Source of the DNA: Paracrocinitomix mangrovi
Lineage (GTDB): Bacteria; Bacteroidota; Bacteroidia; Flavobacteriales_D; Crocinitomicaceae
Direction: 5' to 3'
Assembly: GCF_019740355.2 (NCBI RefSeq)
Contig: NZ_CP091819.1
Span: 1,054,001-1,118,000, forward strand
Length of the DNA: 64,000 bases
Part shown: piece after piece, positions 1-64,000 of the stretch
How the letters are laid out: each line of letters opens with the position of its first letter
Position numbering within the stretch: position 1 is the first letter of the stretch
Made by a program: the position numbers and the translations under genes
Notes under the pieces: model-generated
Database searches by the model: none
The model's input: only the letters and a program-made list of their open reading frames with translations
Told to the model about the DNA's origin: nothing

Positions 1-300
1 TCTGCATCTACGAATATTGAAAAAGTATCCATTGATGAAAATGTGATGACATTGATCGTTTCTTATAGTGGTGGTTGTGAAAAACATGAATTCAGTTTAG
101 TAGGTTCAACAGCCTTGATGAAATCTTTACCTCCAAAAAGAAATATCTTACTTCAACATAAAAATAATGATGATAATTGCCGCGAGTATATAACCGACAC
201 TTTGCAGTTTGACATCACACCATTAGGTTATAAAAAAGGTGAAGAAGTTCACTTGATTTTAGATGGATACAAAGATCCAATTCACTACACTTTAAAGTAG
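1..300 (+). CDS. Conserved hypothetical protein, C-terminal part
   Basis: The reading frame is open from the first base, so this is the 3' portion of a gene that starts before the window; the internal GTG/ATG at 43-48 is probably not the true start. The visible 99 residues contain the segment SYSGGCEKHEF, then a hydrophilic stretch with a second and possibly paired cysteine (DDNCREY), and end in an Asp-Gly-Tyr-rich tail. I recognise the pattern as a small secreted or lipoprotein-type family common in Flavobacteriales but know no function. Its stop lies inside the end of convergent hemB (9 bp shared). Confidence 0.7.
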   Translation, partial: SASTNIEKVSIDENVMTLIVSYSGGCEKHEFSLVGSTALMKSLPPKRNILLQHKNNDDNCREYITDTLQFDITPLGYKKGEEVHLILDGYKDPIHYTLK

Positions 301-1269
301 TTTTTTATACAGTTGGGCATAATCTTTAGCGAAGTAAGTAAGGATACTATCCGCACCTGCTCTTTTCATGCTCAACAACATTTCAGGCATTGCTTTTTCG
401 TATTCTAACCATCCGTTGGCACAAGCAGCTTTAAGCATAGCATACTCACCACTTACATTATAGGCAGCAATTGGCAAATAGCTGTTTTCTTTTAAAAGAT
501 GAATTACATCCAGATAAGCTAATGCTGGTTTAACCATTAAAAAATCTGCTCCTTCTGCTTCATCCAATTCCGCTTCTCTCAAAGCTTCATTTTTATTTGC
601 CGGATTCATTTGATAAGTCTTCTTATCCCCTGCTTTTGGAGCTGAATCCAAAGCATCCCTGAATGGTCCGTAAAATGCACTGGCATACTTGGCAGTGTAA
701 GACATTATTGAAACATGCTCATATTGATGAACATCCAAAGCCTCTCTAATTGTTCTAACCCTCCCATCCATCATGTCAGATGGGCCAATAATATCAATAC
801 CGGCTTGAGCCTGAGCAACAGCCATTTTTGACAATATTGGTAATGTTTCATCATTCAAAATCTCCCCATTTCTAACTATTCCATCATGACCATCAGTACT
901 ATAGGGATCTAAAGCTACATCACTCATCAAAACTACTCCGGGGAAGTGTTCCTTAATTTTTCTAATTCCTTGTAAGTAAAAATTATCATCTTGGTATGAA
1001 TAAGAACCCGTCTTATCTTTAAATGACTCAGGTATTACAGGAAAAAGTATAAATGTCTTTATGCCCGCCTCAATCGATTCCTCAATTTCTTTTAAAATAC
1101 CATCCATATTTAACCTGTAAACATCCGGTAAGGATGAAATAGGTTCTTTTTCAATATTGGTGTTACTTAAAAATAAAGGATAAATCAAGTTAGAAGGACG
1201 CAGAACAGTCTCTTCAATCATAGATCTGATTGCGTCATTTTTTCTATTTCTTCTGGGTCTGTTTAACAT
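292..1269 (-). CDS. hemB: Porphobilinogen synthase (delta-aminolevulinic acid dehydratase)
   Basis: Condenses two 5-aminolevulinate molecules to porphobilinogen, an early common step of tetrapyrrole synthesis in the cytoplasm. The 325-residue length is normal. The two Schiff-base lysines are visible at about K194 (YTAKYAS) and K247 (MVKPAL). At residues 117-130 the usual zinc-binding cysteine cluster is replaced by aspartates (DVALDPYSTDGHDG), the pattern of magnesium-dependent HemB proteins. ATG start at 1269 lies about 15 bp downstream of a TAnnTTTG box. hemE lies about 23 kb away, so the haem genes are not clustered. Identification is firm. Confidence 0.96.
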   Translation of the reverse strand: MLNRPRRNRKNDAIRSMIEETVLRPSNLIYPLFLSNTNIEKEPISSLPDVYRLNMDGILKEIEESIEAGIKTFILFPVIPESFKDKTGSYSYQDDNFYLQGIRKIKEHFPGVVLMSDVALDPYSTDGHDGIVRNGEILNDETLPILSKMAVAQAQAGIDIIGPSDMMDGRVRTIREALDVHQYEHVSIMSYTAKYASAFYGPFRDALDSAPKAGDKKTYQMNPANKNEALREAELDEAEGADFLMVKPALAYLDVIHLLKENSYLPIAAYNVSGEYAMLKAACANGWLEYEKAMPEMLLSMKRAGADSILTYFAKDYAQLYKKLL

Positions 1270-1283
1270 CTGTTATTATGCAT

Positions 1284-1291
1284 CAAAATTA
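1284..1291 (-). promoter_or_regulatory. Putative -7 promoter element for hemB
   Basis: The minus strand reads TAATTTTG, matching the Bacteroidota -7 consensus TAnnTTTG. It ends 15 bp before the hemB ATG, implying a leader of about 10 nt. No clear -33 TTG was seen at ideal spacing. Confidence 0.5.
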
Positions 1292-1386
1292 ATGAATATT
1301 ACTGATTCAAAGAGATAAAGTTTCAACCAAATTTGAATAATAATCAACCAACTAAAGAAATAATCATTAATAGATACTTTTTGGAC

Positions 1387-1415
1387 TTGAAAATTCAATT
1401 ATTTTTATAGCTTTG
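1387..1415 (+). promoter_or_regulatory. Putative promoter for the 1435 lipoprotein gene
   Basis: A TTG at 1387-1389 is followed after 18 bp by TAGCTTTG at 1408-1415, matching the phylum-typical -33/-7 arrangement. The predicted transcription start is near 1421, giving a leader of about 14 nt before the ATG at 1435. Confidence 0.55.
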
Positions 1416-1434
1416 ACTTCAAAACTCAAGAGAT

Positions 1435-2343
1435 ATGAAATTAGCACTTAGGTCTATATACATTTTCACCTTAGGCATTTTTCTTTTAGGATGTGGCGGT
1501 GGAGACGACATTGAAGTTGATGACACAACTCAAGATGACAATGATGTCAACAACGTTGATGTGGATATAGAACAGTCCATGAATACTGCTATTGGTGGAA
1601 AGATGTTTAGTATTCCTTCCCCTATTCAAATGGTGAACATGATCAAAGACAATGTGGAAACATTTAATGAAGAAATGTTGACTGATCCTGAAGGTGTTGC
1701 CAATTTTACCACTGAATATAAGCGCGCTATTAATATGGGTGTTTATGGAGCAGATTTGGGATATGCTACAATTTATGAGAACAATACTAAAGCTGTTTCA
1801 TATTTATCTTCAATTGAGAAATTATCAGATGAGTTAGGGATTGCAGGTGCTTTTGACAACGAATTATTGGAGCGTTTTATTGATAATGGTAACAACCAGG
1901 ATTCAATGTTAGTGATTATGTCTGAAGGTTATCGTGAAGGAGACAAATTCTTAAAAGATAACGAAGAGCATGATGTAGCTACATTGATTTTAACCGGTGG
2001 ATGGATTGAAGCAATGTATTTTGCATCTGTTAGTTATGAAAACACAAAAAGTCAAGACATTGCCAACAGAATTGGTGAGCAAAAAACTGCTTTGGGTACA
2101 ATTGTAGATCTTCTTGAAGAATACAACACAGAAGAGATGTACACCGACCTAATCAATGATCTTAAGAGTTTAGAAGAAGACTTTGAAAAAATTGAATTCA
2201 ACTACACTTATGTTGAACCAATTACTGACGCTAAAAACAATCAAACAACAATAAAAAGTAAATCTTCTGTAAAGATAGAAGGTGATGTATTGAGCGGAAT
2301 TATAGAAAAAGTAAAAAACATTAGAAACGGATTAATCGGATAA
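1435..2343 (+). CDS. Putative lipoprotein of unknown function
   Basis: A 302-residue protein with an N-terminal lipoprotein signal peptide ending in LLGC at about residues 17-20, so it is probably lipid-anchored. An acidic linker (many D, residues 24-46) leads to a largely helical, charged body without cysteines or recognisable catalytic motifs. The acidic residues directly after the Cys could act as a surface-export signal as described for Bacteroidota lipoproteins, but that is inference. Followed after 6 bp by another secreted protein gene, so the two are probably cotranscribed. Function unknown. Confidence 0.75.
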   Translation: MKLALRSIYIFTLGIFLLGCGGGDDIEVDDTTQDDNDVNNVDVDIEQSMNTAIGGKMFSIPSPIQMVNMIKDNVETFNEEMLTDPEGVANFTTEYKRAINMGVYGADLGYATIYENNTKAVSYLSSIEKLSDELGIAGAFDNELLERFIDNGNNQDSMLVIMSEGYREGDKFLKDNEEHDVATLILTGGWIEAMYFASVSYENTKSQDIANRIGEQKTALGTIVDLLEEYNTEEMYTDLINDLKSLEEDFEKIEFNYTYVEPITDAKNNQTTIKSKSSVKIEGDVLSGIIEKVKNIRNGLIG

Positions 2344-2349
2344 GTAGAT

Positions 2350-2781
2350 ATGAAAAAGTTATTATTATTCTTTGCAGTTGCATTAATCACGTTTGGAGCT
2401 AAAAGTCAGGAATGTGACTCTCTAGTTAATGTTTGCTATACTTACCTTGCTAAAGACAGTAAAAAAGGTAAAGTATTTATATCTGATGGTCAGGTTTATC
2501 AAGCATTTGTTGATGCTGAACAATCTGCTGAATTTAAAGTAACCCTCTACGGAGGTTCCCTATATAGAATTGCTACTACGGCCGGAACTAAAGACAACTA
2601 TGTGATCTTTAACGTTTACGACCAGGATAGAAACCTTTTGTTCTCAAACGCTGATCACGACAATGCCCCTTATTGGGATTTTAAAGTTGACAACACCTTA
2701 GATTGCTACGTTGAGGCTTATTTGGATATTGATAAAAAAGTGTCTGGATGCCTTGTGTTGTTGATTGGATTTAATAAATAA
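2350..2781 (+). CDS. Small secreted protein of unknown function
   Basis: 143 residues starting with a clear signal peptide ending near AKSQ, so the mature protein begins around residue 20. The mature part has four cysteines (near residues 22, 28, 119 and 134) that could form two disulfides, and a beta-rich composition (KVTLYGGSLYRI, NYVIFNVYDQD) suggestive of a small beta-sandwich, similar in feel to pre-peptidase C-terminal-type domains. It sits between a lipoprotein gene and the large ABC transporter gene with gaps of 6 and 20 bp, so all three may form one transcript. I do not recognise a family. Confidence 0.7.
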   Translation: MKKLLLFFAVALITFGAKSQECDSLVNVCYTYLAKDSKKGKVFISDGQVYQAFVDAEQSAEFKVTLYGGSLYRIATTAGTKDNYVIFNVYDQDRNLLFSNADHDNAPYWDFKVDNTLDCYVEAYLDIDKKVSGCLVLLIGFNK

Positions 2782-2801
2782 ACTACTTCAGCTTCTCTTA
2801 A

Positions 2802-5800
2802 ATGAGTGAACGAATATTAAAAGCCCTCATGCAGCTCTTTGCAATTATTGCAAGAGTTGATGAAAACATTGAAAGTCAAGAACCTGTCACTTCCGGTGAA
2901 GGTAGAAAAATCGTGGAATCATTCCTTTCACAGGAATTGAGCCATGCTGCCGTGGAAGAATACCTAAAGATTTTTGACGAATTCCTAATTTCTTTCCAAG
3001 GTGGATCTAAAAAGAAAGACGGTAAAAGAAAAAAGACTTCTGTTCACTCAGTAAAAGTTCTAAGAATTTGTACTCAAATTAATGAGGAACTTGCTCAGAG
3101 ACAAAAAATAATTGTACTTGTTCGTATTCTTGAATTTATTAATGCAAATGAAGTAGTTGATGCTCAAGAATTAGAATTTGCTCAAACCGTTGCCGATACA
3201 TTTAATGTGTCAATGGAAGAATACAACATTATCAAAGATTTTGTTGAAGCTCCTATTGATAGAATTATTGACAACGAGGATATGTTGTACGTTACTGCTA
3301 ATCCAAAAGAAGATTTTAAGCAGGCAAAACATATCTATTCTGAAGGAATTGAAGGTCAAATTAGGGTACTAAAGATTACAAGTGTAAACTTTCACTTCTT
3401 TAAATATCTTGGAACCTCTGAACTGAACTTAAATGGTCAGCCGCTTTTAGAAGGAAGACACGTAATCTTAAACCAGGGATCTTCTATCAGATCTAGTAAG
3501 GTTCAACCTATTTACTACTCTGATATTATTGGTGCATTCCTTTCTGACACTTCAGCTGCTAAAATTGTTTTTAAAGCAGAGAATGTAGTCTATAAATTTA
3601 AGAGCGGTAAAATTGGTCTTCAGACATTTAATTTTGCTGAAGAGTCTGGTTCTTTATTAGGAATCATGGGTGGATCCGGAGCTGGAAAATCTACCTTATT
3701 GAATGTATTAAATGGTAACTACACTCCTGCTGAAGGACAAGTTACTATCAATGGTGTAGATATTCACCGTGAAAAAAATAAAATTGAAGGTGTAATTGGG
3801 TATGTATCTCAAGATGACCTTTTAATTGAGGAATTAACAGTTTTCCAAAACCTATTTTATAACGCAAAGTTGTGTTTCGGAGGAATGGATGACAAGTTAA
3901 TTGCCAAGAGAGTATTAAAAACCCTTTCTTCATTAGGACTTTATGAAACAAAAGACCTAAAAGTTGGATCTCCATTGGAAAAAACAATTTCAGGAGGTCA
4001 AAGAAAGCGTTTAAATATTGCCTTAGAGTTAATCCGTGAGCCTTCTGTTTTATTCGTTGATGAGCCAACATCTGGTTTGTCTTCAAGAGACTCAGAAAAC
4101 ATCATGGACCTTTTAAAAGAGTTAGCTCTTAAAGGTAAATTGATATTTGTTGTAATTCACCAGCCATCTTCAGACATCTTTAAGATGTTTGATAAATTAT
4201 TGATTTTAGACGTTGGTGGATTCCCTATTTACAATGGAAACCCTGTTGATGGGGTGATGTACTTTAAAAAGTGTATTAACCACGTAAAAAGTGATGAAAG
4301 TGAATGTCCGGTCTGTGGTAACGTAAACCCTGAACAGATTTTCAACATCATTGAATCAAAGGTTGTTGATGAATACGGTAATCAAACACAGCATAGAAAA
4401 ATCAGTCCTAAGGAATGGAACAAGTCTTATTTAGAGGAGCTTGAACCAGAACCGGACAAGACTGAAAATGTGCTTGAAATTCCAGAAAGTACATTTAAAA
4501 AACCAGGATTTTTAAAACAGCTACGTGTATTCTTCATAAGAGATGTATTGTCTAAATTAACGAACAGACAATACATGTTAATCAACCTATTAGAAGCACC
4601 ATTATTAGCGTTTGTCTTAGCGTTCTTTGTAAGATTTTACAACATCCAAGACGGAGTAGAATACACTTTTAGAGATAACCAAAATATTCCACAATTTATC
4701 TTCATTTCAGTTATTGTTGCTTTATTCATTGGTTTAACAGTAGCAGCAGAAGAGATAATCAAGGATCAAAAAATATTAAAAAGAGAATCATTTTTGAATT
4801 TGAGTAAAGGATCTTATCTAACAGCTAAGATTTCAATCATGTTCATTATTTCAGCTATTCAAATGGCGTTCTTTGTTTTAATAGGCAATTTGGTACTTGA
4901 AATCTACGGAATGTGGTGGCAATATTGGTTAATACTATTCTCCTTATCCTGCTTTGCCAACTTACTTGGCTTAAATATTTCTGCTAGTTTCAATAGTGTT
5001 AAAGTAATCTACATATTGATTCCTATTTTGATTATTCCACAATTACTTTTCAGTGGTGTAATTGTAAAGTTTGATAAGCTTAATCCAATGTTTGGAAATG
5101 AGAGTTCCGTACCGTTAATTGGTAACGTAATGGCTTCTCGTTGGGCTTATGAAGCTATGGCAGTGTCTCAATTCAAGGATAACAAGTACGGCGAAATCTT
5201 CTTTGATGTTGAAAAGAAAGAGAGCTTTGCTTCTTGGAAAAAAGTTACCTGGTTAGCTGAGATGAAAAACCAAGAAGGATTCATGAAAATGAACCTTGGA
5301 GATTTTTCTAAAGTGGCCAAAACTGTTGAAGCACATACAATCCTTAAAAATGAGATTGAAAGAGAAGAAAATTTCATCAAGAACTTAACATGCAACGAAT
5401 GTGTTGATGATATTAAACTTGAAGAATTGTTCCCAGAATTGTACGGTGAAAACAGCCAGGTTAAGACTTATACATTCCCTAAATACTATACAAAGTATGA
5501 GCTGGAAAATGGATACATAACCGGTATTAAAAAACCAGATCAAGAAGGATTTAGTTCAGATGCTTTAAATGGTCAAAAATGGGGACCTGGAGAAAATGAT
5601 CAAAACTTATTTGACGTACAAACAAAAAGCAATGTGTTGTACATATCTCAAATGAATTTTGATAGCAAAGAAAAGAAAGATGAATTCTTAGAAAGAGTGA
5701 GTGACACTAAAGATGGATTATCTTCTTTCTATACTGCCACGGACAAATATTTTGATATTTTGAGTCAGCATTATGAGAATGTTAGAAAGAAAAACAAGGA

Positions 5801-6206
5801 TCTTAAAAATGCTAAGACTAAGCAAATTGTAGATAATTACGGAATTGAACGCTATCAGTCATTGGTAAATGATTATACAAACGACGCTCTTGAGCAGTTT
5901 GTAAGAAACAAAGCTGAATTGTCTTCAGTTGTTGTTTCAAATGGATATTTGGTTCAAAAATCAGATCCAATTTATCTGGATCCATATGATCAACATTTTT
6001 GGAATGCTCATTTTTACGCGCCTAGAAAGCGAATAGCCATGCTAAACACCTATGTCCCTACTTATTGGGCCAATATTGGTGTGATGTGGTTGATGACAAT
6101 CATGTTAATTATTACTTTAAGAATAGATTTCTTTAAAAAGCTAATGGATTGGTTCCCTAAGTTCGGAGCTTGGTTAAAAGAGAAATTTAAAAAGTCTGAA
6201 GAGTAA
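2802..6206 (+). CDS. ABCG-like ABC transporter with TerB-like N-terminal domain and large periplasmic insert
   Basis: A 1134-residue half-transporter. Residues 1-150 form a helical, TerB-like acidic domain (IIARVDENIESQE). The ABC domain shows Walker A (GGSGAGKST, about 289-297), signature ISGGQRKR (about 397), Walker B/D-loop DEPTSGLSS (about 420) and the H-loop in VVIHQPSSD (about 450); the GGQRKRLNIALEL arrangement is typical of the ABCG/White subfamily. A CPVC pair follows at about 502. Membrane helices run from about 595 to 780, then a roughly 280-residue hydrophilic region with CNEC is placed before a final helix near 1090-1110, predicting a large extracytoplasmic domain. The stop codon abuts that of the convergent GNAT gene. 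Substrate unknown; ABCG half-transporters normally dimerise. Confidence 0.88.
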   Translation: MSERILKALMQLFAIIARVDENIESQEPVTSGEGRKIVESFLSQELSHAAVEEYLKIFDEFLISFQGGSKKKDGKRKKTSVHSVKVLRICTQINEELAQRQKIIVLVRILEFINANEVVDAQELEFAQTVADTFNVSMEEYNIIKDFVEAPIDRIIDNEDMLYVTANPKEDFKQAKHIYSEGIEGQIRVLKITSVNFHFFKYLGTSELNLNGQPLLEGRHVILNQGSSIRSSKVQPIYYSDIIGAFLSDTSAAKIVFKAENVVYKFKSGKIGLQTFNFAEESGSLLGIMGGSGAGKSTLLNVLNGNYTPAEGQVTINGVDIHREKNKIEGVIGYVSQDDLLIEELTVFQNLFYNAKLCFGGMDDKLIAKRVLKTLSSLGLYETKDLKVGSPLEKTISGGQRKRLNIALELIREPSVLFVDEPTSGLSSRDSENIMDLLKELALKGKLIFVVIHQPSSDIFKMFDKLLILDVGGFPIYNGNPVDGVMYFKKCINHVKSDESECPVCGNVNPEQIFNIIESKVVDEYGNQTQHRKISPKEWNKSYLEELEPEPDKTENVLEIPESTFKKPGFLKQLRVFFIRDVLSKLTNRQYMLINLLEAPLLAFVLAFFVRFYNIQDGVEYTFRDNQNIPQFIFISVIVALFIGLTVAAEEIIKDQKILKRESFLNLSKGSYLTAKISIMFIISAIQMAFFVLIGNLVLEIYGMWWQYWLILFSLSCFANLLGLNISASFNSVKVIYILIPILIIPQLLFSGVIVKFDKLNPMFGNESSVPLIGNVMASRWAYEAMAVSQFKDNKYGEIFFDVEKKESFASWKKVTWLAEMKNQEGFMKMNLGDFSKVAKTVEAHTILKNEIEREENFIKNLTCNECVDDIKLEELFPELYGENSQVKTYTFPKYYTKYELENGYITGIKKPDQEGFSSDALNGQKWGPGENDQNLFDVQTKSNVLYISQMNFDSKEKKDEFLERVSDTKDGLSSFYTATDKYFDILSQHYENVRKKNKDLKNAKTKQIVDNYGIERYQSLVNDYTNDALEQFVRNKAELSSVVVSNGYLVQKSDPIYLDPYDQHFWNAHFYAPRKRIAMLNTYVPTYWANIGVMWLMTIMLIITLRIDFFKKLMDWFPKFGAWLKEKFKKSEE

Positions 6207-6785
6207 TTACTTTGGTTGGTATACCAAGGCTTTTAGTGGGTAGCCCAAATAATCTAAATGATGGGTAATTTTAAATCCAAGCCTTTCATAGAACGGAAGG
6301 TTTTTAGGATTAGCCGTTTCTAAAACTACTTGCATATTATTGATATCAGCTTGTTGTAACAGTTCTTTCATAAAGGAAGACCCAGTCCCCTTTCCTTGTA
6401 TAGAAGGGTCTACACCTAAATACCATAAGTAATAATGAGCAGATGTAGGTTGTGTTTTTTTAATTGCCTTTTGACGTTTCAAAATTTTTGGAATTCTCCT
6501 GAATCCAACAGATTTGAAAACAAGATTTAAATCCAACCATAAAGCTTTCATTGAAAAAGCAGATTTTGATGAATTAAGCCAAATGGCACAAGCAGATTTG
6601 TCATCATTTAACCATACCTCACCTCTCATTAAGGCTTTTTGCCATGAGTACTCTAACAGATATTGAAATCTCTGATCTTTCTTTTGATCTTGCTTAATTA
6701 CATATCTAGCTGAATAGCTATTATGAAATGTATCTTTCAGAATTTTTAAACACAATTCTTTATCTGCAGGTGTAGCCTTTATCAT
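6207..6785 (-). CDS. GNAT-family N-acetyltransferase
   Basis: 192 residues with the GNAT acetyl-CoA-binding signature near residues 120-140: LYLGVDP-like beta-4 (YYLWYLGVDPSIQGKGTGS, with Q-G-K-G-T-G in the pyrophosphate loop), followed by LETANPKNLPFYERLGF, the classical C-terminal half of the fold. Substrate cannot be inferred. The ATG at 6785 is the only good start. Convergent with the ABC transporter with no intergenic base: the two stop codons form TAATTA at 6204-6209. A near-match to the -7 box (TATTTTCG, minus strand, about 6797-6804) lies upstream. Confidence 0.85.
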   Translation of the reverse strand: MIKATPADKELCLKILKDTFHNSYSARYVIKQDQKKDQRFQYLLEYSWQKALMRGEVWLNDDKSACAIWLNSSKSAFSMKALWLDLNLVFKSVGFRRIPKILKRQKAIKKTQPTSAHYYLWYLGVDPSIQGKGTGSSFMKELLQQADINNMQVVLETANPKNLPFYERLGFKITHHLDYLGYPLKALVYQPK

Positions 6786-6824
6786 ACTTGAACTGCGAAA
6801 ATAAGATTAAGGATTGAATTACAG

Positions 6825-7036
6825 CAATCATACCGGTATAGCTTCGCTGGACCTTATATCTTCTGTTGGGCCTTCAAAGTAAAACCTTTTGGCAAAGGTT
6901 CTTTTTTTATTTCCCCCTCACTTTTGAGAACAATCATATCGGTATAGCTTCGCTGGACCTTACATCTTCTGTTGGGCCTTCAAAGTAAAACCTTTTGGCA
7001 AAGGTTCTTTTTTTATTTCCCCCTCACTTTTGAGAA
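6825..7036 (+). repeat. Tandem direct repeat, two 106-bp units
   Basis: Units 6825-6930 and 6931-7036 are nearly identical; I see single differences at the start (tacc versus tatc) and in ttatatc versus ttacatc. Each unit contains an AACCTTT/AAAGGTT hairpin followed by a T run, resembling an intrinsic terminator on the plus strand. Each also holds AAAGTAAAACCT (6876-6887, 6982-6993), whose reverse complement lies at 7085-7096 directly beside the tRNA-His 3' end. This fills most of the gene-free stretch 6786-7097; no convincing ORF is present. Confidence 0.9.
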
Positions 7037-7058
7037 CAAGTTCTCTACGTTCGTTGGA

Positions 7059-7089
7059 AATAAAAAAACCTCTCACTACGTGAGAGGTT
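7059..7089 (-). terminator. Intrinsic terminator of tRNA-His
   Basis: A perfect 10-bp stem (AACCTCTCAC at 7067-7076 with GTGAGAGGTT at 7080-7089) is followed, read on the minus strand, by a run of T (7062-7068). It lies immediately downstream of the tRNA. Confidence 0.8.
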
Positions 7090-7097
7090 TTACTTTG

Positions 7098-7171
7098 GGT
7101 GGAAGATCGGTCTCGAACCGACGACCTCCTGAACCACAATCAGGCGCTCTAACCAACTGAGCTACAACCAC
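7098..7171 (-). tRNA. tRNA-His (anticodon GTG)
   Basis: Cloverleaf on the minus strand: D-stem GCTC/GAGC, anticodon stem CCTGA/TCAGG enclosing TTGTGGT (anticodon GTG), T-arm GTCGG-TTCGAGA-CCGAT. The genome encodes an extra G before position 1 opposite a C at position 73, the hallmark of tRNA-His. The acceptor stem as I align it (GTGGTTG with CTTCCAC) has two adjacent T-T mispairs at 5:68 and 6:67, which is unusual. No encoded CCA. Confidence 0.93.
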
Positions 7172-7266
7172 CATTTTTCAAATTGCACCTTTGTGCTTTT
7201 GATCACAATTGAAATTCATCTATTGCGGCGGCAAATATAATGCATTTTTTTATCAGAAAAAAACAT

Positions 7267-7809
7267 TTAATAAGAATCAATTCTTTCTACGTTATCATGA
7301 CCCAAAGCATGATACACAACACTCACTAAATGAAGGGTTTGATCACGACCTTTTTTTTGTCCACTTTTGGCAATTAAATAAACTCCAAATATTAATAATA
7401 AAGTAAAAGGCAAGCACCAAACCCAAGGTGTTTTATTGCCCATGTTTAACTGAACCAAGCCATAAATCCCTCCAAATAAAGATACAATCCCTAAAAAGGA
7501 ATAAACAAAAACAAAAAATGCCCATACAACATATTGGGGACCAACATTTACCCTGATAATTGTGTCATCATGATCTGCATACTCATCCTTTTCTGCTGAC
7601 ACCCTTAATTCAGGAGACCAAAAATGCCTGTCCCGCATAGGAATATCTAAATAATATAAATTGTGAACCTGCTTACCTACTACGGTATCATCTTCTTTAA
7701 CAAACTCAACCAATCGAGTAAAAATTTCTTCTTCTGACAATTGGGATTTTAATTTAAACCGTGGACGTATCTCTCCAGGGTTCAAGTGGTCTTTTCTATT
7801 GAACGGCAT
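7267..7809 (-). CDS. Hypothetical membrane protein with two transmembrane helices
   Basis: About 180 residues from the ATG at 7809 (a TTG 18 bp upstream is also possible). The N-terminal half is soluble and charged, with LSEEEIFTRLVEFVKED near residue 25; two hydrophobic helices follow at roughly 95-120 and 135-155, ending in a short basic tail. No catalytic motif or known domain is recognised. It may be cytoplasmic at the N-terminus and anchored in the inner membrane. Lies between tRNA-His and a small lipoprotein gene, with its own short upstream gap of about 65 bp. Confidence 0.7.
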   Translation of the reverse strand: MPFNRKDHLNPGEIRPRFKLKSQLSEEEIFTRLVEFVKEDDTVVGKQVHNLYYLDIPMRDRHFWSPELRVSAEKDEYADHDDTIIRVNVGPQYVVWAFFVFVYSFLGIVSLFGGIYGLVQLNMGNKTPWVWCLPFTLLLIFGVYLIAKSGQKKGRDQTLHLVSVVYHALGHDNVERIDSY

Positions 7810-7873
7810 TATAGTTTTTTTGAGCAATCAAAAATTACCACATTCAGCCAAAACAAAAAATGATAAAAATCAA

Positions 7874-8158
7874 TTACTTACAATCTTTGGCAATTTTTAA
7901 GGCTTCAACTATGCCAATCTTTTTATAATCTTCAAATTTTGGATACTTTTCTGCCACTTTATCAACTGCACAATTACAATATTTTTCAGCCTTCTCCTCA
8001 CCTATCAGTTTTGAAGATCTTTCCTCACAATTTTCTACAAACTCTTTAATCTGCTTTTTTGTCCAATACTTAGCCGCAGTTCTAGCTATTGCTTTACATC
8101 CATAAAGACCTGCAGATAAGGATATTAAAGCAATGAAAAGAAATTTTTTGTGTTTCAT
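7874..8158 (-). CDS. Small putative lipoprotein with CNC motif
   Basis: 94 residues with a lipoprotein signal peptide (lipobox LYGC at about residues 18-21). The mature part is helical and carries four more cysteines: one in VENCEER, a C-N-C pair (KYCNCAVDK) and one near the C-terminus (KDCK). Small Bacteroidota lipoproteins of this shape are common, but no role is assigned. Disulfide bonding in the periplasm is plausible. Divergent from the putative copper locus beginning at 8241. Confidence 0.7.
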   Translation of the reverse strand: MKHKKFLFIALISLSAGLYGCKAIARTAAKYWTKKQIKEFVENCEERSSKLIGEEKAEKYCNCAVDKVAEKYPKFEDYKKIGIVEALKIAKDCK

Positions 8159-8228
8159 GAGAAAATAATTAGTTCTCCTAATATATAAAATGTTGACTTC
8201 TGTCAGGTGTATTAATTCTAAGAGTCGT

Positions 8229-8236
8229 TAAATTTG
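8229..8236 (+). promoter_or_regulatory. Putative -7 promoter element of the copper-type locus
   Basis: TAAATTTG matches TAnnTTTG and ends only 4 bp before the ATG at 8241, so the predicted start of transcription falls at or next to the start codon, which would give a leaderless mRNA. No well-spaced -33 TTG was found. Confidence 0.4.
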
Positions 8237-8240
8237 TAAT

Positions 8241-8627
8241 ATGAAGTTGTTCGGTCAAATATCTTCAGTTCTCTTTATAGCACTCATCATGTCTGCTATG
8301 TTATGGAGAACTGTTACGATTTTGCACTTCTATGCCAATCAAGATTCTATTGAGCAAAACCACTGTGAAAACATTGACAAACCTGAACTAAATTGTCATG
8401 GTCATTGTTATCTTGAAAAAAAATTGACCAATAAAGTTCAATCTGACTCCCCTATTACTCAAGGAAAGCAATTGAGAAATTTTTTACTTGTATTTAGAGC
8501 TTTTGAAAATGTGAATGAAATTGATTTCCCTTCTTTTACTAGTTCAAATACTACAAGAAATACCTATTTCTATTCTATTCAGGAACACTTTTTAGTTCCA
8601 GCCAAATCACCTCCTGAATTAAGTTAG
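8241..8627 (+). CDS. Small membrane-anchored protein with CHGHC motif
   Basis: 128 residues: an N-terminal hydrophobic helix (about residues 5-30), then a short extracytoplasmic segment with the motif C-H-G-H-C (LNCHGHCYLEKKL, about 52-64) preceded by another NHC. Such Cys/His clusters bind soft metals such as copper. The C-terminal half is polar. Similar small proteins occur at the head of metal-related loci in Bacteroidota, but the family has no name I can give. It is the first gene of a run with the barrel protein (37-bp gap) and the MbnP-like lipoprotein, supporting a copper-handling role by inference. Confidence 0.7.
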   Translation: MKLFGQISSVLFIALIMSAMLWRTVTILHFYANQDSIEQNHCENIDKPELNCHGHCYLEKKLTNKVQSDSPITQGKQLRNFLLVFRAFENVNEIDFPSFTSSNTTRNTYFYSIQEHFLVPAKSPPELS

Positions 8628-8664
8628 TTGACGATCAAATTATTTTGAATCTATCAATTAACTT

Positions 8665-9600
8665 ATGAAATCAATAACATTAACCTTGATGTTACTGTAT
8701 TTCTCAGTAGGATTCGCATGTGATGGCTGCAGTGTTTACTTGGGTTTAACTCCGAATGATGAGAAACACAATATTGGATTGTATTATAGATACAGATCTA
8801 TGCATGGGCAATATAGTTTATCTGGAACGCAGACCTTAACAAAACACGCTTCACATGGCAATAATCCTAATTTTTGGGGAAATACAATAACTGAAAATTA
8901 CAATACATTTGAATTAAGGGCTAATTTGATATTTAACTACAGATTAAAAACATATATCATTTTACCTTTTACGCTCAATAACCAACTAATAAACAATATA
9001 AGTCAGTATCCAATATATGGCTTTGGTGATCCGGTAATCATTCAGTCTTATCAACTTATTGACCCGTTGAAGACATACAAGAATGAAAACTTCACACAAA
9101 GACTTGAATTGGGAATGGGAATCAAAGCTCCCCTCGGCAAAATTGACAAATTGGTTAACAATGAGCGACCTAATTTAGATTTACAACCTGGAAGTGGAAG
9201 TTGGGATATTATTTGGATGATGAAATACAATATGAAAATTAAAAATACAGGCTTTATGAGTATGGCAAACTATAAGTGGAATACCATGAATAGTGAGTTA
9301 TATAAATATGGTAATACATTTAATTTCAACTTAATGATGTTTTATCAAACCAAAATTAAATCCTTAACGTTCTTACCAATGGCTGGTACATATTTTGAAA
9401 ATGCCACAATGGATGAATCAACAATCATTCATGAAGATACAGGAGGTTCGATTTATTACCTTTCAGGAGGTTTTCAACTTTATTGGGGAAAATTTAAACT
9501 TTTTACTGAGTATCAAAGAGCAGTTAAAAATAAGCTAAATGGATACTCGCAATTAATAACAAGACAAAGAATCAACCTAGGGTTGATCTATAATATCTAA
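8665..9600 (+). CDS. Putative outer-membrane beta-barrel protein, CDGC motif
   Basis: 311 residues with a signal peptide ending near GFA. The mature protein begins CDGCSVYLG, a possible metal-binding or disulfide cysteine pair, followed by alternating beta-strand segments rich in aromatic residues (GLYYRYRSMHG, FELRANLIFNY, LGMGIKAPLG, FQLYWGKFKLFTEY), typical of a 12- to 14-stranded outer-membrane barrel. Gap to the MbnP-like gene is 3 bp, so they are cotranscribed. The location suggests an outer-membrane partner in copper uptake or sensing; substrate is inference only. Confidence 0.75.
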   Translation: MKSITLTLMLLYFSVGFACDGCSVYLGLTPNDEKHNIGLYYRYRSMHGQYSLSGTQTLTKHASHGNNPNFWGNTITENYNTFELRANLIFNYRLKTYIILPFTLNNQLINNISQYPIYGFGDPVIIQSYQLIDPLKTYKNENFTQRLELGMGIKAPLGKIDKLVNNERPNLDLQPGSGSWDIIWMMKYNMKIKNTGFMSMANYKWNTMNSELYKYGNTFNFNLMMFYQTKIKSLTFLPMAGTYFENATMDESTIIHEDTGGSIYYLSGGFQLYWGKFKLFTEYQRAVKNKLNGYSQLITRQRINLGLIYNI

Positions 9601-9603
9601 AAT

Positions 9604-10449
9604 ATGAAAACAACATTTAAAACAATCTTATTCGCATCAACAATTGGTTTGATGGCATTGTCAACTTCTTGTAAAAAGAAAGGATGTACGGATGAAACAG
9701 CTGAAAACTACTCATCAGAAGCAGAAAAAGATGATGGATCTTGTACTTATCCAACAGAAGGTACAGTTACATTAACATTCTCGCATAATGTAGATGGTTC
9801 AGTGTTAACTGCAGATGTTTTTGATCAGTTAAATTATACAACTCCTGAAGGAAACACTTACAGTGTTACTAAGCTTCAGTATTTAATTACTGATGTTAGA
9901 TTATACAAAGCAAGTGGAGACAGTATAATGATTGAAGGATATCACCTGGTTGATTTAACAGACACTTCAACTTTAACTTATGTTTTACCTGAAGTTGTTG
10001 GATTGAATCCTTACACAGGAATTGGTTTTAACTATGGATTTATCGATTCTAAAAATATCTCAGGGGAATATGCTGATTTGAACAGTGCTAGTTGGTCTTC
10101 ACCTGAAATGCTTGGAGGTGGTTACCACCAATTGAAGTTTGAAGGAAGATATATCAATGACGCTACTGACACCATAAATTTCCAGTATCACAATATCACT
10201 AGAACCGAAAATCCGGATAATTCAACATTTGTTGCTAATGATGCAAACATTCACTTAAACAAATCAATGGATTTGACAGGAAATGCCAATATTGAAATTA
10301 AAATGAACATGCAAGAATGGTTCAGAAATCCTAATACATGGGATTTAGATAGTTTATATACTATGCTGATGCCAAACTATGCTGCTCAAATTATGATGAC
10401 AGAGAACTCTTACAGTGTATTTAGTGTAGGAGCCGTAACAGTTGAATAA
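9604..10449 (+). CDS. MbnP-family putative copper-binding lipoprotein
   Basis: 281 residues with a lipoprotein signal (lipobox LSTSC, about residues 19-23). A short GCTDETAENY...DDGSCTY segment, common at the head of Bacteroidota surface proteins, precedes an MbnP-like domain: VTLTFSHNVDG, KLQYLITDVRL, GIGFNYGFIDS, the GGGYHQLKFEGRY segment and MNMQEWFRNP. MbnP proteins are copper-binding periplasmic or outer-membrane lipoproteins first noted near methanobactin genes. The usual partner, a MbnH/MauG-like dihaem peroxidase, is absent here; instead the partners are a barrel and a CHGHC protein. The assignment to the family is fairly confident; the copper role is inferred from it. Confidence 0.82.
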   Translation: MKTTFKTILFASTIGLMALSTSCKKKGCTDETAENYSSEAEKDDGSCTYPTEGTVTLTFSHNVDGSVLTADVFDQLNYTTPEGNTYSVTKLQYLITDVRLYKASGDSIMIEGYHLVDLTDTSTLTYVLPEVVGLNPYTGIGFNYGFIDSKNISGEYADLNSASWSSPEMLGGGYHQLKFEGRYINDATDTINFQYHNITRTENPDNSTFVANDANIHLNKSMDLTGNANIEIKMNMQEWFRNPNTWDLDSLYTMLMPNYAAQIMMTENSYSVFSVGAVTVE

Positions 10450-10469
10450 TTGTAACAAGGACAATAAAA

Positions 10470-10500
10470 AAAAGCCCCTGAATTATCAGGGGCTTTTTTA
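10470..10500. terminator. Bidirectional intrinsic terminator
   Basis: A strong hairpin (AGCCCCTGA/TCAGGGGCT, 10473-10494) is flanked by an A run and a T run, so it can end both the copper-type locus on plus and the 10521 barrel gene on minus. Confidence 0.9.
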
Positions 10501-10520
10501 TTTATATCAGGTTGTAGGAT

Positions 10521-11009
10521 TTAAAATGTATATCTGACAGAGAATCCTCCTTCATATCCAAATGGATCATAATCGCTATATGTGTAGAATCCCCACATTG
10601 GTCTCCAATCTAAACTGATTAATATTGGAGCATTGTGTTGATTGAAATCATACTCTAAACCAATCTGTCCTCCAATTGCAAGTGTCAATCCATAAGAATC
10701 ATAAAACTTTGATCTGTACTGTCCAATTCTTGCTCCTGGTCCAACATACCAGTTTAAACCTTCTGTGATATTCCAATCCCAGTGAAAAACAGCCGCTAAG
10801 CCAATATGAGCCCAGTTTTTGTGTCTTCTACCTCCAAGATCTAACTCTAAACGGTTTTTGTCACCAAAACCATGCTGATATGAAATCTCTGCTCCATTTG
10901 AGTAATAAGCTGAAGCAAATCTAATACCGATTGCGTGTGGATTTACTTGTCCAAATGATTGAAATGATAATAATCCTAAAAATAATACTAGTGTTTTTGT
11001 GAAATTCAT
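10521..11009 (-). CDS. Small outer-membrane beta-barrel protein
   Basis: 162 residues with a signal peptide ending near SFG-Q. The mature chain has about eight amphipathic beta strands (GIRFASAYYSNGAEISY, LELDLGG, GLAAVFHWDW, WYVGPGARIGQY, IGGQIGLEYDF, GGFSVRYTF) and ends in an aromatic-X-Phe, as in small 8-stranded OmpA- or OmpW-like barrels. No ligand can be named. Read away from the convergent copper-type locus and likely monocistronic. Upstream 181-bp divergent region holds the promoter of the DUF2892 gene. Confidence 0.78.
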   Translation of the reverse strand: MNFTKTLVLFLGLLSFQSFGQVNPHAIGIRFASAYYSNGAEISYQHGFGDKNRLELDLGGRRHKNWAHIGLAAVFHWDWNITEGLNWYVGPGARIGQYRSKFYDSYGLTLAIGGQIGLEYDFNQHNAPILISLDWRPMWGFYTYSDYDPFGYEGGFSVRYTF

Positions 11010-11133
11010 AAGGTAACTTTTGATTTAATTCTAAGATAACTTTTCAGATTAATTATACCAAATGAATTTGCTTAACCCCTATATTTTTTCGACGAAGTTT
11101 TCTGACAAAAGTCTTATTTAAAAATGATAAATG

Positions 11134-11167
11134 TTGTAACATGTATTTTTCAATCTCCCTAATTTTG
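11134..11167 (+). promoter_or_regulatory. Putative promoter for the DUF2892 gene
   Basis: TTG at 11134-11136 and TAATTTTG at 11160-11167 match the -33/-7 pattern, with a slightly long spacing of 23 bp. Predicted transcription start is near 11173, leaving a leader of about 18 nt. Confidence 0.5.
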
Positions 11168-11190
11168 GTCCTAAATAAACACTTTGAACT

Positions 11191-11394
11191 ATGAAAAAAA
11201 ATATGGGAAATGCAGATAGAATTATAAGAGTAATTCTAGCGGGCGTATTAGCAGGATTGTACTTTGGAAATGTAGTTACCGGAACTTTAGGAATTGTTTT
11301 AGTTGCACTTGGCGGAGTCTTTTTATTGACGAGTCTAATTGGATTTTGTCCGTTGTATGCCCCTTTCGGAATTAAAACTTGTAAAACAAAATAA
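11191..11394 (+). CDS. DUF2892 (YgaP-like membrane domain) protein
   Basis: 67 residues with the DUF2892 pattern: N-terminal KNMGNADRIIRVI, two hydrophobic helices separated by a short turn, and the end GFCPLYAPFGIKTCK, containing a conserved Cys-Pro and a second Cys. In YgaP of E. coli this domain is fused to a rhodanese; free-standing forms are common in Bacteroidota and have no established function. Inner-membrane location expected. Its terminator overlaps the tail of the convergent FAD dehydrogenase gene. Confidence 0.88.
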   Translation: MKKNMGNADRIIRVILAGVLAGLYFGNVVTGTLGIVLVALGGVFLLTSLIGFCPLYAPFGIKTCKTK

Positions 11395-11400
11395 TAGATG

Positions 11401-11432
11401 AAAGGATGTCCTTACTGGGCATCCTTTTTTTC
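11401..11432 (+). terminator. Intrinsic terminator after the DUF2892 gene
   Basis: AAAGGATG (11401-11408) pairs with CATCCTTT (11420-11427) and runs into a T stretch. The hairpin overlaps the last codons of the minus-strand FAD dehydrogenase gene. Confidence 0.75.
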
Positions 11433-12968
11433 TTTGATTTTGTCAATACATTTCATTCCGTCTATCGCCGCGGAAATTATTCCACCCGCATAGCCAGCAC
11501 CTTCACCGCAGGGATATAATCCTTTGACATTAGTAGATTCTAATGATTCATCATCTCTATCTATTTGAACAGGAGATGAAGTTCTTGATTCTGGAGCATG
11601 CAAAACTGCACTATTGGTTAGATAACCTTTCATCTTATTACCAAAATCCTTAAATGCTCTTTTTAATTTCTCTGCAATCAATTTTGGTAAAACCTCATTT
11701 AAATCAACTGAAACTAAACCGGGCTGATAAGATGTTTGCGGTAATGATTGTGACACTTTTCCTTCAATAAAATCTATCATTCTTTGTGCAGGAACTTTTT
11801 GCGACTTACCTGCCGATTCCCAACACTTACGCTCTACCATTTTTTGATAATTCAAACAAACAAATGGATCGTTTGAGCCAGGGGCAATATCATCAGGACT
11901 CACCTGCACTACTATACCTGAATTTGAATAAGGATTATTTCTCTTAGATGGAGACCATCCGTTAGTAACAACTTCTTCAGTATCCGTAGCACACGGAGCT
12001 ACTATCCCTCCAGGACACATACAAAAACTGTACACACCCATTCCGTCCACTTGAGTAACTAAAGAGTATGAAGCCGGAGGTAAATTATCACCACTCAACT
12101 CTCCGTGATATTGAATTTGGTCAATTAAATTTTGATCGTGCTCTATCCTAACACCTAATGCAAAAGGTTTTGCTTTAATTGCAACTCCTTTAGTCTTCAT
12201 TAAGTCAAAAATATCTCTTGCTGAATGGCCGGTAGCTAGAATAAGGTTATCAAATTGGTATTTCTTGTCATTGTTGATTGTAATTCCTTTCAGCTTTCCA
12301 TTTTCAATCTCTAAATCAGTTAATTTAGCATCAAAATGTACTTCTCCTCCACGCGTTATTATTTCTTCCCTCATTTCCTGAATGATTTTAGGAAGTTTAT
12401 TGGTACCGATATGAGGATGAGCATCCACTAAAATATCCTTATCAGCTCCAAAATGAACAAACCATTCCAATGCTCTTTTTACATTTCCTCTTTTCTTTGA
12501 ACGAGTATATAACTTACCATCTGAAAAAGTTCCTGCTCCACCTTCTCCAAAGCAATAATTTGATTCAGGATTTACAGCATGATCTTGATGAATTGCTTTC
12601 AAATCTCTTCTTCTTGAACGAACATCCTTACCCCTTTCAAAAATGATGGGTTTAATACCAATTTCTAAAGCGCGTAATGCAGCAAACAAACCGGCAGGAC
12701 CGGCTCCAATTATCGCTACCTCATCTCCATTACTTACATCAATCGGATGAAAGTAATCAGTTTCATCATTGAATTCTTCATTGATGTAAACTGCCACTTT
12801 AAGATTATACTTCACAGGTTTTTTACGCGCGTCAATAGATCTTTTTAGAATCTCAATGTGATTGACGTCATCTATGCGAACTCTTAGCTCTCGACAAATC
12901 TGCTCATTGATGTATTCTTCATTGTGAATATGATCTGCAGGTATGCGTAATTGTAATTCGTGTATCAC
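11412..12968 (-). CDS. NAD(P)/FAD-dependent dehydrogenase (COG2509 type)
   Basis: About 518 residues from a GTG start at 12968 (reading IHELQLRIP, which fits the family N-terminus better than a TTG at 12995 that would overlap the porT-like gene). The FAD-binding dinucleotide motif AIIGAGPAGLFAA lies near residue 95, followed by FERGKDVRSRRRD and the family-typical CFGEGGAGTFSDGKL. A second nucleotide-binding part (NLILATGHSARDIFDLM) and the C-terminal FAD contact PCGEGAGYAGGI are present. An N-terminal domain precedes the flavin fold. The family is uncharacterised; an oxidoreductase role is safe, the substrate unknown. Confidence 0.88.
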   Translation of the reverse strand: MIHELQLRIPADHIHNEEYINEQICRELRVRIDDVNHIEILKRSIDARKKPVKYNLKVAVYINEEFNDETDYFHPIDVSNGDEVAIIGAGPAGLFAALRALEIGIKPIIFERGKDVRSRRRDLKAIHQDHAVNPESNYCFGEGGAGTFSDGKLYTRSKKRGNVKRALEWFVHFGADKDILVDAHPHIGTNKLPKIIQEMREEIITRGGEVHFDAKLTDLEIENGKLKGITINNDKKYQFDNLILATGHSARDIFDLMKTKGVAIKAKPFALGVRIEHDQNLIDQIQYHGELSGDNLPPASYSLVTQVDGMGVYSFCMCPGGIVAPCATDTEEVVTNGWSPSKRNNPYSNSGIVVQVSPDDIAPGSNDPFVCLNYQKMVERKCWESAGKSQKVPAQRMIDFIEGKVSQSLPQTSYQPGLVSVDLNEVLPKLIAEKLKRAFKDFGNKMKGYLTNSAVLHAPESRTSSPVQIDRDDESLESTNVKGLYPCGEGAGYAGGIISAAIDGMKCIDKIKEKKDAQ

Positions 12969-12984
12969 AGAGATAAAATAAAAT

Positions 12985-13695
12985 CTAACCTTCAAATGTA
13001 AGGGAGAACCACCACACCTTCGTTTTTAGTGATGATAAAGGATCCATAAAGAATGAATGATCCTGAATACTAACATTCTTTATTCCATTGGAGATTTTTA
13101 ATTCTATTCCGAATTTGAAATAAGGTAACCAAAAATCAAATCCTCCTCCCGCTTGATAAGACCAATCATGTGCTTCAATCTTTACAATTGGATCTCCCAA
13201 CTGCTGATCTACATCTTTTTGGCTGGCTAAATCATAGCTATATTGCATTCCACCAATGGCATATGCTGCAAAGTTGTTAATACGCTTGGTTCGCAGTTTA
13301 AGAAGTAAAGGGAAATCTAAATACGTTGATTCCAATCTATTCTCTCTTTGCTCCATTGAGCTGGTTTGCTTATTCCAATAAGTATAGGTGAACAATCTCT
13401 CTTGAAAAGATAAAGAGGGAATAAATCTTAAATGAACTGTTTCATGAATATCCCAAGAACTAATTATTCCCAAATTAAATCCGGGTTGTTTATCTATGCT
13501 GATGTTTGTAATTGAATCAATGTTAGATGAATCAGCATTAAGGGTATATCTAAAATTTGAAGTATTAAAACCAAGAGTAAATCCAAAATGGACTTTTTTA
13601 TTATCAAAACGTGGATAATTCTTTCCAAATCTTTGTCCCCATCCTACTCCACAGAAGAACACACTCAACAATATGAACAAACTCAATTTTTTCAA
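12985..13695 (-). CDS. porT: PorT-like outer-membrane barrel, type IX secretion component
   Basis: 236 residues with a signal peptide ending GVGWG-Q and a beta-barrel body: HFGFTLGFNTSNFRY, GFNLGIISSW, FIPSLSFQERLF, TYLDFPLLLKLRTKR, AYAIGGMQYSYDL, WSYQAGGGFDFWLPYFKFGIELK. This matches PorT of the Bacteroidota T9SS, which in flavobacteria commonly lies next to ubiE, as here (89 bp away). PorT is needed for secretion of cargo with C-terminal sorting domains; such a cargo is encoded at 51880. A generic porin-family barrel is the alternative. Gene symbol given from context plus sequence pattern. Confidence 0.72.
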   Translation of the reverse strand: MKKLSLFILLSVFFCGVGWGQRFGKNYPRFDNKKVHFGFTLGFNTSNFRYTLNADSSNIDSITNISIDKQPGFNLGIISSWDIHETVHLRFIPSLSFQERLFTYTYWNKQTSSMEQRENRLESTYLDFPLLLKLRTKRINNFAAYAIGGMQYSYDLASQKDVDQQLGDPIVKIEAHDWSYQAGGGFDFWLPYFKFGIELKISNGIKNVSIQDHSFFMDPLSSLKTKVWWFSLTFEG

Positions 13696-13702
13696 GGCTA
13701 TG

Positions 13703-13710
13703 CAAATCTA
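13703..13710 (-). promoter_or_regulatory. Putative -7 promoter element for the porT-like gene
   Basis: Minus-strand TAGATTTG matches TAnnTTTG and ends 7 bp before the ATG at 13695, predicting a leader of only a few nucleotides. It suggests that the porT-like gene has its own promoter separate from ubiE. Confidence 0.45.
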
Positions 13711-13783
13711 GTAAATCTGAATCAGACGTTCATACAGTTTAAATGTGATTAATTAAACCAATAACGTTGAAAAATAGCAGATG

Positions 13784-14512
13784 TTACTTTTCACCAACAT
13801 AAATTGTGGCAATTCCTCCAGATACAAGTTTAGAACTGATGTTTTTGAAGCCGGTTTTTTTCATTATTTCAATGAAAGCCTGTCCTTCAGGGAATGCAGC
13901 AACTGACTCGGGCAAGTATGTATAAGCCGCTTCATCTTTTGAAATAGAACGACCGATTTTAGGTATGATGTATTTAGAATAAAATCCGAATGATTGCTTT
14001 ACAGGAAATCTCTTTGGTTTAGAGAATTCAAGAATTATAGCAGGAGCACCAGGTTTTAAAACGCGTAACATTTCTCCTAATCCCTTCTCCAAATTTTCAA
14101 AGTTACGTACACCAAATCCTACTGTAATTCCGTCAAAATGATTTTCTTCAAATGGCAGATTTTCAGAATCTCCTTGAATCATTTCAATTTTATCAGACAA
14201 ACCTTTCTTCTCCATCTTCTTTCTGCCTACTTCAAGCATCCCTTCTGACAAATCAAGACCCACAATTTTAATAGGATTCAATCGCATAGATGAAATAGCG
14301 AAATCACCCGTACCTGTTGCAATATCCAAAATAATTTTTGGCTCATACTGCTTAAGAATTCTAACTGCTTTCTTTCTCCAAATCTTATCAATCCCCATAG
14401 ATAGAAAGTGATTTAAAAAATCATATCTATGCGAAATATTGTCAAACATTTCAGCTACTTCTTCTTTCTTAGAAGATTGCTGTTTGTTATATGGTTTTAC
14501 TGATGTTCCCAA
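13784..14512 (-). CDS. ubiE: Demethylmenaquinone methyltransferase
   Basis: 242 residues. Class I SAM-dependent methyltransferase of the UbiE/MenG family, which methylates demethylmenaquinone to menaquinone in the membrane. Motifs: N-terminal [17 protein letters not shown], the SAM loop [11 protein letters not shown] (about residues 60-70), [25 protein letters not shown] and the C-terminal [12 protein letters not shown], all family hallmarks. The start is a TTG at 14512; it keeps the conserved KPY N-terminal motif and leaves a 1-bp gap to the upstream kinase gene. In Bacteroidota the product is menaquinone, so menG is an equally valid name. Confidence 0.95.
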
Positions 14513-14513
14513 C

Positions 14514-15500
14514 TTAAATTTTATCTTTTGCTTCTTTCAACAATTCGTCCTTATCTATGGACACTACTCCAACTTTTTCACAAACCAAACCACCGGCTAA
14601 ATTTGCCAAAGTAGCAATGGTTTTAGGATCTAATCCGCTCGCCAAACACAAGGTTGCAACACTAATTACTGTATCTCCCGCTCCTGACACATCTGCAATA
14701 AGTCGTGGATATGCCGGGATAAAATGATTTTTTGAAGCTTCATTTATATACACTCCATGTTCGCTCATGGTAACAAAAGTGAACTTCGGGTTTAATTCTT
14801 TATTAATTACCTTAACTGCTTCCAGGAATGTATCTTTTTCATTCAAATCAATAGTTACTTGCGTCCCTTCTGACAATTCTTTCAGATTAGGCTTGAATAA
14901 TGTAACATCTTTGTAAGAGAAAAAGTTTTCCTTTTTAGGATCAACTGTAGTAATTATTCCCTCTTCATTAGCATACTTTACTATTTCTTCAATTAAGCCC
15001 GGAGTTAAAACCCCTTTGTTATAATCTTGAAAAATGATAGCTGCAACATCTTCTTTACTGCAGTAATCTTTTATTTCATTGATCAAAGTAAATTCAGATG
15101 ATGAAGAAATAGGATCTGTTTTTTCATGATCAACCCTTACCAATTGCTGATTGTTTCCAATGACTCTGGTTTTAACAGTTGTAATTCGCTCATCATTTTG
15201 AATAATTCCTCTTGCAGATAGTTGAGCTTCATTGATCAACTTTAAAAAATGTTCTGCTTCCTCATCTTTACCAATAATGGTATATATAATAGGTTCAGCA
15301 CCTAACGATTTTAAATTCAAAGCAACATTGGCTGCACCTCCCAAACGGCTAGTTCTACTTTTAAAGTTTACTACCGGGACAGGAGCTTCAGGTGAAATTC
15401 TGGTCACTTTACCTTCGATATAGGTATCTACCATTACATCTCCTAAAACAATAATTTTTTTGCCTTGAAAATTTTTAAATATCGTGTTGATGCTTCCCAT
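14514..15500 (-). CDS. rfaE1: D-glycero-beta-D-manno-heptose-7-phosphate kinase (RfaE1/HldE N-domain type)
   Basis: 328 residues of the PfkB ribokinase fold. N-terminal [26 protein letters not shown] and [16 protein letters not shown] are characteristic of heptose-7-phosphate kinase; the catalytic anion-hole motif SGAGDTVIS lies near residue 270. The adenylyltransferase half found in bifunctional HldE is missing, so this is the stand-alone kinase form. It supplies ADP-heptose for the LPS inner core. Overlaps the upstream aminotransferase gene by 1 bp and precedes ubiE by 1 bp, forming a three-gene operon. Confidence 0.93.
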
Positions 15501-16693
15501 TAACTCAATTTATCTAATGCTAATTTAATTCTGTCAATCGCTGCAATTAAAGTTTCTTCTGCTGCAGCATAAGATAATCTGATGCAATTAGGATCTCCAA
15601 AAGCTTCACCAGTAACAACCGCAACTAATGCTTCATCTAATAAATACATTGATAAGTCTGTTGCAGATTGAATTGTATGATTGCCGTATGATTTTCCAAA
15701 AAAGTTAGTGATATCAGGGAAAACATAAAAAGCTCCCTCAGGAACATTCAATTTAACACCATCAATCTCTCCCATCTTTTGTAATACTAAATCTCTTCTT
15801 TTATGGAACGCATCCACCATAAATTTTATTTCAGATGGATCTGCTTCAACTGCTGCCTTAGTCGCTCTTTGAGCTATTGAACTTGCACCTGAAGTAAACT
15901 GTCCTTGCAATTTAGCACAAGCCTTTGCAATATCTTTTGGAGCACCAATGTATCCAATTCTATATCCTGTCATGGCAAATGCTTTTGACACTCCATTTAC
16001 TGTAACAACTTGTTCGTAGATATCGTCAAACGCAGCTAAACTCACATTTTTTCCAACAAAATTAATGTGCTCATAAATCTCATCTGCAATTACTACTAGG
16101 TTTGGGTATTTCTTTATTACAGCTGCTAATGATGCCAATTCTTCTCTTGAATATGCAGATCCAGTAGGATTACATGGGTTAGAGAAAATCATCAATTTTG
16201 TTTTTGGCGTAATTGCCGCTTCTAGTTGATCTGCAGTTATTTTAAAATCACTTTCAATACCAGCTTTTACAAAAACCGGTTCCCCACCAAATAAGGCAAC
16301 TTGCTCAGCATAAGTAACCCAATAAGGAACTGGTACAATTACCTCATCTCCTTCGTTTACCATTGCCATAACAACATTAACGATACTTTGCTTAGCACCT
16401 GTAGAAACCACTATTTGATCAGCATCATATTTTAAGCCGTTATCTCTTAAAAATTTACCGGCAATTGCTTCTTGTAAATCCTTGTAACCAGGAACCGGCA
16501 TATACTTAGAAAAATTCTGATCAACAGCTTCTTTGGCTGCAACTTTCACAAAATCCGGAACGTTAAAATCCGGTTCTCCTAAACTTAATGAGATAATATC
16601 TTTACCTTGAGCAATAAGCTCTCTACTTTTAGCAGCCATAGCAATGGTTGCTGATTCGGCCAAATTGTTGACTCTTTCTGATAAACGGCTCAT
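15500..16693 (-). CDS. Class I aminotransferase, aspartate aminotransferase type
   Basis: 397 residues of fold-type I PLP enzyme. SLGEPDFNVPDFV near residue 40, the NPCNPTGSAYSREEL motif near 175, DEIYEHINF with the PLP-ring Asp, the PLP-binding lysine in SKAFAMTGYRIGYIG (about 240) and the C-terminal substrate-carboxylate Arg in CIRLSYAA. Most similar to the aspartate/prephenate aminotransferase I-gamma group, so the reaction is probably aspartate to oxaloacetate transamination, possibly also prephenate. First gene of the operon leading into rfaE1 and ubiE; functional linkage is not obvious. Confidence 0.93.
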   Translation of the reverse strand: MSRLSERVNNLAESATIAMAAKSRELIAQGKDIISLSLGEPDFNVPDFVKVAAKEAVDQNFSKYMPVPGYKDLQEAIAGKFLRDNGLKYDADQIVVSTGAKQSIVNVVMAMVNEGDEVIVPVPYWVTYAEQVALFGGEPVFVKAGIESDFKITADQLEAAITPKTKLMIFSNPCNPTGSAYSREELASLAAVIKKYPNLVVIADEIYEHINFVGKNVSLAAFDDIYEQVVTVNGVSKAFAMTGYRIGYIGAPKDIAKACAKLQGQFTSGASSIAQRATKAAVEADPSEIKFMVDAFHKRRDLVLQKMGEIDGVKLNVPEGAFYVFPDITNFFGKSYGNHTIQSATDLSMYLLDEALVAVVTGEAFGDPNCIRLSYAAAEETLIAAIDRIKLALDKLS

Positions 16694-16707
16694 GAGATTT
16701 TTTTTAG

Positions 16708-16715
16708 CAAAACTA
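16708..16715 (-). promoter_or_regulatory. Putative -7 promoter element for the aminotransferase operon
   Basis: Minus-strand TAGTTTTG matches TAnnTTTG and ends 15 bp before the ATG at 16693, predicting a leader of about 9 nt. Confidence 0.5.
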
Positions 16716-16737
16716 ATTAATTTTGAATGTCGGCTTC

Positions 16738-17196
16738 TTAAATGAAATCAAAATCAAGTGAAGTCATTCCACTTTTTTGATGAGGGTAAGCATTAAATGT
16801 TCCTGTACCCATAGCTACTAACTCTCCACTTTCCTGATTAAAAATTTCACCTTGGGCAATAATGATTCTTTTTCCTTTAGAAATAATAGTTCCTTTTCCA
16901 ATTAACACATCTCCTTTTCTAACTGGTAAAATATAGTTGATTTTAAATTCTACAGTTGAAACCAAATTACCATCTGCTGATGATCTGTGCAGAGCTGCAA
17001 CTCCCATAATTCCATCCATATAAGCGGCAATAACACCACCATGCGCAGTTGTTGGTGTTGCGAGATGGTCTTTTGAAATCACAAGTTTATACTCTATTCC
17101 GTCTTCTTCAAATTTGGTTAACTCTGTTCCTAAAAGTCTTCCAAATTGATTTGTTTCTGAATATACTTTTATAAGTAGATCTCTGAAATCTTTCAT
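16738..17196 (-). CDS. PaaI-type hotdog-fold thioesterase
   Basis: About 152 residues from the ATG at 17196 (a TTG at 17220 lies inside the promoter box and is rejected). The hotdog fold is shown by HGGVIAAYMDGIMGVAAL, the helix-plus-catalytic region of PaaI/YbgC-like acyl-CoA thioesterases, followed by VSTVEFKINYILPVRKGDVLIGKG and GRIIIAQGEIFN-like strands. It probably hydrolyses an acyl-CoA in the cytoplasm; substrate not predictable. It has its own TAnnTTTG box and is separate from the aminotransferase operon, which starts 45 bp downstream. Confidence 0.88.
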   Translation of the reverse strand: MKDFRDLLIKVYSETNQFGRLLGTELTKFEEDGIEYKLVISKDHLATPTTAHGGVIAAYMDGIMGVAALHRSSADGNLVSTVEFKINYILPVRKGDVLIGKGTIISKGKRIIIAQGEIFNQESGELVAMGTGTFNAYPHQKSGMTSLDFDFI

Positions 17197-17217
17197 ACTT
17201 CTGTGAAAATTGAGGTA

Positions 17218-17225
17218 CAAATCTA
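17218..17225 (-). promoter_or_regulatory. Putative -7 promoter element for the thioesterase gene
   Basis: Minus-strand TAGATTTG matches TAnnTTTG. It overlaps the upstream TTG candidate start and therefore favours the ATG at 17196 as the true start, with a leader of about 15 nt. Confidence 0.5.
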
Positions 17226-17324
17226 CGATTTCTGGAGGGTATGAAAAAATTTATCCTGAATCAATTACTTTTTAATATCAACAAAATTTTACCATCCGAT
17301 TTTATCATCTTTAAGGTAAAAATG

Positions 17325-17332
17325 TATATTTG
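17325..17332 (+). promoter_or_regulatory. Putative -7 promoter element for tRNA-Gly
   Basis: TATATTTG is a full match to TAnnTTTG and lies 42 bp before the tRNA 5' end, leaving room for a short precursor leader. Confidence 0.6.
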
Positions 17333-17374
17333 TTGTGCGTCTCACAACACCAATCAGGACGTAGTTAAATAAAA

Positions 17375-17447
17375 GCGGGAGTAGCTCAGTTGGTAGAGCG
17401 TCAGCCTTCCAAGCTGAGGGTCGCGAGTTCGAGTCTCGTCTCCCGCT
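17375..17447 (+). tRNA. tRNA-Gly (anticodon TCC)
   Basis: 73 nt; acceptor GCGGGAG pairs perfectly with CTCCCGC, D-stem GCTC/GAGC, anticodon stem TCAGC/GCTGA around CTTCCAA (anticodon TCC), T-arm GCGAG-TTCGAGT-CTCGT. T at position 73, CCA not encoded. Its 3' end and terminator are repeated in damaged form at 17512-17589. Confidence 0.97.
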
Positions 17448-17449
17448 CT

Positions 17450-17482
17450 AAAGCCTGTCTGAATTGATAGGCTTTTTTTTGT
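17450..17482 (+). terminator. Intrinsic terminator after tRNA-Gly
   Basis: AAAGCCTGTC pairs with GATAGGCTTT (one G-T pair) and is followed by a T run. An identical hairpin recurs at 17557-17587 in the duplicated segment. Confidence 0.88.
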
Positions 17483-17511
17483 TTTTTGATTATACACTTA
17501 AAATAATTCAT

Positions 17512-17589
17512 GGTCGTGAGTCCGTCCCGATAGCTATCGGGACTCGTCTCCCGCTCTAAAGCCTGTCTGAATTGATAGGCTTTTTTTAT
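17512..17589 (+). repeat. Partial duplicate of tRNA-Gly 3' end and terminator, interrupted by a 20-bp palindrome
   Basis: The segment repeats the T-arm, acceptor 3' strand and terminator of the tRNA (17419-17482), with one change near its start. The T-loop is replaced by the perfect palindrome GTCCCGATAGCTATCGGGAC at 17524-17543. The acceptor 5' strand, D-arm and anticodon arm are absent, so it cannot be a working tRNA. It could be a remnant of recombination at a tRNA 3' end or the landing site of a small palindromic repeat. Confidence 0.85.
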
Positions 17590-17599
17590 CTTGTCAATT

Positions 17600-17854
17600 A
17601 TGGATATTAAGACACATTGGTCAAATCAAAAAGGAGACACTCATTATCGTATTGACATTTCTATTGATAATTCAAATATCACCATTGCAGAATACACCGG
17701 CCACTGGAAAGCTGAAATAGGTGGTAGCTGGAGTCTTAAAGAGTTCACAACAGGAAAATGTGACGAATTTGTTTTTTATGGCTTTCAGGAAGACATCTTA
17801 AAAGAAGTACATAATTCAGTAAAACAAATCTTAGAATCTAGCTCCAATAGTTAG
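17600..17854 (+). CDS. Small hypothetical protein
   Basis: 84 residues from the ATG at 17600 (a TTG at 17591 is also in frame). The sequence is soluble, with beta-type segments (HYRIDISIDNSNITIAEY, WSLKEFTTGK) and a helical tail (DILKEVHNSVKQILES). No signal peptide, cysteine pair or known domain. It starts 11 bp after the duplicated terminator, which is an odd place for a promoter, and its last 24 bp overlap the convergent barrel gene. The composition looks protein-like, but it could be a lineage-specific or non-functional ORF. Confidence 0.5.
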   Translation: MDIKTHWSNQKGDTHYRIDISIDNSNITIAEYTGHWKAEIGGSWSLKEFTTGKCDEFVFYGFQEDILKEVHNSVKQILESSSNS

Positions 17855-19309
17855 CGCTAACTGAGAATTTCTGGTTCTAAATTGTGCAAAGCTTCCATTC
17901 ATTGTTGGATCGTAAGCATAATAGTCTTCATTATTCCCTTTTAACACGTAAGCAATATCTATATAGGTCATTCCAAAATTGTATCCAAATCCACCTGTTA
18001 TTAATAAGGTCGGTTCCTGATTATTACCACTGGACTCTTTATATGGATTTGAATAATAGGCAAATCCTCCTCTTGCATAAACTCTTTGTGTAATCCTTGC
18101 TTCTAAACCTATTTTTGCATTAATGGCAGGTCGATAAATGTTATCTATTTGCGAATTTTCTAAAGCAAAACTATAAGGAGCGGATGAATTATTTCTTGAT
18201 TTTAACTTTGCGTCTCCATAATCAACATACTCTATTTCAACACCAACAGAACCATATTTACTAAATACAGCAGCCCCCGAAACATTTGCCTTAAACGGAG
18301 TTCTTATCCTGTATTCATAAGAACCTGTAGGAATGAATTCCCCTTCAACAAATTTATCACCAGAATCTGTACCTGAAGACATATTATTTTTCCAATAATC
18401 ATTCATCCAATAAGCTGTAGGCGTTTCAATACCCAATCCAAATCTGAACTTCTCCGTTGGCATATAAATAGCCCCCACTCTCATATTTAAACCATAACCT
18501 TGTATGTCTAATTCTCCTGTATAGTTTATCCAATTCAACCAGTTAGCAGTTGCATCAAAAGTTTCTCTATGATTGAATTTTTCGTAAAACTTAGTATATA
18601 AAACATTTACAGAGCCTCCTAACAACAATTTATTACCATAATTTCCACTTACAGTAAGTACGTTAAACTCGGTAATTCCTCCCTCACGTTGAATGGTTCT
18701 ATAATGATCAGCTTTACCATTTTGAAATTGAGTTGTATAAGTACCAGGTTCGGCTCCCGGATCTATCGCAAATACATCATAAGCCAAACCAGCAGTAAAA
18801 GGAAAATAATCGTAAATAAAATCTGAACTTGTACCATTTGCTTCTCTTATGAAAGAGTGTAGAATTGAAGAGTCAACTTCACCTCCATAGGTCATGTTTT
18901 GATTATAACTCTTAATTCTGTTCATTCCAATACCAATTTGGACACTATACCAGTTTTTGAATTTTCTTGGATCAAGTTCATATGCTTTGATATAAGACAA
19001 ATTTGAGATGTTTCCTTTTATTCTTACATCATAATCTTGAGAACCGTAAAAACTTGAAGTTGCTGTTGCTATTTCCAAATTAGGAGTAAAAGAAAACTGA
19101 CTTTTAGTAAATCTTCCTAGTGAAGCAGGATTTGAAGAAACCATGCTGAAATCTCCACCCATGGCAGACATAGCTCCGGCGGTCGACATATTTCTTGCCG
19201 ACCCACCAAAGTATGTCATTGAATATCTCAAAGCATCATCTTCATTTTGGGCAAACAATGCCCATGCCGGTATAAAAACCAAGGCTAATATGAGGCTATA
19301 TCTCTTCAT
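17831..19309 (-). CDS. OmpP1/FadL-family outer-membrane transport protein
   Basis: 492 residues with a signal peptide ending ALFA-Q. The N-terminal DALRYSMTYFGGSARNMSTAGAMSAMGGDFSMVSSNPASLG is the hatch-like signature of Bacteroidota OmpP1/FadL homologues (aligned AxxGGA-type and NPAGL-type motifs), followed by a long beta-barrel with many aromatic-girdle strands and a terminal ARF. FadL-type channels import hydrophobic compounds such as long-chain fatty acids; the substrate here is not known. Lies 2 bp downstream of the lipoprotein gene at 19312, so the two are one operon. Confidence 0.82.
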   Translation of the reverse strand: MKRYSLILALVFIPAWALFAQNEDDALRYSMTYFGGSARNMSTAGAMSAMGGDFSMVSSNPASLGRFTKSQFSFTPNLEIATATSSFYGSQDYDVRIKGNISNLSYIKAYELDPRKFKNWYSVQIGIGMNRIKSYNQNMTYGGEVDSSILHSFIREANGTSSDFIYDYFPFTAGLAYDVFAIDPGAEPGTYTTQFQNGKADHYRTIQREGGITEFNVLTVSGNYGNKLLLGGSVNVLYTKFYEKFNHRETFDATANWLNWINYTGELDIQGYGLNMRVGAIYMPTEKFRFGLGIETPTAYWMNDYWKNNMSSGTDSGDKFVEGEFIPTGSYEYRIRTPFKANVSGAAVFSKYGSVGVEIEYVDYGDAKLKSRNNSSAPYSFALENSQIDNIYRPAINAKIGLEARITQRVYARGGFAYYSNPYKESSGNNQEPTLLITGGFGYNFGMTYIDIAYVLKGNNEDYYAYDPTMNGSFAQFRTRNSQLALTIGARF

Positions 19310-19311
19310 GA

Positions 19312-20838
19312 TTACTTACGTCTAGATGAACTACCACTTGAGCCAGATGACCCAGATGAGCCACTTGATCTGCTTGAACTTCCCGAAGAACTAGAACTTC
19401 TACTTCCACTATAGGTAGATCCAGAATTAGAAGAACTTCTATAAGTTCTTGTAGTTCCAGAATTAGTAGAGCTTGAATTACTAGAGCCAGAAGAGTCATT
19501 TCTTCTACTTGACGTATTAGTTTGTCCTGAATAAGTACTATTTGAAGGAGCCGAAGTAGTTCCGTTATTGGTGCTATAATTACCATATTTATTAGGATGG
19601 TGATTATAATCACTACTTGAAGCTGAGTTTGAACCAGTATTATTGGTTTGCTTGCTATAAGTTCCTCCAGCTGTTACTTTAGAGCCAGTAAATTGATTTG
19701 AAGCAGGTTTACCTTTTGCAACATAATTTGAAGTTGTAACCGGTTTACTACTTGTTCCTTTATCAACTGTCTGGTTTGTAAAGTTGGTATTGGACTGATT
19801 ATTTACAGGTCTACTATTTACAAAACTACCAGGTTTATCGTCAGTACCGTTAGTGTTTACATAAGTTGGTTTTTCAATTTTATCTATCTGCGAATTAACT
19901 GGTGTACCAATTTGAGGTTTACCATTATTTACAGATACAATTTCCTTTGCAGGTTTTAATGAACTACCATCCGTATTTAGATTCTCTACATTATAAGCCG
20001 GGAAAGGAGTTGCTTGTGAAGATGCTTGCTTCACAGTATGTTCATACGAAGAATTATTTTGTGAATTAGAACCAGTATTAGTTCCTCCTCTGTGACCATA
20101 GTGATGATTACCAGCAGTAACATTGTCATTAGAACCAGATGTATTTCCGTTCCAGGCATTATTATTATTCCAGGTATTCATTGGATACCAATTGCCGTAA
20201 CCATAGCCGTAGTAAGGATAGCCATAGTAATTGTTGTTATAGAATCCATTACCGTAATAACCATAAAGATTATCATAATAATAACCATTACCACAGCCCA
20301 TTCCTCCGTAATAATAGCTGTAGTTTGATCCCCAGCCACCTATATTGTTTGGATTATAGTAACCATAATAATATGCTCCATTACAACAGTGATCATGATG
20401 GTGATATCCAATTGGATAAAAACCATTATAACCATAAGCATATTGATTATTCATGTTTCTGGTATGCCAACAACTTCCAAAACTCATATAAGAAGAGCAT
20501 AAATTTGGACATGTATTTCTTCCCCAGCTATCATAATAACCGTTACTATAATTTACATTACCGTAATAATTTTGTTGGTTGTAATAATTACCTTGATAGC
20601 TACCATTGCCACCATAGTAAGAAGGATTCAATCCATTCATTTGCTTATTGCCAGAATCGATTTCAACAGGATATAAATTTTCTTGATTTTTGATGTGATC
20701 TGCATACCCGTCTTCGTCGTTAACCTTCGTTATGGAAGGTGCCTTAGCGGCATTGTACGCGTCGTCGTGTAACTGCGACGTTCCGGCACAAGAAACGAGA
20801 AAAGTCAAAGGCGCGATCAATAATATTGACTTTTTCAT
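19312..20838 (-). CDS. Low-complexity Gly/Tyr/Asn-rich and Ser-rich lipoprotein
   Basis: 508 residues. The lipobox LVSC (about residues 14-17) marks it as lipid-anchored. Residues about 75-250 are dominated by G, Y and N with a His pair and four cysteines around residues 110-160; residues 260-400 are T/N/K/V-rich; the last about 90 residues are almost only S, G, T and R, ending in RRK. Repetitive G/Y/N tracts recall structural or adhesive matrix proteins; related entries in Bacteroidota often get the misleading label vitellogenin. Cotranscribed with the FadL-like barrel. Start ATG at 20838 is clear. Confidence 0.75.
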   Translation of the reverse strand: MKKSILLIAPLTFLVSCAGTSQLHDDAYNAAKAPSITKVNDEDGYADHIKNQENLYPVEIDSGNKQMNGLNPSYYGGNGSYQGNYYNQQNYYGNVNYSNGYYDSWGRNTCPNLCSSYMSFGSCWHTRNMNNQYAYGYNGFYPIGYHHHDHCCNGAYYYGYYNPNNIGGWGSNYSYYYGGMGCGNGYYYDNLYGYYGNGFYNNNYYGYPYYGYGYGNWYPMNTWNNNNAWNGNTSGSNDNVTAGNHHYGHRGGTNTGSNSQNNSSYEHTVKQASSQATPFPAYNVENLNTDGSSLKPAKEIVSVNNGKPQIGTPVNSQIDKIEKPTYVNTNGTDDKPGSFVNSRPVNNQSNTNFTNQTVDKGTSSKPVTTSNYVAKGKPASNQFTGSKVTAGGTYSKQTNNTGSNSASSSDYNHHPNKYGNYSTNNGTTSAPSNSTYSGQTNTSSRRNDSSGSSNSSSTNSGTTRTYRSSSNSGSTYSGSRSSSSSGSSSRSSGSSGSSGSSGSSSRRK

Positions 20839-21012
20839 TGTGGATTGGTTTATAATGAGGAAATAATTATTCCTACATTTGTTTTCACTTGAATAAGTTA
20901 CAAATATTATACCAAAATTAGGAAAAAATTAACAATTGTTGATTAAATGGTTTTAGATTGAGATGTAGGAACTAAACCATTTAGCACAATAATATAAGTA
21001 AAATCAGAATTT

Positions 21013-22488
21013 ATGGCTGAAAAGATCACAAAACGTGAAGATGATTACTCAAAGTGGTACAACGATATCATTAAAATCGCAGAACTTGCAGAACATTCAG
21101 ATGTCAGAGGATGCATGGTGATCAAACCTTATGGTTTTGCTATCTGGGAAAAGATTAAAGATCAATTGGATAAAATGTTCAAGGAAACAGGACATCAAAA
21201 TGCCTATTTCCCTTTGTTTGTACCAAAGAGCCTTTTTGAAGCCGAAGAGAAGAATGCCGAGGGATTTGCAAAAGAATGTGCGGTTGTTACCCATTATCGA
21301 TTAAAAACAGATCCTAATGAAAAGGGTAAGCTAATGGTTGACCCTGATGCCAGACTTGAAGAAGAATTAGTAGTTAGACCTACTTCAGAAGCCATTATTT
21401 GGAACACCTATAAAAAATGGATTCAGTCTTATAGAGACCTTCCTATTCTTATTAATCAATGGGCTAACGTTGTTCGTTGGGAAATGAGGACTAGGTTATT
21501 TTTAAGAACTGCGGAATTTTTATGGCAAGAAGGACATACCGCTCACGCTACCAAAGCTGAAGCAATTGAAGAAACCGAAAAAATGGTTCAGGTATATGCG
21601 GATTTTGCAGAGCAATTCATGGCAATGCCTGTCATTCAGGGGTTAAAATCTGAAAGTGAAAGATTTGCCGGTGCTGAAGAAACGTATTGTATTGAAGCAA
21701 TGATGCAAGATGGGAAAGCTTTACAAGCAGGTACTTCTCACTTTCTTGGACAGAACTTTGCCAAAGCTTTTGAAGTAAAGTTTTCAGATAAAGAAGGTAA
21801 GTTAGATTATGTTTGGGCTACTTCTTGGGGAGTATCAACAAGGTTAATGGGTGCGTTAATCATGACTCATTCAGATGATTTAGGTTTGGTATTACCTCCT
21901 GCTCTTGCACCTATTCATGTCGCAATAGTGCCAATATTTAAAGGTGATGAGCAACTTGAAATGATCAAAAACAAATTGAATCCTTATATTGAGGAAATGA
22001 GGAATGCAGGGTTATCTGTACAATTTGATGATGATGACAATAGACGTCCAGGTTGGAAGTTTGCAGAATACGAAGCAAAAGGAGTTCCGGTTAGATTAGC
22101 AATAGGACCAAGAGATTTGGAAAATGGTCAAATTGAAGTTGCCAGAAGAGATACACAAGAAAAATTCACAGTGGCTTTGGATGAAGTGGTTAAAACTGTC
22201 AATAATTTAATGAAAGAAATTCAGGACAATTTGTATGAAAGAGCACTTAAATTTAGAGAATCAAACATTGAAAAAGTGGATAGTTATGAAGATTTCAAAT
22301 CCAAAATTGAGAACGGTGGATTCTTTTTAGCTCATTGGGATGGTTCAGCAGAAACTGAAGAAAAAATTAAACAAGATACCAAAGCAACAATTCGTTGCAT
22401 TCCTTTAGAAGGGGAAAAAGAAGAAGGAAAATGCATGGTGACAGGAAAGCCTTCGGCTCAAAGAGTCATTTTTGCTAAAGCTTATTAA
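21013..22488 (+). CDS. proS: Prolyl-tRNA synthetase, archaeal/eukaryotic-like short form
   Basis: 491 residues, lacking the INS editing domain of the E. coli type. Class II motifs visible: motif 2 region [26 protein letters not shown] near residues 155-180 and [14 protein letters not shown] near 115; the anticodon-binding domain ([41 protein letters not shown]) and the zinc/C-terminal extension ([20 protein letters not shown]) follow. It charges tRNA-Pro. Its upstream 174-bp gap holds no sharp promoter match. The next gene starts 1 bp after the stop. Confidence 0.96.
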
Positions 22489-22489
22489 T

Positions 22490-23176
22490 ATGGGAAAAAC
22501 AGAGGATCGTCAGAATTTATTAAACCTATTATCAAAGAAATCTGCACATAAACAAGATGTGTACAACAATACCATTAAGTGGTTTGCAGAATTAAAAACT
22601 GTTCTTGAAAAAGGAATTGAGGAATTGGGTAAAAATATTCCGGACAAACGTGTACGTTTCAGATATGAAGATCATGGTGATACTGAAGCGCGTTTGTATT
22701 TAGGTTCTGACGTACTAGTTTTTCACATGCATACCAATGTCTTCAAATTATCAGATGACGATTATTCGTCTCAAACATCTTATGTAAAACAAAATCCGGA
22801 CAACGCTTATTGCGGTATTATTAATGTATATGATTTCTTAGCCGATTCATATGAATACAATAGATGGAATGATTTAGGGTACATGATATGCAGAATCTTC
22901 ATCAATAAAGAAGATCATTTTAAAGTACAGGGAAAAGGAAATCTAGGGTTGTTGTACAGAAATTTTATGCAGCAAACAATAGATGCAGAAATTTTAGAAG
23001 ATCTGGTTTATCAAATAGGAATTTTTGCACTTGATTTTGACCTTTTAATCCCACCATATAAAGCAGTGAATATTGTTTCTGTAAATGAGTTACTGGAAAT
23101 AAGCAGTAATTCAAAATTAAAAACCGGTAAAAGACTGGGATTCAAGTTTCAATCTGATCACAATATTGGAGATTAA
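22490..23176 (+). CDS. Conserved hypothetical protein, cotranscribed with proS
   Basis: About 228 residues from the ATG at 22490, one base after the proS stop (a TTG at 22472 inside proS is rejected). A soluble alpha/beta protein: helical N-terminus (NLLNLLSKKSAHKQDVYNNTIKWF), a central segment RFRYEDHGDTEARLYLGSDVLVFHMHTNVF with paired His, and GIINVYDFLADSYEYNRWNDLGYMICRIFIN. No known catalytic pattern. Comparable proteins appear conserved in Flavobacteriales, always without function as far as I recall. Ends in an A/T-rich hairpin region before the tRNA-Glu promoter. Confidence 0.8.
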   Translation: MGKTEDRQNLLNLLSKKSAHKQDVYNNTIKWFAELKTVLEKGIEELGKNIPDKRVRFRYEDHGDTEARLYLGSDVLVFHMHTNVFKLSDDDYSSQTSYVKQNPDNAYCGIINVYDFLADSYEYNRWNDLGYMICRIFINKEDHFKVQGKGNLGLLYRNFMQQTIDAEILEDLVYQIGIFALDFDLLIPPYKAVNIVSVNELLEISSNSKLKTGKRLGFKFQSDHNIGD

Positions 23177-23207
23177 AAAAAAGTGAAATTTTTTTTCATT
23201 TTTTTGC

Positions 23208-23237
23208 TTGAAATAAAATTTTAATGCTTTATATTTG
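23208..23237 (+). promoter_or_regulatory. Promoter for tRNA-Glu (and probably rpsT)
   Basis: TTG at 23208-23210, 19-bp spacer, TATATTTG at 23230-23237: the best full match to the Bacteroidota -33/-7 pattern in the window. The tRNA 5' end lies 53 bp downstream. Confidence 0.75.
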
Positions 23238-23289
23238 CACTCGCTTTTCGGCAAAACGGACTGAAAAAGATTGGATCCGGAAACTTATT

Positions 23290-23361
23290 GGCCCATTCGT
23301 CTAGTGGTTAGGACGCAAGGTTTTCATCCTTGAAACAGGAGTTCGATTCTCCTATGGGCTA
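23290..23361 (+). tRNA. tRNA-Glu (anticodon TTC)
   Basis: 72 nt; acceptor GGCCCAT pairs with ATGGGCT (G-T at the end), anticodon stem CAAGG/CCTTG with loop TTTTCAT (anticodon TTC), T-arm with GTTCGATTC. A at position 73, CCA not encoded. rpsT begins 58 bp later, suggesting joint transcription. Confidence 0.96.
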
Positions 23362-23418
23362 CAAATTTTAATTTTAACGCCGGAGTTGCGGAATTGTGAC
23401 GAAGAGAAAATTTAGATT

Positions 23419-23673
23419 ATGGCAAATCATAAATCAGCATTAAAAAGAATTAGATCAAATGATGCTAAGCGTTTAAGAAACAAGTATCAGCATAAGACTA
23501 CTCGTAACGCTATTGCATTGTTGAGAGATACTAACAACAAAAAAGAAGCACAAGAATTGCTTCCTAAAGTTACTGCTATGTTGGATAAATTAGCTAAGAA
23601 CAACGTTATCCACAAAAACAAAGCTTCTAACTTGAAATCAAGCTTAACGTTACACGTTAACAACTTGAAATAA
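23419..23673 (+). CDS. rpsT: 30S ribosomal protein S20
   Basis: 84 residues, very basic, with the S20 N-terminus ANHKSALKRIRSNDAKRLRN and the typical alpha-helical Lys/Ala-rich body. Binds 16S rRNA in the body of the 30S subunit during early assembly. Follows tRNA-Glu by 58 bp and is closed by a strong terminator, so tRNA and S20 probably share a transcript. Confidence 0.97.
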   Translation: MANHKSALKRIRSNDAKRLRNKYQHKTTRNAIALLRDTNNKKEAQELLPKVTAMLDKLAKNNVIHKNKASNLKSSLTLHVNNLK

Positions 23674-23695
23674 GATTTGTGAAGAAAAAAATTGA

Positions 23696-23728
23696 AGCCT
23701 GTCTACCTTTGGTAGATGGGCTTTTTTT
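23696..23728 (+). terminator. Intrinsic terminator after rpsT
   Basis: AGCCTGTCTACC pairs with GGTAGATGGGCT across a TTT loop (one or two G-T pairs) and is followed by seven T. Confidence 0.88.
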
Positions 23729-23752
23729 ATGGATCAATTTTAACTTGGCCTT

Positions 23753-24418
23753 ATGAACGTTGACATTGAAGAAAGCTGGAAAACTGTATTGCATGGTGAA
23801 TTTGACAAGCCATACTTCGTACAGCTCGTTGATAATGTAAAGCAAGCTTATCAAAAAGGTGATGTATGGCCAAAAGGAAAAAATATTTTCAACGCTTTTA
23901 ATCAATGTCCTTTCAATGAAGTTAAAGTAGTGATTCTCGGTCAGGACCCTTACCCTACGCCAGGTCATGCTCACGGCTTATGTTTTTCAGTTCAAAAGGA
24001 TGTAAAACCCTTTCCAAAATCCTTGAATAATATCTTCAAAGAAATAAATACAGATCTGGGAATTGAAATTCCTGAAAATGGAAATTTGGAAAGATGGGCT
24101 GAACAAGGAGTATTCATGTTAAATACTGTTCTAACTGTTAATGCACATGAAGCCAATTCGCACAAAAGTTTTGGCTGGGAAACATTTACTGATCAAGTAA
24201 TATCATCAATTTCAAACAATTTAGAAGGAGTTGTGTTTTTATTATGGGGATCACAGGCCCAAAAGAAAATAGAATTGATTGATCAATCTAAGCATCACAT
24301 ACTTAAAACAGTTCATCCATCACCTTTATCAGCACATAGAGGATTTTTCGGGTGTAAACACTTCAGTAAAGCCAACGAATTATTAATTTCGCACGATCGT
24401 CAACCAATCCAGTGGTAA
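23753..24418 (+). CDS. ung: Uracil-DNA glycosylase, family 1
   Basis: 221 residues. Removes uracil from DNA to start base-excision repair. All family motifs are present: the catalytic water-activating motif [17 protein letters not shown] (about residues 62-78), [23 protein letters not shown], and the minor-groove [13 protein letters not shown] loop with the catalytic His (about 185-197). ATG at 23753 gives the usual length. Directly followed (4 bp) by hemE. Confidence 0.97.
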
Positions 24419-24422
24419 TTTT

Positions 24423-25460
24423 ATGACAACATTAAAAAACGACCTTTTACTCAGAACAATTAACGGAGAGAAAACAGAACGTTATCCCGTATGGTTAATG
24501 AGACAAGCAGGCAGAATCTTACCTGAGTACAGAGCGGTAAGAGCAAGCTTAAGTGGATTCAAAGAATTGGTAGAAACTCCCGAATTAGCAGCTGAAGTAA
24601 CAATTCAGCCTGTAGATTTGCTAGGAGTTGATGCTGCTATTATATTTTCAGACATTTTAGTAATTCCTGAAGCAATGGGATTACCTTATCAAATGGTTGA
24701 AAAAAAGGGTCCATGGTTTGAGGATACTATTAAGTCAAAAGCAGATTTGTCTAAGGTTTCTGCAGATATTGATGTCAATGATAAATTGTCTTATGTATTT
24801 GAAGCCATCAAAATCACTAAAAAAGAATTGGATGGTAGAGTTCCTCTGATTGGATTTTGTGGAGCTCCATGGACAATTTTTTGCTATATGACAGAAGGTG
24901 AAGGATCAAAAACATTTTCAAAAGCAAGAAGAATTTTATATCAAGATCCAGAATTGGCACATCAATTATTGGACGATATTACAACTGTAACAATCAAATA
25001 TTTAAAGCAGCAAATAGCTGCTGGAGCTGATGTTATTCAAATATTTGACTCATGGTCGGGGATATTAGGTCCTAAGGCATATTCTGAGTTTGGTATGAAG
25101 TATGTAAGAAGGGTATGTGATGCGATTAATGAAGTTCCTGTAACTGTTTTTGCAAAAGGTGCGTATTACGCTAGGAAAGAGTTAGGAGAATTGAGCTGTC
25201 AGACAATCGGATTAGATTGGACCATGAACATAGCTGAAAGTAGAGCATTGGTTGGGGAGGACAAAACCTTACAAGGAAATCTTGATCCATGTGTACTTTA
25301 CGCAGACTTTGGTACAATTGAAAAGGAAACAAAAAACATGCTAAATTCTTTTGGTAATCAAAGGCATATAGCTAATTTAGGGCACGGAGTTTATCCGGAT
25401 ACAGACCCAGAAAAAGTTAAATGTTTTATTGACACTGTCAAAGGATTTACAAAAAACTAA
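24423..25460 (+). CDS. hemE: Uroporphyrinogen III decarboxylase
   Basis: 345 residues. Converts uroporphyrinogen III to coproporphyrinogen III in haem synthesis. N-terminal [18 protein letters not shown] with the conserved substrate-binding Arg residues, [17 protein letters not shown] with the catalytic Asp, [13 protein letters not shown], and the C-terminal GNLDPCVLY and [15 protein letters not shown] are all diagnostic. Follows ung by 4 bp and precedes an OmpA-family gene by 14 bp; cotranscription is likely but functional linkage is not apparent. Confidence 0.97.
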
Positions 25461-25474
25461 AAAAAACACACAAA

Positions 25475-26614
25475 ATGAAGAAAATTGCGATTTCATTATT
25501 ATCACTTACTGTGGGACTTTTATCATTTGCCCAGGATGATGATAATATGGTAGAGAATGGAAGTTTCGAGCAGATTGAAGGAAAAATCAAAAGAGAGGGA
25601 GCTATTACAGCTGCTGTAGGTTGGATGTCTCCAACTAAAGCTGCTGCAGACCTTTTCTCGGCAAAAGTTAAAGATGGTTTGGGAACACCTGAAAATTTTG
25701 TAGGTTATGAAGAACCTAAAGAAGGTAAAAACTATGCCGGTATCAGAATTTTCTCGTACAACGATAAAGAACCAAGACAGTATCTTTCAACCAAGTTAAA
25801 ATTGCCTCTTAGAAAAGATGCTAAATACTGTATTAAGTTTTACGTAAACTTAGCTGAAGGTTCTAAATACGCAGCTAACAATGTTGGTATCAGTTTTTCT
25901 AAAAAGCAATACAACATTGATGAAAACAAAACTATTCAGGTTCCAACTGACATGATGCACAGAGATAACCCTGTTATCAATGCATTTTTTGGATGGGAAG
26001 AAGTTTGTGGGATTTACACAGCTAAAGGAGGTGAAAAATTCTTGACACTTGGAAACTTCACATCTAATGGAGAAACTGAAAATCAAAGATTAAAGAAAGC
26101 AAAAGACTTTACTGGAATGTCTGTAATGTCAGCTTATTATTACATTGATGATATCTCTGTTAAAATGATTGATGATGAGTCTGAATGTGATTGCAAAATT
26201 GATGAGTCAACTGCTCAAACTGAATATGTTTATGAAGAGGCAGCAGTTAATCCTGAAGGAATGAGTGATGATTTGATTGTTCAATACACTAAGTTATACT
26301 TCGGATATGGAAAAAGTAACTTCACCACTTCTGATTTTGATCATTTGACAAACATTGAAAATGTAATGAAAGCTAATGATAAATATAAATTAACTATCGT
26401 TGCACATACAGATGCAAAAGAATCAACTGATGATAAATTAGAAGGATTGGATACAAAAAGAGCACAAGCTGTTAAAAAGTATCTAATGGATAAAGGAATT
26501 TTAGCGGATAGAATTGCCATAAAGCCTATGGGTGCCAATGAGCCGCAGGAATCTGGAACTGACGAAATTTCAATGGCCAAAAATAGAAGGGTCACCTTTA
26601 TTTTGAATCAGTAA
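25475..26614 (+). CDS. OmpA-family protein with N-terminal extracellular-type domain
   Basis: 379 residues with a signal peptide ending LLSFA-Q. Residues about 25-230 resemble a carbohydrate-binding-like jelly roll (NMVENGSFEQIEG at the start, YYIDDISVKM at the end, the typical frame of such modules). A short CDC segment is followed by an OmpA C-terminal peptidoglycan-binding domain (LYFGYGKSNFTTSDFDHL, VAHTDAKES, RAQAVKKYLMDKGI, MAKNRRVTFIL). No barrel is present, so it is probably periplasmic or outer-membrane associated, tethering to peptidoglycan. Ends with a strong terminator. Confidence 0.85.
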   Translation: MKKIAISLLSLTVGLLSFAQDDDNMVENGSFEQIEGKIKREGAITAAVGWMSPTKAAADLFSAKVKDGLGTPENFVGYEEPKEGKNYAGIRIFSYNDKEPRQYLSTKLKLPLRKDAKYCIKFYVNLAEGSKYAANNVGISFSKKQYNIDENKTIQVPTDMMHRDNPVINAFFGWEEVCGIYTAKGGEKFLTLGNFTSNGETENQRLKKAKDFTGMSVMSAYYYIDDISVKMIDDESECDCKIDESTAQTEYVYEEAAVNPEGMSDDLIVQYTKLYFGYGKSNFTTSDFDHLTNIENVMKANDKYKLTIVAHTDAKESTDDKLEGLDTKRAQAVKKYLMDKGILADRIAIKPMGANEPQESGTDEISMAKNRRVTFILNQ

Positions 26615-26635
26615 TTAGATCCAAAAGAAAATATA

Positions 26636-26672
26636 AAGCCAGTCACATTTTTATTGTGGCTGGTTTTTTTTT
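26636..26672 (+). terminator. Intrinsic terminator after the OmpA-family gene
   Basis: AAGCCAGTCACA pairs with TGTGGCTGGTT (G-T pairs) and is followed by nine T. Confidence 0.85.
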
Positions 26673-26686
26673 GCCATATTTGAGTT

Positions 26687-28075
26687 GTGGGGACTAAAAT
26701 TAAAAAGGGCGATAAAAGTGTTCAAAGAGCCTGGACATTTTATGACTGGGCAAACTCTGTTTATCCATTAGTTATATCTACGGCAATATTTCCGATTTTT
26801 TACGAAAAAACAACTGCTGCAATAGGTACTGGACCAATGGGTGATGAAGTCACTTTTTTTGGGCAACAGATTAAAAACACTGTCCTTTACTCCTATGTAA
26901 TAGCGGCCTCTTTTGTAGCAGTTATAATTATATCTCCCATATTATCTGGAATTGCAGATTACGTAGGAAGTAAAAAAAGATATCTCCAGTTTTTCTGTTA
27001 TTTAGGTGCAACCGCAACCGCTTCATTGTATTTTTTTGATGCAGAGCACGCTTTAGAATTAAGTATGCTCTCCTTGTTCCTTGCAAGTTTAGGCTTTTGG
27101 AACAGTTTGGTTTTTTACAATGCCTATTTACCTGAAATTGCAGCTCCGGAAGAACAGGATAAACTTAGTGCTAAAGGTTTCTCAATGGGTTACATTGGGA
27201 GTGTTATTCTATTAGTAACTTCTTTAGTATTAATTAAGGCTTTTAACGTTCCGGCCAAATATTGCTTCGTATTAACGGGTATATGGTGGGCAGGATTTGC
27301 GCAGGTTACCTACAGAAAATTACCAAAAGCAAACAAGCGGCAAAAAGTAGTAAACGGTTTATTGTCAAACGGTTTTAGAGAATTAAAAAAGGTTGGAAAA
27401 TTTACCTGGAAAACTGTTCGCTTAAAAAGATACATTATTGCTTTTTTCTTTTTAAGTATGGGAGTGCAAACTGTAATGCTTATGGCTGTGCTTTTTGCGA
27501 AAAAAGAAATTTTTAATAAGCCTGATTCAAATGAGGCAGGATTGATCATAGCCGTTTTAATAATTCAATTTGTAGCAGTTTTGGGAGCCTTTGTTTTTAG
27601 TGCATCTTCAAAGAGATTTGGTAATATTAAGACGCTTGGAGGAGCACTATTTATATGGGTACTTTGTTGCACAGCCGCGTACAAAATTGTGGATTCTGAA
27701 ACCGGTTTTTACATTTTGGCTGCCAGCGTTGGCTTAGTAATGGGAGGAACTCAAGCATTGAGCAGATCAACCTTCTCTAAATTTTTACCTCAAACAAAAG
27801 ACACGGCATCATTCTTCAGTTTTTATGACATTACAGAAAAACTGGGAATTGTATTAGGAATGGTAACATTTGGTGCTTTAGAAGCAATTTTTGGAGACAT
27901 CAGAACATCTGTACTATCATTAATCACATTCTTTGTTTTAGGATTAATTGCTTTGTTTTTCGTTCCTAAAAATGAAGCAGAACATGTCAACATGGTACTA
28001 GATGAATTTGAGCCTGAAGAAGAACATGGTGAAGAAGATATTCTTGATGATGGCACATTGGCACAATCTATCTAA
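26687..28075 (+). CDS. MFS transporter, UMF1/Atg22-like
   Basis: 462 residues, about 12 membrane helices. The N-terminal motif RAWTFYDWANSVYPLVI is diagnostic of the UMF1 branch of the major facilitator superfamily, related to the yeast vacuolar amino-acid exporter Atg22. A conserved GGTQALSRSTFSKFLP segment near residue 345 is also family-typical. The acidic tail (DEFEPEEEHGEEDILDDG) is soluble. Substrate unknown. The start is a GTG at 26687; no ATG occurs before the conserved motif. A near-match to the -7 box (CATATTTG at 26675-26682) sits only 4 bp upstream of the start. Confidence 0.88.
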   Translation: MGTKIKKGDKSVQRAWTFYDWANSVYPLVISTAIFPIFYEKTTAAIGTGPMGDEVTFFGQQIKNTVLYSYVIAASFVAVIIISPILSGIADYVGSKKRYLQFFCYLGATATASLYFFDAEHALELSMLSLFLASLGFWNSLVFYNAYLPEIAAPEEQDKLSAKGFSMGYIGSVILLVTSLVLIKAFNVPAKYCFVLTGIWWAGFAQVTYRKLPKANKRQKVVNGLLSNGFRELKKVGKFTWKTVRLKRYIIAFFFLSMGVQTVMLMAVLFAKKEIFNKPDSNEAGLIIAVLIIQFVAVLGAFVFSASSKRFGNIKTLGGALFIWVLCCTAAYKIVDSETGFYILAASVGLVMGGTQALSRSTFSKFLPQTKDTASFFSFYDITEKLGIVLGMVTFGALEAIFGDIRTSVLSLITFFVLGLIALFFVPKNEAEHVNMVLDEFEPEEEHGEEDILDDGTLAQSI

Positions 28076-28077
28076 GA

Positions 28078-28419
28078 TTACTTAGCACACTTTACACAAA
28101 ACCTGCTTTGAGGCATCAACATAATTCTCTGAATTGGAATTTCTGCTTTACATTTGGCACATTTCCCAAAATCAGGATCATTCACATTTGAAAGCGCAAA
28201 TTCAAGATTCTTTAACTTGGCTTCTGCCTTTCTTAAAGCAGCTTCATTAATTGACTTATTATTAATAGCGTCCATTCTAGAGACTCTTCCTATCGCACAA
28301 TCAGGTTCAATAGGCTGAGTTGACTCTTTGTATTCTATTATCAAGTCTTTAACCTTTTCAATTTCGGCTACCAAAAGTGATGCTATATCTTGTTCCTTAT
28401 TCATTCTTTTAGCTGGCAA
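28078..28419 (-). CDS. TraR/DksA-type zinc-finger protein
   Basis: 113 residues. A helical coiled-coil part is followed by a C-terminal C4 zinc finger (FGKCAKCKAEIPIQRI, then RFCVKCAK), as in DksA/TraR proteins that bind the RNA polymerase secondary channel. An acidic tip (DPDFGK) precedes the finger as in this family. Shorter than E. coli DksA; such short forms are standard in Bacteroidota. Convergent with the MFS gene, 2 bp apart. It may modulate transcription initiation, but this is family-level inference. Confidence 0.85.
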   Translation of the reverse strand: MPAKRMNKEQDIASLLVAEIEKVKDLIIEYKESTQPIEPDCAIGRVSRMDAINNKSINEAALRKAEAKLKNLEFALSNVNDPDFGKCAKCKAEIPIQRIMLMPQSRFCVKCAK

Positions 28420-28547
28420 TACTAAATTACCAACTTAAGCCATAAAAACAATAGCCCCAAGTAAAGCTTTAATCATATTGTAAATAATTGGATGGTTCAT
28501 AATACTGTAGTTTAGTTTGATTTTAGTATTATGACTTTGGCACGCAA

Positions 28548-29570
28548 TTAAGGTTTAATTCTAGCCTTTCTTTTTTTTCTGATCAGATATATGAATCCAA
28601 TAAATAATGACGCAGAAAGCGCTCCAAAAAAGAATGACCAACTTAAAACGGTTTGTTTAATGTACAATGGTAAAAGACGCCAATTAAAAGGTTCCTTTCC
28701 CACATTTTCTTGCCAAAAATCAACATTGTAATATGTTAATTCTTCTAAATCCTGACCTGTTAGAGAATGTGTTGTAAATGTCGCCTCACCATCTTTAACA
28801 TCAACCAATAAAAATGCATCTCTTTTTAACCCTCTAATTGCAGTGGCTATAAATTGTATGTTTCCATCTTGATGATAAAAAAATGAAGCAGGTGCATCTC
28901 CTAAAGATCCCGCAAACCAATAAACAGATGTATGTTTTGAAATCTCTTTTACAAGTGGATAAACATCTGATTCAAAATTATTAGCCAACAATGATTGAGT
29001 GTTATCTTCAAAAATCCCTTCCATTTCAGGATATTGACTCTTCCATATTGTTCTGTGAGCATAAACAAATACATTGTTGTATTGATTTTTGGAAATTCCC
29101 TGGATCATGGATAACTGATCATCATTAATATCACCATCATCTAATTCTGTGTCAAGAATCACATGTAAATCACCATTTAATTCAAAGCTTCCATAAGTGT
29201 TTCCATAATTTTCTTGATACACATCACCGCTCAAATCATGATTTCCTACCGAATTAATCAATGGCACATTTAATTTTGAAAACAGTGATCGTTCGTAGTA
29301 AGGAATATCATTTCTTACATCCAAAAACAAATCTCCCAAGCAAACAAGCATTGTTGGATTCTCACTATTTATCCAATCAATATTAGCTAGCAATGTATTA
29401 GTTGGATATCCACTTGAATTAGCTGATCCACCATAAAAATGACCACTGATTATGAATTTGTAATTTCCTGTAGAATCCTCTTTTACATTTAGGCCATTAA
29501 AAGGAGAAACATATTGTGCAACAAGAGTGTTAGCAGCTATAATCGATATGATTAAAAGTAACTGTTTCAA
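28548..29570 (-). CDS. Membrane-anchored metallophosphoesterase-like protein, last gene of the CotH operon
   Basis: 340 residues: signal peptide, a calcineurin-like phosphoesterase domain, and a C-terminal membrane helix (about 305-328) with a basic tail, so the enzyme faces the periplasm. Motifs: GDLFLD (about 78), GNHD (about 110) and a downstream VYAHRTIW. Motif I, normally D-x-H, reads SGHFYG, and the usual late G-H-x-H is not evident (AGSLGDAP instead), so metal binding is altered. Its start overlaps the end of the upstream CotH-like gene by 4 bp. A phosphatase acting on products of the neighbouring kinase is attractive but unproven. Confidence 0.8.
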   Translation of the reverse strand: MKQLLLIISIIAANTLVAQYVSPFNGLNVKEDSTGNYKFIISGHFYGGSANSSGYPTNTLLANIDWINSENPTMLVCLGDLFLDVRNDIPYYERSLFSKLNVPLINSVGNHDLSGDVYQENYGNTYGSFELNGDLHVILDTELDDGDINDDQLSMIQGISKNQYNNVFVYAHRTIWKSQYPEMEGIFEDNTQSLLANNFESDVYPLVKEISKHTSVYWFAGSLGDAPASFFYHQDGNIQFIATAIRGLKRDAFLLVDVKDGEATFTTHSLTGQDLEELTYYNVDFWQENVGKEPFNWRLLPLYIKQTVLSWSFFFGALSASLFIGFIYLIRKKRKARIKP

Positions 29571-31942
29571 ATCTTTAGTTTTTTAACTTGGTCTTGCTTT
29601 GATTTATAGATGTTTAAAATAGATGCATAATTATTTTTAGCATCAGCAACTTCAAAACCTACATCAGCATTTCCTAAATCCCCTCCATAAAAATGACATT
29701 CAGAGCTATTGTTCAAATAACCTATTTGCTCATTTTCATTAAGTTTAATATTCCAGGCTTTATTAATAGCGAGATGGTCTAATTCAAATACCTTTTTATG
29801 TTCCTGAATATTACAACTGTTCATTTTTACTATGGAACCATCAGAATGTAAAAAAGTATCTCCCTTTTTCGACTGAACATTGGACATTGTCAAACTACTT
29901 CTATCCAATAATCCGAATTGTTTTACATTGCCAAAATAACTGTCAACTACTACAATTTCTGAATTTAGCGATTGAATAAAATTACTTTGCACATCTGCGA
30001 CAGAACAGTGATTTATAGATGTTGTAGAATTCACTATATATAATGTATTCTTCATTTCAACAAAATTGGTGTTCTTAAAATCCAATTCACTATTAAAAGC
30101 CGAAATAGTTTCACCTTTATTTTCTCCAATTAGTAATACTTCATTTTCATTGGCTCCAAAAGACTCTAATTTTGAATTATTAAAAGTGAAACTTCCATTA
30201 TTAGAGAAAGTTATTTTTTGTCCTGGGAGTAATCTCAATTTACCATTTGTCAATTCATACTCTTCCTGAATGCTAATGTCCATTTCATCAAAAAAATAGA
30301 TTGAATCATATGCATTAAAAACAATTTTTGGATGCTCCTCAATACTAGTTTTTGGTGTAAGAAATTCATCCAAATCCATTACAGTTTGATAAGAGCTATA
30401 CTCTTCCACCACAATTTCAAATTCGTTTTTACTTCCAGGGATTTTAGCAGTAATCACACAATTCTTTACTTTTTTAGAATGATGATTGACCTTCAGAGGA
30501 AAGTAAGTTGCAAATGTATTTCTAGCTTTTGCGGGTAAAATAATACCTTCTAAACTCACTTTTTCTTTTCCATCAATTTCGATTTTTACCAATTCAATTG
30601 GAAAGTCTGTAACAGGAGCTAGCTCAAAATAAGCAGTTGAATCATCCCATTTTTGAGTGAAGGCATGAAAAGGTTTTGGTAATTCAAGATTATGTCTAAT
30701 CAAATCAATGTTCTCAAAATATGGATCAAAAGGGAATTTTCTATAGGCAAACTCTTTAGATAAGATTCCCATTTTTTGATCAAATTGCGTTGAAATTGAG
30801 GCAATAAATTCATTGAAGTATGCTTCATCACAAATGCGTTCAAGCGCTTTAATATATGCTTTGAAAAATACGGGATCACTAAATAATTGATTGTGATAAT
30901 CCTCATCTACTTTACCATAATCATCAGGAAGTCTTTGACCAGCTATTCTCTCTGATTTTCGAACACTGAAACTCTCATACCCCACAGGTTCTATCAATTC
31001 TGTTTCATTGTTATAATAGAACTTAACATCACTCCAGTCTAAAGAATGATATCCTCCTACCAGATCAATTATTGCGTGAAAGCGAGCCATCAATTCGACA
31101 TCAAAAACTTCAGATGTGATTTTGTCACCTCTTCTAAAAGCCTCAAGCTGAGAAGCACCTTTTTGATAGTTTTGCAGTAATTCTTCATCATCTTTTACTG
31201 TTCCCCTATCGTATGGTTCTGCAAATGAAGAAGAATAAGCCGAATACTCCTCATCTAAGTAGATATGGTGCAATTCATCTATTCTCCATTCCCAGTACAA
31301 ATTAGGGTTCCATCTTAAAATTGCTCCTTTTGGTCTGTTATTATGTTCTAAAACATGCTGACCAAAATGCTCTTCCATGGCATAAATTCCAAGATCTTTA
31401 TCATTCAATTCAACATTCAAAAAGTCATAGTTCAAATGAATAATACCCTCATGCGCTAATAATTGATGATAGGTCCATTCATATATATAATTTCTTGTAC
31501 CCGGATGTTGTAATGAAAACCTGTACATGCCAAGAATCGGTTCATCAGTTTTCACTCTAAAAGACCATTTGTCACCTTCTAAGTGATCCGTCATATGTCC
31601 TTTAAGTCTTATTGTTCCCTTAGATTTTTCTCCGTCAACCTCAACATCACAATCTACATAATTATCTCCTACATTTATTTGAACCCCTCTTTCCAAGGCC
31701 TCATCCCTTTTATCTGATAAGAAATCATAATCCTTTTCAGACATAGATATTTTCATGTTTAATACCTCTACTTCATTGGCCAACTGTTTGTTGTGATAGT
31801 AATTGGTGATAAAATCTAATGCGCCATCATATCCATACCGCTTTACAAACCTGTTAAAAACAAAAAGTCCAACAACCATACCCAGTAAGGTTACAAGAAT
31901 TAGTCTTTTAAAAAGTTTAGTTGTATTTATTTTCTTAGGCAT
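29567..31942 (-). CDS. CotH-like protein with degenerate metal site and C-terminal repeat region
   Basis: 791 residues: N-terminal membrane helix (about 12-30), a CotH-type region at about 45-400, and a C-terminal Asn/Ser-rich part (about 560-770) whose repeated short strands suggest a beta-helix. The CotH relationship is seen in TIRLKGHMTDH, RFSLQHPGTRNYIYEWTYH, LGIYAMEEHFGQHVLEHN and the helix FHAIIDLVGGYHSLDW. Where active CotH has a D-x-D motif, this protein reads GYESFS (about 318-323), so the metal-binding Asp is missing and it may be a pseudokinase or binding protein. Same transcript as the catalytic CotH and the phosphoesterase. Confidence 0.78.
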   Translation of the reverse strand: MPKKINTTKLFKRLILVTLLGMVVGLFVFNRFVKRYGYDGALDFITNYYHNKQLANEVEVLNMKISMSEKDYDFLSDKRDEALERGVQINVGDNYVDCDVEVDGEKSKGTIRLKGHMTDHLEGDKWSFRVKTDEPILGMYRFSLQHPGTRNYIYEWTYHQLLAHEGIIHLNYDFLNVELNDKDLGIYAMEEHFGQHVLEHNNRPKGAILRWNPNLYWEWRIDELHHIYLDEEYSAYSSSFAEPYDRGTVKDDEELLQNYQKGASQLEAFRRGDKITSEVFDVELMARFHAIIDLVGGYHSLDWSDVKFYYNNETELIEPVGYESFSVRKSERIAGQRLPDDYGKVDEDYHNQLFSDPVFFKAYIKALERICDEAYFNEFIASISTQFDQKMGILSKEFAYRKFPFDPYFENIDLIRHNLELPKPFHAFTQKWDDSTAYFELAPVTDFPIELVKIEIDGKEKVSLEGIILPAKARNTFATYFPLKVNHHSKKVKNCVITAKIPGSKNEFEIVVEEYSSYQTVMDLDEFLTPKTSIEEHPKIVFNAYDSIYFFDEMDISIQEEYELTNGKLRLLPGQKITFSNNGSFTFNNSKLESFGANENEVLLIGENKGETISAFNSELDFKNTNFVEMKNTLYIVNSTTSINHCSVADVQSNFIQSLNSEIVVVDSYFGNVKQFGLLDRSSLTMSNVQSKKGDTFLHSDGSIVKMNSCNIQEHKKVFELDHLAINKAWNIKLNENEQIGYLNNSSECHFYGGDLGNADVGFEVADAKNNYASILNIYKSKQDQVKKLKI

Positions 31943-31950
31943 TTGGACAT

Positions 31951-33327
31951 TTAATGAGTTTGGGACTTAAGTTGACTTATTTCCAGAATATGATCTTCAT
32001 GTTCATCTTTTTCAACTGGAACATAATTTTTTCCAACTAGTTTTTGTCCTAGTATGGTAAGAATTGTCAAAAATATTATTGTAAATGGATTTAAAGATGC
32101 AACTAGCCAAGACTCATATGTGATATTGAATAACAAGGCAACAGCAAAGGCAAAAGATATATTGTTATGTTTAATAGATTTAAAAATTAAAGTTAAAAAA
32201 GCAGTAAAATAACTGAATACACCAACAATTCCACTATCAAACCACATTGACAGATACGAATTGTGAACCCCTCCATCATGACCTTCCATCTGTAACCAAT
32301 AATAGTTTGGACGCATGGTGTGTTCATCATGCCCAAAACCTCCACCTATAAAAAAAGTATCCTGAATTTGATCCCAAGCAAAAATCCAGGCAACATACCT
32401 TCCGGATCCTTCCTCAAGACTACTCACCCTAAAAAATTCTTCTAATCCAAAAAATGCAATTCCCTCTACAAATAAATTGAATATTTGATCACTAAATACC
32501 AAGAATGAAAGTAAGACTATTAATGTTATACCCCAGTTAATTTTCAGCAGACTATAAGTAAGAAAAAATATAGACGTTGTAAGTAAAGCATTTCTTGAAC
32601 CGCACCATATTATTGTGGTGAAAATAATAGTTAAAATATACCACCTTTCTTTCTTTGTTATTTTTGCCAGTTGAAATTCCTCTATTACAACCCATAAAAT
32701 AAATATTAAAGTCGCAAAAAAACCTGCTGCATTAGGATTACCAAAAACTCCTTTAAATCTTGTTGAATTTCCTAGTACACCTATTTCGGGTATAGCAAAT
32801 CCCAAAACAACTCCAATCGTCAACATCCCTATACAAAAAGTGAGTAAGGAAATCCAAAAAAGTTCTTTTTGTTCCTTATGCAAATAGTTCACATAAATAG
32901 GAATCATAATATACATTAAAACATAAGAAATAGTTTTTTGTAATCCCACAGTGATATTAATAGATTGTGAAAGTCCTAAAGAGACTACCAAGAAGAAAGG
33001 GACAAAATAAATTATAAACTTTGGAATCGGAGAGAATAACTCTCTATTTAAAACTGCAAAAGCTGCAAGAGTTAAAGGAATGAGTGGCTTCAAATCCTTA
33101 GCAAATTGTAAATCTTGGTATGTTGCATTTGCTACGGGGATATAGTCTGATAATATCAACATCCAAATAGCTGTAATGAATAACTCAAAGAATCTCTGTT
33201 TAATACCTAGTAATACCAATACTACAGGAAAAATTATGTAAATAGTAGGATCAACCCATACCCCCATGATATACATGAAAACAAGGATCATAATAAACTG
33301 AATATGTTCTTTATAAGCTGCTATCAT
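31951..33327 (-). CDS. O-antigen ligase/polymerase-like membrane protein
   Basis: 458 residues, about 11-12 membrane helices, with the large periplasmic loop of the WaaL/Wzy superfamily near residues 330-380: IGGGFGHDEHTM, then HDGGVHNSYLSMWFDSGIVG, where the H-N-S-Y-L motif is the family hallmark. Earlier GSRNALL (about 240) also fits. Members either ligate or polymerise glycans on an undecaprenyl carrier at the periplasmic face. It sits between two CotH-type genes (1-bp and 8-bp gaps) and downstream of rmlA, suggesting glycan transfer coupled to phosphorylation. Ligase versus polymerase cannot be told from sequence alone. Confidence 0.85.
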   Translation of the reverse strand: MIAAYKEHIQFIMILVFMYIMGVWVDPTIYIIFPVVLVLLGIKQRFFELFITAIWMLILSDYIPVANATYQDLQFAKDLKPLIPLTLAAFAVLNRELFSPIPKFIIYFVPFFLVVSLGLSQSINITVGLQKTISYVLMYIMIPIYVNYLHKEQKELFWISLLTFCIGMLTIGVVLGFAIPEIGVLGNSTRFKGVFGNPNAAGFFATLIFILWVVIEEFQLAKITKKERWYILTIIFTTIIWCGSRNALLTTSIFFLTYSLLKINWGITLIVLLSFLVFSDQIFNLFVEGIAFFGLEEFFRVSSLEEGSGRYVAWIFAWDQIQDTFFIGGGFGHDEHTMRPNYYWLQMEGHDGGVHNSYLSMWFDSGIVGVFSYFTAFLTLIFKSIKHNNISFAFAVALLFNITYESWLVASLNPFTIIFLTILTILGQKLVGKNYVPVEKDEHEDHILEISQLKSQTH

Positions 33328-34950
33328 TTACAATTGATCTAATTGTGCTTGGTACACATCTTTCCTGTTCAATAAAAACTTCAAGTTTTTATCACAATTT
33401 TCTTCCCATACTTCAACTGAACTAATATTTCTCCAACGGTCCAATTGCAGTTGTATTTCAGGGCGATAAGTGTTCATGAAAACATTGTACTTTTCAAGTA
33501 CCTTTTCTTCATTAAAATATTGCTGGATATTGTTGTCACAAGTTGATTTAAACTTCTCTTTGAATTTTTTATTTGTTAATAGTTTGCAAAACAAAATTGA
33601 ATGTACATCTTCCAATTTCTCGGCTCTTTCAAACATGTTCAAATTTACATTTTGCTCACCAGGATAAGCCAATGAATAGTCAAGGTCATTTAACATCCAC
33701 TTCCATTTTTCTCCTTTGGCTTTATAACAAATTGAATTATTAGAAGGCCAGTCATTATTGGCATAATATGTTTCGAAAAAAATGTAATCAATAAAAGACT
33801 TGATCGAGATCTCTTCTTTTACTTTATCATATAATTCACCATCTACACTTTCAACAGATTTTAATTCATCTATAAGTTTAATAAACTCATCTCTATCTTT
33901 GTTTGAACCATTTTTTAAATACGCACTTCCTGTTTCCAAAATTGTTATTTCACTTTTTTTAGCACCAGAAGTTTTAGCTATGAAATAGTCATCAATTCTT
34001 TCTCTTAGATTATGTAGGCCCCAGTAATTTCCGTTTATATATAGTCTTACCGCTTGATACTTTTGGATTAAGACATTTGATTCAGCAGCTAAATCCTGCA
34101 TCAAACAATCCGCAAACATTGTTTTTACATTATCATTTCCTGACATTCTAATTACAAGTGATTCGTATTTCTTTAAACCACCCTTTCCAAAGAATTTATA
34201 CTTCAATTTATCCTTTCCATACTTGGTTCTGGCATTAATTTTAAATGATTTTTGAGGAAAGCCTCTTGTTGCATTTCCACTTATCCTTAAACCTACATTT
34301 TGGTCCAAAACCAACTCATTGTCCACGAAATATTGAAACTGACATTCACGCTCCCATTCAGCACCTCTTTGGGTAAAATTCGCATCCCTATCCCACCATG
34401 ATTCTTGGAAGTCTTGATTTTGCCAAGAGGCTTTTCCAAAAACTAAAAGTCCATTTACCGGATCAAATAATTCATTATTGGGAATAGATAAGTTTACTAT
34501 TGCTAAGTCAGTATCTATTCCTTCAAGGGAAGTAAGAAACTTGCGATTACTTCTTGTTTTTGTGGTTTGATTTTCAAGAATCACAACCAACGATTTAAGC
34601 TTTTTAGCTTCGTTAAATGCAGGTTTCCAACGAATAGAGGCAGGATAATAAATATTTGTTGAATTTTCAAAATCTGACAAATCGATCTTATCTCCAAATG
34701 GCACAAAATGTTCACCACCATCAATAGAAACGTGAATTTTCATTGCAGGATTATAGGCTTCAACTTTTTGAATATCTCCTCCATTTCCAACAATTTGCAG
34801 ATTATTTTCAGCCAAAAACTTTTCATTTTGTTGGGTTATATCACTTTCAGTCAACTCAACAAGACCATATTTCCAGGATAATCCAATTAAACCTAGAGCT
34901 AAAACATAAAAAATAAGTAGTTGATCTATTTTAGCTTTTTTCCACATCAT
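33328..34950 (-). CDS. CotH-family atypical kinase
   Basis: 540 residues with an N-terminal membrane anchor. The CotH fold is evident: LRISGNATRGFPQKSFKINART (nucleotide-contacting Lys region, about 225-243), VRLYINGNYWGLHNLRERID (about 295-310), FFETYYANNDWPSNNSICY, and WKWMLNDLDYSLAYPG (about 414-428), whose D-L-D supplies the metal-binding Asp. An N-terminal sandwich-like region carries HVSIDGGEHFVPFG. CotH of Bacillus phosphorylates spore-coat proteins; Gram-negative members are uncharacterised. Its 20-bp overlap with the DUF4956-like gene repeats a known CotH pairing. Substrate unknown; an exported protein or glycan is plausible. Confidence 0.88.
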   Translation of the reverse strand: MMWKKAKIDQLLIFYVLALGLIGLSWKYGLVELTESDITQQNEKFLAENNLQIVGNGGDIQKVEAYNPAMKIHVSIDGGEHFVPFGDKIDLSDFENSTNIYYPASIRWKPAFNEAKKLKSLVVILENQTTKTRSNRKFLTSLEGIDTDLAIVNLSIPNNELFDPVNGLLVFGKASWQNQDFQESWWDRDANFTQRGAEWERECQFQYFVDNELVLDQNVGLRISGNATRGFPQKSFKINARTKYGKDKLKYKFFGKGGLKKYESLVIRMSGNDNVKTMFADCLMQDLAAESNVLIQKYQAVRLYINGNYWGLHNLRERIDDYFIAKTSGAKKSEITILETGSAYLKNGSNKDRDEFIKLIDELKSVESVDGELYDKVKEEISIKSFIDYIFFETYYANNDWPSNNSICYKAKGEKWKWMLNDLDYSLAYPGEQNVNLNMFERAEKLEDVHSILFCKLLTNKKFKEKFKSTCDNNIQQYFNEEKVLEKYNVFMNTYRPEIQLQLDRWRNISSVEVWEENCDKNLKFLLNRKDVYQAQLDQL

Positions 34951-35350
34951 CTTTAAGTGGTAGAAACATTATTACCAGCACAATTAGCGCAAAACCAATA
35001 AGTGTTTGGATTACACTTCCTACCCCACATCCTACACCTGTTAAGGCAACTAAAAAAAGTCCAATGGTTTGTAGTTGATTTCTCTTTTCACCAAGAGCTA
35101 ATAGAAGTATAACAGCTGCAGCAAGTACTGAAAATGGCAAAGAATTTTTTGAAATTGCTACTATTAAAGCGATACCAATCGCCATTAGTGTTCCGTTCTT
35201 TATTACTATGGTCTCAAATTTTCGATTCAAAACCTTTTGCAATAGCAGACCTAACAATCCTGCAACTAACAACTGAAACAAAAACAGAGGAATGTATTTT
35301 GGTGTAAATCCATTCAAACTATCAGCAAATATTGATTTTAACATTTCCAT
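34931..35350 (-). CDS. DUF4956-like small membrane protein
   Basis: 139 residues, about four membrane helices. The pattern LLGLLLQKVLNR, then RNQLQTIGLFLVALTGVGCGVGSVIQTLIGFALIVLVI resembles the DUF4956 family (MgtC-like membrane proteins), which in other bacteria occurs next to CotH and a VTC-type polyphosphate-polymerase domain. No VTC protein is seen here. It overlaps the CotH kinase gene by 20 bp and follows rmlA by 2 bp. The function of DUF4956 is unknown; an accessory membrane partner of the kinase is possible. Family call is moderate, based on pattern and context. Confidence 0.62.
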   Translation of the reverse strand: MEMLKSIFADSLNGFTPKYIPLFLFQLLVAGLLGLLLQKVLNRKFETIVIKNGTLMAIGIALIVAISKNSLPFSVLAAAVILLLALGEKRNQLQTIGLFLVALTGVGCGVGSVIQTLIGFALIVLVIMFLPLKDDVEKS

Positions 35351-35352
35351 TT

Positions 35353-36234
35353 TTAGAAGGTCTTATTTTTTTGATCTAAAAGCTTTAATAAGTATTGTCC
35401 ATATTGATTCTTAGAAAGTGGCTCAGCTAATTTTTTTAACTGATTTTCATCAATATATCCTTTACGATATGCTATTTCCTCAATACAAGAAACCTTTAAT
35501 CCTTGCCTCTGTTCAATAGATGCAATGAAATTTGAAGCCTGTATTAATGATTCATGTGTACCGGTATCTAACCATGCCATCCCTCTTCCAAGCAATTCTG
35601 TTTGTAAAGTTCCTTCGGCTAAATACAATTTATTCAAGTCTGTAATTTCTAATTCTCCTCTTGCTGACGGCTTTAAACTTTTGGCTTTTTCAACCACTGT
35701 ATTATCGTAATAATAAAGTCCTGTAACCGCGTAATTAGATTTTGGATTAGCTGGTTTTTCTTCTAAACCAATAGCTTTTTTATTTTCGTCAAATTCAACA
35801 ACTCCGTATCGTTCAGGATCATTTACATAATACCCAAAAACAACAGCTCCTTTTTCTATCTCAGCTGCTTTTTGCAATATTTTTGACAAACCGTATCCAT
35901 AAAATATATTATCTCCCAATACCAAACAAGCTGTATCATTTCCAATAAACTCTTCACCCAAAATAAAAGCCTGGGCAAGTCCATCCGGTGATGGTTGAAC
36001 TTTGTATGAAATTGATATCCCTAAATGGCTACCATCTCCCAATAATTCTTCAAAAACTAATACGTCACGAGGAGTAGAAATGATTAATATTTCTCTAATT
36101 CCGGAAAGCATCAAGACAGACAATGGATAAAATATCATTGGCTTATCATAAATGGGTAAAATTTGTTTTGAAACGGCCTTAGTCAATGGGTACAATCTCG
36201 TTCCCGAACCTCCTGCTAATATTATTCCTTTCAT
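35353..36234 (-). CDS. rmlA: Glucose-1-phosphate thymidylyltransferase
   Basis: 293 residues. Converts dTTP and glucose-1-phosphate to dTDP-glucose, the first step towards dTDP-L-rhamnose and related sugars. Diagnostic motifs: [18 protein letters not shown] at the N-terminus, [18 protein letters not shown], the active-site [29 protein letters not shown], and [15 protein letters not shown]. It heads the CotH/O-antigen-ligase operon. The other rml genes (B, C, D) are not in the window, so the sugar made depends on genes elsewhere. The 140-bp upstream region is shared with the divergent MORN-repeat gene. Confidence 0.95.
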
Positions 36235-36349
36235 TCTTTATTTAAATCTCTTATTAATAGACATACGTGAATTATTCCAAAGTGTTACTATTTCTAGGTT
36301 TTCTTGTGATTTTTTAAGATATTTTTTAAGCTCAGTTTTAAGTCGGAAC

Positions 36350-36357
36350 TATTTTTG
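36350..36357 (+). promoter_or_regulatory. Putative -7 promoter element for the MORN-repeat genes
   Basis: TATTTTTG matches TAnnTTTG and lies 17 bp before the ATG at 36375. It supports that ATG over the upstream GTG at 36372. Confidence 0.5.
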
Positions 36358-36374
36358 TTAAAATTACCAATGTG

Positions 36375-37616
36375 ATGACATTCAAAAATACCTATATCGT
36401 TACCTTATTATTACTTTTTAGCAACATTGTTATAGCCCAATGTGATTCGTCTACTTATACATTACAAGGCAAACTTGTTACAAACAATAGTGCAAAGGTA
36501 AAGATACTTGCCGATAACATGCCCACAATTCCCAAAGTAGGACAGATTGCAGAAATGAGTAAGTTCTTTGAATCTAACTTTTTAGGAATGGCAACTACTG
36601 GTTGGCTAAACATAGCAACAGTTGAATGTTTGGTGTTCAATGAAAATGACCATACCCTTACTGTTAAAGTAATTGAAGAGCATTCTGAAATTATTCAAAA
36701 TGGTAAAAAGAAAAATCACTTTGCGAAAGACAATTTAGTAAAACTTGAATGGAAGCAAGCATCAGTTATTGAACCATTCTTCAAAGTAGTGAATGATGAT
36801 ACGATTACTAAAGGAACTTTGCTTTGTGGTGAAAGACATGGGGTTTGGGAATATTATTACTTGGGAGGACAAATTCAGGAAAGAGACAATTTTATCAATG
36901 GAAAACCTCATGGAAAATATCAAAGTTGGTACCCAGATGGCGCTATAAAAGAAACTGGGGTTTATCAAAATGGAGAACGCCATGATACCTTGAGAATATT
37001 TTATAAAAATGGAAATCTGGAGAAGTTAGTGGTATATAAAAATGGCGACAAAAATGGTCAGTATACTTCCTTTTATGAAAATGGGAATCCAAAATACACT
37101 GTCACTTATTACAAAAATGAAATGACAGGGCCCTTCACAAATTTCTATGACAACGGTTATAAAAAAGAAAGTGGACAGTTAGTAAATGGTCAAATAACTG
37201 GGGAATTAAGAGGGTTTTACGAAAATGGATCTCAATATTTTATTGCCGGATTTGATAACAATATGAAAAATGGAAACTATCAAGGGTTTTACAAAAGCGG
37301 CGAAAAATTTAAAGATGCTAATTACTCAGACGATAAGTTAAGCGGTCCGTATCGAGAATACTTCAAAAATGGAAATATCCTAATAGAATGTGTATTTACA
37401 CTTGATGAATTTGATGGAAATTATATTGAAAGATTTGAAAATGGAAACATCAAATTAAAAGGTTCTTATGACAATGGCACAAAAGTTGGATTTTGGGAAG
37501 AGTATTATGAAAATGGAGCTCCTAAAACTAAGGGAAGCTTTGATAAAGAAGGCAATAAAATCGGAAAATGGTTTAATTGGGATGAGAATGGTAAAAAGAC
37601 CAAGTCAAAGTTTTAA
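36375..37616 (+). CDS. Secreted MORN-variant (YwqK-like) repeat protein
   Basis: About 413 residues with a signal peptide ending IVIA-Q. An N-terminal unique part (to about 150) with two cysteines is followed by roughly ten YwqK-type MORN-variant repeats of 20-24 residues, each with a core such as Y-x-N-G-x-x-x-x-G-x-Y-x-x-(F/W)-Y (examples YQSWYPDGAIKETG, YKNGDKNGQYTSFYENG). These repeats form extended beta-meander sheets thought to bind partners; members are often mislabelled antitoxins. Exported here, so a cytoplasmic antitoxin role is unlikely. Paralogue of the next gene, 36 bp away. Confidence 0.85.
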   Translation: MTFKNTYIVTLLLLFSNIVIAQCDSSTYTLQGKLVTNNSAKVKILADNMPTIPKVGQIAEMSKFFESNFLGMATTGWLNIATVECLVFNENDHTLTVKVIEEHSEIIQNGKKKNHFAKDNLVKLEWKQASVIEPFFKVVNDDTITKGTLLCGERHGVWEYYYLGGQIQERDNFINGKPHGKYQSWYPDGAIKETGVYQNGERHDTLRIFYKNGNLEKLVVYKNGDKNGQYTSFYENGNPKYTVTYYKNEMTGPFTNFYDNGYKKESGQLVNGQITGELRGFYENGSQYFIAGFDNNMKNGNYQGFYKSGEKFKDANYSDDKLSGPYREYFKNGNILIECVFTLDEFDGNYIERFENGNIKLKGSYDNGTKVGFWEEYYENGAPKTKGSFDKEGNKIGKWFNWDENGKKTKSKF

Positions 37617-37652
37617 AATTTAGTATTTTAGCGGCTCAAGAATGAACTGATT

Positions 37653-38498
37653 ATGAAAAATATTCTACTACTTACTGCAGTTTTAACAGGTTTTTATTCA
37701 AACGCTCAATGTGACACCACAAAACATAAAGAGGCATGGAGAAATGGCTCATATGTTGAAGGATGGTATGCTTGTGAGCAAAGAACAGGAACCTGGAAAT
37801 TTTACGATAAGGAAGATAAACTGTTGAGAATTGAAAATTATTCAAAAGGTTCGTTGAATGGTGAAAGATCCCAAATGTATCCAAATGGTCAGCAAAAATC
37901 TTTAGAGATTTGGGTTGATGGTAAATTGGACAAAACTGCTCAGTATTGGGCTGAAAATGGAACCATGATTGAAGAAACTAATTACAATAATGGTGAATTA
38001 GAAGGTGTTTCAAAAAAATGGTTTGAGAATGGTAGAATGCAGAGCATGACTACTTACGTCAATGGTAAAAAGACAGGTCCGTACGAGATATACTACGAAA
38101 ACGGAAACTTAAAAGAAAAAGGAGTTTTTGAAAATGGTGAGCCAAAAGGAACCATTAAATCATACTTTGAAAATGGGAAATTGAGTTCTGAAATCAATTA
38201 TGAAAATGGAATTCAACATGGATCATACACTACATTTTTTGATAACGGAAGTGTGAGTGTTAAAGGAACTTATGAAAAAGGCATTCAAGTAGGCTTATGG
38301 AATATTTACCATGTAAATGGACAAATGATTTCAAACGGAAATTATGTTGATGGATCCAAAGATGGTGAATGGGAGGAATACTTTCCATCAGGTAATCCAA
38401 AATCAAAAGGGGTTTATGTAAAAGGAGAAAAAATTGATGTGTGGTACGAATGGACTGAAGGAGGTAAAAAGTCTAAGACCAAGCACGAATCTAATTGA
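37653..38498 (+). CDS. Second secreted MORN-variant (YwqK-like) repeat protein
   Basis: 281 residues with a signal peptide ending SNAQ. The mature chain is almost entirely YwqK-type repeats (SQMYPNGQQKSLEIW, KWFENGRMQSMTTYVNGK, IYYENGNLKEKGVFENG), about eight units, ending in a Trp-rich capping repeat (GEWEEYFPSGNPKSKG). It shares the WYACEQRTGTWKFYDKE-like first repeat with its neighbour but lacks that protein's long unique N-region. The stop overlaps the TTG start of the Nramp-like gene by 4 bp, so translation may be coupled. Role unknown. Confidence 0.85.
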   Translation: MKNILLLTAVLTGFYSNAQCDTTKHKEAWRNGSYVEGWYACEQRTGTWKFYDKEDKLLRIENYSKGSLNGERSQMYPNGQQKSLEIWVDGKLDKTAQYWAENGTMIEETNYNNGELEGVSKKWFENGRMQSMTTYVNGKKTGPYEIYYENGNLKEKGVFENGEPKGTIKSYFENGKLSSEINYENGIQHGSYTTFFDNGSVSVKGTYEKGIQVGLWNIYHVNGQMISNGNYVDGSKDGEWEEYFPSGNPKSKGVYVKGEKIDVWYEWTEGGKKSKTKHESN

Positions 38499-39766
38499 AA
38501 AACCTTCTAAAAACACTTGGACCCGGAATTCTTTTTGCTTCAACTGCAATTGGTGTTTCTCATTTGGTTCAATCCACTCAAGCAGGAGCTAATTTTGGTT
38601 TTACTATGATATTTGCCATTGTATTGGCAAATCTATTCAAGTATCCATTTTTTGAATTCGGAAGCAGATACGCCAATGCTACAGGAAAAAGTATCATTAG
38701 TGGTTATGCTGATTTGGGAAAGTGGGCACTTCTACTCTACTTTATCATCACTTTAATAAGTATGTTTTTGGTAACAGCCGCCGTAGGTTATGTTACTTCT
38801 GCATTTATGCAAAAACTGTTCGGATTGGACGATATACTGCTTACAACAGGCATTGTTTTCATAGTTTGTTTAACCATTTTAATTTCAGATAATTTTAAAC
38901 TTTTAGACGGTTTAATTAAAATCATTGCTATCACACTCTTGCTTTCAACCCTAATCGCCTTTATTATGGTATTAATGAAAGGCCCTCAGGGAAATGAGCC
39001 ATTGTTTAGCTTTGATAATGTAAATAGAGAAGGCTTTATTTTGTTCTTGATTCCATTAATGGGATGGATGCCCACTGCCGTAGATTTATCTGCATGGAAC
39101 AGCTTATGGACCCTTGAAAGAATTAAACAAACAGGATATTATCCAAAATTGAAAGAAACTTTATTTGATTTTAATCTGGGCTATTTACTTTCAGCCGTTT
39201 TATCAATTTGTTTTTTAACACTTGGAACTTTTGTGATGTTTGGTACCGGTAAGACATTTTCGGACAGCCCGGTTGGTTTCTCTGGAGATGTAATTAATCT
39301 TTACACTTCAACATTTGGTGAGTGGGCATACTGGATTATAGCCATTTCTGCATTTTCAATCATGTTTGGAACTTGCATTGCTGTTTTTGACGGATATTCA
39401 AGAGCCATGACAGCCATCATTCAACTGGTTGTGCCCAACAAAACTGATGACGATCAAAATTTATCGAATAAGAAAACATACAGAATCCTATTAATTGTTA
39501 TTTCATTAGGTGCATTCTTTTTGATTTACCTCTTTTTACCGTCAAAAGAAAACCCCAAAGCTTTCAAGCAAATGGTCAACATCTCTACTTCAATCTCATT
39601 TATTTTAGCACCAATTATTGCCGTTTTAAATTTGATCTTGGTTGGTAAAAAACATGTTGGAATTGAAAACACTCCTCCGCTTTGGATTAAAATAATAGCC
39701 TGGATGGGGATTATTTTTCTTTTTGTATTTTCAATCCTTTATATCTTTCTCGATCAAATTATTTAA
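38495..39766 (+). CDS. Nramp-superfamily transporter lacking the canonical metal motifs
   Basis: 423 residues, about 11 membrane helices. The N-terminus LKTLGPGILFASTAIGVSHLVQSTQAGANFGF lines up with Nramp helix 1 (GPGFL...DPGN...TDLQAGA), but the D-P-G-N metal motif is replaced by about IGVSH. In helix 6 the usual M-P-H segment is replaced by LMGWMPTAVDLSAWN. Classical Mn/Fe transport is therefore doubtful; a different ion or solute is likely. The start is a TTG at 38495; the next ATG is inside helix 2. Follows the MORN genes by overlap and precedes a methyltransferase gene by 2 bp. Confidence 0.82.
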   Translation: MKNLLKTLGPGILFASTAIGVSHLVQSTQAGANFGFTMIFAIVLANLFKYPFFEFGSRYANATGKSIISGYADLGKWALLLYFIITLISMFLVTAAVGYVTSAFMQKLFGLDDILLTTGIVFIVCLTILISDNFKLLDGLIKIIAITLLLSTLIAFIMVLMKGPQGNEPLFSFDNVNREGFILFLIPLMGWMPTAVDLSAWNSLWTLERIKQTGYYPKLKETLFDFNLGYLLSAVLSICFLTLGTFVMFGTGKTFSDSPVGFSGDVINLYTSTFGEWAYWIIAISAFSIMFGTCIAVFDGYSRAMTAIIQLVVPNKTDDDQNLSNKKTYRILLIVISLGAFFLIYLFLPSKENPKAFKQMVNISTSISFILAPIIAVLNLILVGKKHVGIENTPPLWIKIIAWMGIIFLFVFSILYIFLDQII

Positions 39767-39768
39767 TA

Positions 39769-40542
39769 ATGGGCCGAATACATGCATTTGAATTTGAGGA
39801 TTTAAACTGGTTTCCAAAAAATCTTAGAGATTACGGAACAGATTTTCTTCAGTTTGCTACTAACACCTTTGACTTCTATAAAGGAGTGGTTCCCTTAATT
39901 AAAAAAGGAATTGAAGCTTCAGGAACCCATCAGGTTTTGGATCTGGGATCAGGAGGTGGAGGTGGATGGAAAAAACTATCTCAACACCTTAAGGAAGAAA
40001 TGCCGGATATAAAAATTACGTTGAGTGATTACTATCCTAATAAAACGGCTTTGGAAAAAATGGTGAAATATGATCCTGAAGTATTTAGCTATCTTGATCA
40101 GCAAGTTGATGCTAAAAATGTGCCTTCAGAGATCAAATCATTTCGTACTCAATTTTTGTCTTTTCACCATTTTAAAGAAGAAGATGCCAGACAAATATTA
40201 CAAAACGCAGTGGATGCTAAAGTTCCAATAGGAATTTTTGAAGGTCAAAAAAGAGACGTACCACATTTTATTAAAAATTTATTCTCACCAATTTCTTTAA
40301 TTCTTACAACTCCCTTTATTCACCCATTTAAATTAGGACGAATTATTTTTACTTACATAATCCCTTTGGTTCCACTTTTTGTAATGTGGGATGGTGTTAT
40401 TTCTGTTTTAAGAACTTATAGTGTAAAGGAAATGAAGCAGTTGGTGGATAGTCTGGAAAATTCAGAGAGCTTTAATTGGGAAATAGGAATCCACAAAGAA
40501 AGAGGAATCAGTGTTCCTTATTTACTCGGACTTCCAAAATAA
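39769..40542 (+). CDS. SAM-dependent methyltransferase
   Basis: 257 residues. The SAM-binding glycine loop VLDLGSGGGGGWKKL lies near residues 60-75, followed by ITLSDYYPNKTALEKM with the ribose-binding acidic residue; FRTQFLSFHHFKEEDAR lies near 125-140. Two hydrophobic segments (LFSPISLILTTPFI; IIFTYIIPLVPLFVMW) near residues 160-210 suggest membrane association or a lipid-type substrate. The C-terminus GIHKERGISVPYLLGLPK may cap the active site. Substrate unknown. Its end overlaps none of the true glycosyltransferase gene, which starts 44 bp later. Confidence 0.82.
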   Translation: MGRIHAFEFEDLNWFPKNLRDYGTDFLQFATNTFDFYKGVVPLIKKGIEASGTHQVLDLGSGGGGGWKKLSQHLKEEMPDIKITLSDYYPNKTALEKMVKYDPEVFSYLDQQVDAKNVPSEIKSFRTQFLSFHHFKEEDARQILQNAVDAKVPIGIFEGQKRDVPHFIKNLFSPISLILTTPFIHPFKLGRIIFTYIIPLVPLFVMWDGVISVLRTYSVKEMKQLVDSLENSESFNWEIGIHKERGISVPYLLGLPK

Positions 40543-40586
40543 AAGTAAAAATCTTTGTAGATTCGAAGCAAATTTCAAATCCTTTA

Positions 40587-41693
40587 ATGCCAATTAAAGT
40601 TTTAGCCATTAGCGATTACAGTGAGTTTCATTCAGTTCGTCCTGAAGCTGAAATTTTTATTGGTTTAAAAAAATTAGGACTTGACGTTCACATTATGACC
40701 TATGGCGATTGTGAATATGCTCAAATATTTAGAGATAACGGCATCAAGGTCATTGATTTTCATCCTCAAAAAAAGTTTGATAAAGAAGAACAAAAGTTTA
40801 TTCGAGAAACTATTGTTAAAGAGGATTATGATATCATTCATTTATTCAATAGTCGTGCAATTATCCACGGAATTAAAGCTGCTAAAGGACTAAAAACTAA
40901 AGTGGTTTTATATAGAGGATATAGTGGAAACATTCATTGGTATGATCCAACAGCCTATTTGAAGTTTCTTCATCCAAGAGTGGATGCAATTATGTGCAAC
41001 TCTGTTGGTGTTGAGGAAATCATCAAAAAACAAAAGCTGTACAACAAACAAAAGGCTGTCACCATAAACAAAGGTCACCGAACTTCTTGGTATGATAAGG
41101 TTTCTCCTTCTAATATTCGTGAAGAGTTTGGAATCCCTGAGGATGCTTTTTTGCTGATCAACGTTGCCAATAATAGAAGAATGAAGGGTATCCCCTATTT
41201 GCTTCAGGCAATGAATATGTTACCGGAAGGCTTGAACATTCATTTGGTTTTATTAGGTAAAGGCATGGATGATGAAGAAAATATGGCTTTAATAAATGCG
41301 GGGCCATATAAGGACAAAATCCATTTACCAGGTTTTAGACCTAACGCATTAGAGAATGTAGCGGCTGCAGATGTTTTTGTGCTTCCTTCCATTATGGGTG
41401 AGTCAATTACAAAGTCTGTAATTGAAGCTATGTCGCTTAAAAAAGCGCCTATTATTACAGATATTGCAGGTAACGTTGAGTTAGTAGAGGATGGTGTAAG
41501 CGGAGTTGTTGTACCTAAAAAAGATCCACAAGCATTAGCTGATGCCATTTTAAAGCTGTACAACGATAGAAGTTTCACTTCCACTTTAGCTGAGAATGCA
41601 AAAAAGAGAATTGACAACGAATTAAGTGCTGATCGCACAATTGAAAAGGTCAAAGCACTTTATGAAGAGTTGCTGCAAAATGTAAATGTTTAA
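40587..41693 (+). CDS. Group 1 (GT4-type) glycosyltransferase
   Basis: About 368 residues from the ATG at 40587 (upstream in-frame starts fall inside the methyltransferase gene and look unlike the family). GT-B fold: MPIKVLAISDYSEFHSVRPEAEIFIGL at the N-terminus, GYSGNIHWYDPTAYLKFLHPRVDAIMCNSVGVEEII, then INVANNRRMKGIPYLLQAMNML, LLGKGMDDEE and LPGFRPNALENVAAADVFVLPSIMGESITKSVIEAM with the sugar-nucleotide-binding E-x7-E-like region. Transfers an activated sugar; acceptor unknown. Last gene of the run that starts with the MORN proteins. Confidence 0.88.
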   Translation: MPIKVLAISDYSEFHSVRPEAEIFIGLKKLGLDVHIMTYGDCEYAQIFRDNGIKVIDFHPQKKFDKEEQKFIRETIVKEDYDIIHLFNSRAIIHGIKAAKGLKTKVVLYRGYSGNIHWYDPTAYLKFLHPRVDAIMCNSVGVEEIIKKQKLYNKQKAVTINKGHRTSWYDKVSPSNIREEFGIPEDAFLLINVANNRRMKGIPYLLQAMNMLPEGLNIHLVLLGKGMDDEENMALINAGPYKDKIHLPGFRPNALENVAAADVFVLPSIMGESITKSVIEAMSLKKAPIITDIAGNVELVEDGVSGVVVPKKDPQALADAILKLYNDRSFTSTLAENAKKRIDNELSADRTIEKVKALYEELLQNVNV

Positions 41694-41719
41694 AACATTT
41701 ATTAAAATTCAAGCTGTTT

Positions 41720-41752
41720 TTGGGACAGACAAATCAACTTTAACTATTTTTG
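41720..41752 (+). promoter_or_regulatory. Putative promoter for the TerB-like gene
   Basis: TTG at 41720-41722, 22-bp spacer, TATTTTTG at 41745-41752. It overlaps the upstream TTG candidate start at 41750 and so favours the ATG at 41768. Confidence 0.6.
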
Positions 41753-41767
41753 CCAAAAATTTTATCA

Positions 41768-42184
41768 ATGAGTATAGCTGATATTTTCGAACACGGAGAA
41801 AGAAAACAAGATAAAGGACATTTCAGAAACCTAGTAATGATTGCCAACTCTGATGGTGAACTTGCTGAAGCAGAAAACAAATTATTAAATGTTATCGGTT
41901 CAGAATTAGGATTGACAAAAGAGCAAATTGAAGCTATAAAATCAAATCCTGAAAAATACCCTGTTATTCCACCTGCTGACAGAACTGAGCGTTTTGAGCA
42001 AATGGTGAATTTAATTCAAATGGTACAAGTAGATGGTAATGTAGATGATGCTGAAATGGACATCTTGGAAAAAATTGCTGTTGGAATCGGATATAACAGT
42101 ATTGATGATGTAGACGTTGAAAGCATTGTGGCTTTAATCGTTCGTGGAGAAGACATTGAAGTGATAATTGACGAGTTGTTGTAA
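41768..42184 (+). CDS. TerB-like cytoplasmic protein
   Basis: About 138 residues from the ATG at 41768. All-helical with two TerB-type acidic loops: ANSDGELAEAE (about 25-35) and VDGNVDDAEM (about 90-100), the same kind of pseudo-repeat as in tellurite-resistance TerB domains that bind metal ions. Ends with an acidic helix. The window encodes a second TerB-like domain at the N-terminus of the ABCG-like transporter (2802). No ter genes lie nearby, so a tellurite role is not implied. Own promoter and terminator: a monocistronic gene. Confidence 0.82.
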   Translation: MSIADIFEHGERKQDKGHFRNLVMIANSDGELAEAENKLLNVIGSELGLTKEQIEAIKSNPEKYPVIPPADRTERFEQMVNLIQMVQVDGNVDDAEMDILEKIAVGIGYNSIDDVDVESIVALIVRGEDIEVIIDELL

Positions 42185-42205
42185 AAAACAATTAATATCA
42201 TATTG

Positions 42206-42236
42206 AAAGCCTTTCGAAATTCGAAAGGCTTTTTTG
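42206..42236 (+). terminator. Intrinsic terminator after the TerB-like gene
   Basis: AGCCTTTCGAA (42208-42218) pairs with TTCGAAAGGCT (42220-42230), flanked by A and T runs; probably also functional on the minus strand. Confidence 0.88.
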
Positions 42237-42317
42237 TTTTGAGGCATCATTATTGTTTCCTTTACGTCAATAAAGTCAATACAATTACTTAATTTAGAGG
42301 TATTCCACTCAATCTAT

Positions 42318-45300
42318 ATGAACAATTCTTACAAAAAGATATTTTTCTTTCTATTCATTTTTGGATCATTCACTCCTTTTGTTTTTGGACAGTCAAGCAT
42401 GTACTTCAAAACACTTGACCAAAAAACTACTGGTATTGATTTTGCCAATAAATTGACGGAAAGAGACACTTTTAATTACCTCAATTTCCAGTACATGTAC
42501 AATGGTGGTGGTGTTGCTGTTGGAGACATCAATAATGATGGTTTACAAGACATCTATTTTACAGGAAACCAGGTTGCGGATAAATTATATCTCAACAAAG
42601 GAAACCTACAATTTGAAGACATCACCAAAAAAGCTTTAGATGACAATGTAGATAAAGGTTGGCATACAGGCGTTACAATGGCAGATGTGAATCAAGATGG
42701 TTGGTTAGATATTTACGTTTGTCGTTCTGGATTAAGTTCTTTTAAAGATTTAAGGTCAAACTTACTTTACATCAACAATCACGACAATACTTTTACTGAG
42801 AAATCTGCCGAATATGGCGTTGATATTTCAAAAGGTACCAATCATGCAGCTTTCTTTGATATGGATAAGGATGGAGATCTTGACTTATATGTGCTTAACA
42901 GGCCTTACGAAGAAGATTATGACGAAAATGAAACTCAAGAAAACTACGCAAGTTCAGATGATCTATTAGAGTATGTTGATGGAAAATTTATCAATATCAG
43001 TGAAAAAGCAGGAATTCAAAATAGAGGTTTTGGACTAGGTGTTGCCATTTCAGATATCAATCAAGATGGATGGTTAGATATATATGTGTCCAACGACTAT
43101 GTAATGCCTGATTACTGTTACATCAATCAGGGAAACAAAACATTCAAAGATGAACTGAAAGAAAGAACCAATCACGTTTCTCAATTTGGAATGGGATGTG
43201 ATATTGCCGACTTCAATAATGATGGATTTGTAGATATCATGGTAGTAGATATGGCCGCAAATGATCATATCAAATCAAAAAAAACCATGGCCGGAATGAA
43301 TCCAAATCAATTTTGGGAATCTGTTATTGATCATGGTAGACAGTATGAATACATGTACAACACCTTACAGTTAAACAATGGTAACGGAACTTTTTCAGAA
43401 ATCGCTCAAATATCAGGAGTTCAAAAATCTGACTGGTCATGGGGTCCTTTATTTGTAGATTTTGATAATGACGGTTTAAAAGATTTGTTGATTACCAATG
43501 GATACCGAAGAGAAGTGAGAGATAATGACTATGTAATCAAATTGAGAGGTATTGACTATGATATTTCGGACTTTGAAGAAGTTTTAGCCATGGCAGATGA
43601 AACTAAAGTGGAAAATTACTTCTACAAAAATGAAGGAGATCTCAAATTCAAATTGAATACTGAAGAATGGCAAACAGGTAATTTGATCAATTCAAATGGA
43701 GCTGCTTATGCTGATTTAGACCTGGATGGAGATGTTGACATTGTAGTAAATAATATGGAAGATGTATCCACTATTATTGAAAACAAACTGGATAATGGCA
43801 ACAATTTTTTCAGAATTGATTTGGGAGATCATGCAGAAGGTGCAAAAATTTGGATCAATGCAGGAGGAAAAACTTATTATCAAGAAGGATATGGTTCTCG
43901 CGGTTATCTTTCTAAATCTGAAACTGTAATACATTTTGGAATTGGAAAAGCAGAGAAGATTGACTTAATCAAAGTTGATTTTGCGGATGGTAAAAAATAC
44001 CTGAATATGACATCTCAAAATGCAAATCAACAAGTTAAAGTACCTTATGAAAACAATTATCTAGATGAAGGAACATTTCCACTTCCTACTATTTTCAGAG
44101 AATCTAACATAATCAATTATAAACATACCGAGTATGTAATGAATGATTTTGCGCGTGAGATATTGATCCCTCACAGAATGTCGCAATTGGGGCCATTTAT
44201 GTCAAAAGGCGACATTAACGGGGACAAACTGGATGACTTCTACATTTCAGGTTCTAGATACTATCCTGGTGCCATGTTTTTGCAATTGACCAAAGGAAAG
44301 TTTACCAAAATCTCAGGTCCATGGGAAAATGATAAAGAAAAAGAAGAACTGGGTTCACTCTTTTTTGATTGTGACAATGATGGTGACCAGGATTTATATG
44401 TTATTGGTGGATCAAATGAATATTTGTTTTATACCGGCGATCCTAAAGAAATAGAATACAATAAAAACTTACAAGACAGATTGTACATCAATAACGGCCA
44501 AGGTCAATTCACTGATGAAACAGCTAATAGATTACCTGAAATGATCTTATCCGGTCAAAGAGTTACTGCAGGAGATTATGATAAAGACGGAGATTTAGAT
44601 TTGTTTATTGGAGGAAGACAGATTCCGGGTTATTATCCTTTTGCTCCTCAAAGCTATTTACTTAGAAATGACGACGGTAAATTTACTGATGTGACCAGCA
44701 ATTCACCTGATCTTAAAAATCCTGGAATGATTACTGAATCTGTTTGGCAAGATTTTGATAATGACGGGGATTTGGATTTGATATGTGTCGGAGAATGGAT
44801 GCCCGTTACCTTCTTTAGAAACGATAATAACTCTTTCAAAAATGTAACTGCTGAATTAGGTCTTGATAAATCTGTGGGATGGTGGATGTCTATTTCATCA
44901 GGAGATTTTAATGGAGACGGAATTGCGGATTATGTTGTAGGTAATATTGGAGAAAATAACAAGTTCCATCCATCAATTGAAAAGCCTTTAGAAGTGTTTG
45001 TAAAAGACTTTGACAATAACGGCACAAATGACATAGTACTTGGAAAATACACTTACGGAGATTGTTATCCTGTAAGAGGAAGACAATGTTCGTCTCAACA
45101 AATGCCATTTATATTGGATAAGTTCCCTACTTATGACCAATTTGCCCATGCTAATCTTGAAACTATTTATGGTAACCAAAATTTAGATAGCGCACTCCAC
45201 TACTCTGCTACAGAATTTGCAAATTGTGTAATTCTGTCAAATGGTGAAGGAGGTTTTGAATTACATCACTTACCAATTGAAGCGCAATTAGGACCAATTA

Positions 45301-45578
45301 ACGCTAGTTTGGTTGATGATTTTAATGGAGATGGAATTCTTGACATTCTTGGAGTTGGAAATAACTTTGCTGCAGAAATTGAAACTGTCAGATATGACGG
45401 AGGCCGTGGTGCTCTTTTATTAGGTGACGGAAACGGCCATTTTAAAACCTTAGCTCCAAATGAATCTGGATTTTTTGTCAATACAGATGCTAAAGACATG
45501 ATTCTTATTGACAATTACGTAATTGTATCATCAAATAGTGATAGCATCAAAGTTTTTAATTGGCTCCTAAATGAATAA
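42318..45578 (+). CDS. Exported FG-GAP/VCBS and ASPIC/UnbV repeat protein (CRTAC1-like), copy 1
   Basis: 1086 residues with a signal peptide ending VFGQ. Repeated calcium-loop motifs of FG-GAP/VCBS beta-propeller blades are spread throughout (GDINNDGLQDIYF, DMDKDGDLDLYV, DFDNDGLKDLLITNG, DLDLDGDVDIVVNN, DYDKDGDLDLFIGG), and an ASPIC/UnbV domain (FFRIDLGDHAEGAKIWI to IHFGIGKAEKIDLI) lies at about 500-570. Such proteins are exported, calcium-binding and often work in polysaccharide loci, though no SusC/D pair is here. No T9SS sorting domain is evident at the C-terminus. The next gene is a paralogue overlapping by 8 bp. Confidence 0.9.
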   Translation: MNNSYKKIFFFLFIFGSFTPFVFGQSSMYFKTLDQKTTGIDFANKLTERDTFNYLNFQYMYNGGGVAVGDINNDGLQDIYFTGNQVADKLYLNKGNLQFEDITKKALDDNVDKGWHTGVTMADVNQDGWLDIYVCRSGLSSFKDLRSNLLYINNHDNTFTEKSAEYGVDISKGTNHAAFFDMDKDGDLDLYVLNRPYEEDYDENETQENYASSDDLLEYVDGKFINISEKAGIQNRGFGLGVAISDINQDGWLDIYVSNDYVMPDYCYINQGNKTFKDELKERTNHVSQFGMGCDIADFNNDGFVDIMVVDMAANDHIKSKKTMAGMNPNQFWESVIDHGRQYEYMYNTLQLNNGNGTFSEIAQISGVQKSDWSWGPLFVDFDNDGLKDLLITNGYRREVRDNDYVIKLRGIDYDISDFEEVLAMADETKVENYFYKNEGDLKFKLNTEEWQTGNLINSNGAAYADLDLDGDVDIVVNNMEDVSTIIENKLDNGNNFFRIDLGDHAEGAKIWINAGGKTYYQEGYGSRGYLSKSETVIHFGIGKAEKIDLIKVDFADGKKYLNMTSQNANQQVKVPYENNYLDEGTFPLPTIFRESNIINYKHTEYVMNDFAREILIPHRMSQLGPFMSKGDINGDKLDDFYISGSRYYPGAMFLQLTKGKFTKISGPWENDKEKEELGSLFFDCDNDGDQDLYVIGGSNEYLFYTGDPKEIEYNKNLQDRLYINNGQGQFTDETANRLPEMILSGQRVTAGDYDKDGDLDLFIGGRQIPGYYPFAPQSYLLRNDDGKFTDVTSNSPDLKNPGMITESVWQDFDNDGDLDLICVGEWMPVTFFRNDNNSFKNVTAELGLDKSVGWWMSISSGDFNGDGIADYVVGNIGENNKFHPSIEKPLEVFVKDFDNNGTNDIVLGKYTYGDCYPVRGRQCSSQQMPFILDKFPTYDQFAHANLETIYGNQNLDSALHYSATEFANCVILSNGEGGFELHHLPIEAQLGPINASLVDDFNGDGILDILGVGNNFAAEIETVRYDGGRGALLLGDGNGHFKTLAPNESGFFVNTDAKDMILIDNYVIVSSNSDSIKVFNWLLNE

Positions 45579-48500
45579 ATGGCTTGCTACCGGATTTATT
45601 GCGGTATTCAATTGCATAGCAATTGGACAAAGTGAAATGTACTTTGAAGCTGTTTCTCAAGACCATTCGGGAATTAAATTCACCAATACTTTAAACGAGA
45701 CGATTGATCTAAATTACCTCAATTTTCAATACATGTATAATGGCGGCGGAGTAGCTATTGGAGACATTAATAATGATGGTTTACCTGATATCTACTTTAC
45801 CGGAAATCAAGTGTCTGATAAATTGTATTTGAATAAAGGAAATATGGTTTTTCAGGACATTACTAAAAAAGCCCTGGATAACAAAGTTGATGAAGGATGG
45901 CATACTGGAGTTACAATGGCTGATGTCAATCAAGATGGTTGGTTGGATATTTATGTATCAAGATCAGGATCTGAAAAAATGGGTGATCTAAAATCTAACC
46001 TACTTTACATCAATAAGGGTAATAAAACCTTTGATGAGCAATCAGAAAAATATGGTGTAAATACGGCAAGAGCAACTAATCAAAGTGCATTTTTTGATAT
46101 GGACAATGATGGTGATTTGGATCTCTATGTTATGAACAGACCTTATCCTGTTGGTGAGAGAGTAGAAAGTGTAAACATGAATGAATTTCCTTATTCAGAT
46201 CAACTGTACGAAAATCAAGGGGGTGTATTTGTAGATATTTCTGCCAAAGCCGGGATAAAAAACTTTGGTTTTGGATTAGGTATTTCAATAAGTGACTTTA
46301 ATGAAGATGGATTCCAGGATATCTATATCTCTAATGATTATATCGGTCAAGACTACATGTATATCAACCAAAAGAATAAAACTTTCAGAGAAGAAATTAA
46401 ACTGAGAACCAAGCATATTGAGTACAATGGAATGGGAAGTGATGTTGCAGATATTGATAATGATGGACATGTAGATTTTATGGTAGTTGACATGGCCGTG
46501 GATGATCATATCAAATCAAAGAAAAATATGGCCGGTATGAACAGATTTGATTTTTGGAAATCAGTTGAATTTGGAAACCAGCTAGAATATATGTTTAACG
46601 CTCTTCAACTCAATAATGGAAATGGAACTTTTTCTGATATCGCCTTACTTTCGGGTGTTGCAAAAACAGATTGGTCCTGGGGTCCCCTCATTGCTGATTT
46701 TGACAATGACGGATTTAAAGATATTATCATAACTAATGGTTTTAAAAGAGAAGTTAGAGACAATGACTATTTAAAGAAGTTAGAAAGCTTAGATTACAAA
46801 GCTGAAGATTTTCAAGAAGTGCTTGAAATGGCTGCCGAAACCAAAGTAGCTAATTACTTTTTCAAAAACACCGGACAATATAAATTTGAAGATGTCACTA
46901 GTAGCTGGAAAATGGACGTACCGATAAATTCAAATGGTGCTGCTTATGCAGATTTAGATTTAGACGGTGATTTAGATCTGGTTGTAAATAACATGGATAC
47001 CACCTCATATATTCTTGAAAATAAACTAAAATCGAAAAACCATTACTTAAAAATCGACATAGATAAAGGGTATGAAGGAGCAAAAATCTATGCACTTGCA
47101 GATGGTCGTGTTTATTATCATGAATGTCAAATGACCAGAGGATTTCAATCTTCAGTAGATAAAATAATTCACATAGGATTAGGAAAAATTCAAACCATTG
47201 ATCAACTTCAAATAGTATTCTCTAACGGCAAATCTGTTATAAAAGAAAACGTGAAAGCCGGCCAAACTTTGAAAATCTCATCAACTGAAGCAACGGAAAA
47301 TGAGAGAATATTACTGCATAAATCATCCCCTGTTTTTGTCAATAATGTTCCTTTTTCTTACAAACACCAAGAATTTGTTATTGATGATTTTAGCAGGGAG
47401 GTTTTATTACCACACAAAATGTCACAATTGGGGCCTTTAATGTCAAGTGGGGATGTAAATGGTGATGGATTAACTGATTTTTTCATTTCGGGAAGTCGAA
47501 AATTTGCGGGCGCATTATTTATGCAATTGCCTAATGGAAAGTTTGATATAAGACACGGACCATGGGAAGTTGAAAAAGAAAAGGAAGATTTAGGTTCACT
47601 TTTATTTGATTGTGATAATGACGGCGATTTGGACCTGTATATCGTTAGTGGTTCCAATGAATATCACTGGGATACACAAAACCCAAATGAAATTGCGTAC
47701 AATGAAAATTTACAGGATGGTTTGTATATCAATGACGGAAAAGCAGTGTTTACTAATGAAACTTATGTGCGTTTACCTAAAATGATTAATTCAGGACAAT
47801 CTGTAGTTGCCGCGGATTACGACAATGACGGAGACTTAGATTTATTTGTTGGAGGTAGACAAATCCCAGGCAAATACCCCTACGCACCCAATTCTTATTT
47901 ACTAGAAAATGGAAAAGGAAAATTTAAGGATGTCACCGATAATTCTCCTGACCTCAAAACTCCCGGAATGATTACGGATGCTGAATTTGTTGATATTGAT
48001 GGTGATACTGATTTGGATTTAATATGTGTAGGTGAATGGATGCCTATTAGCGTTTTTATTAATGAGGATAATAAGTTCATTAATAAGACTAAAGAATATG
48101 GTTTGGCCAATACCGTTGGATGGTGGATGAGCATTGCATCAGAAGATTTAAATTCTGATGGTAAACCTGACTTTGTAATAGGTAATATTGGTCAAAACAA
48201 TAAGTTTCATCCTTCTGAAAATAAACCATTGGAGATATATGTCAACGACTTTGACGAGAATGGCACTTTGGACATAGTTCTAGGAAAACACACTTATGGC
48301 AGTTGCTATCCGGTTAGAGGTAGAGAATGCTCTTCAGAACAAATGCCCTTTTTAAAAGACAAATTCCCTAATTACGATTCTTTTGCCAATGCAGATCTTG
48401 TCAAAATTTATGGAGACAATAAACTAAATCAATCACTTCATTTAACCGCTTCAAATTTTTCTTCTTGCATTTTAATGTCCTCAACAAAGGGATATAAACT

Positions 48501-48807
48501 AAGTGAATTACCTGTAGAAGCACAGTTTGGACCAATTAATCAAATACTATTGTATGATTTCAATCAAGACAATCACCTTGACATTTTAACCGTTGGAAAT
48601 AATTACGTTACTGAAGTGGAAACAGAGAGGTATGATGCTAGTAGAGGTTGTCTCTTAATTGGTAACGGAAAAGGAGAGTTTACGCCTTTAAAACCATCCG
48701 AATCTGGATTTATGGTTACTTCTGATGCTAGAGACATGATCATTGTAGATAATGCTGTTATTGTATCTTCAAATAACGATTATTTAAAAAAGTTCGTTTT
48801 TAAATAA
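45571..48807 (+). CDS. Exported FG-GAP/VCBS and ASPIC/UnbV repeat protein (CRTAC1-like), copy 2
   Basis: 1078 residues, collinear with copy 1 from end to end and sharing long identical stretches such as LNYLNFQYMYNGGG-type and VTMADVNQDGWLDIYV. Signal peptide ends near AIGQ. Same propeller blades (DMDNDGDLDLYVMN, DFDNDGFKDIIITNG, DYDNDGDLDLFVGG) and ASPIC/UnbV part (about 495-570). Divergence is concentrated in linker regions and around residues 570-620. ATG overlaps the previous stop region by 8 bp, so expression is coupled. Clearly a tandem gene duplication; distinct ligands for the two proteins are possible. Confidence 0.9.
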   Translation: MNKWLATGFIAVFNCIAIGQSEMYFEAVSQDHSGIKFTNTLNETIDLNYLNFQYMYNGGGVAIGDINNDGLPDIYFTGNQVSDKLYLNKGNMVFQDITKKALDNKVDEGWHTGVTMADVNQDGWLDIYVSRSGSEKMGDLKSNLLYINKGNKTFDEQSEKYGVNTARATNQSAFFDMDNDGDLDLYVMNRPYPVGERVESVNMNEFPYSDQLYENQGGVFVDISAKAGIKNFGFGLGISISDFNEDGFQDIYISNDYIGQDYMYINQKNKTFREEIKLRTKHIEYNGMGSDVADIDNDGHVDFMVVDMAVDDHIKSKKNMAGMNRFDFWKSVEFGNQLEYMFNALQLNNGNGTFSDIALLSGVAKTDWSWGPLIADFDNDGFKDIIITNGFKREVRDNDYLKKLESLDYKAEDFQEVLEMAAETKVANYFFKNTGQYKFEDVTSSWKMDVPINSNGAAYADLDLDGDLDLVVNNMDTTSYILENKLKSKNHYLKIDIDKGYEGAKIYALADGRVYYHECQMTRGFQSSVDKIIHIGLGKIQTIDQLQIVFSNGKSVIKENVKAGQTLKISSTEATENERILLHKSSPVFVNNVPFSYKHQEFVIDDFSREVLLPHKMSQLGPLMSSGDVNGDGLTDFFISGSRKFAGALFMQLPNGKFDIRHGPWEVEKEKEDLGSLLFDCDNDGDLDLYIVSGSNEYHWDTQNPNEIAYNENLQDGLYINDGKAVFTNETYVRLPKMINSGQSVVAADYDNDGDLDLFVGGRQIPGKYPYAPNSYLLENGKGKFKDVTDNSPDLKTPGMITDAEFVDIDGDTDLDLICVGEWMPISVFINEDNKFINKTKEYGLANTVGWWMSIASEDLNSDGKPDFVIGNIGQNNKFHPSENKPLEIYVNDFDENGTLDIVLGKHTYGSCYPVRGRECSSEQMPFLKDKFPNYDSFANADLVKIYGDNKLNQSLHLTASNFSSCILMSSTKGYKLSELPVEAQFGPINQILLYDFNQDNHLDILTVGNNYVTEVETERYDASRGCLLIGNGKGEFTPLKPSESGFMVTSDARDMIIVDNAVIVSSNNDYLKKFVFK

Positions 48808-48846
48808 CAGCTAAACACCCTTATTTCACTGACTTACAGACTATTT

Positions 48847-48908
48847 TTTTCAACTAAAAAATACTTAACGAGCTTTTTTTACCATTTATCGGATTAATTA
48901 GTTGAAAA
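48847..48908. repeat. 11-bp inverted repeat in the 48808-49006 intergenic region
   Basis: TTTTCAACTAA (48847-48857) and TTAGTTGAAAA (48898-48908) are perfect reverse complements separated by 40 bp. It may be a long hairpin at the end of the ASPIC operon or a regulator site for the SPOR-like gene at 49007. A weak -7-like TAATTTAG lies near 48970; nothing else is seen in this 199-bp gap. Confidence 0.45.
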
Positions 48909-49006
48909 GACCATTTTAGTCACCACCTTATCGAACAACCGCTATCAAACACATCTTTTTCAGTCACTTATGCATAATTTAGCAGTGTACCCAAAAGATA
49001 AATAAT

Positions 49007-49342
49007 ATGAAAGCGGTAGTTTTAAGTTTAGCAGTAATGAGTTTGATGTTGATTAACAACTTTGCATTCGGAAGTGACAATCCAGGTGTAAAGAATGACA
49101 ACAAACCTGAGTACAGAATTCAATTGTGCAGTTTTACTAATTCTGCGCCAATTTCAATGGTTGAAAAACTAAGAAATGTAGATGGAGTTAAATCTATCAA
49201 GGACAATGGATCATCTGTTTACTTATCACAAGCTTTCGATTCTCAAGAAGATGCGAATAGCGCAATTGCTTCTTATAAAGAAATGGGGTTTGACAATGCA
49301 ACAGCTGTAACGGTGGTTGACAACACAATACAAAAACCTTAA
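49007..49342 (+). CDS. Small exported SPOR-like protein
   Basis: 111 residues with a signal peptide ending FAFG-S. The mature part resembles a SPOR domain (EYRIQLCSFTNSAPISMVEKL, then VYLSQAFDSQEDANSAIASYKEMGFDNATAVTV), the peptidoglycan-binding fold that prefers glycans lacking stem peptides. One cysteine sits in the first strand (QLCSF). The SPOR match is structural in feel rather than strong in motif. Followed by a terminator and then the sigma-54 regulator gene. Confidence 0.68.
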   Translation: MKAVVLSLAVMSLMLINNFAFGSDNPGVKNDNKPEYRIQLCSFTNSAPISMVEKLRNVDGVKSIKDNGSSVYLSQAFDSQEDANSAIASYKEMGFDNATAVTVVDNTIQKP

Positions 49343-49380
49343 TAGACAATAATAAATTTTCTTCAAGTATATGGTTTAAG

Positions 49381-49409
49381 GCGGAGCTGAATGGCTTCGC
49401 TTTTTTTTT
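49381..49409 (+). terminator. Intrinsic terminator after the SPOR-like gene
   Basis: GCGGAGC (49381-49387) pairs with GCTTCGC (one G-T pair) and is followed by nine T. Confidence 0.82.
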
Positions 49410-49452
49410 GATAAATAATGCTTAGATTTATAATTAGTTCTCATTCTTGTCT

Positions 49453-51246
49453 ATGGATCAACTAATTAGCCTGGCTCTCAGAAATGCTTCCAATGATGCT
49501 CAGATTATTTCTGATGACCATGGGAAGATACTTTCATGGAACCGTGGTGCTAAGGAAATTTTTGGTTATTCCATTTCAAATATCGTTGGAGAATCTATCA
49601 CCACCTTAATGCCTAAATCTTTTCAAAAAGTACATATTGATGCACTTAAGGATTTTAGAAAGACAGGACGACTATTAAATGCCGGTAGTATTTATGAAAT
49701 GGAGGGATTAACCAAATCAGGCAAAGTTTTTCCCGTTGAGATTTCATTAAATACCTTTGAGTCAGAAGGTGTAAATTATGTATGTGCTTTGGTAAGAGAT
49801 ATCTCTAAAAGAAAAGCCCTTGAACGCAAAAACAAACAGAACGCAGTATTGTTAGAACATGTTCAACAAATTTCACAACTAGGTGTCTGGTGCTGGAACG
49901 TGATAGAGAATAAAGTTCAGTGGTCAGATTTATTATATGAAATCTATGGTATTTCTAAAGACAACTTTAAAAGTTCATTTGAAGGGTATTTAGAGCGAGT
50001 TCATCCCGAAGATCGAGAAATAGCTCAAAACAACATTAAAAGAGCTTTAGACACTAAATCTCAAATCAATTTTGAAGAAAGAATTATCAGACCAAATGGA
50101 GAAATAAGGTATTTAAGGTCCTGGGCCGGTGTTCAAACCAATAAAAAAGGAGAAGTTGTTGAAATGATTGGCGCCTGTTTGGATATTACCGGAAGGAAAC
50201 TTGCAGAAAATCAACTTAAAAAAGCCTTTGCTGAAGTGAATATGCTTAAGCGTCAGTTAGAGGAGGAAAACGTTTATTTAAGAGAAGAAATTCAGCTTCA
50301 AAACAACTATGAAAACATGGTTTATGGAAGTGAGAATTTTAAAGATGTACTTAATCAGGTGGAACAAGTAGCCACCACAGATGCTACCGTATTAATCACA
50401 GGTGAAACAGGAACAGGTAAAGAGTTAATCGCAAGGGCCATTCATAATATTAGTAATAGAAACACAAAACCACTTGTAAAAGTGAATTGTGCAGCTATCC
50501 CTAAAGATTTAATAGAAAGTGAATTGTTTGGTCATACAAAAGGAGCCTTTACAGGAGCTACTCAAGATAAAATGGGGAAGTTTGAATTGGCTGACGGAGG
50601 AACTTTGTTTTTAGATGAATTAGGGGAATTATCACTGGATTTGCAACCTAAATTATTGCGTGCTCTTCAAGAAGGTGAAATTGAAAAAGTAGGTGGACAA
50701 AGTGTAAGAACTGTTGATGTTAGAGTGATAGCAGCCACCAATAAAAATTTGAAAGAAGAAGTTCAAAATGGTCAGTTTAGAGAAGATCTTTATTTCAGAT
50801 TAAATGTTTTCCCAATTAACATTCCTCCATTGAGAGAAAGAACTTCAGATATACCTTTCTTGCTAGAACACTTTGTAAACAAATACGCAACTAAGCATCA
50901 TAAAGAAATCAATTACATTTCTGATGACGCCATGAATTTTTTAAAATCATATTCCTGGCCGGGAAATGTCAGAGAATTTGAAAACACCATTGAAAGAGCA
51001 ATTATCTTATCTAAAGATGAAAGTCTAACTTTTCCGGATATAAAAGAAGACAATCACAAGAAATCTAAAATAGGTGAGAGTCTTGCAAACCTGGATCTTG
51101 TAATGAAAGAACACATCCTAAAAATATTGAATGATGTGGATTGGGTGATTGATGGAGATAATGGTGCTGCTGAAAAATTAGGACTCAAGCCAAGTACCTT
51201 GAGAGACAGAATGAAAAAACTGGGAATTAAACGTCCAAAGTCCTGA
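49453..51246 (+). CDS. PAS-PAS sigma-54-dependent transcription activator
   Basis: About 597 residues from the ATG at 49453. Two PAS domains (about 5-120, beginning AQIISDDHGKILSWNRG; and 130-250 with a PAC-like end MIGACLDITGRK), a coiled-coil (about 250-290), an AAA+ domain with Walker A GETGTGKE (about 316), the sigma-54 contact loop GAFTGA, Walker B GGTLFLDELGEL and sensor region, then a Fis-type helix-turn-helix (AEKLGLKPSTLRDRMKKLG) at the end. There is no response-regulator receiver, so it senses its signal directly through the PAS domains. Requires RpoN. The target is not known; see the repeats and promoter just downstream. Confidence 0.93.
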   Translation: MDQLISLALRNASNDAQIISDDHGKILSWNRGAKEIFGYSISNIVGESITTLMPKSFQKVHIDALKDFRKTGRLLNAGSIYEMEGLTKSGKVFPVEISLNTFESEGVNYVCALVRDISKRKALERKNKQNAVLLEHVQQISQLGVWCWNVIENKVQWSDLLYEIYGISKDNFKSSFEGYLERVHPEDREIAQNNIKRALDTKSQINFEERIIRPNGEIRYLRSWAGVQTNKKGEVVEMIGACLDITGRKLAENQLKKAFAEVNMLKRQLEEENVYLREEIQLQNNYENMVYGSENFKDVLNQVEQVATTDATVLITGETGTGKELIARAIHNISNRNTKPLVKVNCAAIPKDLIESELFGHTKGAFTGATQDKMGKFELADGGTLFLDELGELSLDLQPKLLRALQEGEIEKVGGQSVRTVDVRVIAATNKNLKEEVQNGQFREDLYFRLNVFPINIPPLRERTSDIPFLLEHFVNKYATKHHKEINYISDDAMNFLKSYSWPGNVREFENTIERAIILSKDESLTFPDIKEDNHKKSKIGESLANLDLVMKEHILKILNDVDWVIDGDNGAAEKLGLKPSTLRDRMKKLGIKRPKS

Positions 51247-51254
51247 GCATCAAC

Positions 51255-51304
51255 ATTCCGTGGATATTAATTGATCCTCGACAAAAGTCACGGTATTCCG
51301 TGGA
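51255..51304. promoter_or_regulatory. Candidate operator: two ATTCCGTGGA repeats, one inside a CACGG/CCGTG dyad
   Basis: ATTCCGTGGA occurs at 51255-51264 and again at 51295-51304, 40 bp apart. The second copy is part of the inverted repeat CACGG-TATT-CCGTG (51289-51302). The pair lies directly after the activator gene and 90-165 bp upstream of the next start, a normal distance for enhancer sites of a sigma-54 activator. Binding by that activator is inferred, not shown. Confidence 0.45.
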
Positions 51305-51393
51305 AATATACTTCCATCTGCAAATTCCTATTTAAATCTACAACTCAACTACTCAACGTTTTAGGGATTCTTTTTTACTGATTATTAAGTGAT

Positions 51394-51408
51394 TGGCATT
51401 TCATTTGA
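51394..51408 (+). promoter_or_regulatory. Sigma-54-like -24/-12 element
   Basis: TGGCAT-N5-TTGA has the exact spacing of TGGCAC-N5-TTGC, with the final C replaced by A. The predicted start of transcription is near 51419-51421, which fits translation from the internal ATG at 51440 or a leaderless ATG at 51419. Confidence 0.4.
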
Positions 51409-51418
51409 CTATTGTGGC

Positions 51419-51832
51419 ATGAACAATAATGCCAAACAAATGATCAAATTAAAAACAGGTGAACAGTATTTAGATGAAGAAGGAAGACTTCATATTAAAT
51501 TTAATATACCTGACAAAAATGAGGAGTTTAGATATGCAGATGCAAAAGAACATATTGAAGCTTCTTTATCATTGTGCGAAGGCATTGCTCGTCCCTTTAT
51601 TATTGACGGCAATGATGCCAACCTCAATATGACTCCAGAAGCTTGTAAACTTTTGGCCACAGATTCTTCTCTTAACTCGGTACGTTTAGCCGAAGCTTTT
51701 ATTACAGACAGCTTAGCCGTTAACTTAATGTTTCAATACCATATTAGGCTAAGAAAATCACCACCAAACTCTAAGATTTTTAAGAATAACACAGAAGCCG
51801 AAGAATGGCTAAACGATATTGTGGCCAAATAA
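51419..51832 (+). CDS. SpoIIAA/STAS-like small protein
   Basis: About 137 residues from the ATG at 51419 (51440 is an alternative; an upstream GTG at 51389 would put the sigma-54-like element inside the gene). The pattern RPFIIDGNDANLNMTPEACKLLATDSSLNSVRLAEAFITDSLAVNLMFQYHI, then KIFKNNTEAEEWLND, is a STAS/SpoIIAA-like fold found in many Bacteroidota beside sensor kinases. It may be an anti-anti-sigma-type or partner protein of PAS regulators. No conserved phosphorylatable serine is obvious. Placement after the activator suggests regulation by it. Confidence 0.72.
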   Translation: MNNNAKQMIKLKTGEQYLDEEGRLHIKFNIPDKNEEFRYADAKEHIEASLSLCEGIARPFIIDGNDANLNMTPEACKLLATDSSLNSVRLAEAFITDSLAVNLMFQYHIRLRKSPPNSKIFKNNTEAEEWLNDIVAK

Positions 51833-51833
51833 A

Positions 51834-51864
51834 AAAGGGTCCCTTAACAGGGACCCTTTTCTTT
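51834..51864. terminator. Bidirectional intrinsic terminator
   Basis: AAAAGGGTCCC pairs with GGGACCCTTTT across TTAACA; A and T runs flank both sides. It separates the STAS-like gene from the convergent T9SS cargo gene. Confidence 0.9.
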
Positions 51865-51879
51865 TTATCTTTTGATATA

Positions 51880-54012
51880 CTATTCTATTATCAATTTCTT
51901 GATCGTTCTACCTTCCAAGTTAGAAATCTCAACCAGGTATAAACCTTTAGAAAGTCTTCCCACATCTAATACCTTAGTTTGGTCATTTGAACTAATACTG
52001 ATTACTTCTTGACCTAGATGATTCATCAACCTTATATTAAATTCACCTGTAAGTTCAGTTTGAATGGTTAATTGATCTTTTGCCGGATTTGGATAAATCT
52101 GAACAAACTCATCTAAATCAAATTCATTGATTCCATCCGGTGGTGAAGTAACCTCCACAAAGAAACATGCAGAAGTATCCTGACATCCACCAAGACTCAA
52201 AGCAACAGCATAATTACCAGATGCAGTAGGAATAAAGTCTTGATCTGTAGCCCCAGGAATAAATGCCATATTATTATCACAATCTAACCATTGATAATTT
52301 GCTCCATTCGCTTGAGCAACTAAAACACCGCTAAATGAAATAACAGAATTACTCAATTGAACTATTTCAAGATCAACGTTAATTACACTATCAGTTCCGG
52401 GACAAAGTACTGAGTTGAAAGTATCAGTTACAAAATAAGTTCCAGGAGTAGTATAGGTTTGACCACCTGCTGAAGTCCAAGATCCACAATTAATAACATT
52501 ATAGTTCAACTCAATTAAACCAGATGATTGAATAGTTAAATCAATGTACAATGTACTATCACATCCAGGGCATTCTTGACTTGTTATATTATCAACTACT
52601 TGATAATTTCCATCACCTGAAAAAGATTGGCCTCCAGGAGAAGTCCAGTTTCCACAAGTTACTACTTGAATTGAATCCCATAATTGGGCTTGTGTTTTAA
52701 ACCTGTGTAACTCTTCACCATCTGATCCATTTGAGGCAGTGAAAAATAAATCTGTACCAGAAACAAACATCTCAGTTGGATTAGCATCTGCCGCACCCGG
52801 ATTTAAATCTTTAGCTTGCTCAACTGTTGTTCCATCATACACCCATAACTCCTCACCTGTTCCATCATTCGCTACCAAATACATTTTTGTTCCAATAATT
52901 ACAAAGTCTTCTGCATTATTAGCCTGGAATGCTGAAGATCCACCAACACCAATTTCTTGAACAATAGTAGCAGTTGTACCATTAAACTCATACAACTCAT
53001 AACCGTTCGTTCCGTTGTTGGCAGTAAACATCAATTTAGTTCCATATACAATTAAGTTATCAGGAAACCCATGCAATGCTCCACTCATAATTTCAGCTGC
53101 CAATGTCACTGTTGATCCATCATATTTATACAATTCAGATCCTGTAGCTAAAGTAGCTGCTCTGAAATATAGATTTCCTTGAAAAGCCGTAAAATCAATA
53201 GGATTTCCGTTTGCTCCTCCTGGTTGAATATCCTGTACCAAAACAGGACCATTATCAAACTTCCACAATTCAGTTCCTAAAGTACCATCTGTAGCAGAAA
53301 AATATAAGGTTCCGTTCCAGTTGTAAAAGAAGTTAGGTTGACTGTGTCCTGATCCTGGATTAATATCATAAGAGGACATTGTTGTCCCGTTGTATCTGTG
53401 CAATTCAAATCCTTGCGTTCCGTTATCGGCACTGATAAACAAATCAGTTCCCATTCCAAACATGGCCAATGGCATTGAGCTACCAGCTCCCGGATTCAAA
53501 TCTTCAACCATTGTTGCTACTGATCCATCAAATACCCAAACTTCAATTCCGTTTGTACCATTGTCAGCTGAGAAGTAAAGTTTATCTCCAACAACAGTAA
53601 AATTAGATGGATAACTGTGGAAAGCTCCAGGATTAATATCCGCAGCTAGCGTAGCATTTACACCATCATACTTCCAAAGTTCTGTACCGTTTGTTCCATC
53701 ATTTGCAGAGAAGTACAACACACCATTCATAACTGTAAGGTTATTTGGTTGTGAATTCAAACCTCCAGGACGAATGTCTTCTACCAACTGAATAAAGTTT
53801 CCGTCAGTCTTTAATAATTCAGCCCCTGCTGATGGGTGTATACCTGCAAAATATATCTCTCCGTTGTATTCCACCAATTGATAAGGATTAGATCCTGATG
53901 CTCCCGGTAAAAAGTCTTCAACCTGATATACGCAATATCCTCCTTGACCATAAGAAAAAACTCCGGTCATCACAAATGATAGGATAGATAGAACTTTAAG
54001 TTTTAATTTCAT
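51880..54012 (-). CDS. T9SS-exported protein with ELWxxDGT-type repeats and type A sorting domain
   Basis: About 710 residues from the ATG at 54012 (an upstream in-frame start would place 24 residues before the signal peptide). Signal peptide ends FSYGQ. At least nine repeats of about 47 residues follow, with cores such as GTELWKYDG, FSANDGTNG and DINPGA, the ELWxxDGTxxGT family pattern of surface beta-propeller-like proteins. Then two C-rich repeats with NCGSWTSAGGQTY and an Ig-like segment; the last about 80 residues (VQIYPNPAKDQLTI, GLYLVEI, KKLIIE) are a T9SS type A sorting domain that sends the protein to the cell surface. Ligand or substrate unknown. Confidence 0.9.
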   Translation of the reverse strand: MKLKLKVLSILSFVMTGVFSYGQGGYCVYQVEDFLPGASGSNPYQLVEYNGEIYFAGIHPSAGAELLKTDGNFIQLVEDIRPGGLNSQPNNLTVMNGVLYFSANDGTNGTELWKYDGVNATLAADINPGAFHSYPSNFTVVGDKLYFSADNGTNGIEVWVFDGSVATMVEDLNPGAGSSMPLAMFGMGTDLFISADNGTQGFELHRYNGTTMSSYDINPGSGHSQPNFFYNWNGTLYFSATDGTLGTELWKFDNGPVLVQDIQPGGANGNPIDFTAFQGNLYFRAATLATGSELYKYDGSTVTLAAEIMSGALHGFPDNLIVYGTKLMFTANNGTNGYELYEFNGTTATIVQEIGVGGSSAFQANNAEDFVIIGTKMYLVANDGTGEELWVYDGTTVEQAKDLNPGAADANPTEMFVSGTDLFFTASNGSDGEELHRFKTQAQLWDSIQVVTCGNWTSPGGQSFSGDGNYQVVDNITSQECPGCDSTLYIDLTIQSSGLIELNYNVINCGSWTSAGGQTYTTPGTYFVTDTFNSVLCPGTDSVINVDLEIVQLSNSVISFSGVLVAQANGANYQWLDCDNNMAFIPGATDQDFIPTASGNYAVALSLGGCQDTSACFFVEVTSPPDGINEFDLDEFVQIYPNPAKDQLTIQTELTGEFNIRLMNHLGQEVISISSNDQTKVLDVGRLSKGLYLVEISNLEGRTIKKLIIE

Positions 54013-54141
54013 ATTACTTTGAACGTATAGATGAGTAAGAAAGTTTGCCATAAAGTTACAAAAAATCAAAGATTTTTGCACCATTACTTAAGATTTGGGC
54101 ATAATGTCACTACAAATATATGTTTAACCAATTATATCTTG

Positions 54142-54149
54142 TAATTTTG
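54142..54149 (+). promoter_or_regulatory. Putative -7 promoter element for the TonB-dependent receptor gene
   Basis: TAATTTTG matches TAnnTTTG and ends 8 bp before the ATG at 54158, predicting a leader of only a few nucleotides. Confidence 0.5.
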
Positions 54150-54157
54150 CGGGAATT

Positions 54158-56557
54158 ATGACCAGAACACTACTCACCATATTACTATTAACTCTCGGAG
54201 TAACAGCTTTTCCCCAAAAGCCCGGCCAATCTGATGTGAAGGGAGAAATTTATGGAAACATAAAAGATTCTATCACAAATCAACCTATTGCTTACGCAAC
54301 TGTAATGGCTTTAAAAGATACTACTACAAAGGTAGTTGGCGGAATTGTGAGTGGTGATGCAGGTGAATTTTCAATACCTAATTTACCTTTAGGAAAATAC
54401 ACATTAAAGGTCACATTTGTTGGATATAACACACTTTTCTTTCCAGATATTGAACTGACTGAAAATGCTTCAACTTATCAATTAAAAGATTTAAGCCTTG
54501 CTCCTACAACCCTCGGAAAAGTTGATGTTTACGGTGGAACACCAGATATCACTTATGAAATTGATAAAAAAGTGGTGAACGTAGAAGATATGCAGAATAC
54601 AGCAGGGCAAACTGCTATTGAGATTTTAGCCAATATTCCATCTGTAACAGTGAATTCAGATGGTTCCATCTCATTGAGAGGTAGCAGTAGTTTTACCTTG
54701 TTAATTGATGGAATTCCTACCACGCTTGAAGCGTCAGATGCACTTGCAACAATACCTGCCAGCAATATTCAAGACATTGAAATCATTACAAACCCTTCAG
54801 CAAAGTTTAATGCAGAGGGAACTTCAGGTGTGATCAACATTATAACTAAGAAAAATAAATTACAAGGAATCAGTTGTTTAATCAATGCCAGTGCAGGTAG
54901 ATTTGACAATTACAACGGAGACGTAGCCTTATCATTTAAAAAAGAAAAAGTTTCATTCAATTTAACTGCTAAATACAACCAAAGAAGTAGACCAAGTGAT
55001 GAATCTTCTATTAGAACCACAACTTATGATAGTTTGGTAAATAGACTTGAAAGTGATGGATATAATGATCACAAAAGAAATTCTTGGGGTGGATCAGCAA
55101 GCTTTCAATACAATCCAAATAACAGTCATAATCTTGTTATCAGCTCTGAGTTCACTTCAACCTTAATGAGATTCATCAATGAAACTAATTACTACAGTTA
55201 TGATGATGACACTTTAATGGATCAATTTTTTACCAATTCTCACCCTCATATTGAGATATTGGGAAGCTCAAACAATATTTATTATCAACACAATATCAAA
55301 AGAAATAAGAAGCATTATATCGCATTTACTGCTATTGCCAATCTTAGATCTGTTGTGCAAAATGATTCTACGCTTACCTATGAAGAAAATGGTGACCTAA
55401 AAGCGGGGAATATATACACAGAGGTTGGTCCTTCAAACCTTTACAGAGTAAATGTTGATTATGCTTTACCATTTAAAAACGGTAACAAGTTTGAAACAGG
55501 TTTACAAGCTCAATTTGGTAAAAGTGGTGATATAGGTAAAAACTACAACTATAACGATACAACAGGTGTTTATGATTTAAATGCACTTTTTAGCTCGGAT
55601 GTTGATTATGTGAGAGATGTACATGCAGCATACGCCATTTTCGGAGGAAAACATAAGAAAATTGGATATCAAGCAGGTTTAAGAGCCGAATACACTTATA
55701 GAACTATTAGTTCAACTCAGGCAATTGAATTTACAACAATCAAAAGACTAGACTTGTTTCCTTCTGCTCACATGTCATATAGTTTTGATAATAAAAGTCA
55801 AATTTTGATGAGTTATTCCAGAAGAATTGAAAGACCTAGAAGCTGGTTCTTTGAGCCTTTTATTACCTGGGAAAGCCTTTACAGTGTTAGAAGCGGAAAT
55901 CCAAATCTACAACCAGAGTACATCAATGCATTTGAATTGAGTTTTATGCAACCTTTAAAAAAGAAAGGTTTTTACAGTTTTGAAGGATATTACAGAAGCA
56001 ATTCTAATGTAATCAACAGAATCAGTACAGTTTATGAAGATGGTATATTAATTAGAAAACCCTACAACATTGGAACTGCTTTGTCTGGTGGAGTTGAAGG
56101 ATCATTTAATTACTCATTTACTGAATGGTATAAGTTGAATTTAGGTTTCAACACCTATTATTATCAATTATCAGGTTCATTGGATGATGTAGATTATAGC
56201 GCAGAATCATTTAACTGGAATACAAGACTAACAAACACCTTTAACTTCAAAGGATGGATGCTACAGTTTGTAAGTAGTTATAGAAGCGGATCTGTTACTG
56301 CTCAGGGAGAAAGCCAAGGTTCATTTGAACAGGATATTTCCTTAAAAAAGAGCTTTTATAAAAACAAACTAACTTTCAACTTGCAAGGAAGAAACATACT
56401 TGGAACTGAAAGACGAGTTGATTATTCTTACACACAAAACGTATATGTTGAAGATTACAGATATCCGAGAGCACCAATGATTATGTTGACAGTATCATTG
56501 AAACTTAATAATTACGAAAAGGTACAGGATAGAAATCAAAATCTGGACGACTTCTAA
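54158..56557 (+). CDS. TonB-dependent outer-membrane receptor with carboxypeptidase-regulatory-like domain
   Basis: 799 residues. Signal peptide ends TAFPQ; residues about 28-115 are a carboxypeptidase-regulatory-like domain (GNIKDSITNQPIAYATVMALKD, GKYTLKVTFVGY); the plug follows (AIEILANIPSVTVNSDGSISLRG, LLIDGIPT, IQDIEIITNPSAKFNAEGTSGVINI) at about 145-240; the rest is a beta-barrel of the group annotated outer-membrane beta-barrel protein family. A TonB box is not obvious. Substrate cannot be stated; no SusD partner is adjacent. Convergent with the GT2 gene, sharing 4 bp. Confidence 0.88.
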   Translation: MTRTLLTILLLTLGVTAFPQKPGQSDVKGEIYGNIKDSITNQPIAYATVMALKDTTTKVVGGIVSGDAGEFSIPNLPLGKYTLKVTFVGYNTLFFPDIELTENASTYQLKDLSLAPTTLGKVDVYGGTPDITYEIDKKVVNVEDMQNTAGQTAIEILANIPSVTVNSDGSISLRGSSSFTLLIDGIPTTLEASDALATIPASNIQDIEIITNPSAKFNAEGTSGVINIITKKNKLQGISCLINASAGRFDNYNGDVALSFKKEKVSFNLTAKYNQRSRPSDESSIRTTTYDSLVNRLESDGYNDHKRNSWGGSASFQYNPNNSHNLVISSEFTSTLMRFINETNYYSYDDDTLMDQFFTNSHPHIEILGSSNNIYYQHNIKRNKKHYIAFTAIANLRSVVQNDSTLTYEENGDLKAGNIYTEVGPSNLYRVNVDYALPFKNGNKFETGLQAQFGKSGDIGKNYNYNDTTGVYDLNALFSSDVDYVRDVHAAYAIFGGKHKKIGYQAGLRAEYTYRTISSTQAIEFTTIKRLDLFPSAHMSYSFDNKSQILMSYSRRIERPRSWFFEPFITWESLYSVRSGNPNLQPEYINAFELSFMQPLKKKGFYSFEGYYRSNSNVINRISTVYEDGILIRKPYNIGTALSGGVEGSFNYSFTEWYKLNLGFNTYYYQLSGSLDDVDYSAESFNWNTRLTNTFNFKGWMLQFVSSYRSGSVTAQGESQGSFEQDISLKKSFYKNKLTFNLQGRNILGTERRVDYSYTQNVYVEDYRYPRAPMIMLTVSLKLNNYEKVQDRNQNLDDF

Positions 56558-58503
56558 CGATCCAATTGATTGAAGTTTCTAAAGATGATTTTTAAATCCA
56601 TTAGAAAGGAATGATTTTTTGCATAGATCAGATTCATTCTGGAAATTGAGTCTTCATCTACATTAGCACTAGGAAGTACCATCTCACAAGTTAAAACACC
56701 TCTTTTAATGGATGGCAGTTTTAAGTTTGAAGCATGATGAATAGGTGCATATCCTACAAATGAAAGTTTACCTATAAAAATGCCTAACATGTTCTTTAAA
56801 AATTGTCCTTTCTTCTTGTAAAGAAAGATCAACACAGGAGACAATACCATTAAAATCAAAGACAAACCAACATCAATCATTCTCTTGTTTCTTCTATTAG
56901 CAGGTTTATTAATGCGATTGATATCCATCACATATAAATCTCCTTTAGAATCAATTGAATTACTCCCTATTAAGAATGAAGATTCTGGCTGAGCGATTTT
57001 AAAATCTACATCCCTCTCCTCTAACTCTAACATCTTACTAATGATACTTCCGGCAGAAACATTTTTAGCACAAAATATTACCTCATCTATATTGTGAATA
57101 TCAATCACCTGATCTAGTTGATTAATTGTTCCGATAAATTTTTGATCAGATTTTTCATCTGCAGAAGACAAAAAACGAACAGATTGTATTTTGCTATTGG
57201 TTTGTAATAAAATTTGATGAACTCTTTCTGATTCCTCAGCATCACCAACAATTGCAAAACGCTTGTTTTTAGCCCCTCCTATCCTATAATTTTCACCCAC
57301 TAAATTGTGCAATATCAATCTTGAAACAATGTAATAAACGGTTACCCAGGTTCCCCCCATTAATATGATTAACCTTGAAAATTGATAATCCTTACTTAAA
57401 AGGGCGTAAACCACAAGAATGACAGCTGTTCCTACTAAAGCACCAATTATATTCTTAATTAACCTAATTGGTTTATCATATCCGCCAACAAATATTTGAG
57501 ATAAGAACCATACGGCTCCATATACCGGCAAAGCAACAAATAACAACTGTTCAGGAATGAGTTTATTTTCAATCTGCATATAATTCTGAGCAATTAAAAA
57601 CAAGCCAAGAATGATGCAAATAATGTCTATAAACGGAATGAATGCTTTTTTAACAAACCTACTTACCAAGGCCAAGCTAGCTCTGAAATAGATAGCCATA
57701 TTGATAAGAAAGGAGTATAATCTTGCGTTTTTTTCAGAGAAATGTTTACGCGCAAAAATGATCATTGCATTGTAAAACACAAACACATAATTGACGCTAC
57801 TTTTCTTGGTACTTTCTCCTTTGTAATGGATGATTCTTGTTCCCGGATAATAATAATTCTTATATCCACCTAAAATGATGCGATAACTCAAATCAATATC
57901 TTCTCCGTACATGAAAAAATTCTCATCCAGTAAACCAACTTTATCCAATGCCTCTTTACGCATAAGCATAAAAGCACCTGATAATATCTCAATTTCATGA
58001 GTTTCATTTTTATCTAGATAAGACAAGTGATATTTCCCAAATTTCTTTGATCTTGGAAATAATCTGGACAAACCAAAAATCTTGTAAAATGCAACTTTAG
58101 GAGTTGGCAACCCCCTTTTTGATTCAGGTAAAAAATTACCTTTCCCATCAATCATTTTAACTCCTAAACCTCCAGCATCAGGATGTTCATCCATAAATGC
58201 CACTACTTTTTGAAAAGTATCTTCTTCTACAATTGTATCGGGATTGAGCAATAATACATATTTGCCCTTTGAAATTTTAATTGCTTGATTATTGGCTCTT
58301 GAGAAACCAACATTATCCTTATTTGCAATTAACTGAACCTCCGGGAATTTGGATCTGACCATATCCAGTGAGCCATCAATTGAATTGTTATCCACTACAA
58401 AAACTTCTCCTTCAACATGCTTTAAAGCTGTATAAACAGAATTCAAACATTGCTCAAGAAAAAACTCAACGTTATAGTTAACTATGATAACAGATAATTG
58501 CAT
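56554..58503 (-). CDS. GT2 glycosyltransferase fused to a degenerate phosphoglycosyltransferase-like domain
   Basis: 649 residues. GT2 domain at about 1-235: LSVIIVNYNVEFFLEQCL, VVDNNSIDGS, ANNQAIKISKGKYVLLLNPDT, and MYGEDIDLSYRI. Four to five membrane helices follow at about 260-410, then a nucleotide/CoA-binding-like domain (RFAIVGDAEESERVHQIL, IDEVIFCAKN), as in polyprenyl-phosphate glycosylphosphotransferases. The C-terminus begins like their catalytic domain (KRMIDVGLSLILMVLSPVLI) but jumps straight to a GKLSFVGYAP segment, so the catalytic middle is absent. Probably an active glycosyltransferase with a non-catalytic PGT-like tail. First start codon at 58503 is clear; 4 bp from the next gene. 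Confidence 0.85.
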   Translation of the reverse strand: MQLSVIIVNYNVEFFLEQCLNSVYTALKHVEGEVFVVDNNSIDGSLDMVRSKFPEVQLIANKDNVGFSRANNQAIKISKGKYVLLLNPDTIVEEDTFQKVVAFMDEHPDAGGLGVKMIDGKGNFLPESKRGLPTPKVAFYKIFGLSRLFPRSKKFGKYHLSYLDKNETHEIEILSGAFMLMRKEALDKVGLLDENFFMYGEDIDLSYRIILGGYKNYYYPGTRIIHYKGESTKKSSVNYVFVFYNAMIIFARKHFSEKNARLYSFLINMAIYFRASLALVSRFVKKAFIPFIDIICIILGLFLIAQNYMQIENKLIPEQLLFVALPVYGAVWFLSQIFVGGYDKPIRLIKNIIGALVGTAVILVVYALLSKDYQFSRLIILMGGTWVTVYYIVSRLILHNLVGENYRIGGAKNKRFAIVGDAEESERVHQILLQTNSKIQSVRFLSSADEKSDQKFIGTINQLDQVIDIHNIDEVIFCAKNVSAGSIISKMLELEERDVDFKIAQPESSFLIGSNSIDSKGDLYVMDINRINKPANRRNKRMIDVGLSLILMVLSPVLIFLYKKKGQFLKNMLGIFIGKLSFVGYAPIHHASNLKLPSIKRGVLTCEMVLPSANVDEDSISRMNLIYAKNHSFLMDLKIIFRNFNQLDR

Positions 58504-58507
58504 TTAG

Positions 58508-59797
58508 CTACTTCTTCAGTTTTATCAGTTCACTTTCTTCAATCAAAGCTGTATAAGCATTGATTTGGCCATAGTGTAAACGTGTCCAAATAGGTCTTAT
58601 TACGCCATTGTGGGCTGAAATGTTTGTGTAATCACCAAAAAAGATCTTTGGGTTTGGTTTAAATGGAGTTTTACTGATCTTAATATTGTCGAAATGTTCT
58701 CCTCCATCTCTGGAAACAGCTAGATAAACATCCGTTTCACGATCATTATCATGCTCGCGTCTGTCATAAAAAACAAAATATAAATAACCGTTTGTTTGAT
58801 CAATGGTCATCCAACTTAAAAATTGATGATGCCTGGAAGTGTCTGTGTTAACTCTGATTCTGTCACACCAGGTTTTACCGCCATCCTTTGATTTCATCAA
58901 CCAGATATCAGTATCATTCTCTCCATTTTTTTGATCGGCCCAATTAACATAGAGGGTACCACGGTGTTCAGATTGACTCAAATCACAGGCCGTGACCGGC
59001 AAACCATTACAACGATAAATTCCCGGAATATTGATCACCCATCCCATTGGTTGATCCATAATAAACACTTCCTTTTCTAGCCAACTTTCACCTTCATCTA
59101 AAGACATATTGAACCAAAGTGAATCATTGCGTGCCCAAACCACATAAATCTCACCGTTTGGTCCAACTGATGGCACTGCTCCTTCTGCTGTTCTATCATC
59201 ATCCAAACAATTTCCGTCATAATAAGATATATCAACAGGTTCAGACCAGTTTTTACCATCTAATGTTTTAGAAAACATGATATTACTTTTGTCCTTATCC
59301 AGTTTTGAATCATAAGCATCAAACTGTGTCCAGGTCATGTATAAATGATTATTCTGTCTATTAACAGCTACCCACTCCTTGTCATGATATTTATCGTTTG
59401 GAGCAGTTCTACCATGTTTCCAACATCTTCCTTTGATACTTTTAGAATATTGCCCAACCATTCCTCCTATTAAGTGCTCACCTTTAATATTTGACAGATG
59501 GAAATAATAATATCTCTCAAGTGTATCAATCACCATGCACGGGTCGCCATTCACTCCATATTTGGAACCAATTGATTTAGATTTCCAGGTTTTTCCTCCG
59601 TCAGTGGAATAGTAATAGTCATTCATCACTGTTCCGGCAATCACTTCATTTGTATTTTTTGGATTGATACAAATAGAAGGTTCTACTTGAGAATAAGGAT
59701 ATTTTGCACCCCTAGGCTTGGGTAGCATTATATTCTCAAATTGGGCAAATGATTGAAAGCACCACAAAAATGCAATGATGTAAAGTATTTTTCTCAT
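58508..59797 (-). CDS. Exported BNR-repeat (sialidase-fold) protein
   Basis: About 429 residues from the ATG at 59797, which opens a signal peptide ending QSFAQ. Asp-box repeats S-x-D-x-G-x-x-W/F are visible: STDGGKTWKS (about 68), SLDEGESWLE, KSKDGGKTWCDR and SRDGGEHFDN, spaced as in six-bladed sialidase-type propellers. Catalytic sialidase residues (Arg triad with FRIP) cannot be confirmed: an FRIP motif is not seen. It is probably a glycan-binding or hydrolytic propeller rather than a proven sialidase. Lies between the GT2 fusion and tamL in the same direction with gaps of 4 bp each. Confidence 0.8.
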   Translation of the reverse strand: MRKILYIIAFLWCFQSFAQFENIMLPKPRGAKYPYSQVEPSICINPKNTNEVIAGTVMNDYYYSTDGGKTWKSKSIGSKYGVNGDPCMVIDTLERYYYFHLSNIKGEHLIGGMVGQYSKSIKGRCWKHGRTAPNDKYHDKEWVAVNRQNNHLYMTWTQFDAYDSKLDKDKSNIMFSKTLDGKNWSEPVDISYYDGNCLDDDRTAEGAVPSVGPNGEIYVVWARNDSLWFNMSLDEGESWLEKEVFIMDQPMGWVINIPGIYRCNGLPVTACDLSQSEHRGTLYVNWADQKNGENDTDIWLMKSKDGGKTWCDRIRVNTDTSRHHQFLSWMTIDQTNGYLYFVFYDRREHDNDRETDVYLAVSRDGGEHFDNIKISKTPFKPNPKIFFGDYTNISAHNGVIRPIWTRLHYGQINAYTALIEESELIKLKK

Positions 59798-59801
59798 ACC
59801 A

Positions 59802-62654
59802 CTAAAATGGATATCCAATTCCGAAATTAAAGGCTAATCTGTGAGGTAAAACGTAGTTTACTTTTACTCCATTAGCATCAACTTTAAAGTTGCTGTAATA
59901 TTGATCCTTGGCTGTTAACCACCATCTTTCTCCTGCATCCAGATATGGATTATACAACGCCCAGGCAAGATCTAATCGAATGATTAAGAATTCAATGTCA
60001 TATCTAAAACCATAACCGGCTCCAATAGCAACTTGTTTATAGAAATCATCAAATCTGAAAACACCAGGATCAAAAGCCAAAGATGGATCGGCTTGTAGTT
60101 TCCATATATTCCCGATATCCATAAATAATGCTCCGTGTAATGAACCGGTCATTCTAAATCTCCATTCCAGGTTCAATTCCAATTTAAGGTCTCCAATTTG
60201 TGTAGATGTAGCGTTAGGATCTTTGTAAGTTTGGGTTCCACCCGGCGCCATAGTTCTAGCAGGAAAAGCCCTAATATCGTTAGATCCTCCAGCAACAAAA
60301 CTCTCTGTATAAGGCAATGAAATTCCATTACCATAAGCAAACCCTACTCCACCAATAAACCTGTACACCATTCTTTGATACCTGCTTATGTATTGATTAA
60401 ATACCAGCGTATTCTCAAATCGCATGAACTGTGCAAAAGGCACTCCTAACACATGTTTTCCTTCTTCATTAAAGGAAGGAACAAATGCTGAATCCTGATC
60501 TGCTGCAGCAAAAATGCTATTCATTACTAAACCAGCCGCTCTAAGGTCAAAAACATTACTAATTGCATGATTTTTAAGTTTCTTTCCTTTGTTAGAATCC
60601 TGAGATTTTTTACGAGTACTAGAATAATCGTGGTTAAAATTCAATATCCCAATTGAAAAGAAATCAGAATATGAGTTAATTAAGAATGGGTCATTTGTTT
60701 GAATCAGGTTTAAATTAAATAGTGAATCCTTATCCAACGTTACGTAATTAAGGCTGAGCGGAGAAACCGTTATAATCTGAGTCATACTGGCAGACCAAAA
60801 CTCCCATTTATAACCAAATTCACCAATATGTCTTTTAAACTCCTGTCTTCTTTGATAGTTATAAGAGAGATTCATTTCGGTGGTTGGTAACATCCTTTTA
60901 GAAACATTCTCTTGCATTTTTTTGGTCATTGGATATAACTTCGGAATCCTGTATTTAATTTCCGGTCCCCATTCAAATGTGTTCAAACCTCTAAAATCAA
61001 AACGCTTTGTTCCTTCTTCACCTGTTCCTACAACCAATGGCTGAGATTGAAAACCACCTTCCATGGTAATTTGTAATTGATTAGCCGCTTTAAAGAGGTT
61101 TTTATTTGTATAAGACACCATACCGGATACCCCAAGAATACTACTGGTATTGGTTGCTCTAGGCTCAGCATTAAAAAATTGCTTTGGAGTAGGCGTCATT
61201 TCATAAGTAACATCCACTGTGTTTCCTAGCGGTTTTCCAGGTGTGACATAAACGTCAGCCACAACTCTGGAAAAAATATCCAACCTATAAAAGCCCTGAT
61301 ATGATCTGTCTACATAATAGTTTTTTGCATAATGCGGATAATCTGCCTCCGTGTGTTCAAGAAAGTTTTGCTTATCCAACAAATAAGGATCTATAAATGG
61401 CTCTTCATTGAAAATGAAATATCCTTTGTAATTAATATTGGTATCAATAAACTTCTGAAACACCTTTAAATCATGATCTTTCCTGATATCCTTATTAAGA
61501 TTAATAAACTGTTTGGTAATAACAGTATCCACGATATAAAGCGTATCCAGCAATTGATAAGTACCGTCATTTTTCTTAATCTCCAATCCTAACTTTTTAC
61601 ATCTCTCTTTGTACAATTCATAGTCTTTAAATGACAAGGAATCAGGATTGTGTAAAACATAGGTTACGTCATTTATCAGATAAGGATGATGAGTAGTAAG
61701 TACAGTATCTTTTGAATAAACATCAATGATTTTTTTCTTTTTCACGAATATCACCACATCTGCCTTATAGTCTCCAACTGTAGTATCAACAACATAATTG
61801 ATGTAATTCTCTGTAAAACCAAAATAGGCTTCATCTAAAAGAAAGGATGTAAATTTTGATCTTTCTTCTTCCAAATTATCCTCATCTAACAATGCTCCTT
61901 CTTTAAGCAAAGACTCATTGTTTTCCAAATAACCTTTTTTCTTGTTGTAGTACATATCCTTTACTCTTCGGGTATAAGGATCATCATCAAAGGTGATTTT
62001 ATTAATAACATAAGGTCTGCCCGGCTTGATATAGTATTTAACGGTCGCCTTTTTCTTTTTGGGTTTTAGGTATTCAATTGAATCCGTAATCTCAGCATAT
62101 CTAAATCCTTTCTGAGATAGAAAAATCTTCATCTGATCTTCACATTTGTGAATTTTAGCTGTGTCCACAATTACAGGCGCTTCGCCCCAACGAGTTCTTA
62201 CCCAATGTCTCCAACCCAATTTTACATCCTTAGGTTTATATACTTTTTGACGGTAATACTCCTTGCCTTTTTCTCTTGCCTTCTTGATTCGTTTTTCATT
62301 AACCTCATTGACTTTTTTACGCTTCTTTTCAACCTTTTTATCGTGCTTTACTTTTTTGCGCTCAACCTGTTTGTTGTATTTGTTTGTGTCAATGCTGTTA
62401 TAGAATCTCAGTTTGAACTTCATCCCTAGAAACTTAGAATTTCTTCTAGGTTGAACTAACTCTTCTACCTCCCATTCTTTGATTTGGGGATGACTTTCTT
62501 CCCATTCTGCCGTAGAATCGCCATCTGCCATGTAATAGATTTCACTTTTCTTTAAAAGATACTTTCCATCAGGCACATATTTAGCTTGTCTACAGCTGGT
62601 AATCACTAATCCAAGCAATAAAAACATGAAATATTTGAAAAACCGAAGATCCAT
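59802..62654 (-). CDS. tamL: TamL-like BamA-superfamily outer-membrane lipoprotein
   Basis: 950 residues. A lipoprotein signal with VITSC (about 17-21), then CRQAKYVPDGKYLLKKSEI, the typical start of Bacteroidota TamL. POTRA-like domains follow (KFRYAEITD-type strand, YYIKPGRPYVINKITFDDD, DVYVTPGKPLGNTVDVTYEM), and from about 480 a 16-strand BamA-type barrel with the lid motif region and a terminal YPF. Residues about 95-145 are an unusually Lys/Arg/Glu-rich coiled segment. TamL is proposed to act with TamB in outer-membrane protein or lipid transport. The divergent neighbour, an RNA methyltransferase gene, is a frequent partner of this gene in the phylum. Confidence 0.88.
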   Translation of the reverse strand: MDLRFFKYFMFLLLGLVITSCRQAKYVPDGKYLLKKSEIYYMADGDSTAEWEESHPQIKEWEVEELVQPRRNSKFLGMKFKLRFYNSIDTNKYNKQVERKKVKHDKKVEKKRKKVNEVNEKRIKKAREKGKEYYRQKVYKPKDVKLGWRHWVRTRWGEAPVIVDTAKIHKCEDQMKIFLSQKGFRYAEITDSIEYLKPKKKKATVKYYIKPGRPYVINKITFDDDPYTRRVKDMYYNKKKGYLENNESLLKEGALLDEDNLEEERSKFTSFLLDEAYFGFTENYINYVVDTTVGDYKADVVIFVKKKKIIDVYSKDTVLTTHHPYLINDVTYVLHNPDSLSFKDYELYKERCKKLGLEIKKNDGTYQLLDTLYIVDTVITKQFINLNKDIRKDHDLKVFQKFIDTNINYKGYFIFNEEPFIDPYLLDKQNFLEHTEADYPHYAKNYYVDRSYQGFYRLDIFSRVVADVYVTPGKPLGNTVDVTYEMTPTPKQFFNAEPRATNTSSILGVSGMVSYTNKNLFKAANQLQITMEGGFQSQPLVVGTGEEGTKRFDFRGLNTFEWGPEIKYRIPKLYPMTKKMQENVSKRMLPTTEMNLSYNYQRRQEFKRHIGEFGYKWEFWSASMTQIITVSPLSLNYVTLDKDSLFNLNLIQTNDPFLINSYSDFFSIGILNFNHDYSSTRKKSQDSNKGKKLKNHAISNVFDLRAAGLVMNSIFAAADQDSAFVPSFNEEGKHVLGVPFAQFMRFENTLVFNQYISRYQRMVYRFIGGVGFAYGNGISLPYTESFVAGGSNDIRAFPARTMAPGGTQTYKDPNATSTQIGDLKLELNLEWRFRMTGSLHGALFMDIGNIWKLQADPSLAFDPGVFRFDDFYKQVAIGAGYGFRYDIEFLIIRLDLAWALYNPYLDAGERWWLTAKDQYYSNFKVDANGVKVNYVLPHRLAFNFGIGYPF

Positions 62655-62663
62655 TTATAAATC

Positions 62664-62671
62664 TATCTTTG
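62664..62671 (+). promoter_or_regulatory. Putative -7 promoter element for the RNA methyltransferase gene
   Basis: TATCTTTG matches TAnnTTTG, 60 bp before the ATG at 62731; a TTTG at 62634-62637 could be the -33 element although the 26-bp spacer is long. Confidence 0.5.
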
Positions 62672-62730
62672 CAGTAGCCTATTTTTAGTGATTAATGTTG
62701 CTAACACAGACAAAAATAACCGAATAAAAG

Positions 62731-63465
62731 ATGTCTCTCTCAAAAAATGAAATAAAATTGCTTAAAAGCCTGCAACAGAAAAAATTCAGGAATTCTGAAC
62801 AAACTTTTGTAGTAGAGGGAATCAAAATGGTAAATGAGCTTTTGAAATCTGAAAAACAAGAGATTACAGCCATTTATCACACAGCTGAATATGAAACCAA
62901 TCATCCAAAAGCAAGGCTTATTTCTAAAGGAGAATTGGAACGCATATCTGGATTAAAATCACCAAATGCGGTGTTAGCTACAGTTAAAATTCCAGATGAA
63001 AAACAACTTAATACCCCAAATGATTCTTTTGTAATCCTATTAGACAATGTGAATGATCCGGGAAATCTTGGAACGATTATTAGAACTGCCGATTGGTTTG
63101 GAATTAATACAGTAATTTGTTCTGAAGACACCGTTGATTGCTATAATCCAAAGGTGGTACAATCTTCAATGGGAGCAATTTTTAGACAAGAAATAAGCTA
63201 CTTAAACTTAATGGATGCTGTTAAAAAATTAATTGCAGCAGGATACACAATTCTTGGAGCTGATATGGATGGGGAGGATTTATACACTTATAATTTTCCT
63301 GATAAATGTGCCTTGATAATGGGGTCTGAATCGCACGGATTATCTGATGAATTAAAGTCGCATCTTACCAGAATTACGATTCCAAAATTTGGTGATACAG
63401 AGTCTTTAAATGTTGCTCAGGCTGCAGGGATTATTATGTCTGCTTACCGAATGAAAAAGCAGTAA
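62731..63465 (+). CDS. TrmH/SpoU-family RNA 2'-O-methyltransferase
   Basis: 244 residues. SPOUT trefoil-knot motifs: motif 1 LLDNVNDPGNLGTIIRTADWFG (about 107-128), motif 2 ALIMGSESHGLSDELK (about 190-205) and motif 3 SLNVAQAAGIIM (about 222-233). An N-terminal L30e-like substrate-binding part precedes them (FRNSEQTFVVEGIKMVNELL). It methylates a ribose in rRNA or tRNA; which residue cannot be told from sequence. Starts 76 bp from divergent tamL. ATG at 62731 gives family-typical length. Confidence 0.92.
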   Translation: MSLSKNEIKLLKSLQQKKFRNSEQTFVVEGIKMVNELLKSEKQEITAIYHTAEYETNHPKARLISKGELERISGLKSPNAVLATVKIPDEKQLNTPNDSFVILLDNVNDPGNLGTIIRTADWFGINTVICSEDTVDCYNPKVVQSSMGAIFRQEISYLNLMDAVKKLIAAGYTILGADMDGEDLYTYNFPDKCALIMGSESHGLSDELKSHLTRITIPKFGDTESLNVAQAAGIIMSAYRMKKQ

Positions 63466-64000
63466 TTATCTTTTTAAAACCCAAACCGAATAACCTGTAT
63501 CTGCTTTAATCTTTCCAATGTTGTCATCTGCTGATTCACGGTTGTCAAAACATGCCACAGAAACATAATTTAGGTTCCCATTTAATATTTGTGCGGCGTA
63601 ACCCTTATCAACCAACTCTGTCATTCTTCCCTTTGCATTATTGATGTCTGAAAAAGAACCGGCAATTAAATGATATTTGCATGTACCTGAACTAGGTTCA
63701 ATAACTGTTTGTTTAACAAAGTCACGTTTTGCTAATGGTTTAATTGGTTTTTTGTTGCTGAACACCACCGGCAGCACTTCATTTTCTTCTATTTCCTCTT
63801 CTATCTCATTTGTTTCAACCATTAGATCCTCCTCCACTAACTCATCCTCATTTTCAGATGATTCTCGGACATTTGGTTTCCAGAATGATGACAAATCATA
63901 TCCAAACAAAGAAGTTCCGTGATGCAAACTATCCAAATGAAAATCCTTAAAAATCTCAATCTTACCTGAATAGCAAGCCACCCAAATTTCTGAATCATCC
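63466..64000 (-). CDS. SPOR-domain protein, N-terminus beyond the window
   Basis: The frame stays open to the window edge (upstream codons read DDSEIWVACYSG), so the GTG at 63981 is unlikely to be the start. A middle acidic region (many E, about 45-75 from that GTG) leads to a C-terminal SPOR domain: YHLIAGSFSDINNAKGRM, then ILNGNLNYVSVACFDNRESA and YSVWVLKR. SPOR domains bind septal peptidoglycan. In Bacteroidota such proteins often carry an N-terminal DNA-binding HU-like or CCDC81-like part, which would be in the missing portion. Convergent with the methyltransferase gene with no gap. Confidence 0.82.
   Translation of the reverse strand, partial: DDSEIWVACYSGKIEIFKDFHLDSLHHGTSLFGYDLSSFWKPNVRESSENEDELVEEDLMVETNEIEEEIEENEVLPVVFSNKKPIKPLAKRDFVKQTVIEPSSGTCKYHLIAGSFSDINNAKGRMTELVDKGYAAQILNGNLNYVSVACFDNRESADDNIGKIKADTGYSVWVLKR

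Follow-up and report, generated by a model that had tools for sequence, protein, structure and literature searches.

Does a CotH-fold protein without the D-x-D metal motif, encoded close to a canonical relative, still have a working active site? The question is raised by a gene block of Paracrocinitomix mangrovi, located in a window of 64,000 nucleotides (contig NZ_CP091819.1, positions 1,054,001 to 1,118,000; the coordinates below are those of the window). A preliminary description, made from the letters only, had seen two CotH-like open reading frames in one operon and considered the second a pseudokinase that had lost its metal motif and gained a repeat domain, acting as scaffold, substrate receptor or allosteric partner. 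Both reading frames proved to be as described, and both products, here CotH1 and CotH2, are CotH-like; the block has the following composition.

28548..29570, minus strand: metallophosphoesterase-like protein with predicted signal peptide and C-terminal anchor (Pfam PF00149; hydropathy)
29567..31942, minus strand: CotH2, divergent CotH-fold protein, 791 aa (ORF list; Pfam CotH 24.3 bits)
31951..33327, minus strand: O-antigen ligase/polymerase-like membrane protein (Wzy_C; Pfam PF04932, E 1e-10)
33328..34950, minus strand: CotH1, assigned as canonical CotH-family kinase-like protein, 540 aa (Pfam CotH 143.3 bits; VIA Z 33.5 to 5jd9)
34931..35350, minus strand: 139-aa membrane protein, perhaps a short relative of DUF4956 proteins (hhalign)
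35353..36234, minus strand: rmlA/rfbA, glucose-1-phosphate thymidylyltransferase (TIGR01207, E 7.6e-152)

The PF00149 score of the metallophosphoesterase-like protein is 21.3 bits, slightly below the cut-off of 21.5; as for the 139-aa protein, it had nothing above cut-off in Pfam and an hhalign probability of 70% (E 4e-5) with the DUF4956 set. In 18 other loci the divergent CotH2 is accompanied by the Wzy-like gene (18/18), by CotH1 (17/18) and by the phosphoesterase (17/18), each miss corresponding to a contig end, so that the pairing of a canonical with a divergent CotH noted at this locus is a conserved one. rmlA/rfbA is close to the cassette only in near relatives, and distant cassette loci have glycosyltransferases and asparagine synthase nearby. 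Across the phylum, at least 3 of 395 genomes, P. mangrovi included, were matched by the 19-row CotH2 profile (E ≤ 1e-50), and at least 3 of 395, again with P. mangrovi, by a profile of 29 relatives (E ≤ 1e-20) made of 11 of the 19 CotH2 orthologues and 18 wider rows; the wider relatives used are the matches with an assigned locus. Scanning the genome contigs with CotH2 returned one locus. A viral or phage origin of CotH2 was rejected, the phage collection being devoid of matches.

Regarding its fold, CotH2 barely passes the Pfam CotH family (PF08757), with a cut-off of 23.8 bits and a match to profile positions 1-200 of 322, and its orthologue L046 falls under it with 22.6 bits; direct sequence search of the PDB gave chance-level matches only, and the 19-row orthologue profile no useful match in the same database. 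In the AF2 model (pLDDT 89.6, pTM 0.67), residues 59..421 superpose on residues 1..356 of Bacillus cereus CotH (5jd9) with a VIA Z of 25.8, 320 aligned residues and an rmsd of 3.4. The protein is divided as follows.

31841..31924, minus strand: N-terminal membrane helix, residues 7-34 (AF2 helix 7-34; hydropathy peak 10-28)
30680..31768, minus strand: kinase-like domain, residues 59-421 (VIA alignment to 5jd9; orthologue identity)
30377..30673, minus strand: beta domain, residues 424-522 (DSSP of the AF2 model)
29570..30376, minus strand: right-handed beta-helix, residues 523-791 (VIA to AlgG 4nk8)

The C-terminal beta-helix-like repeats reported earlier are real; they are longer than the approximately 200 residues proposed, since they span 269 and follow a separate beta domain, and they superpose on the periplasmic alginate epimerase AlgG (4nk8) with a VIA-align Z of 22.8, 248 aligned residues and an rmsd of 2.6. 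That this domain was gained is not borne out: Pfam Beta_helix matches three of the six wider relatives scanned at E ≤ 0.01, one of them above the curated cut-off, and the beta-helix is therefore likely to be ancient in the subfamily. The sequence of L058, an orthologue of 545 aa, stops short of it. The positive-inside counts, 3 and 3, do not settle the orientation of CotH2, for which we infer an inner-membrane anchor, with the domains most likely facing the periplasm.

The segments that bear on catalysis in the two proteins are listed below.

33736..33753, minus strand: CotH1 catalytic loop D400-W-P-S-N-N405 (D400 and N405 invariant in 17/17)
33679..33687, minus strand: CotH1 metal motif D422-L-D424 (residue states in 17 rows)
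31550..31609, minus strand: CotH2 N-lobe RLKGHMTDHLEGDKWSFRVK segment, residues 112-131 (invariant residues)
31370..31375, minus strand: CotH2 E190-E191 (E191 aligned with CotH1 E317)
31022..31048, minus strand: CotH2 altered catalytic loop HSLDWSDVK, residues 299-307, with S300, D302 and D305 (alignments)
30974..30982, minus strand: CotH2 metal-site segment G321-Y322-E323 (E323 on the CotH metal Asp, register from alignments)

At the metal site CotH1 reads NDLDYSLAYPG and CotH2 EPVGYESFSV, in agreement with the DLDYSLAYPG and GYESFS readings of the preliminary description. D422 occurs in 17/17 CotH1 rows, and the D424 position holds D in 15 and N in 2 of 17; by its sequence, CotH1 is a canonical CotH. 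D-x-D is absent from all CotH2 orthologues, which have G/S/A-Y-E in 19/19 with Glu323 invariant, and Asp occupies the Glu323 position in 18/18 wider relatives; as to whether the Asp is lost throughout the homologues, a check proposed beforehand, it is replaced in the orthologues and present in the wider relatives. The profile of 29 relatives aligns with 5jd9 without gaps over residues 294-325 and places Glu323 on the metal Asp. When bridging relatives are included, E323 falls on CotH1 D422 in 13 of 14 multiple alignments; without them it does so in 0/7, where D422 meets N312 (3), K329 (1) or a gap (3). In hhalign, a mixed alignment of orthologues and wider relatives (32 rows, omitting orthologue L047 and wider rows L028 and L034) placed Y322 on D422, off by one, when compared with a CotH alignment made of 12 of the 17 known CotH1 rows and five other CotH proteins of the P. 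mangrovi genome; the 19-row CotH2 alignment matched this CotH set over the N-lobe only (48%). On the grounds of the profile to 5jd9, the residue states and the bridged alignments, loss of the metal acid was rejected in favour of an Asp to Glu exchange; as far as alignments can tell, the metal-site acid is kept in CotH2, as Glu. Another Asp in this position had been named beforehand as evidence against a pseudokinase; an acid is indeed present, as Glu and not as Asp. The position of B. subtilis CotH D251, whose D251A variant is reported inactive (PMC7821199), thus has Glu323 instead of Asp in 19/19 orthologues.

As for the catalytic loop, S300, D302 and D305 are each conserved in 19/19 CotH2 orthologues, and the catalytic Asp (D228 position, five before the Asn) maps to S300, H299 or D302 depending on the method; the profile alignment to 5jd9 places S300 on it and D305 on the Asn partner. 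The N-lobe has R112, K114, G115, D119, H120, K125, W126, S127, R129 and K131 invariant in 19/19, the E191/E317 pair is aligned in 21/21 runs, and both E190 and E191 are invariant across the 32 rows of orthologues and wider relatives.

Among the four cassette genes compared, the most conserved part is the CotH2 kinase-like domain: its mean identity is 67.3% versus 46.1% for the CotH1 kinase domain over 66 near pairs (12 near orthologues), and 45.4% versus 30.6% over 60 far pairs (L041 and L043, with CotH1 missing or cut, are omitted, as is L038 for the phosphoesterase), with 67/363 invariant columns versus 31/393. Within 47 motif positions fall 31 of 65 invariant CotH2 residues (P 1e-15, for segments picked after viewing the alignment); this clustering, together with the conservation of the domain, counts against the bare scaffold proposed initially. 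In the tree, a branch with 100/100 support separates CotH2 and the wider rows (37) from CotH1 and the other CotH rows (17), by which a recently decayed copy of CotH1 was rejected; the CotH2 clade itself has 82/65 support, and long branches meet, leaving the finer order unsure.

Taken together, the CotH2 active site seems remodelled rather than inactivated, and the protein may thus catalyse an unusual reaction at the cell surface. Our tentative reading is that CotH2 represents a deeply separated CotH-fold subfamily and may be a transferase that depends on metal and uses a displaced catalytic residue, operating in a surface-polysaccharide cassette with CotH1, the O-antigen-ligase-like membrane protein and the metallophosphoesterase. 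Its cleft would combine the Glu323 acid on the metal site, Asp305 in place of the Asn partner and an extra Asp302 with the invariant N-lobe and Glu pair, the catalytic Asp being replaced at its usual place. The putative substrate would be a polysaccharide or a lipid-linked intermediate on which the Wzy-like protein acts, and the beta-helix would hold the sugar chain. A point against this reading concerns the donor, since the periplasm is expected to contain no ATP. A more specific proposal, that proteins of the operon-bound CotH2 clade actively transfer groups in the periplasm through a reconstructed metal site (Asn/Asp to Asp/Glu, plus an added Asp), drawing on a non-ATP donor such as lipid-linked pyrophosphate or polyphosphate to modify surface polysaccharide with CotH1 and the Wzy-like protein, is rather doubtful as a whole.

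The pseudokinase idea fails at the metal residue on which it was built, and the altered catalytic loop can still carry it: an acid occurs at positions 296-304 in 0/18 wider relatives (N305 in 17/18), so that the CotH2 subfamily may be inactive. CotH2 would then transfer no phosphate, bind a nucleotide or phospho-sugar, and activate or position CotH1 as Fam20A does for Fam20C, in line with its conserved pairing with a canonical CotH. In the Fam20 pair (PMC5413348), a kinase and an altered kinase likewise occur together on the outer side of a membrane, with an allosteric partner in mind; these are animal proteins, and Fam20A needs no cations to bind ATP, whereas CotH2 retains an acid at each of the two metal positions. 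Such a partner is on balance unlikely, because the metal acid is retained, the CotH2 domain is more conserved than that of its supposed active partner, and no CotH1 homologue was found at E ≤ 1e-3 in nine neighbourhoods of wider relatives, indicating that the subfamily needs no such partner next door. A partner role would make CotH2 the bacterial equivalent of the Fam20A/Fam20C arrangement.

An ordinary CotH-type kinase, in which D302 is catalytic after a two-residue shortening of the loop, D305 and E323 bind the metal and a protein or glycan is phosphorylated, seems improbable. Conservation of D302 in every orthologue agrees with it, as does the placement of D302 on CotH1 D400 by hhalign and in 13 of 21 alignment runs (H299 in the other 8); however, D302 is perhaps aligned merely as an Asp, as it takes this place in 1/7 runs when the wider family is joined by one CotH2 row alone, and the helix-to-strand loop is equally long in both models (CotH2 296-306, CotH1 396-406), a point in favour of aligning S300 without gaps. 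A glycan-binding structural protein, with the CotH fold as mere platform for a polysaccharide-binding beta-helix, would suit the AlgG-like fold and the polysaccharide setting and is very unlikely, given that the motif segments are nearly frozen and the beta-helix, missing in L058, is the part of CotH2 that varies most (mean identity of 28.4% among near orthologues, 0/269 invariant).

The transferase reading can be set beside known systems. CotH2 shares with the Bacillus CotH kinase (PDB 5jd9, 5jda) the fold, the Glu in the E190-E191 segment and an acid on the metal site; it differs in having Glu for the metal Asp, Asp for the Asn partner, the catalytic Asp replaced or shifted, an added membrane anchor, beta domain and beta-helix, and no spore coat. 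SelO (PMC12409994) is an AMPylase that works with a displaced Asp, the usual catalytic one being absent; CotH2 would resemble it in having a kinase fold with no catalytic Asp at the customary place and a shifted acid, although SelO belongs to a different family. An active CotH2 would represent a kinase-fold enzyme whose catalytic centre has been rebuilt and which works where little ATP is available, and it would make testable which phosphate donor exported bacterial kinases use.

Outside spores, CotH-family proteins recur in exopolysaccharide loci, with no settled role in the literature found; a literature search, mostly at the level of listings, returned no description of the cassette or of a CotH pseudokinase. 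Two reports place VTC-CotH-DUF4956 sets beside the Pel clusters of streptococci and clostridia, which are Gram-positive (PMC7112168, PMC12345266). As in these sets, a CotH-family protein of the cassette and a small membrane protein are neighbours within an exopolysaccharide locus; unlike them, the cassette has no VTC and contains two CotH-fold proteins, a Wzy-like protein and a phosphoesterase, and it links the CotH-fold pair to the polymer-ligase-like protein and the phosphoesterase wherever the contig reaches. By Pfam, VTC is absent from the CotH1/CotH2 block and the sole VTC match of the genome is ~0.45 Mb away; the VTC-DUF4956 pair of the genome is located elsewhere, without an adjoining CotH. 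Finally, two of the wider relatives sit between VTC and DUF4956 genes, one of them with a Wzy_C gene next to it.

Regarding the two CotH-like proteins, both open reading frames are present as in the preliminary description:

29567-31942, minus strand, CotH2, a divergent CotH-fold protein of 791 aa
33328-34950, minus strand, CotH1, a canonical CotH relative of 540 aa

CotH1 passed the Pfam CotH model easily (143.3 bits) and CotH2 barely, with 24.3 bits against a cut-off of 23.8. The AlphaFold2 models of CotH1 (pLDDT 90.4, pTM 0.86; 17 sequences) and CotH2 (pLDDT 89.6, pTM 0.67; 32 sequences) were both good; among solved chains, B. cereus CotH (5jd9) matched CotH1 with Z 33.5 and residues 59-421 of CotH2 with Z 25.8 and an rmsd of 3.4 over 320 residues, while CotH2 523-791 matched right-handed beta-helices, with AlgG at the top (Z 22.8, rmsd 2.6, 248 residues).

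The canonical active site was defined on 17 sequences, namely 12 CotH1 orthologues, including that of the window, and five other CotH proteins of the same genome. D400, N405 and D422 were invariant (17/17) and D424 was Asp in 15 and Asn in two, so that the first Asp of the D-x-D motif is the essential one. By alignment, the catalytic and metal Asp of the solved CotH are 23 residues apart; across the two numberings they probably correspond to B. subtilis D228 and D251, also 23 residues apart and both reported as required for activity (PMC7821199).

As for CotH2, a profile of 29 sequences of its type retrieved 5jd9 (E 0.002) in an alignment gapless over residues 294-325 that paired the metal Asp with E323, the Asn with D305 and the catalytic Asp with S300; the helix-to-strand loop is predicted to be equally long in the two models (CotH2 296-306, CotH1 396-406). 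The register was also examined with seven MAFFT settings on three sets of sequences, giving 21 runs, 14 with bridging relatives and seven without. E323 fell on D422 in 13 of the 14 and in none of the seven, E317 stood opposite E191 in all 21, and N405 was opposite D305 in 15, V306 in three and a gap in three; D400 was paired with D302 in 13 runs and with H299 in eight. The position of the catalytic residue thus varies by method, S300 by profile and D302 or H299 by MAFFT, and the metal acid is probably retained as Glu (E323), with good but not perfect support from the alignments. CotH2 had been called a pseudokinase by loss of the D-x-D metal motif: the motif is indeed gone, but the profile and the bridged alignments indicate that the metal acid is not. 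A better description is a conserved variant of the CotH fold whose active site has been rebuilt, within a polysaccharide cassette.

In the 19 aligned CotH2 orthologues, S300, D302, D305 and E323 are each invariant. The 18 wider relatives, CotH-like proteins outside this group, have G (11), S (6) or A (1) at position 300, N (17) or S (1) at 305, D at 323 in all, and no acid at 302 or anywhere in 296-304 (0/18), so the catalytic Asp is missing there in any register. Judging from the sequences examined, the change from Asn/Asp to Asp/Glu and the extra Asp are confined to the cassette-bound clade. In a tree of 54 kinase-like domains, the 37 CotH2 and wider sequences split from the 17 canonical ones with support 100/100, which rules out a fresh loss and makes CotH2 a member of an old subfamily; CotH2 (82/65) and the wider relatives (88/87) come out as sisters, modestly supported, where long branches meet.

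The cassette comprises CotH1, a Wzy-like gene, CotH2 and a metallophosphoesterase gene, with a 139-aa membrane protein gene and rmlA beyond CotH1. Near-full-length CotH2 orthologues occur in 13 genomes beyond the window's own in a family search of 150 genomes; an order-wide search of 299 genomes (E<=1e-60) gave matches in 12, of which five were additional, bringing the families of the order represented to four. Among 18 fetched loci, the window not counted, the Wzy-like gene is present in all, the phosphoesterase in 17 (locus L038 stops at a contig end) and CotH1 in 17, once as a contig-end fragment; the exception, L041, is again a contig end, and the proposed pairing of CotH1 with CotH2 is therefore genuine. 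Only in L059 does the gene order differ, by an exchange of CotH2 and the Wzy-like gene; extra genes are interposed in several loci, most in L060. The 139-aa protein, possibly a truncated DUF4956 relative by hhalign (70%, E 4e-5), has a counterpart in 13 loci; in the other five its place is taken by an unmatched ORF of 136-137 aa (three) or a contig end (two). rmlA adjoins or lies close to the cassette in near relatives only, and the neighbours in far loci include glycosyltransferases and asparagine synthase. An ORF of ~300-320 aa adjoins the Wzy-like gene at L038:2447-3349, L039:10715-11641, L058:5783-6748, L060:4490-5413 and L061:11498-12436; those of L039 and L058 had no match in a Pfam scan.

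Mean identities, taken over the same genomes (66 near and 60 far pairs; 55 each for the phosphoesterase), were 67.3% and 45.4% for the CotH2 kinase-like domain, 46.1% and 30.6% for the CotH1 kinase domain, 52.3% and 33.9% for the Wzy-like protein, 53.6% and 40.8% for the phosphoesterase, and 28.4% and 14.9% for the CotH2 beta-helix. In the alignment of the 19 CotH2 orthologues, over residues 59-421, 31 of 65 invariant columns lie inside the 47 positions of four motif segments, with a P of 1e-15 that overstates the case because the segments were picked after the alignment was viewed. Such conservation would not be expected of a discarded active site, but a binding-only pocket could show the same.

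Of the roles considered for CotH2, the likeliest, tentatively, is a transferase that depends on metal and has its catalytic residue displaced; in SelO, a kinase fold lacking the catalytic Asp is reported to be enzymatically active by way of an Asp at a shifted position (PMC12409994). Possible, and ranked second, is a partner of CotH1, for which Fam20A offers a precedent (PMC5413348). An ordinary kinase with D302 as the catalytic residue, the pairing of most MAFFT runs and not of the profile, is unlikely, and a glycan-binding structure is the least probable of the four.

CotH1 and CotH2 each have one N-terminal membrane helix, and the charges flanking that of CotH2 are compatible with either side of the membrane. 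For the phosphoesterase, a start resembling a signal peptide, together with a C-terminal anchor and seven positive residues after it, puts the domain outside. The cassette would work at the periplasmic side of the membrane, with lipid-linked sugar chains presumably handled there by the Wzy-like protein.

Pel clusters are reported to be flanked by sets of cotH, polyphosphate polymerase and DUF4956 genes (PMC7112168), and in S. intermedius, where SIR_1594 is a secreted CotH-domain protein, SIR_1594 and SIR_1592 mutants reportedly aggregated less and had altered levels of Pel (PMC12345266). These reports point to a polysaccharide function of CotH proteins, whatever its chemistry; in literature searches, no listed paper dealt with a CotH pseudokinase or with the present cassette. 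Two of the wider relatives, which come from other families in the phylum, sit between VTC and DUF4956 genes, one with a Wzy_C gene next. The window's genome also has adjacent VTC and DUF4956 genes without a CotH gene (L079, G000:C1:1534998-1536265), ~0.45 Mb from its cassette.

Five wider CotH-like proteins of ~790-1080 aa (L068, L069, L070, L071 and L073) have a partly common neighbourhood, with an ORF that begins MNKVVK and a second one, present in four of the five, that begins MSVKTILVSQPKPE; no CotH1 homologue was seen there. Finally, two repeat proteins adjoin rmlA in the window (36372-38498), conserved beside rmlA in several near relatives, with a Pfam MORN_2 match in the first only, and two tandem ~1080-aa proteins carrying FG-GAP and UnbV_ASPIC domains occupy 42318-48807.
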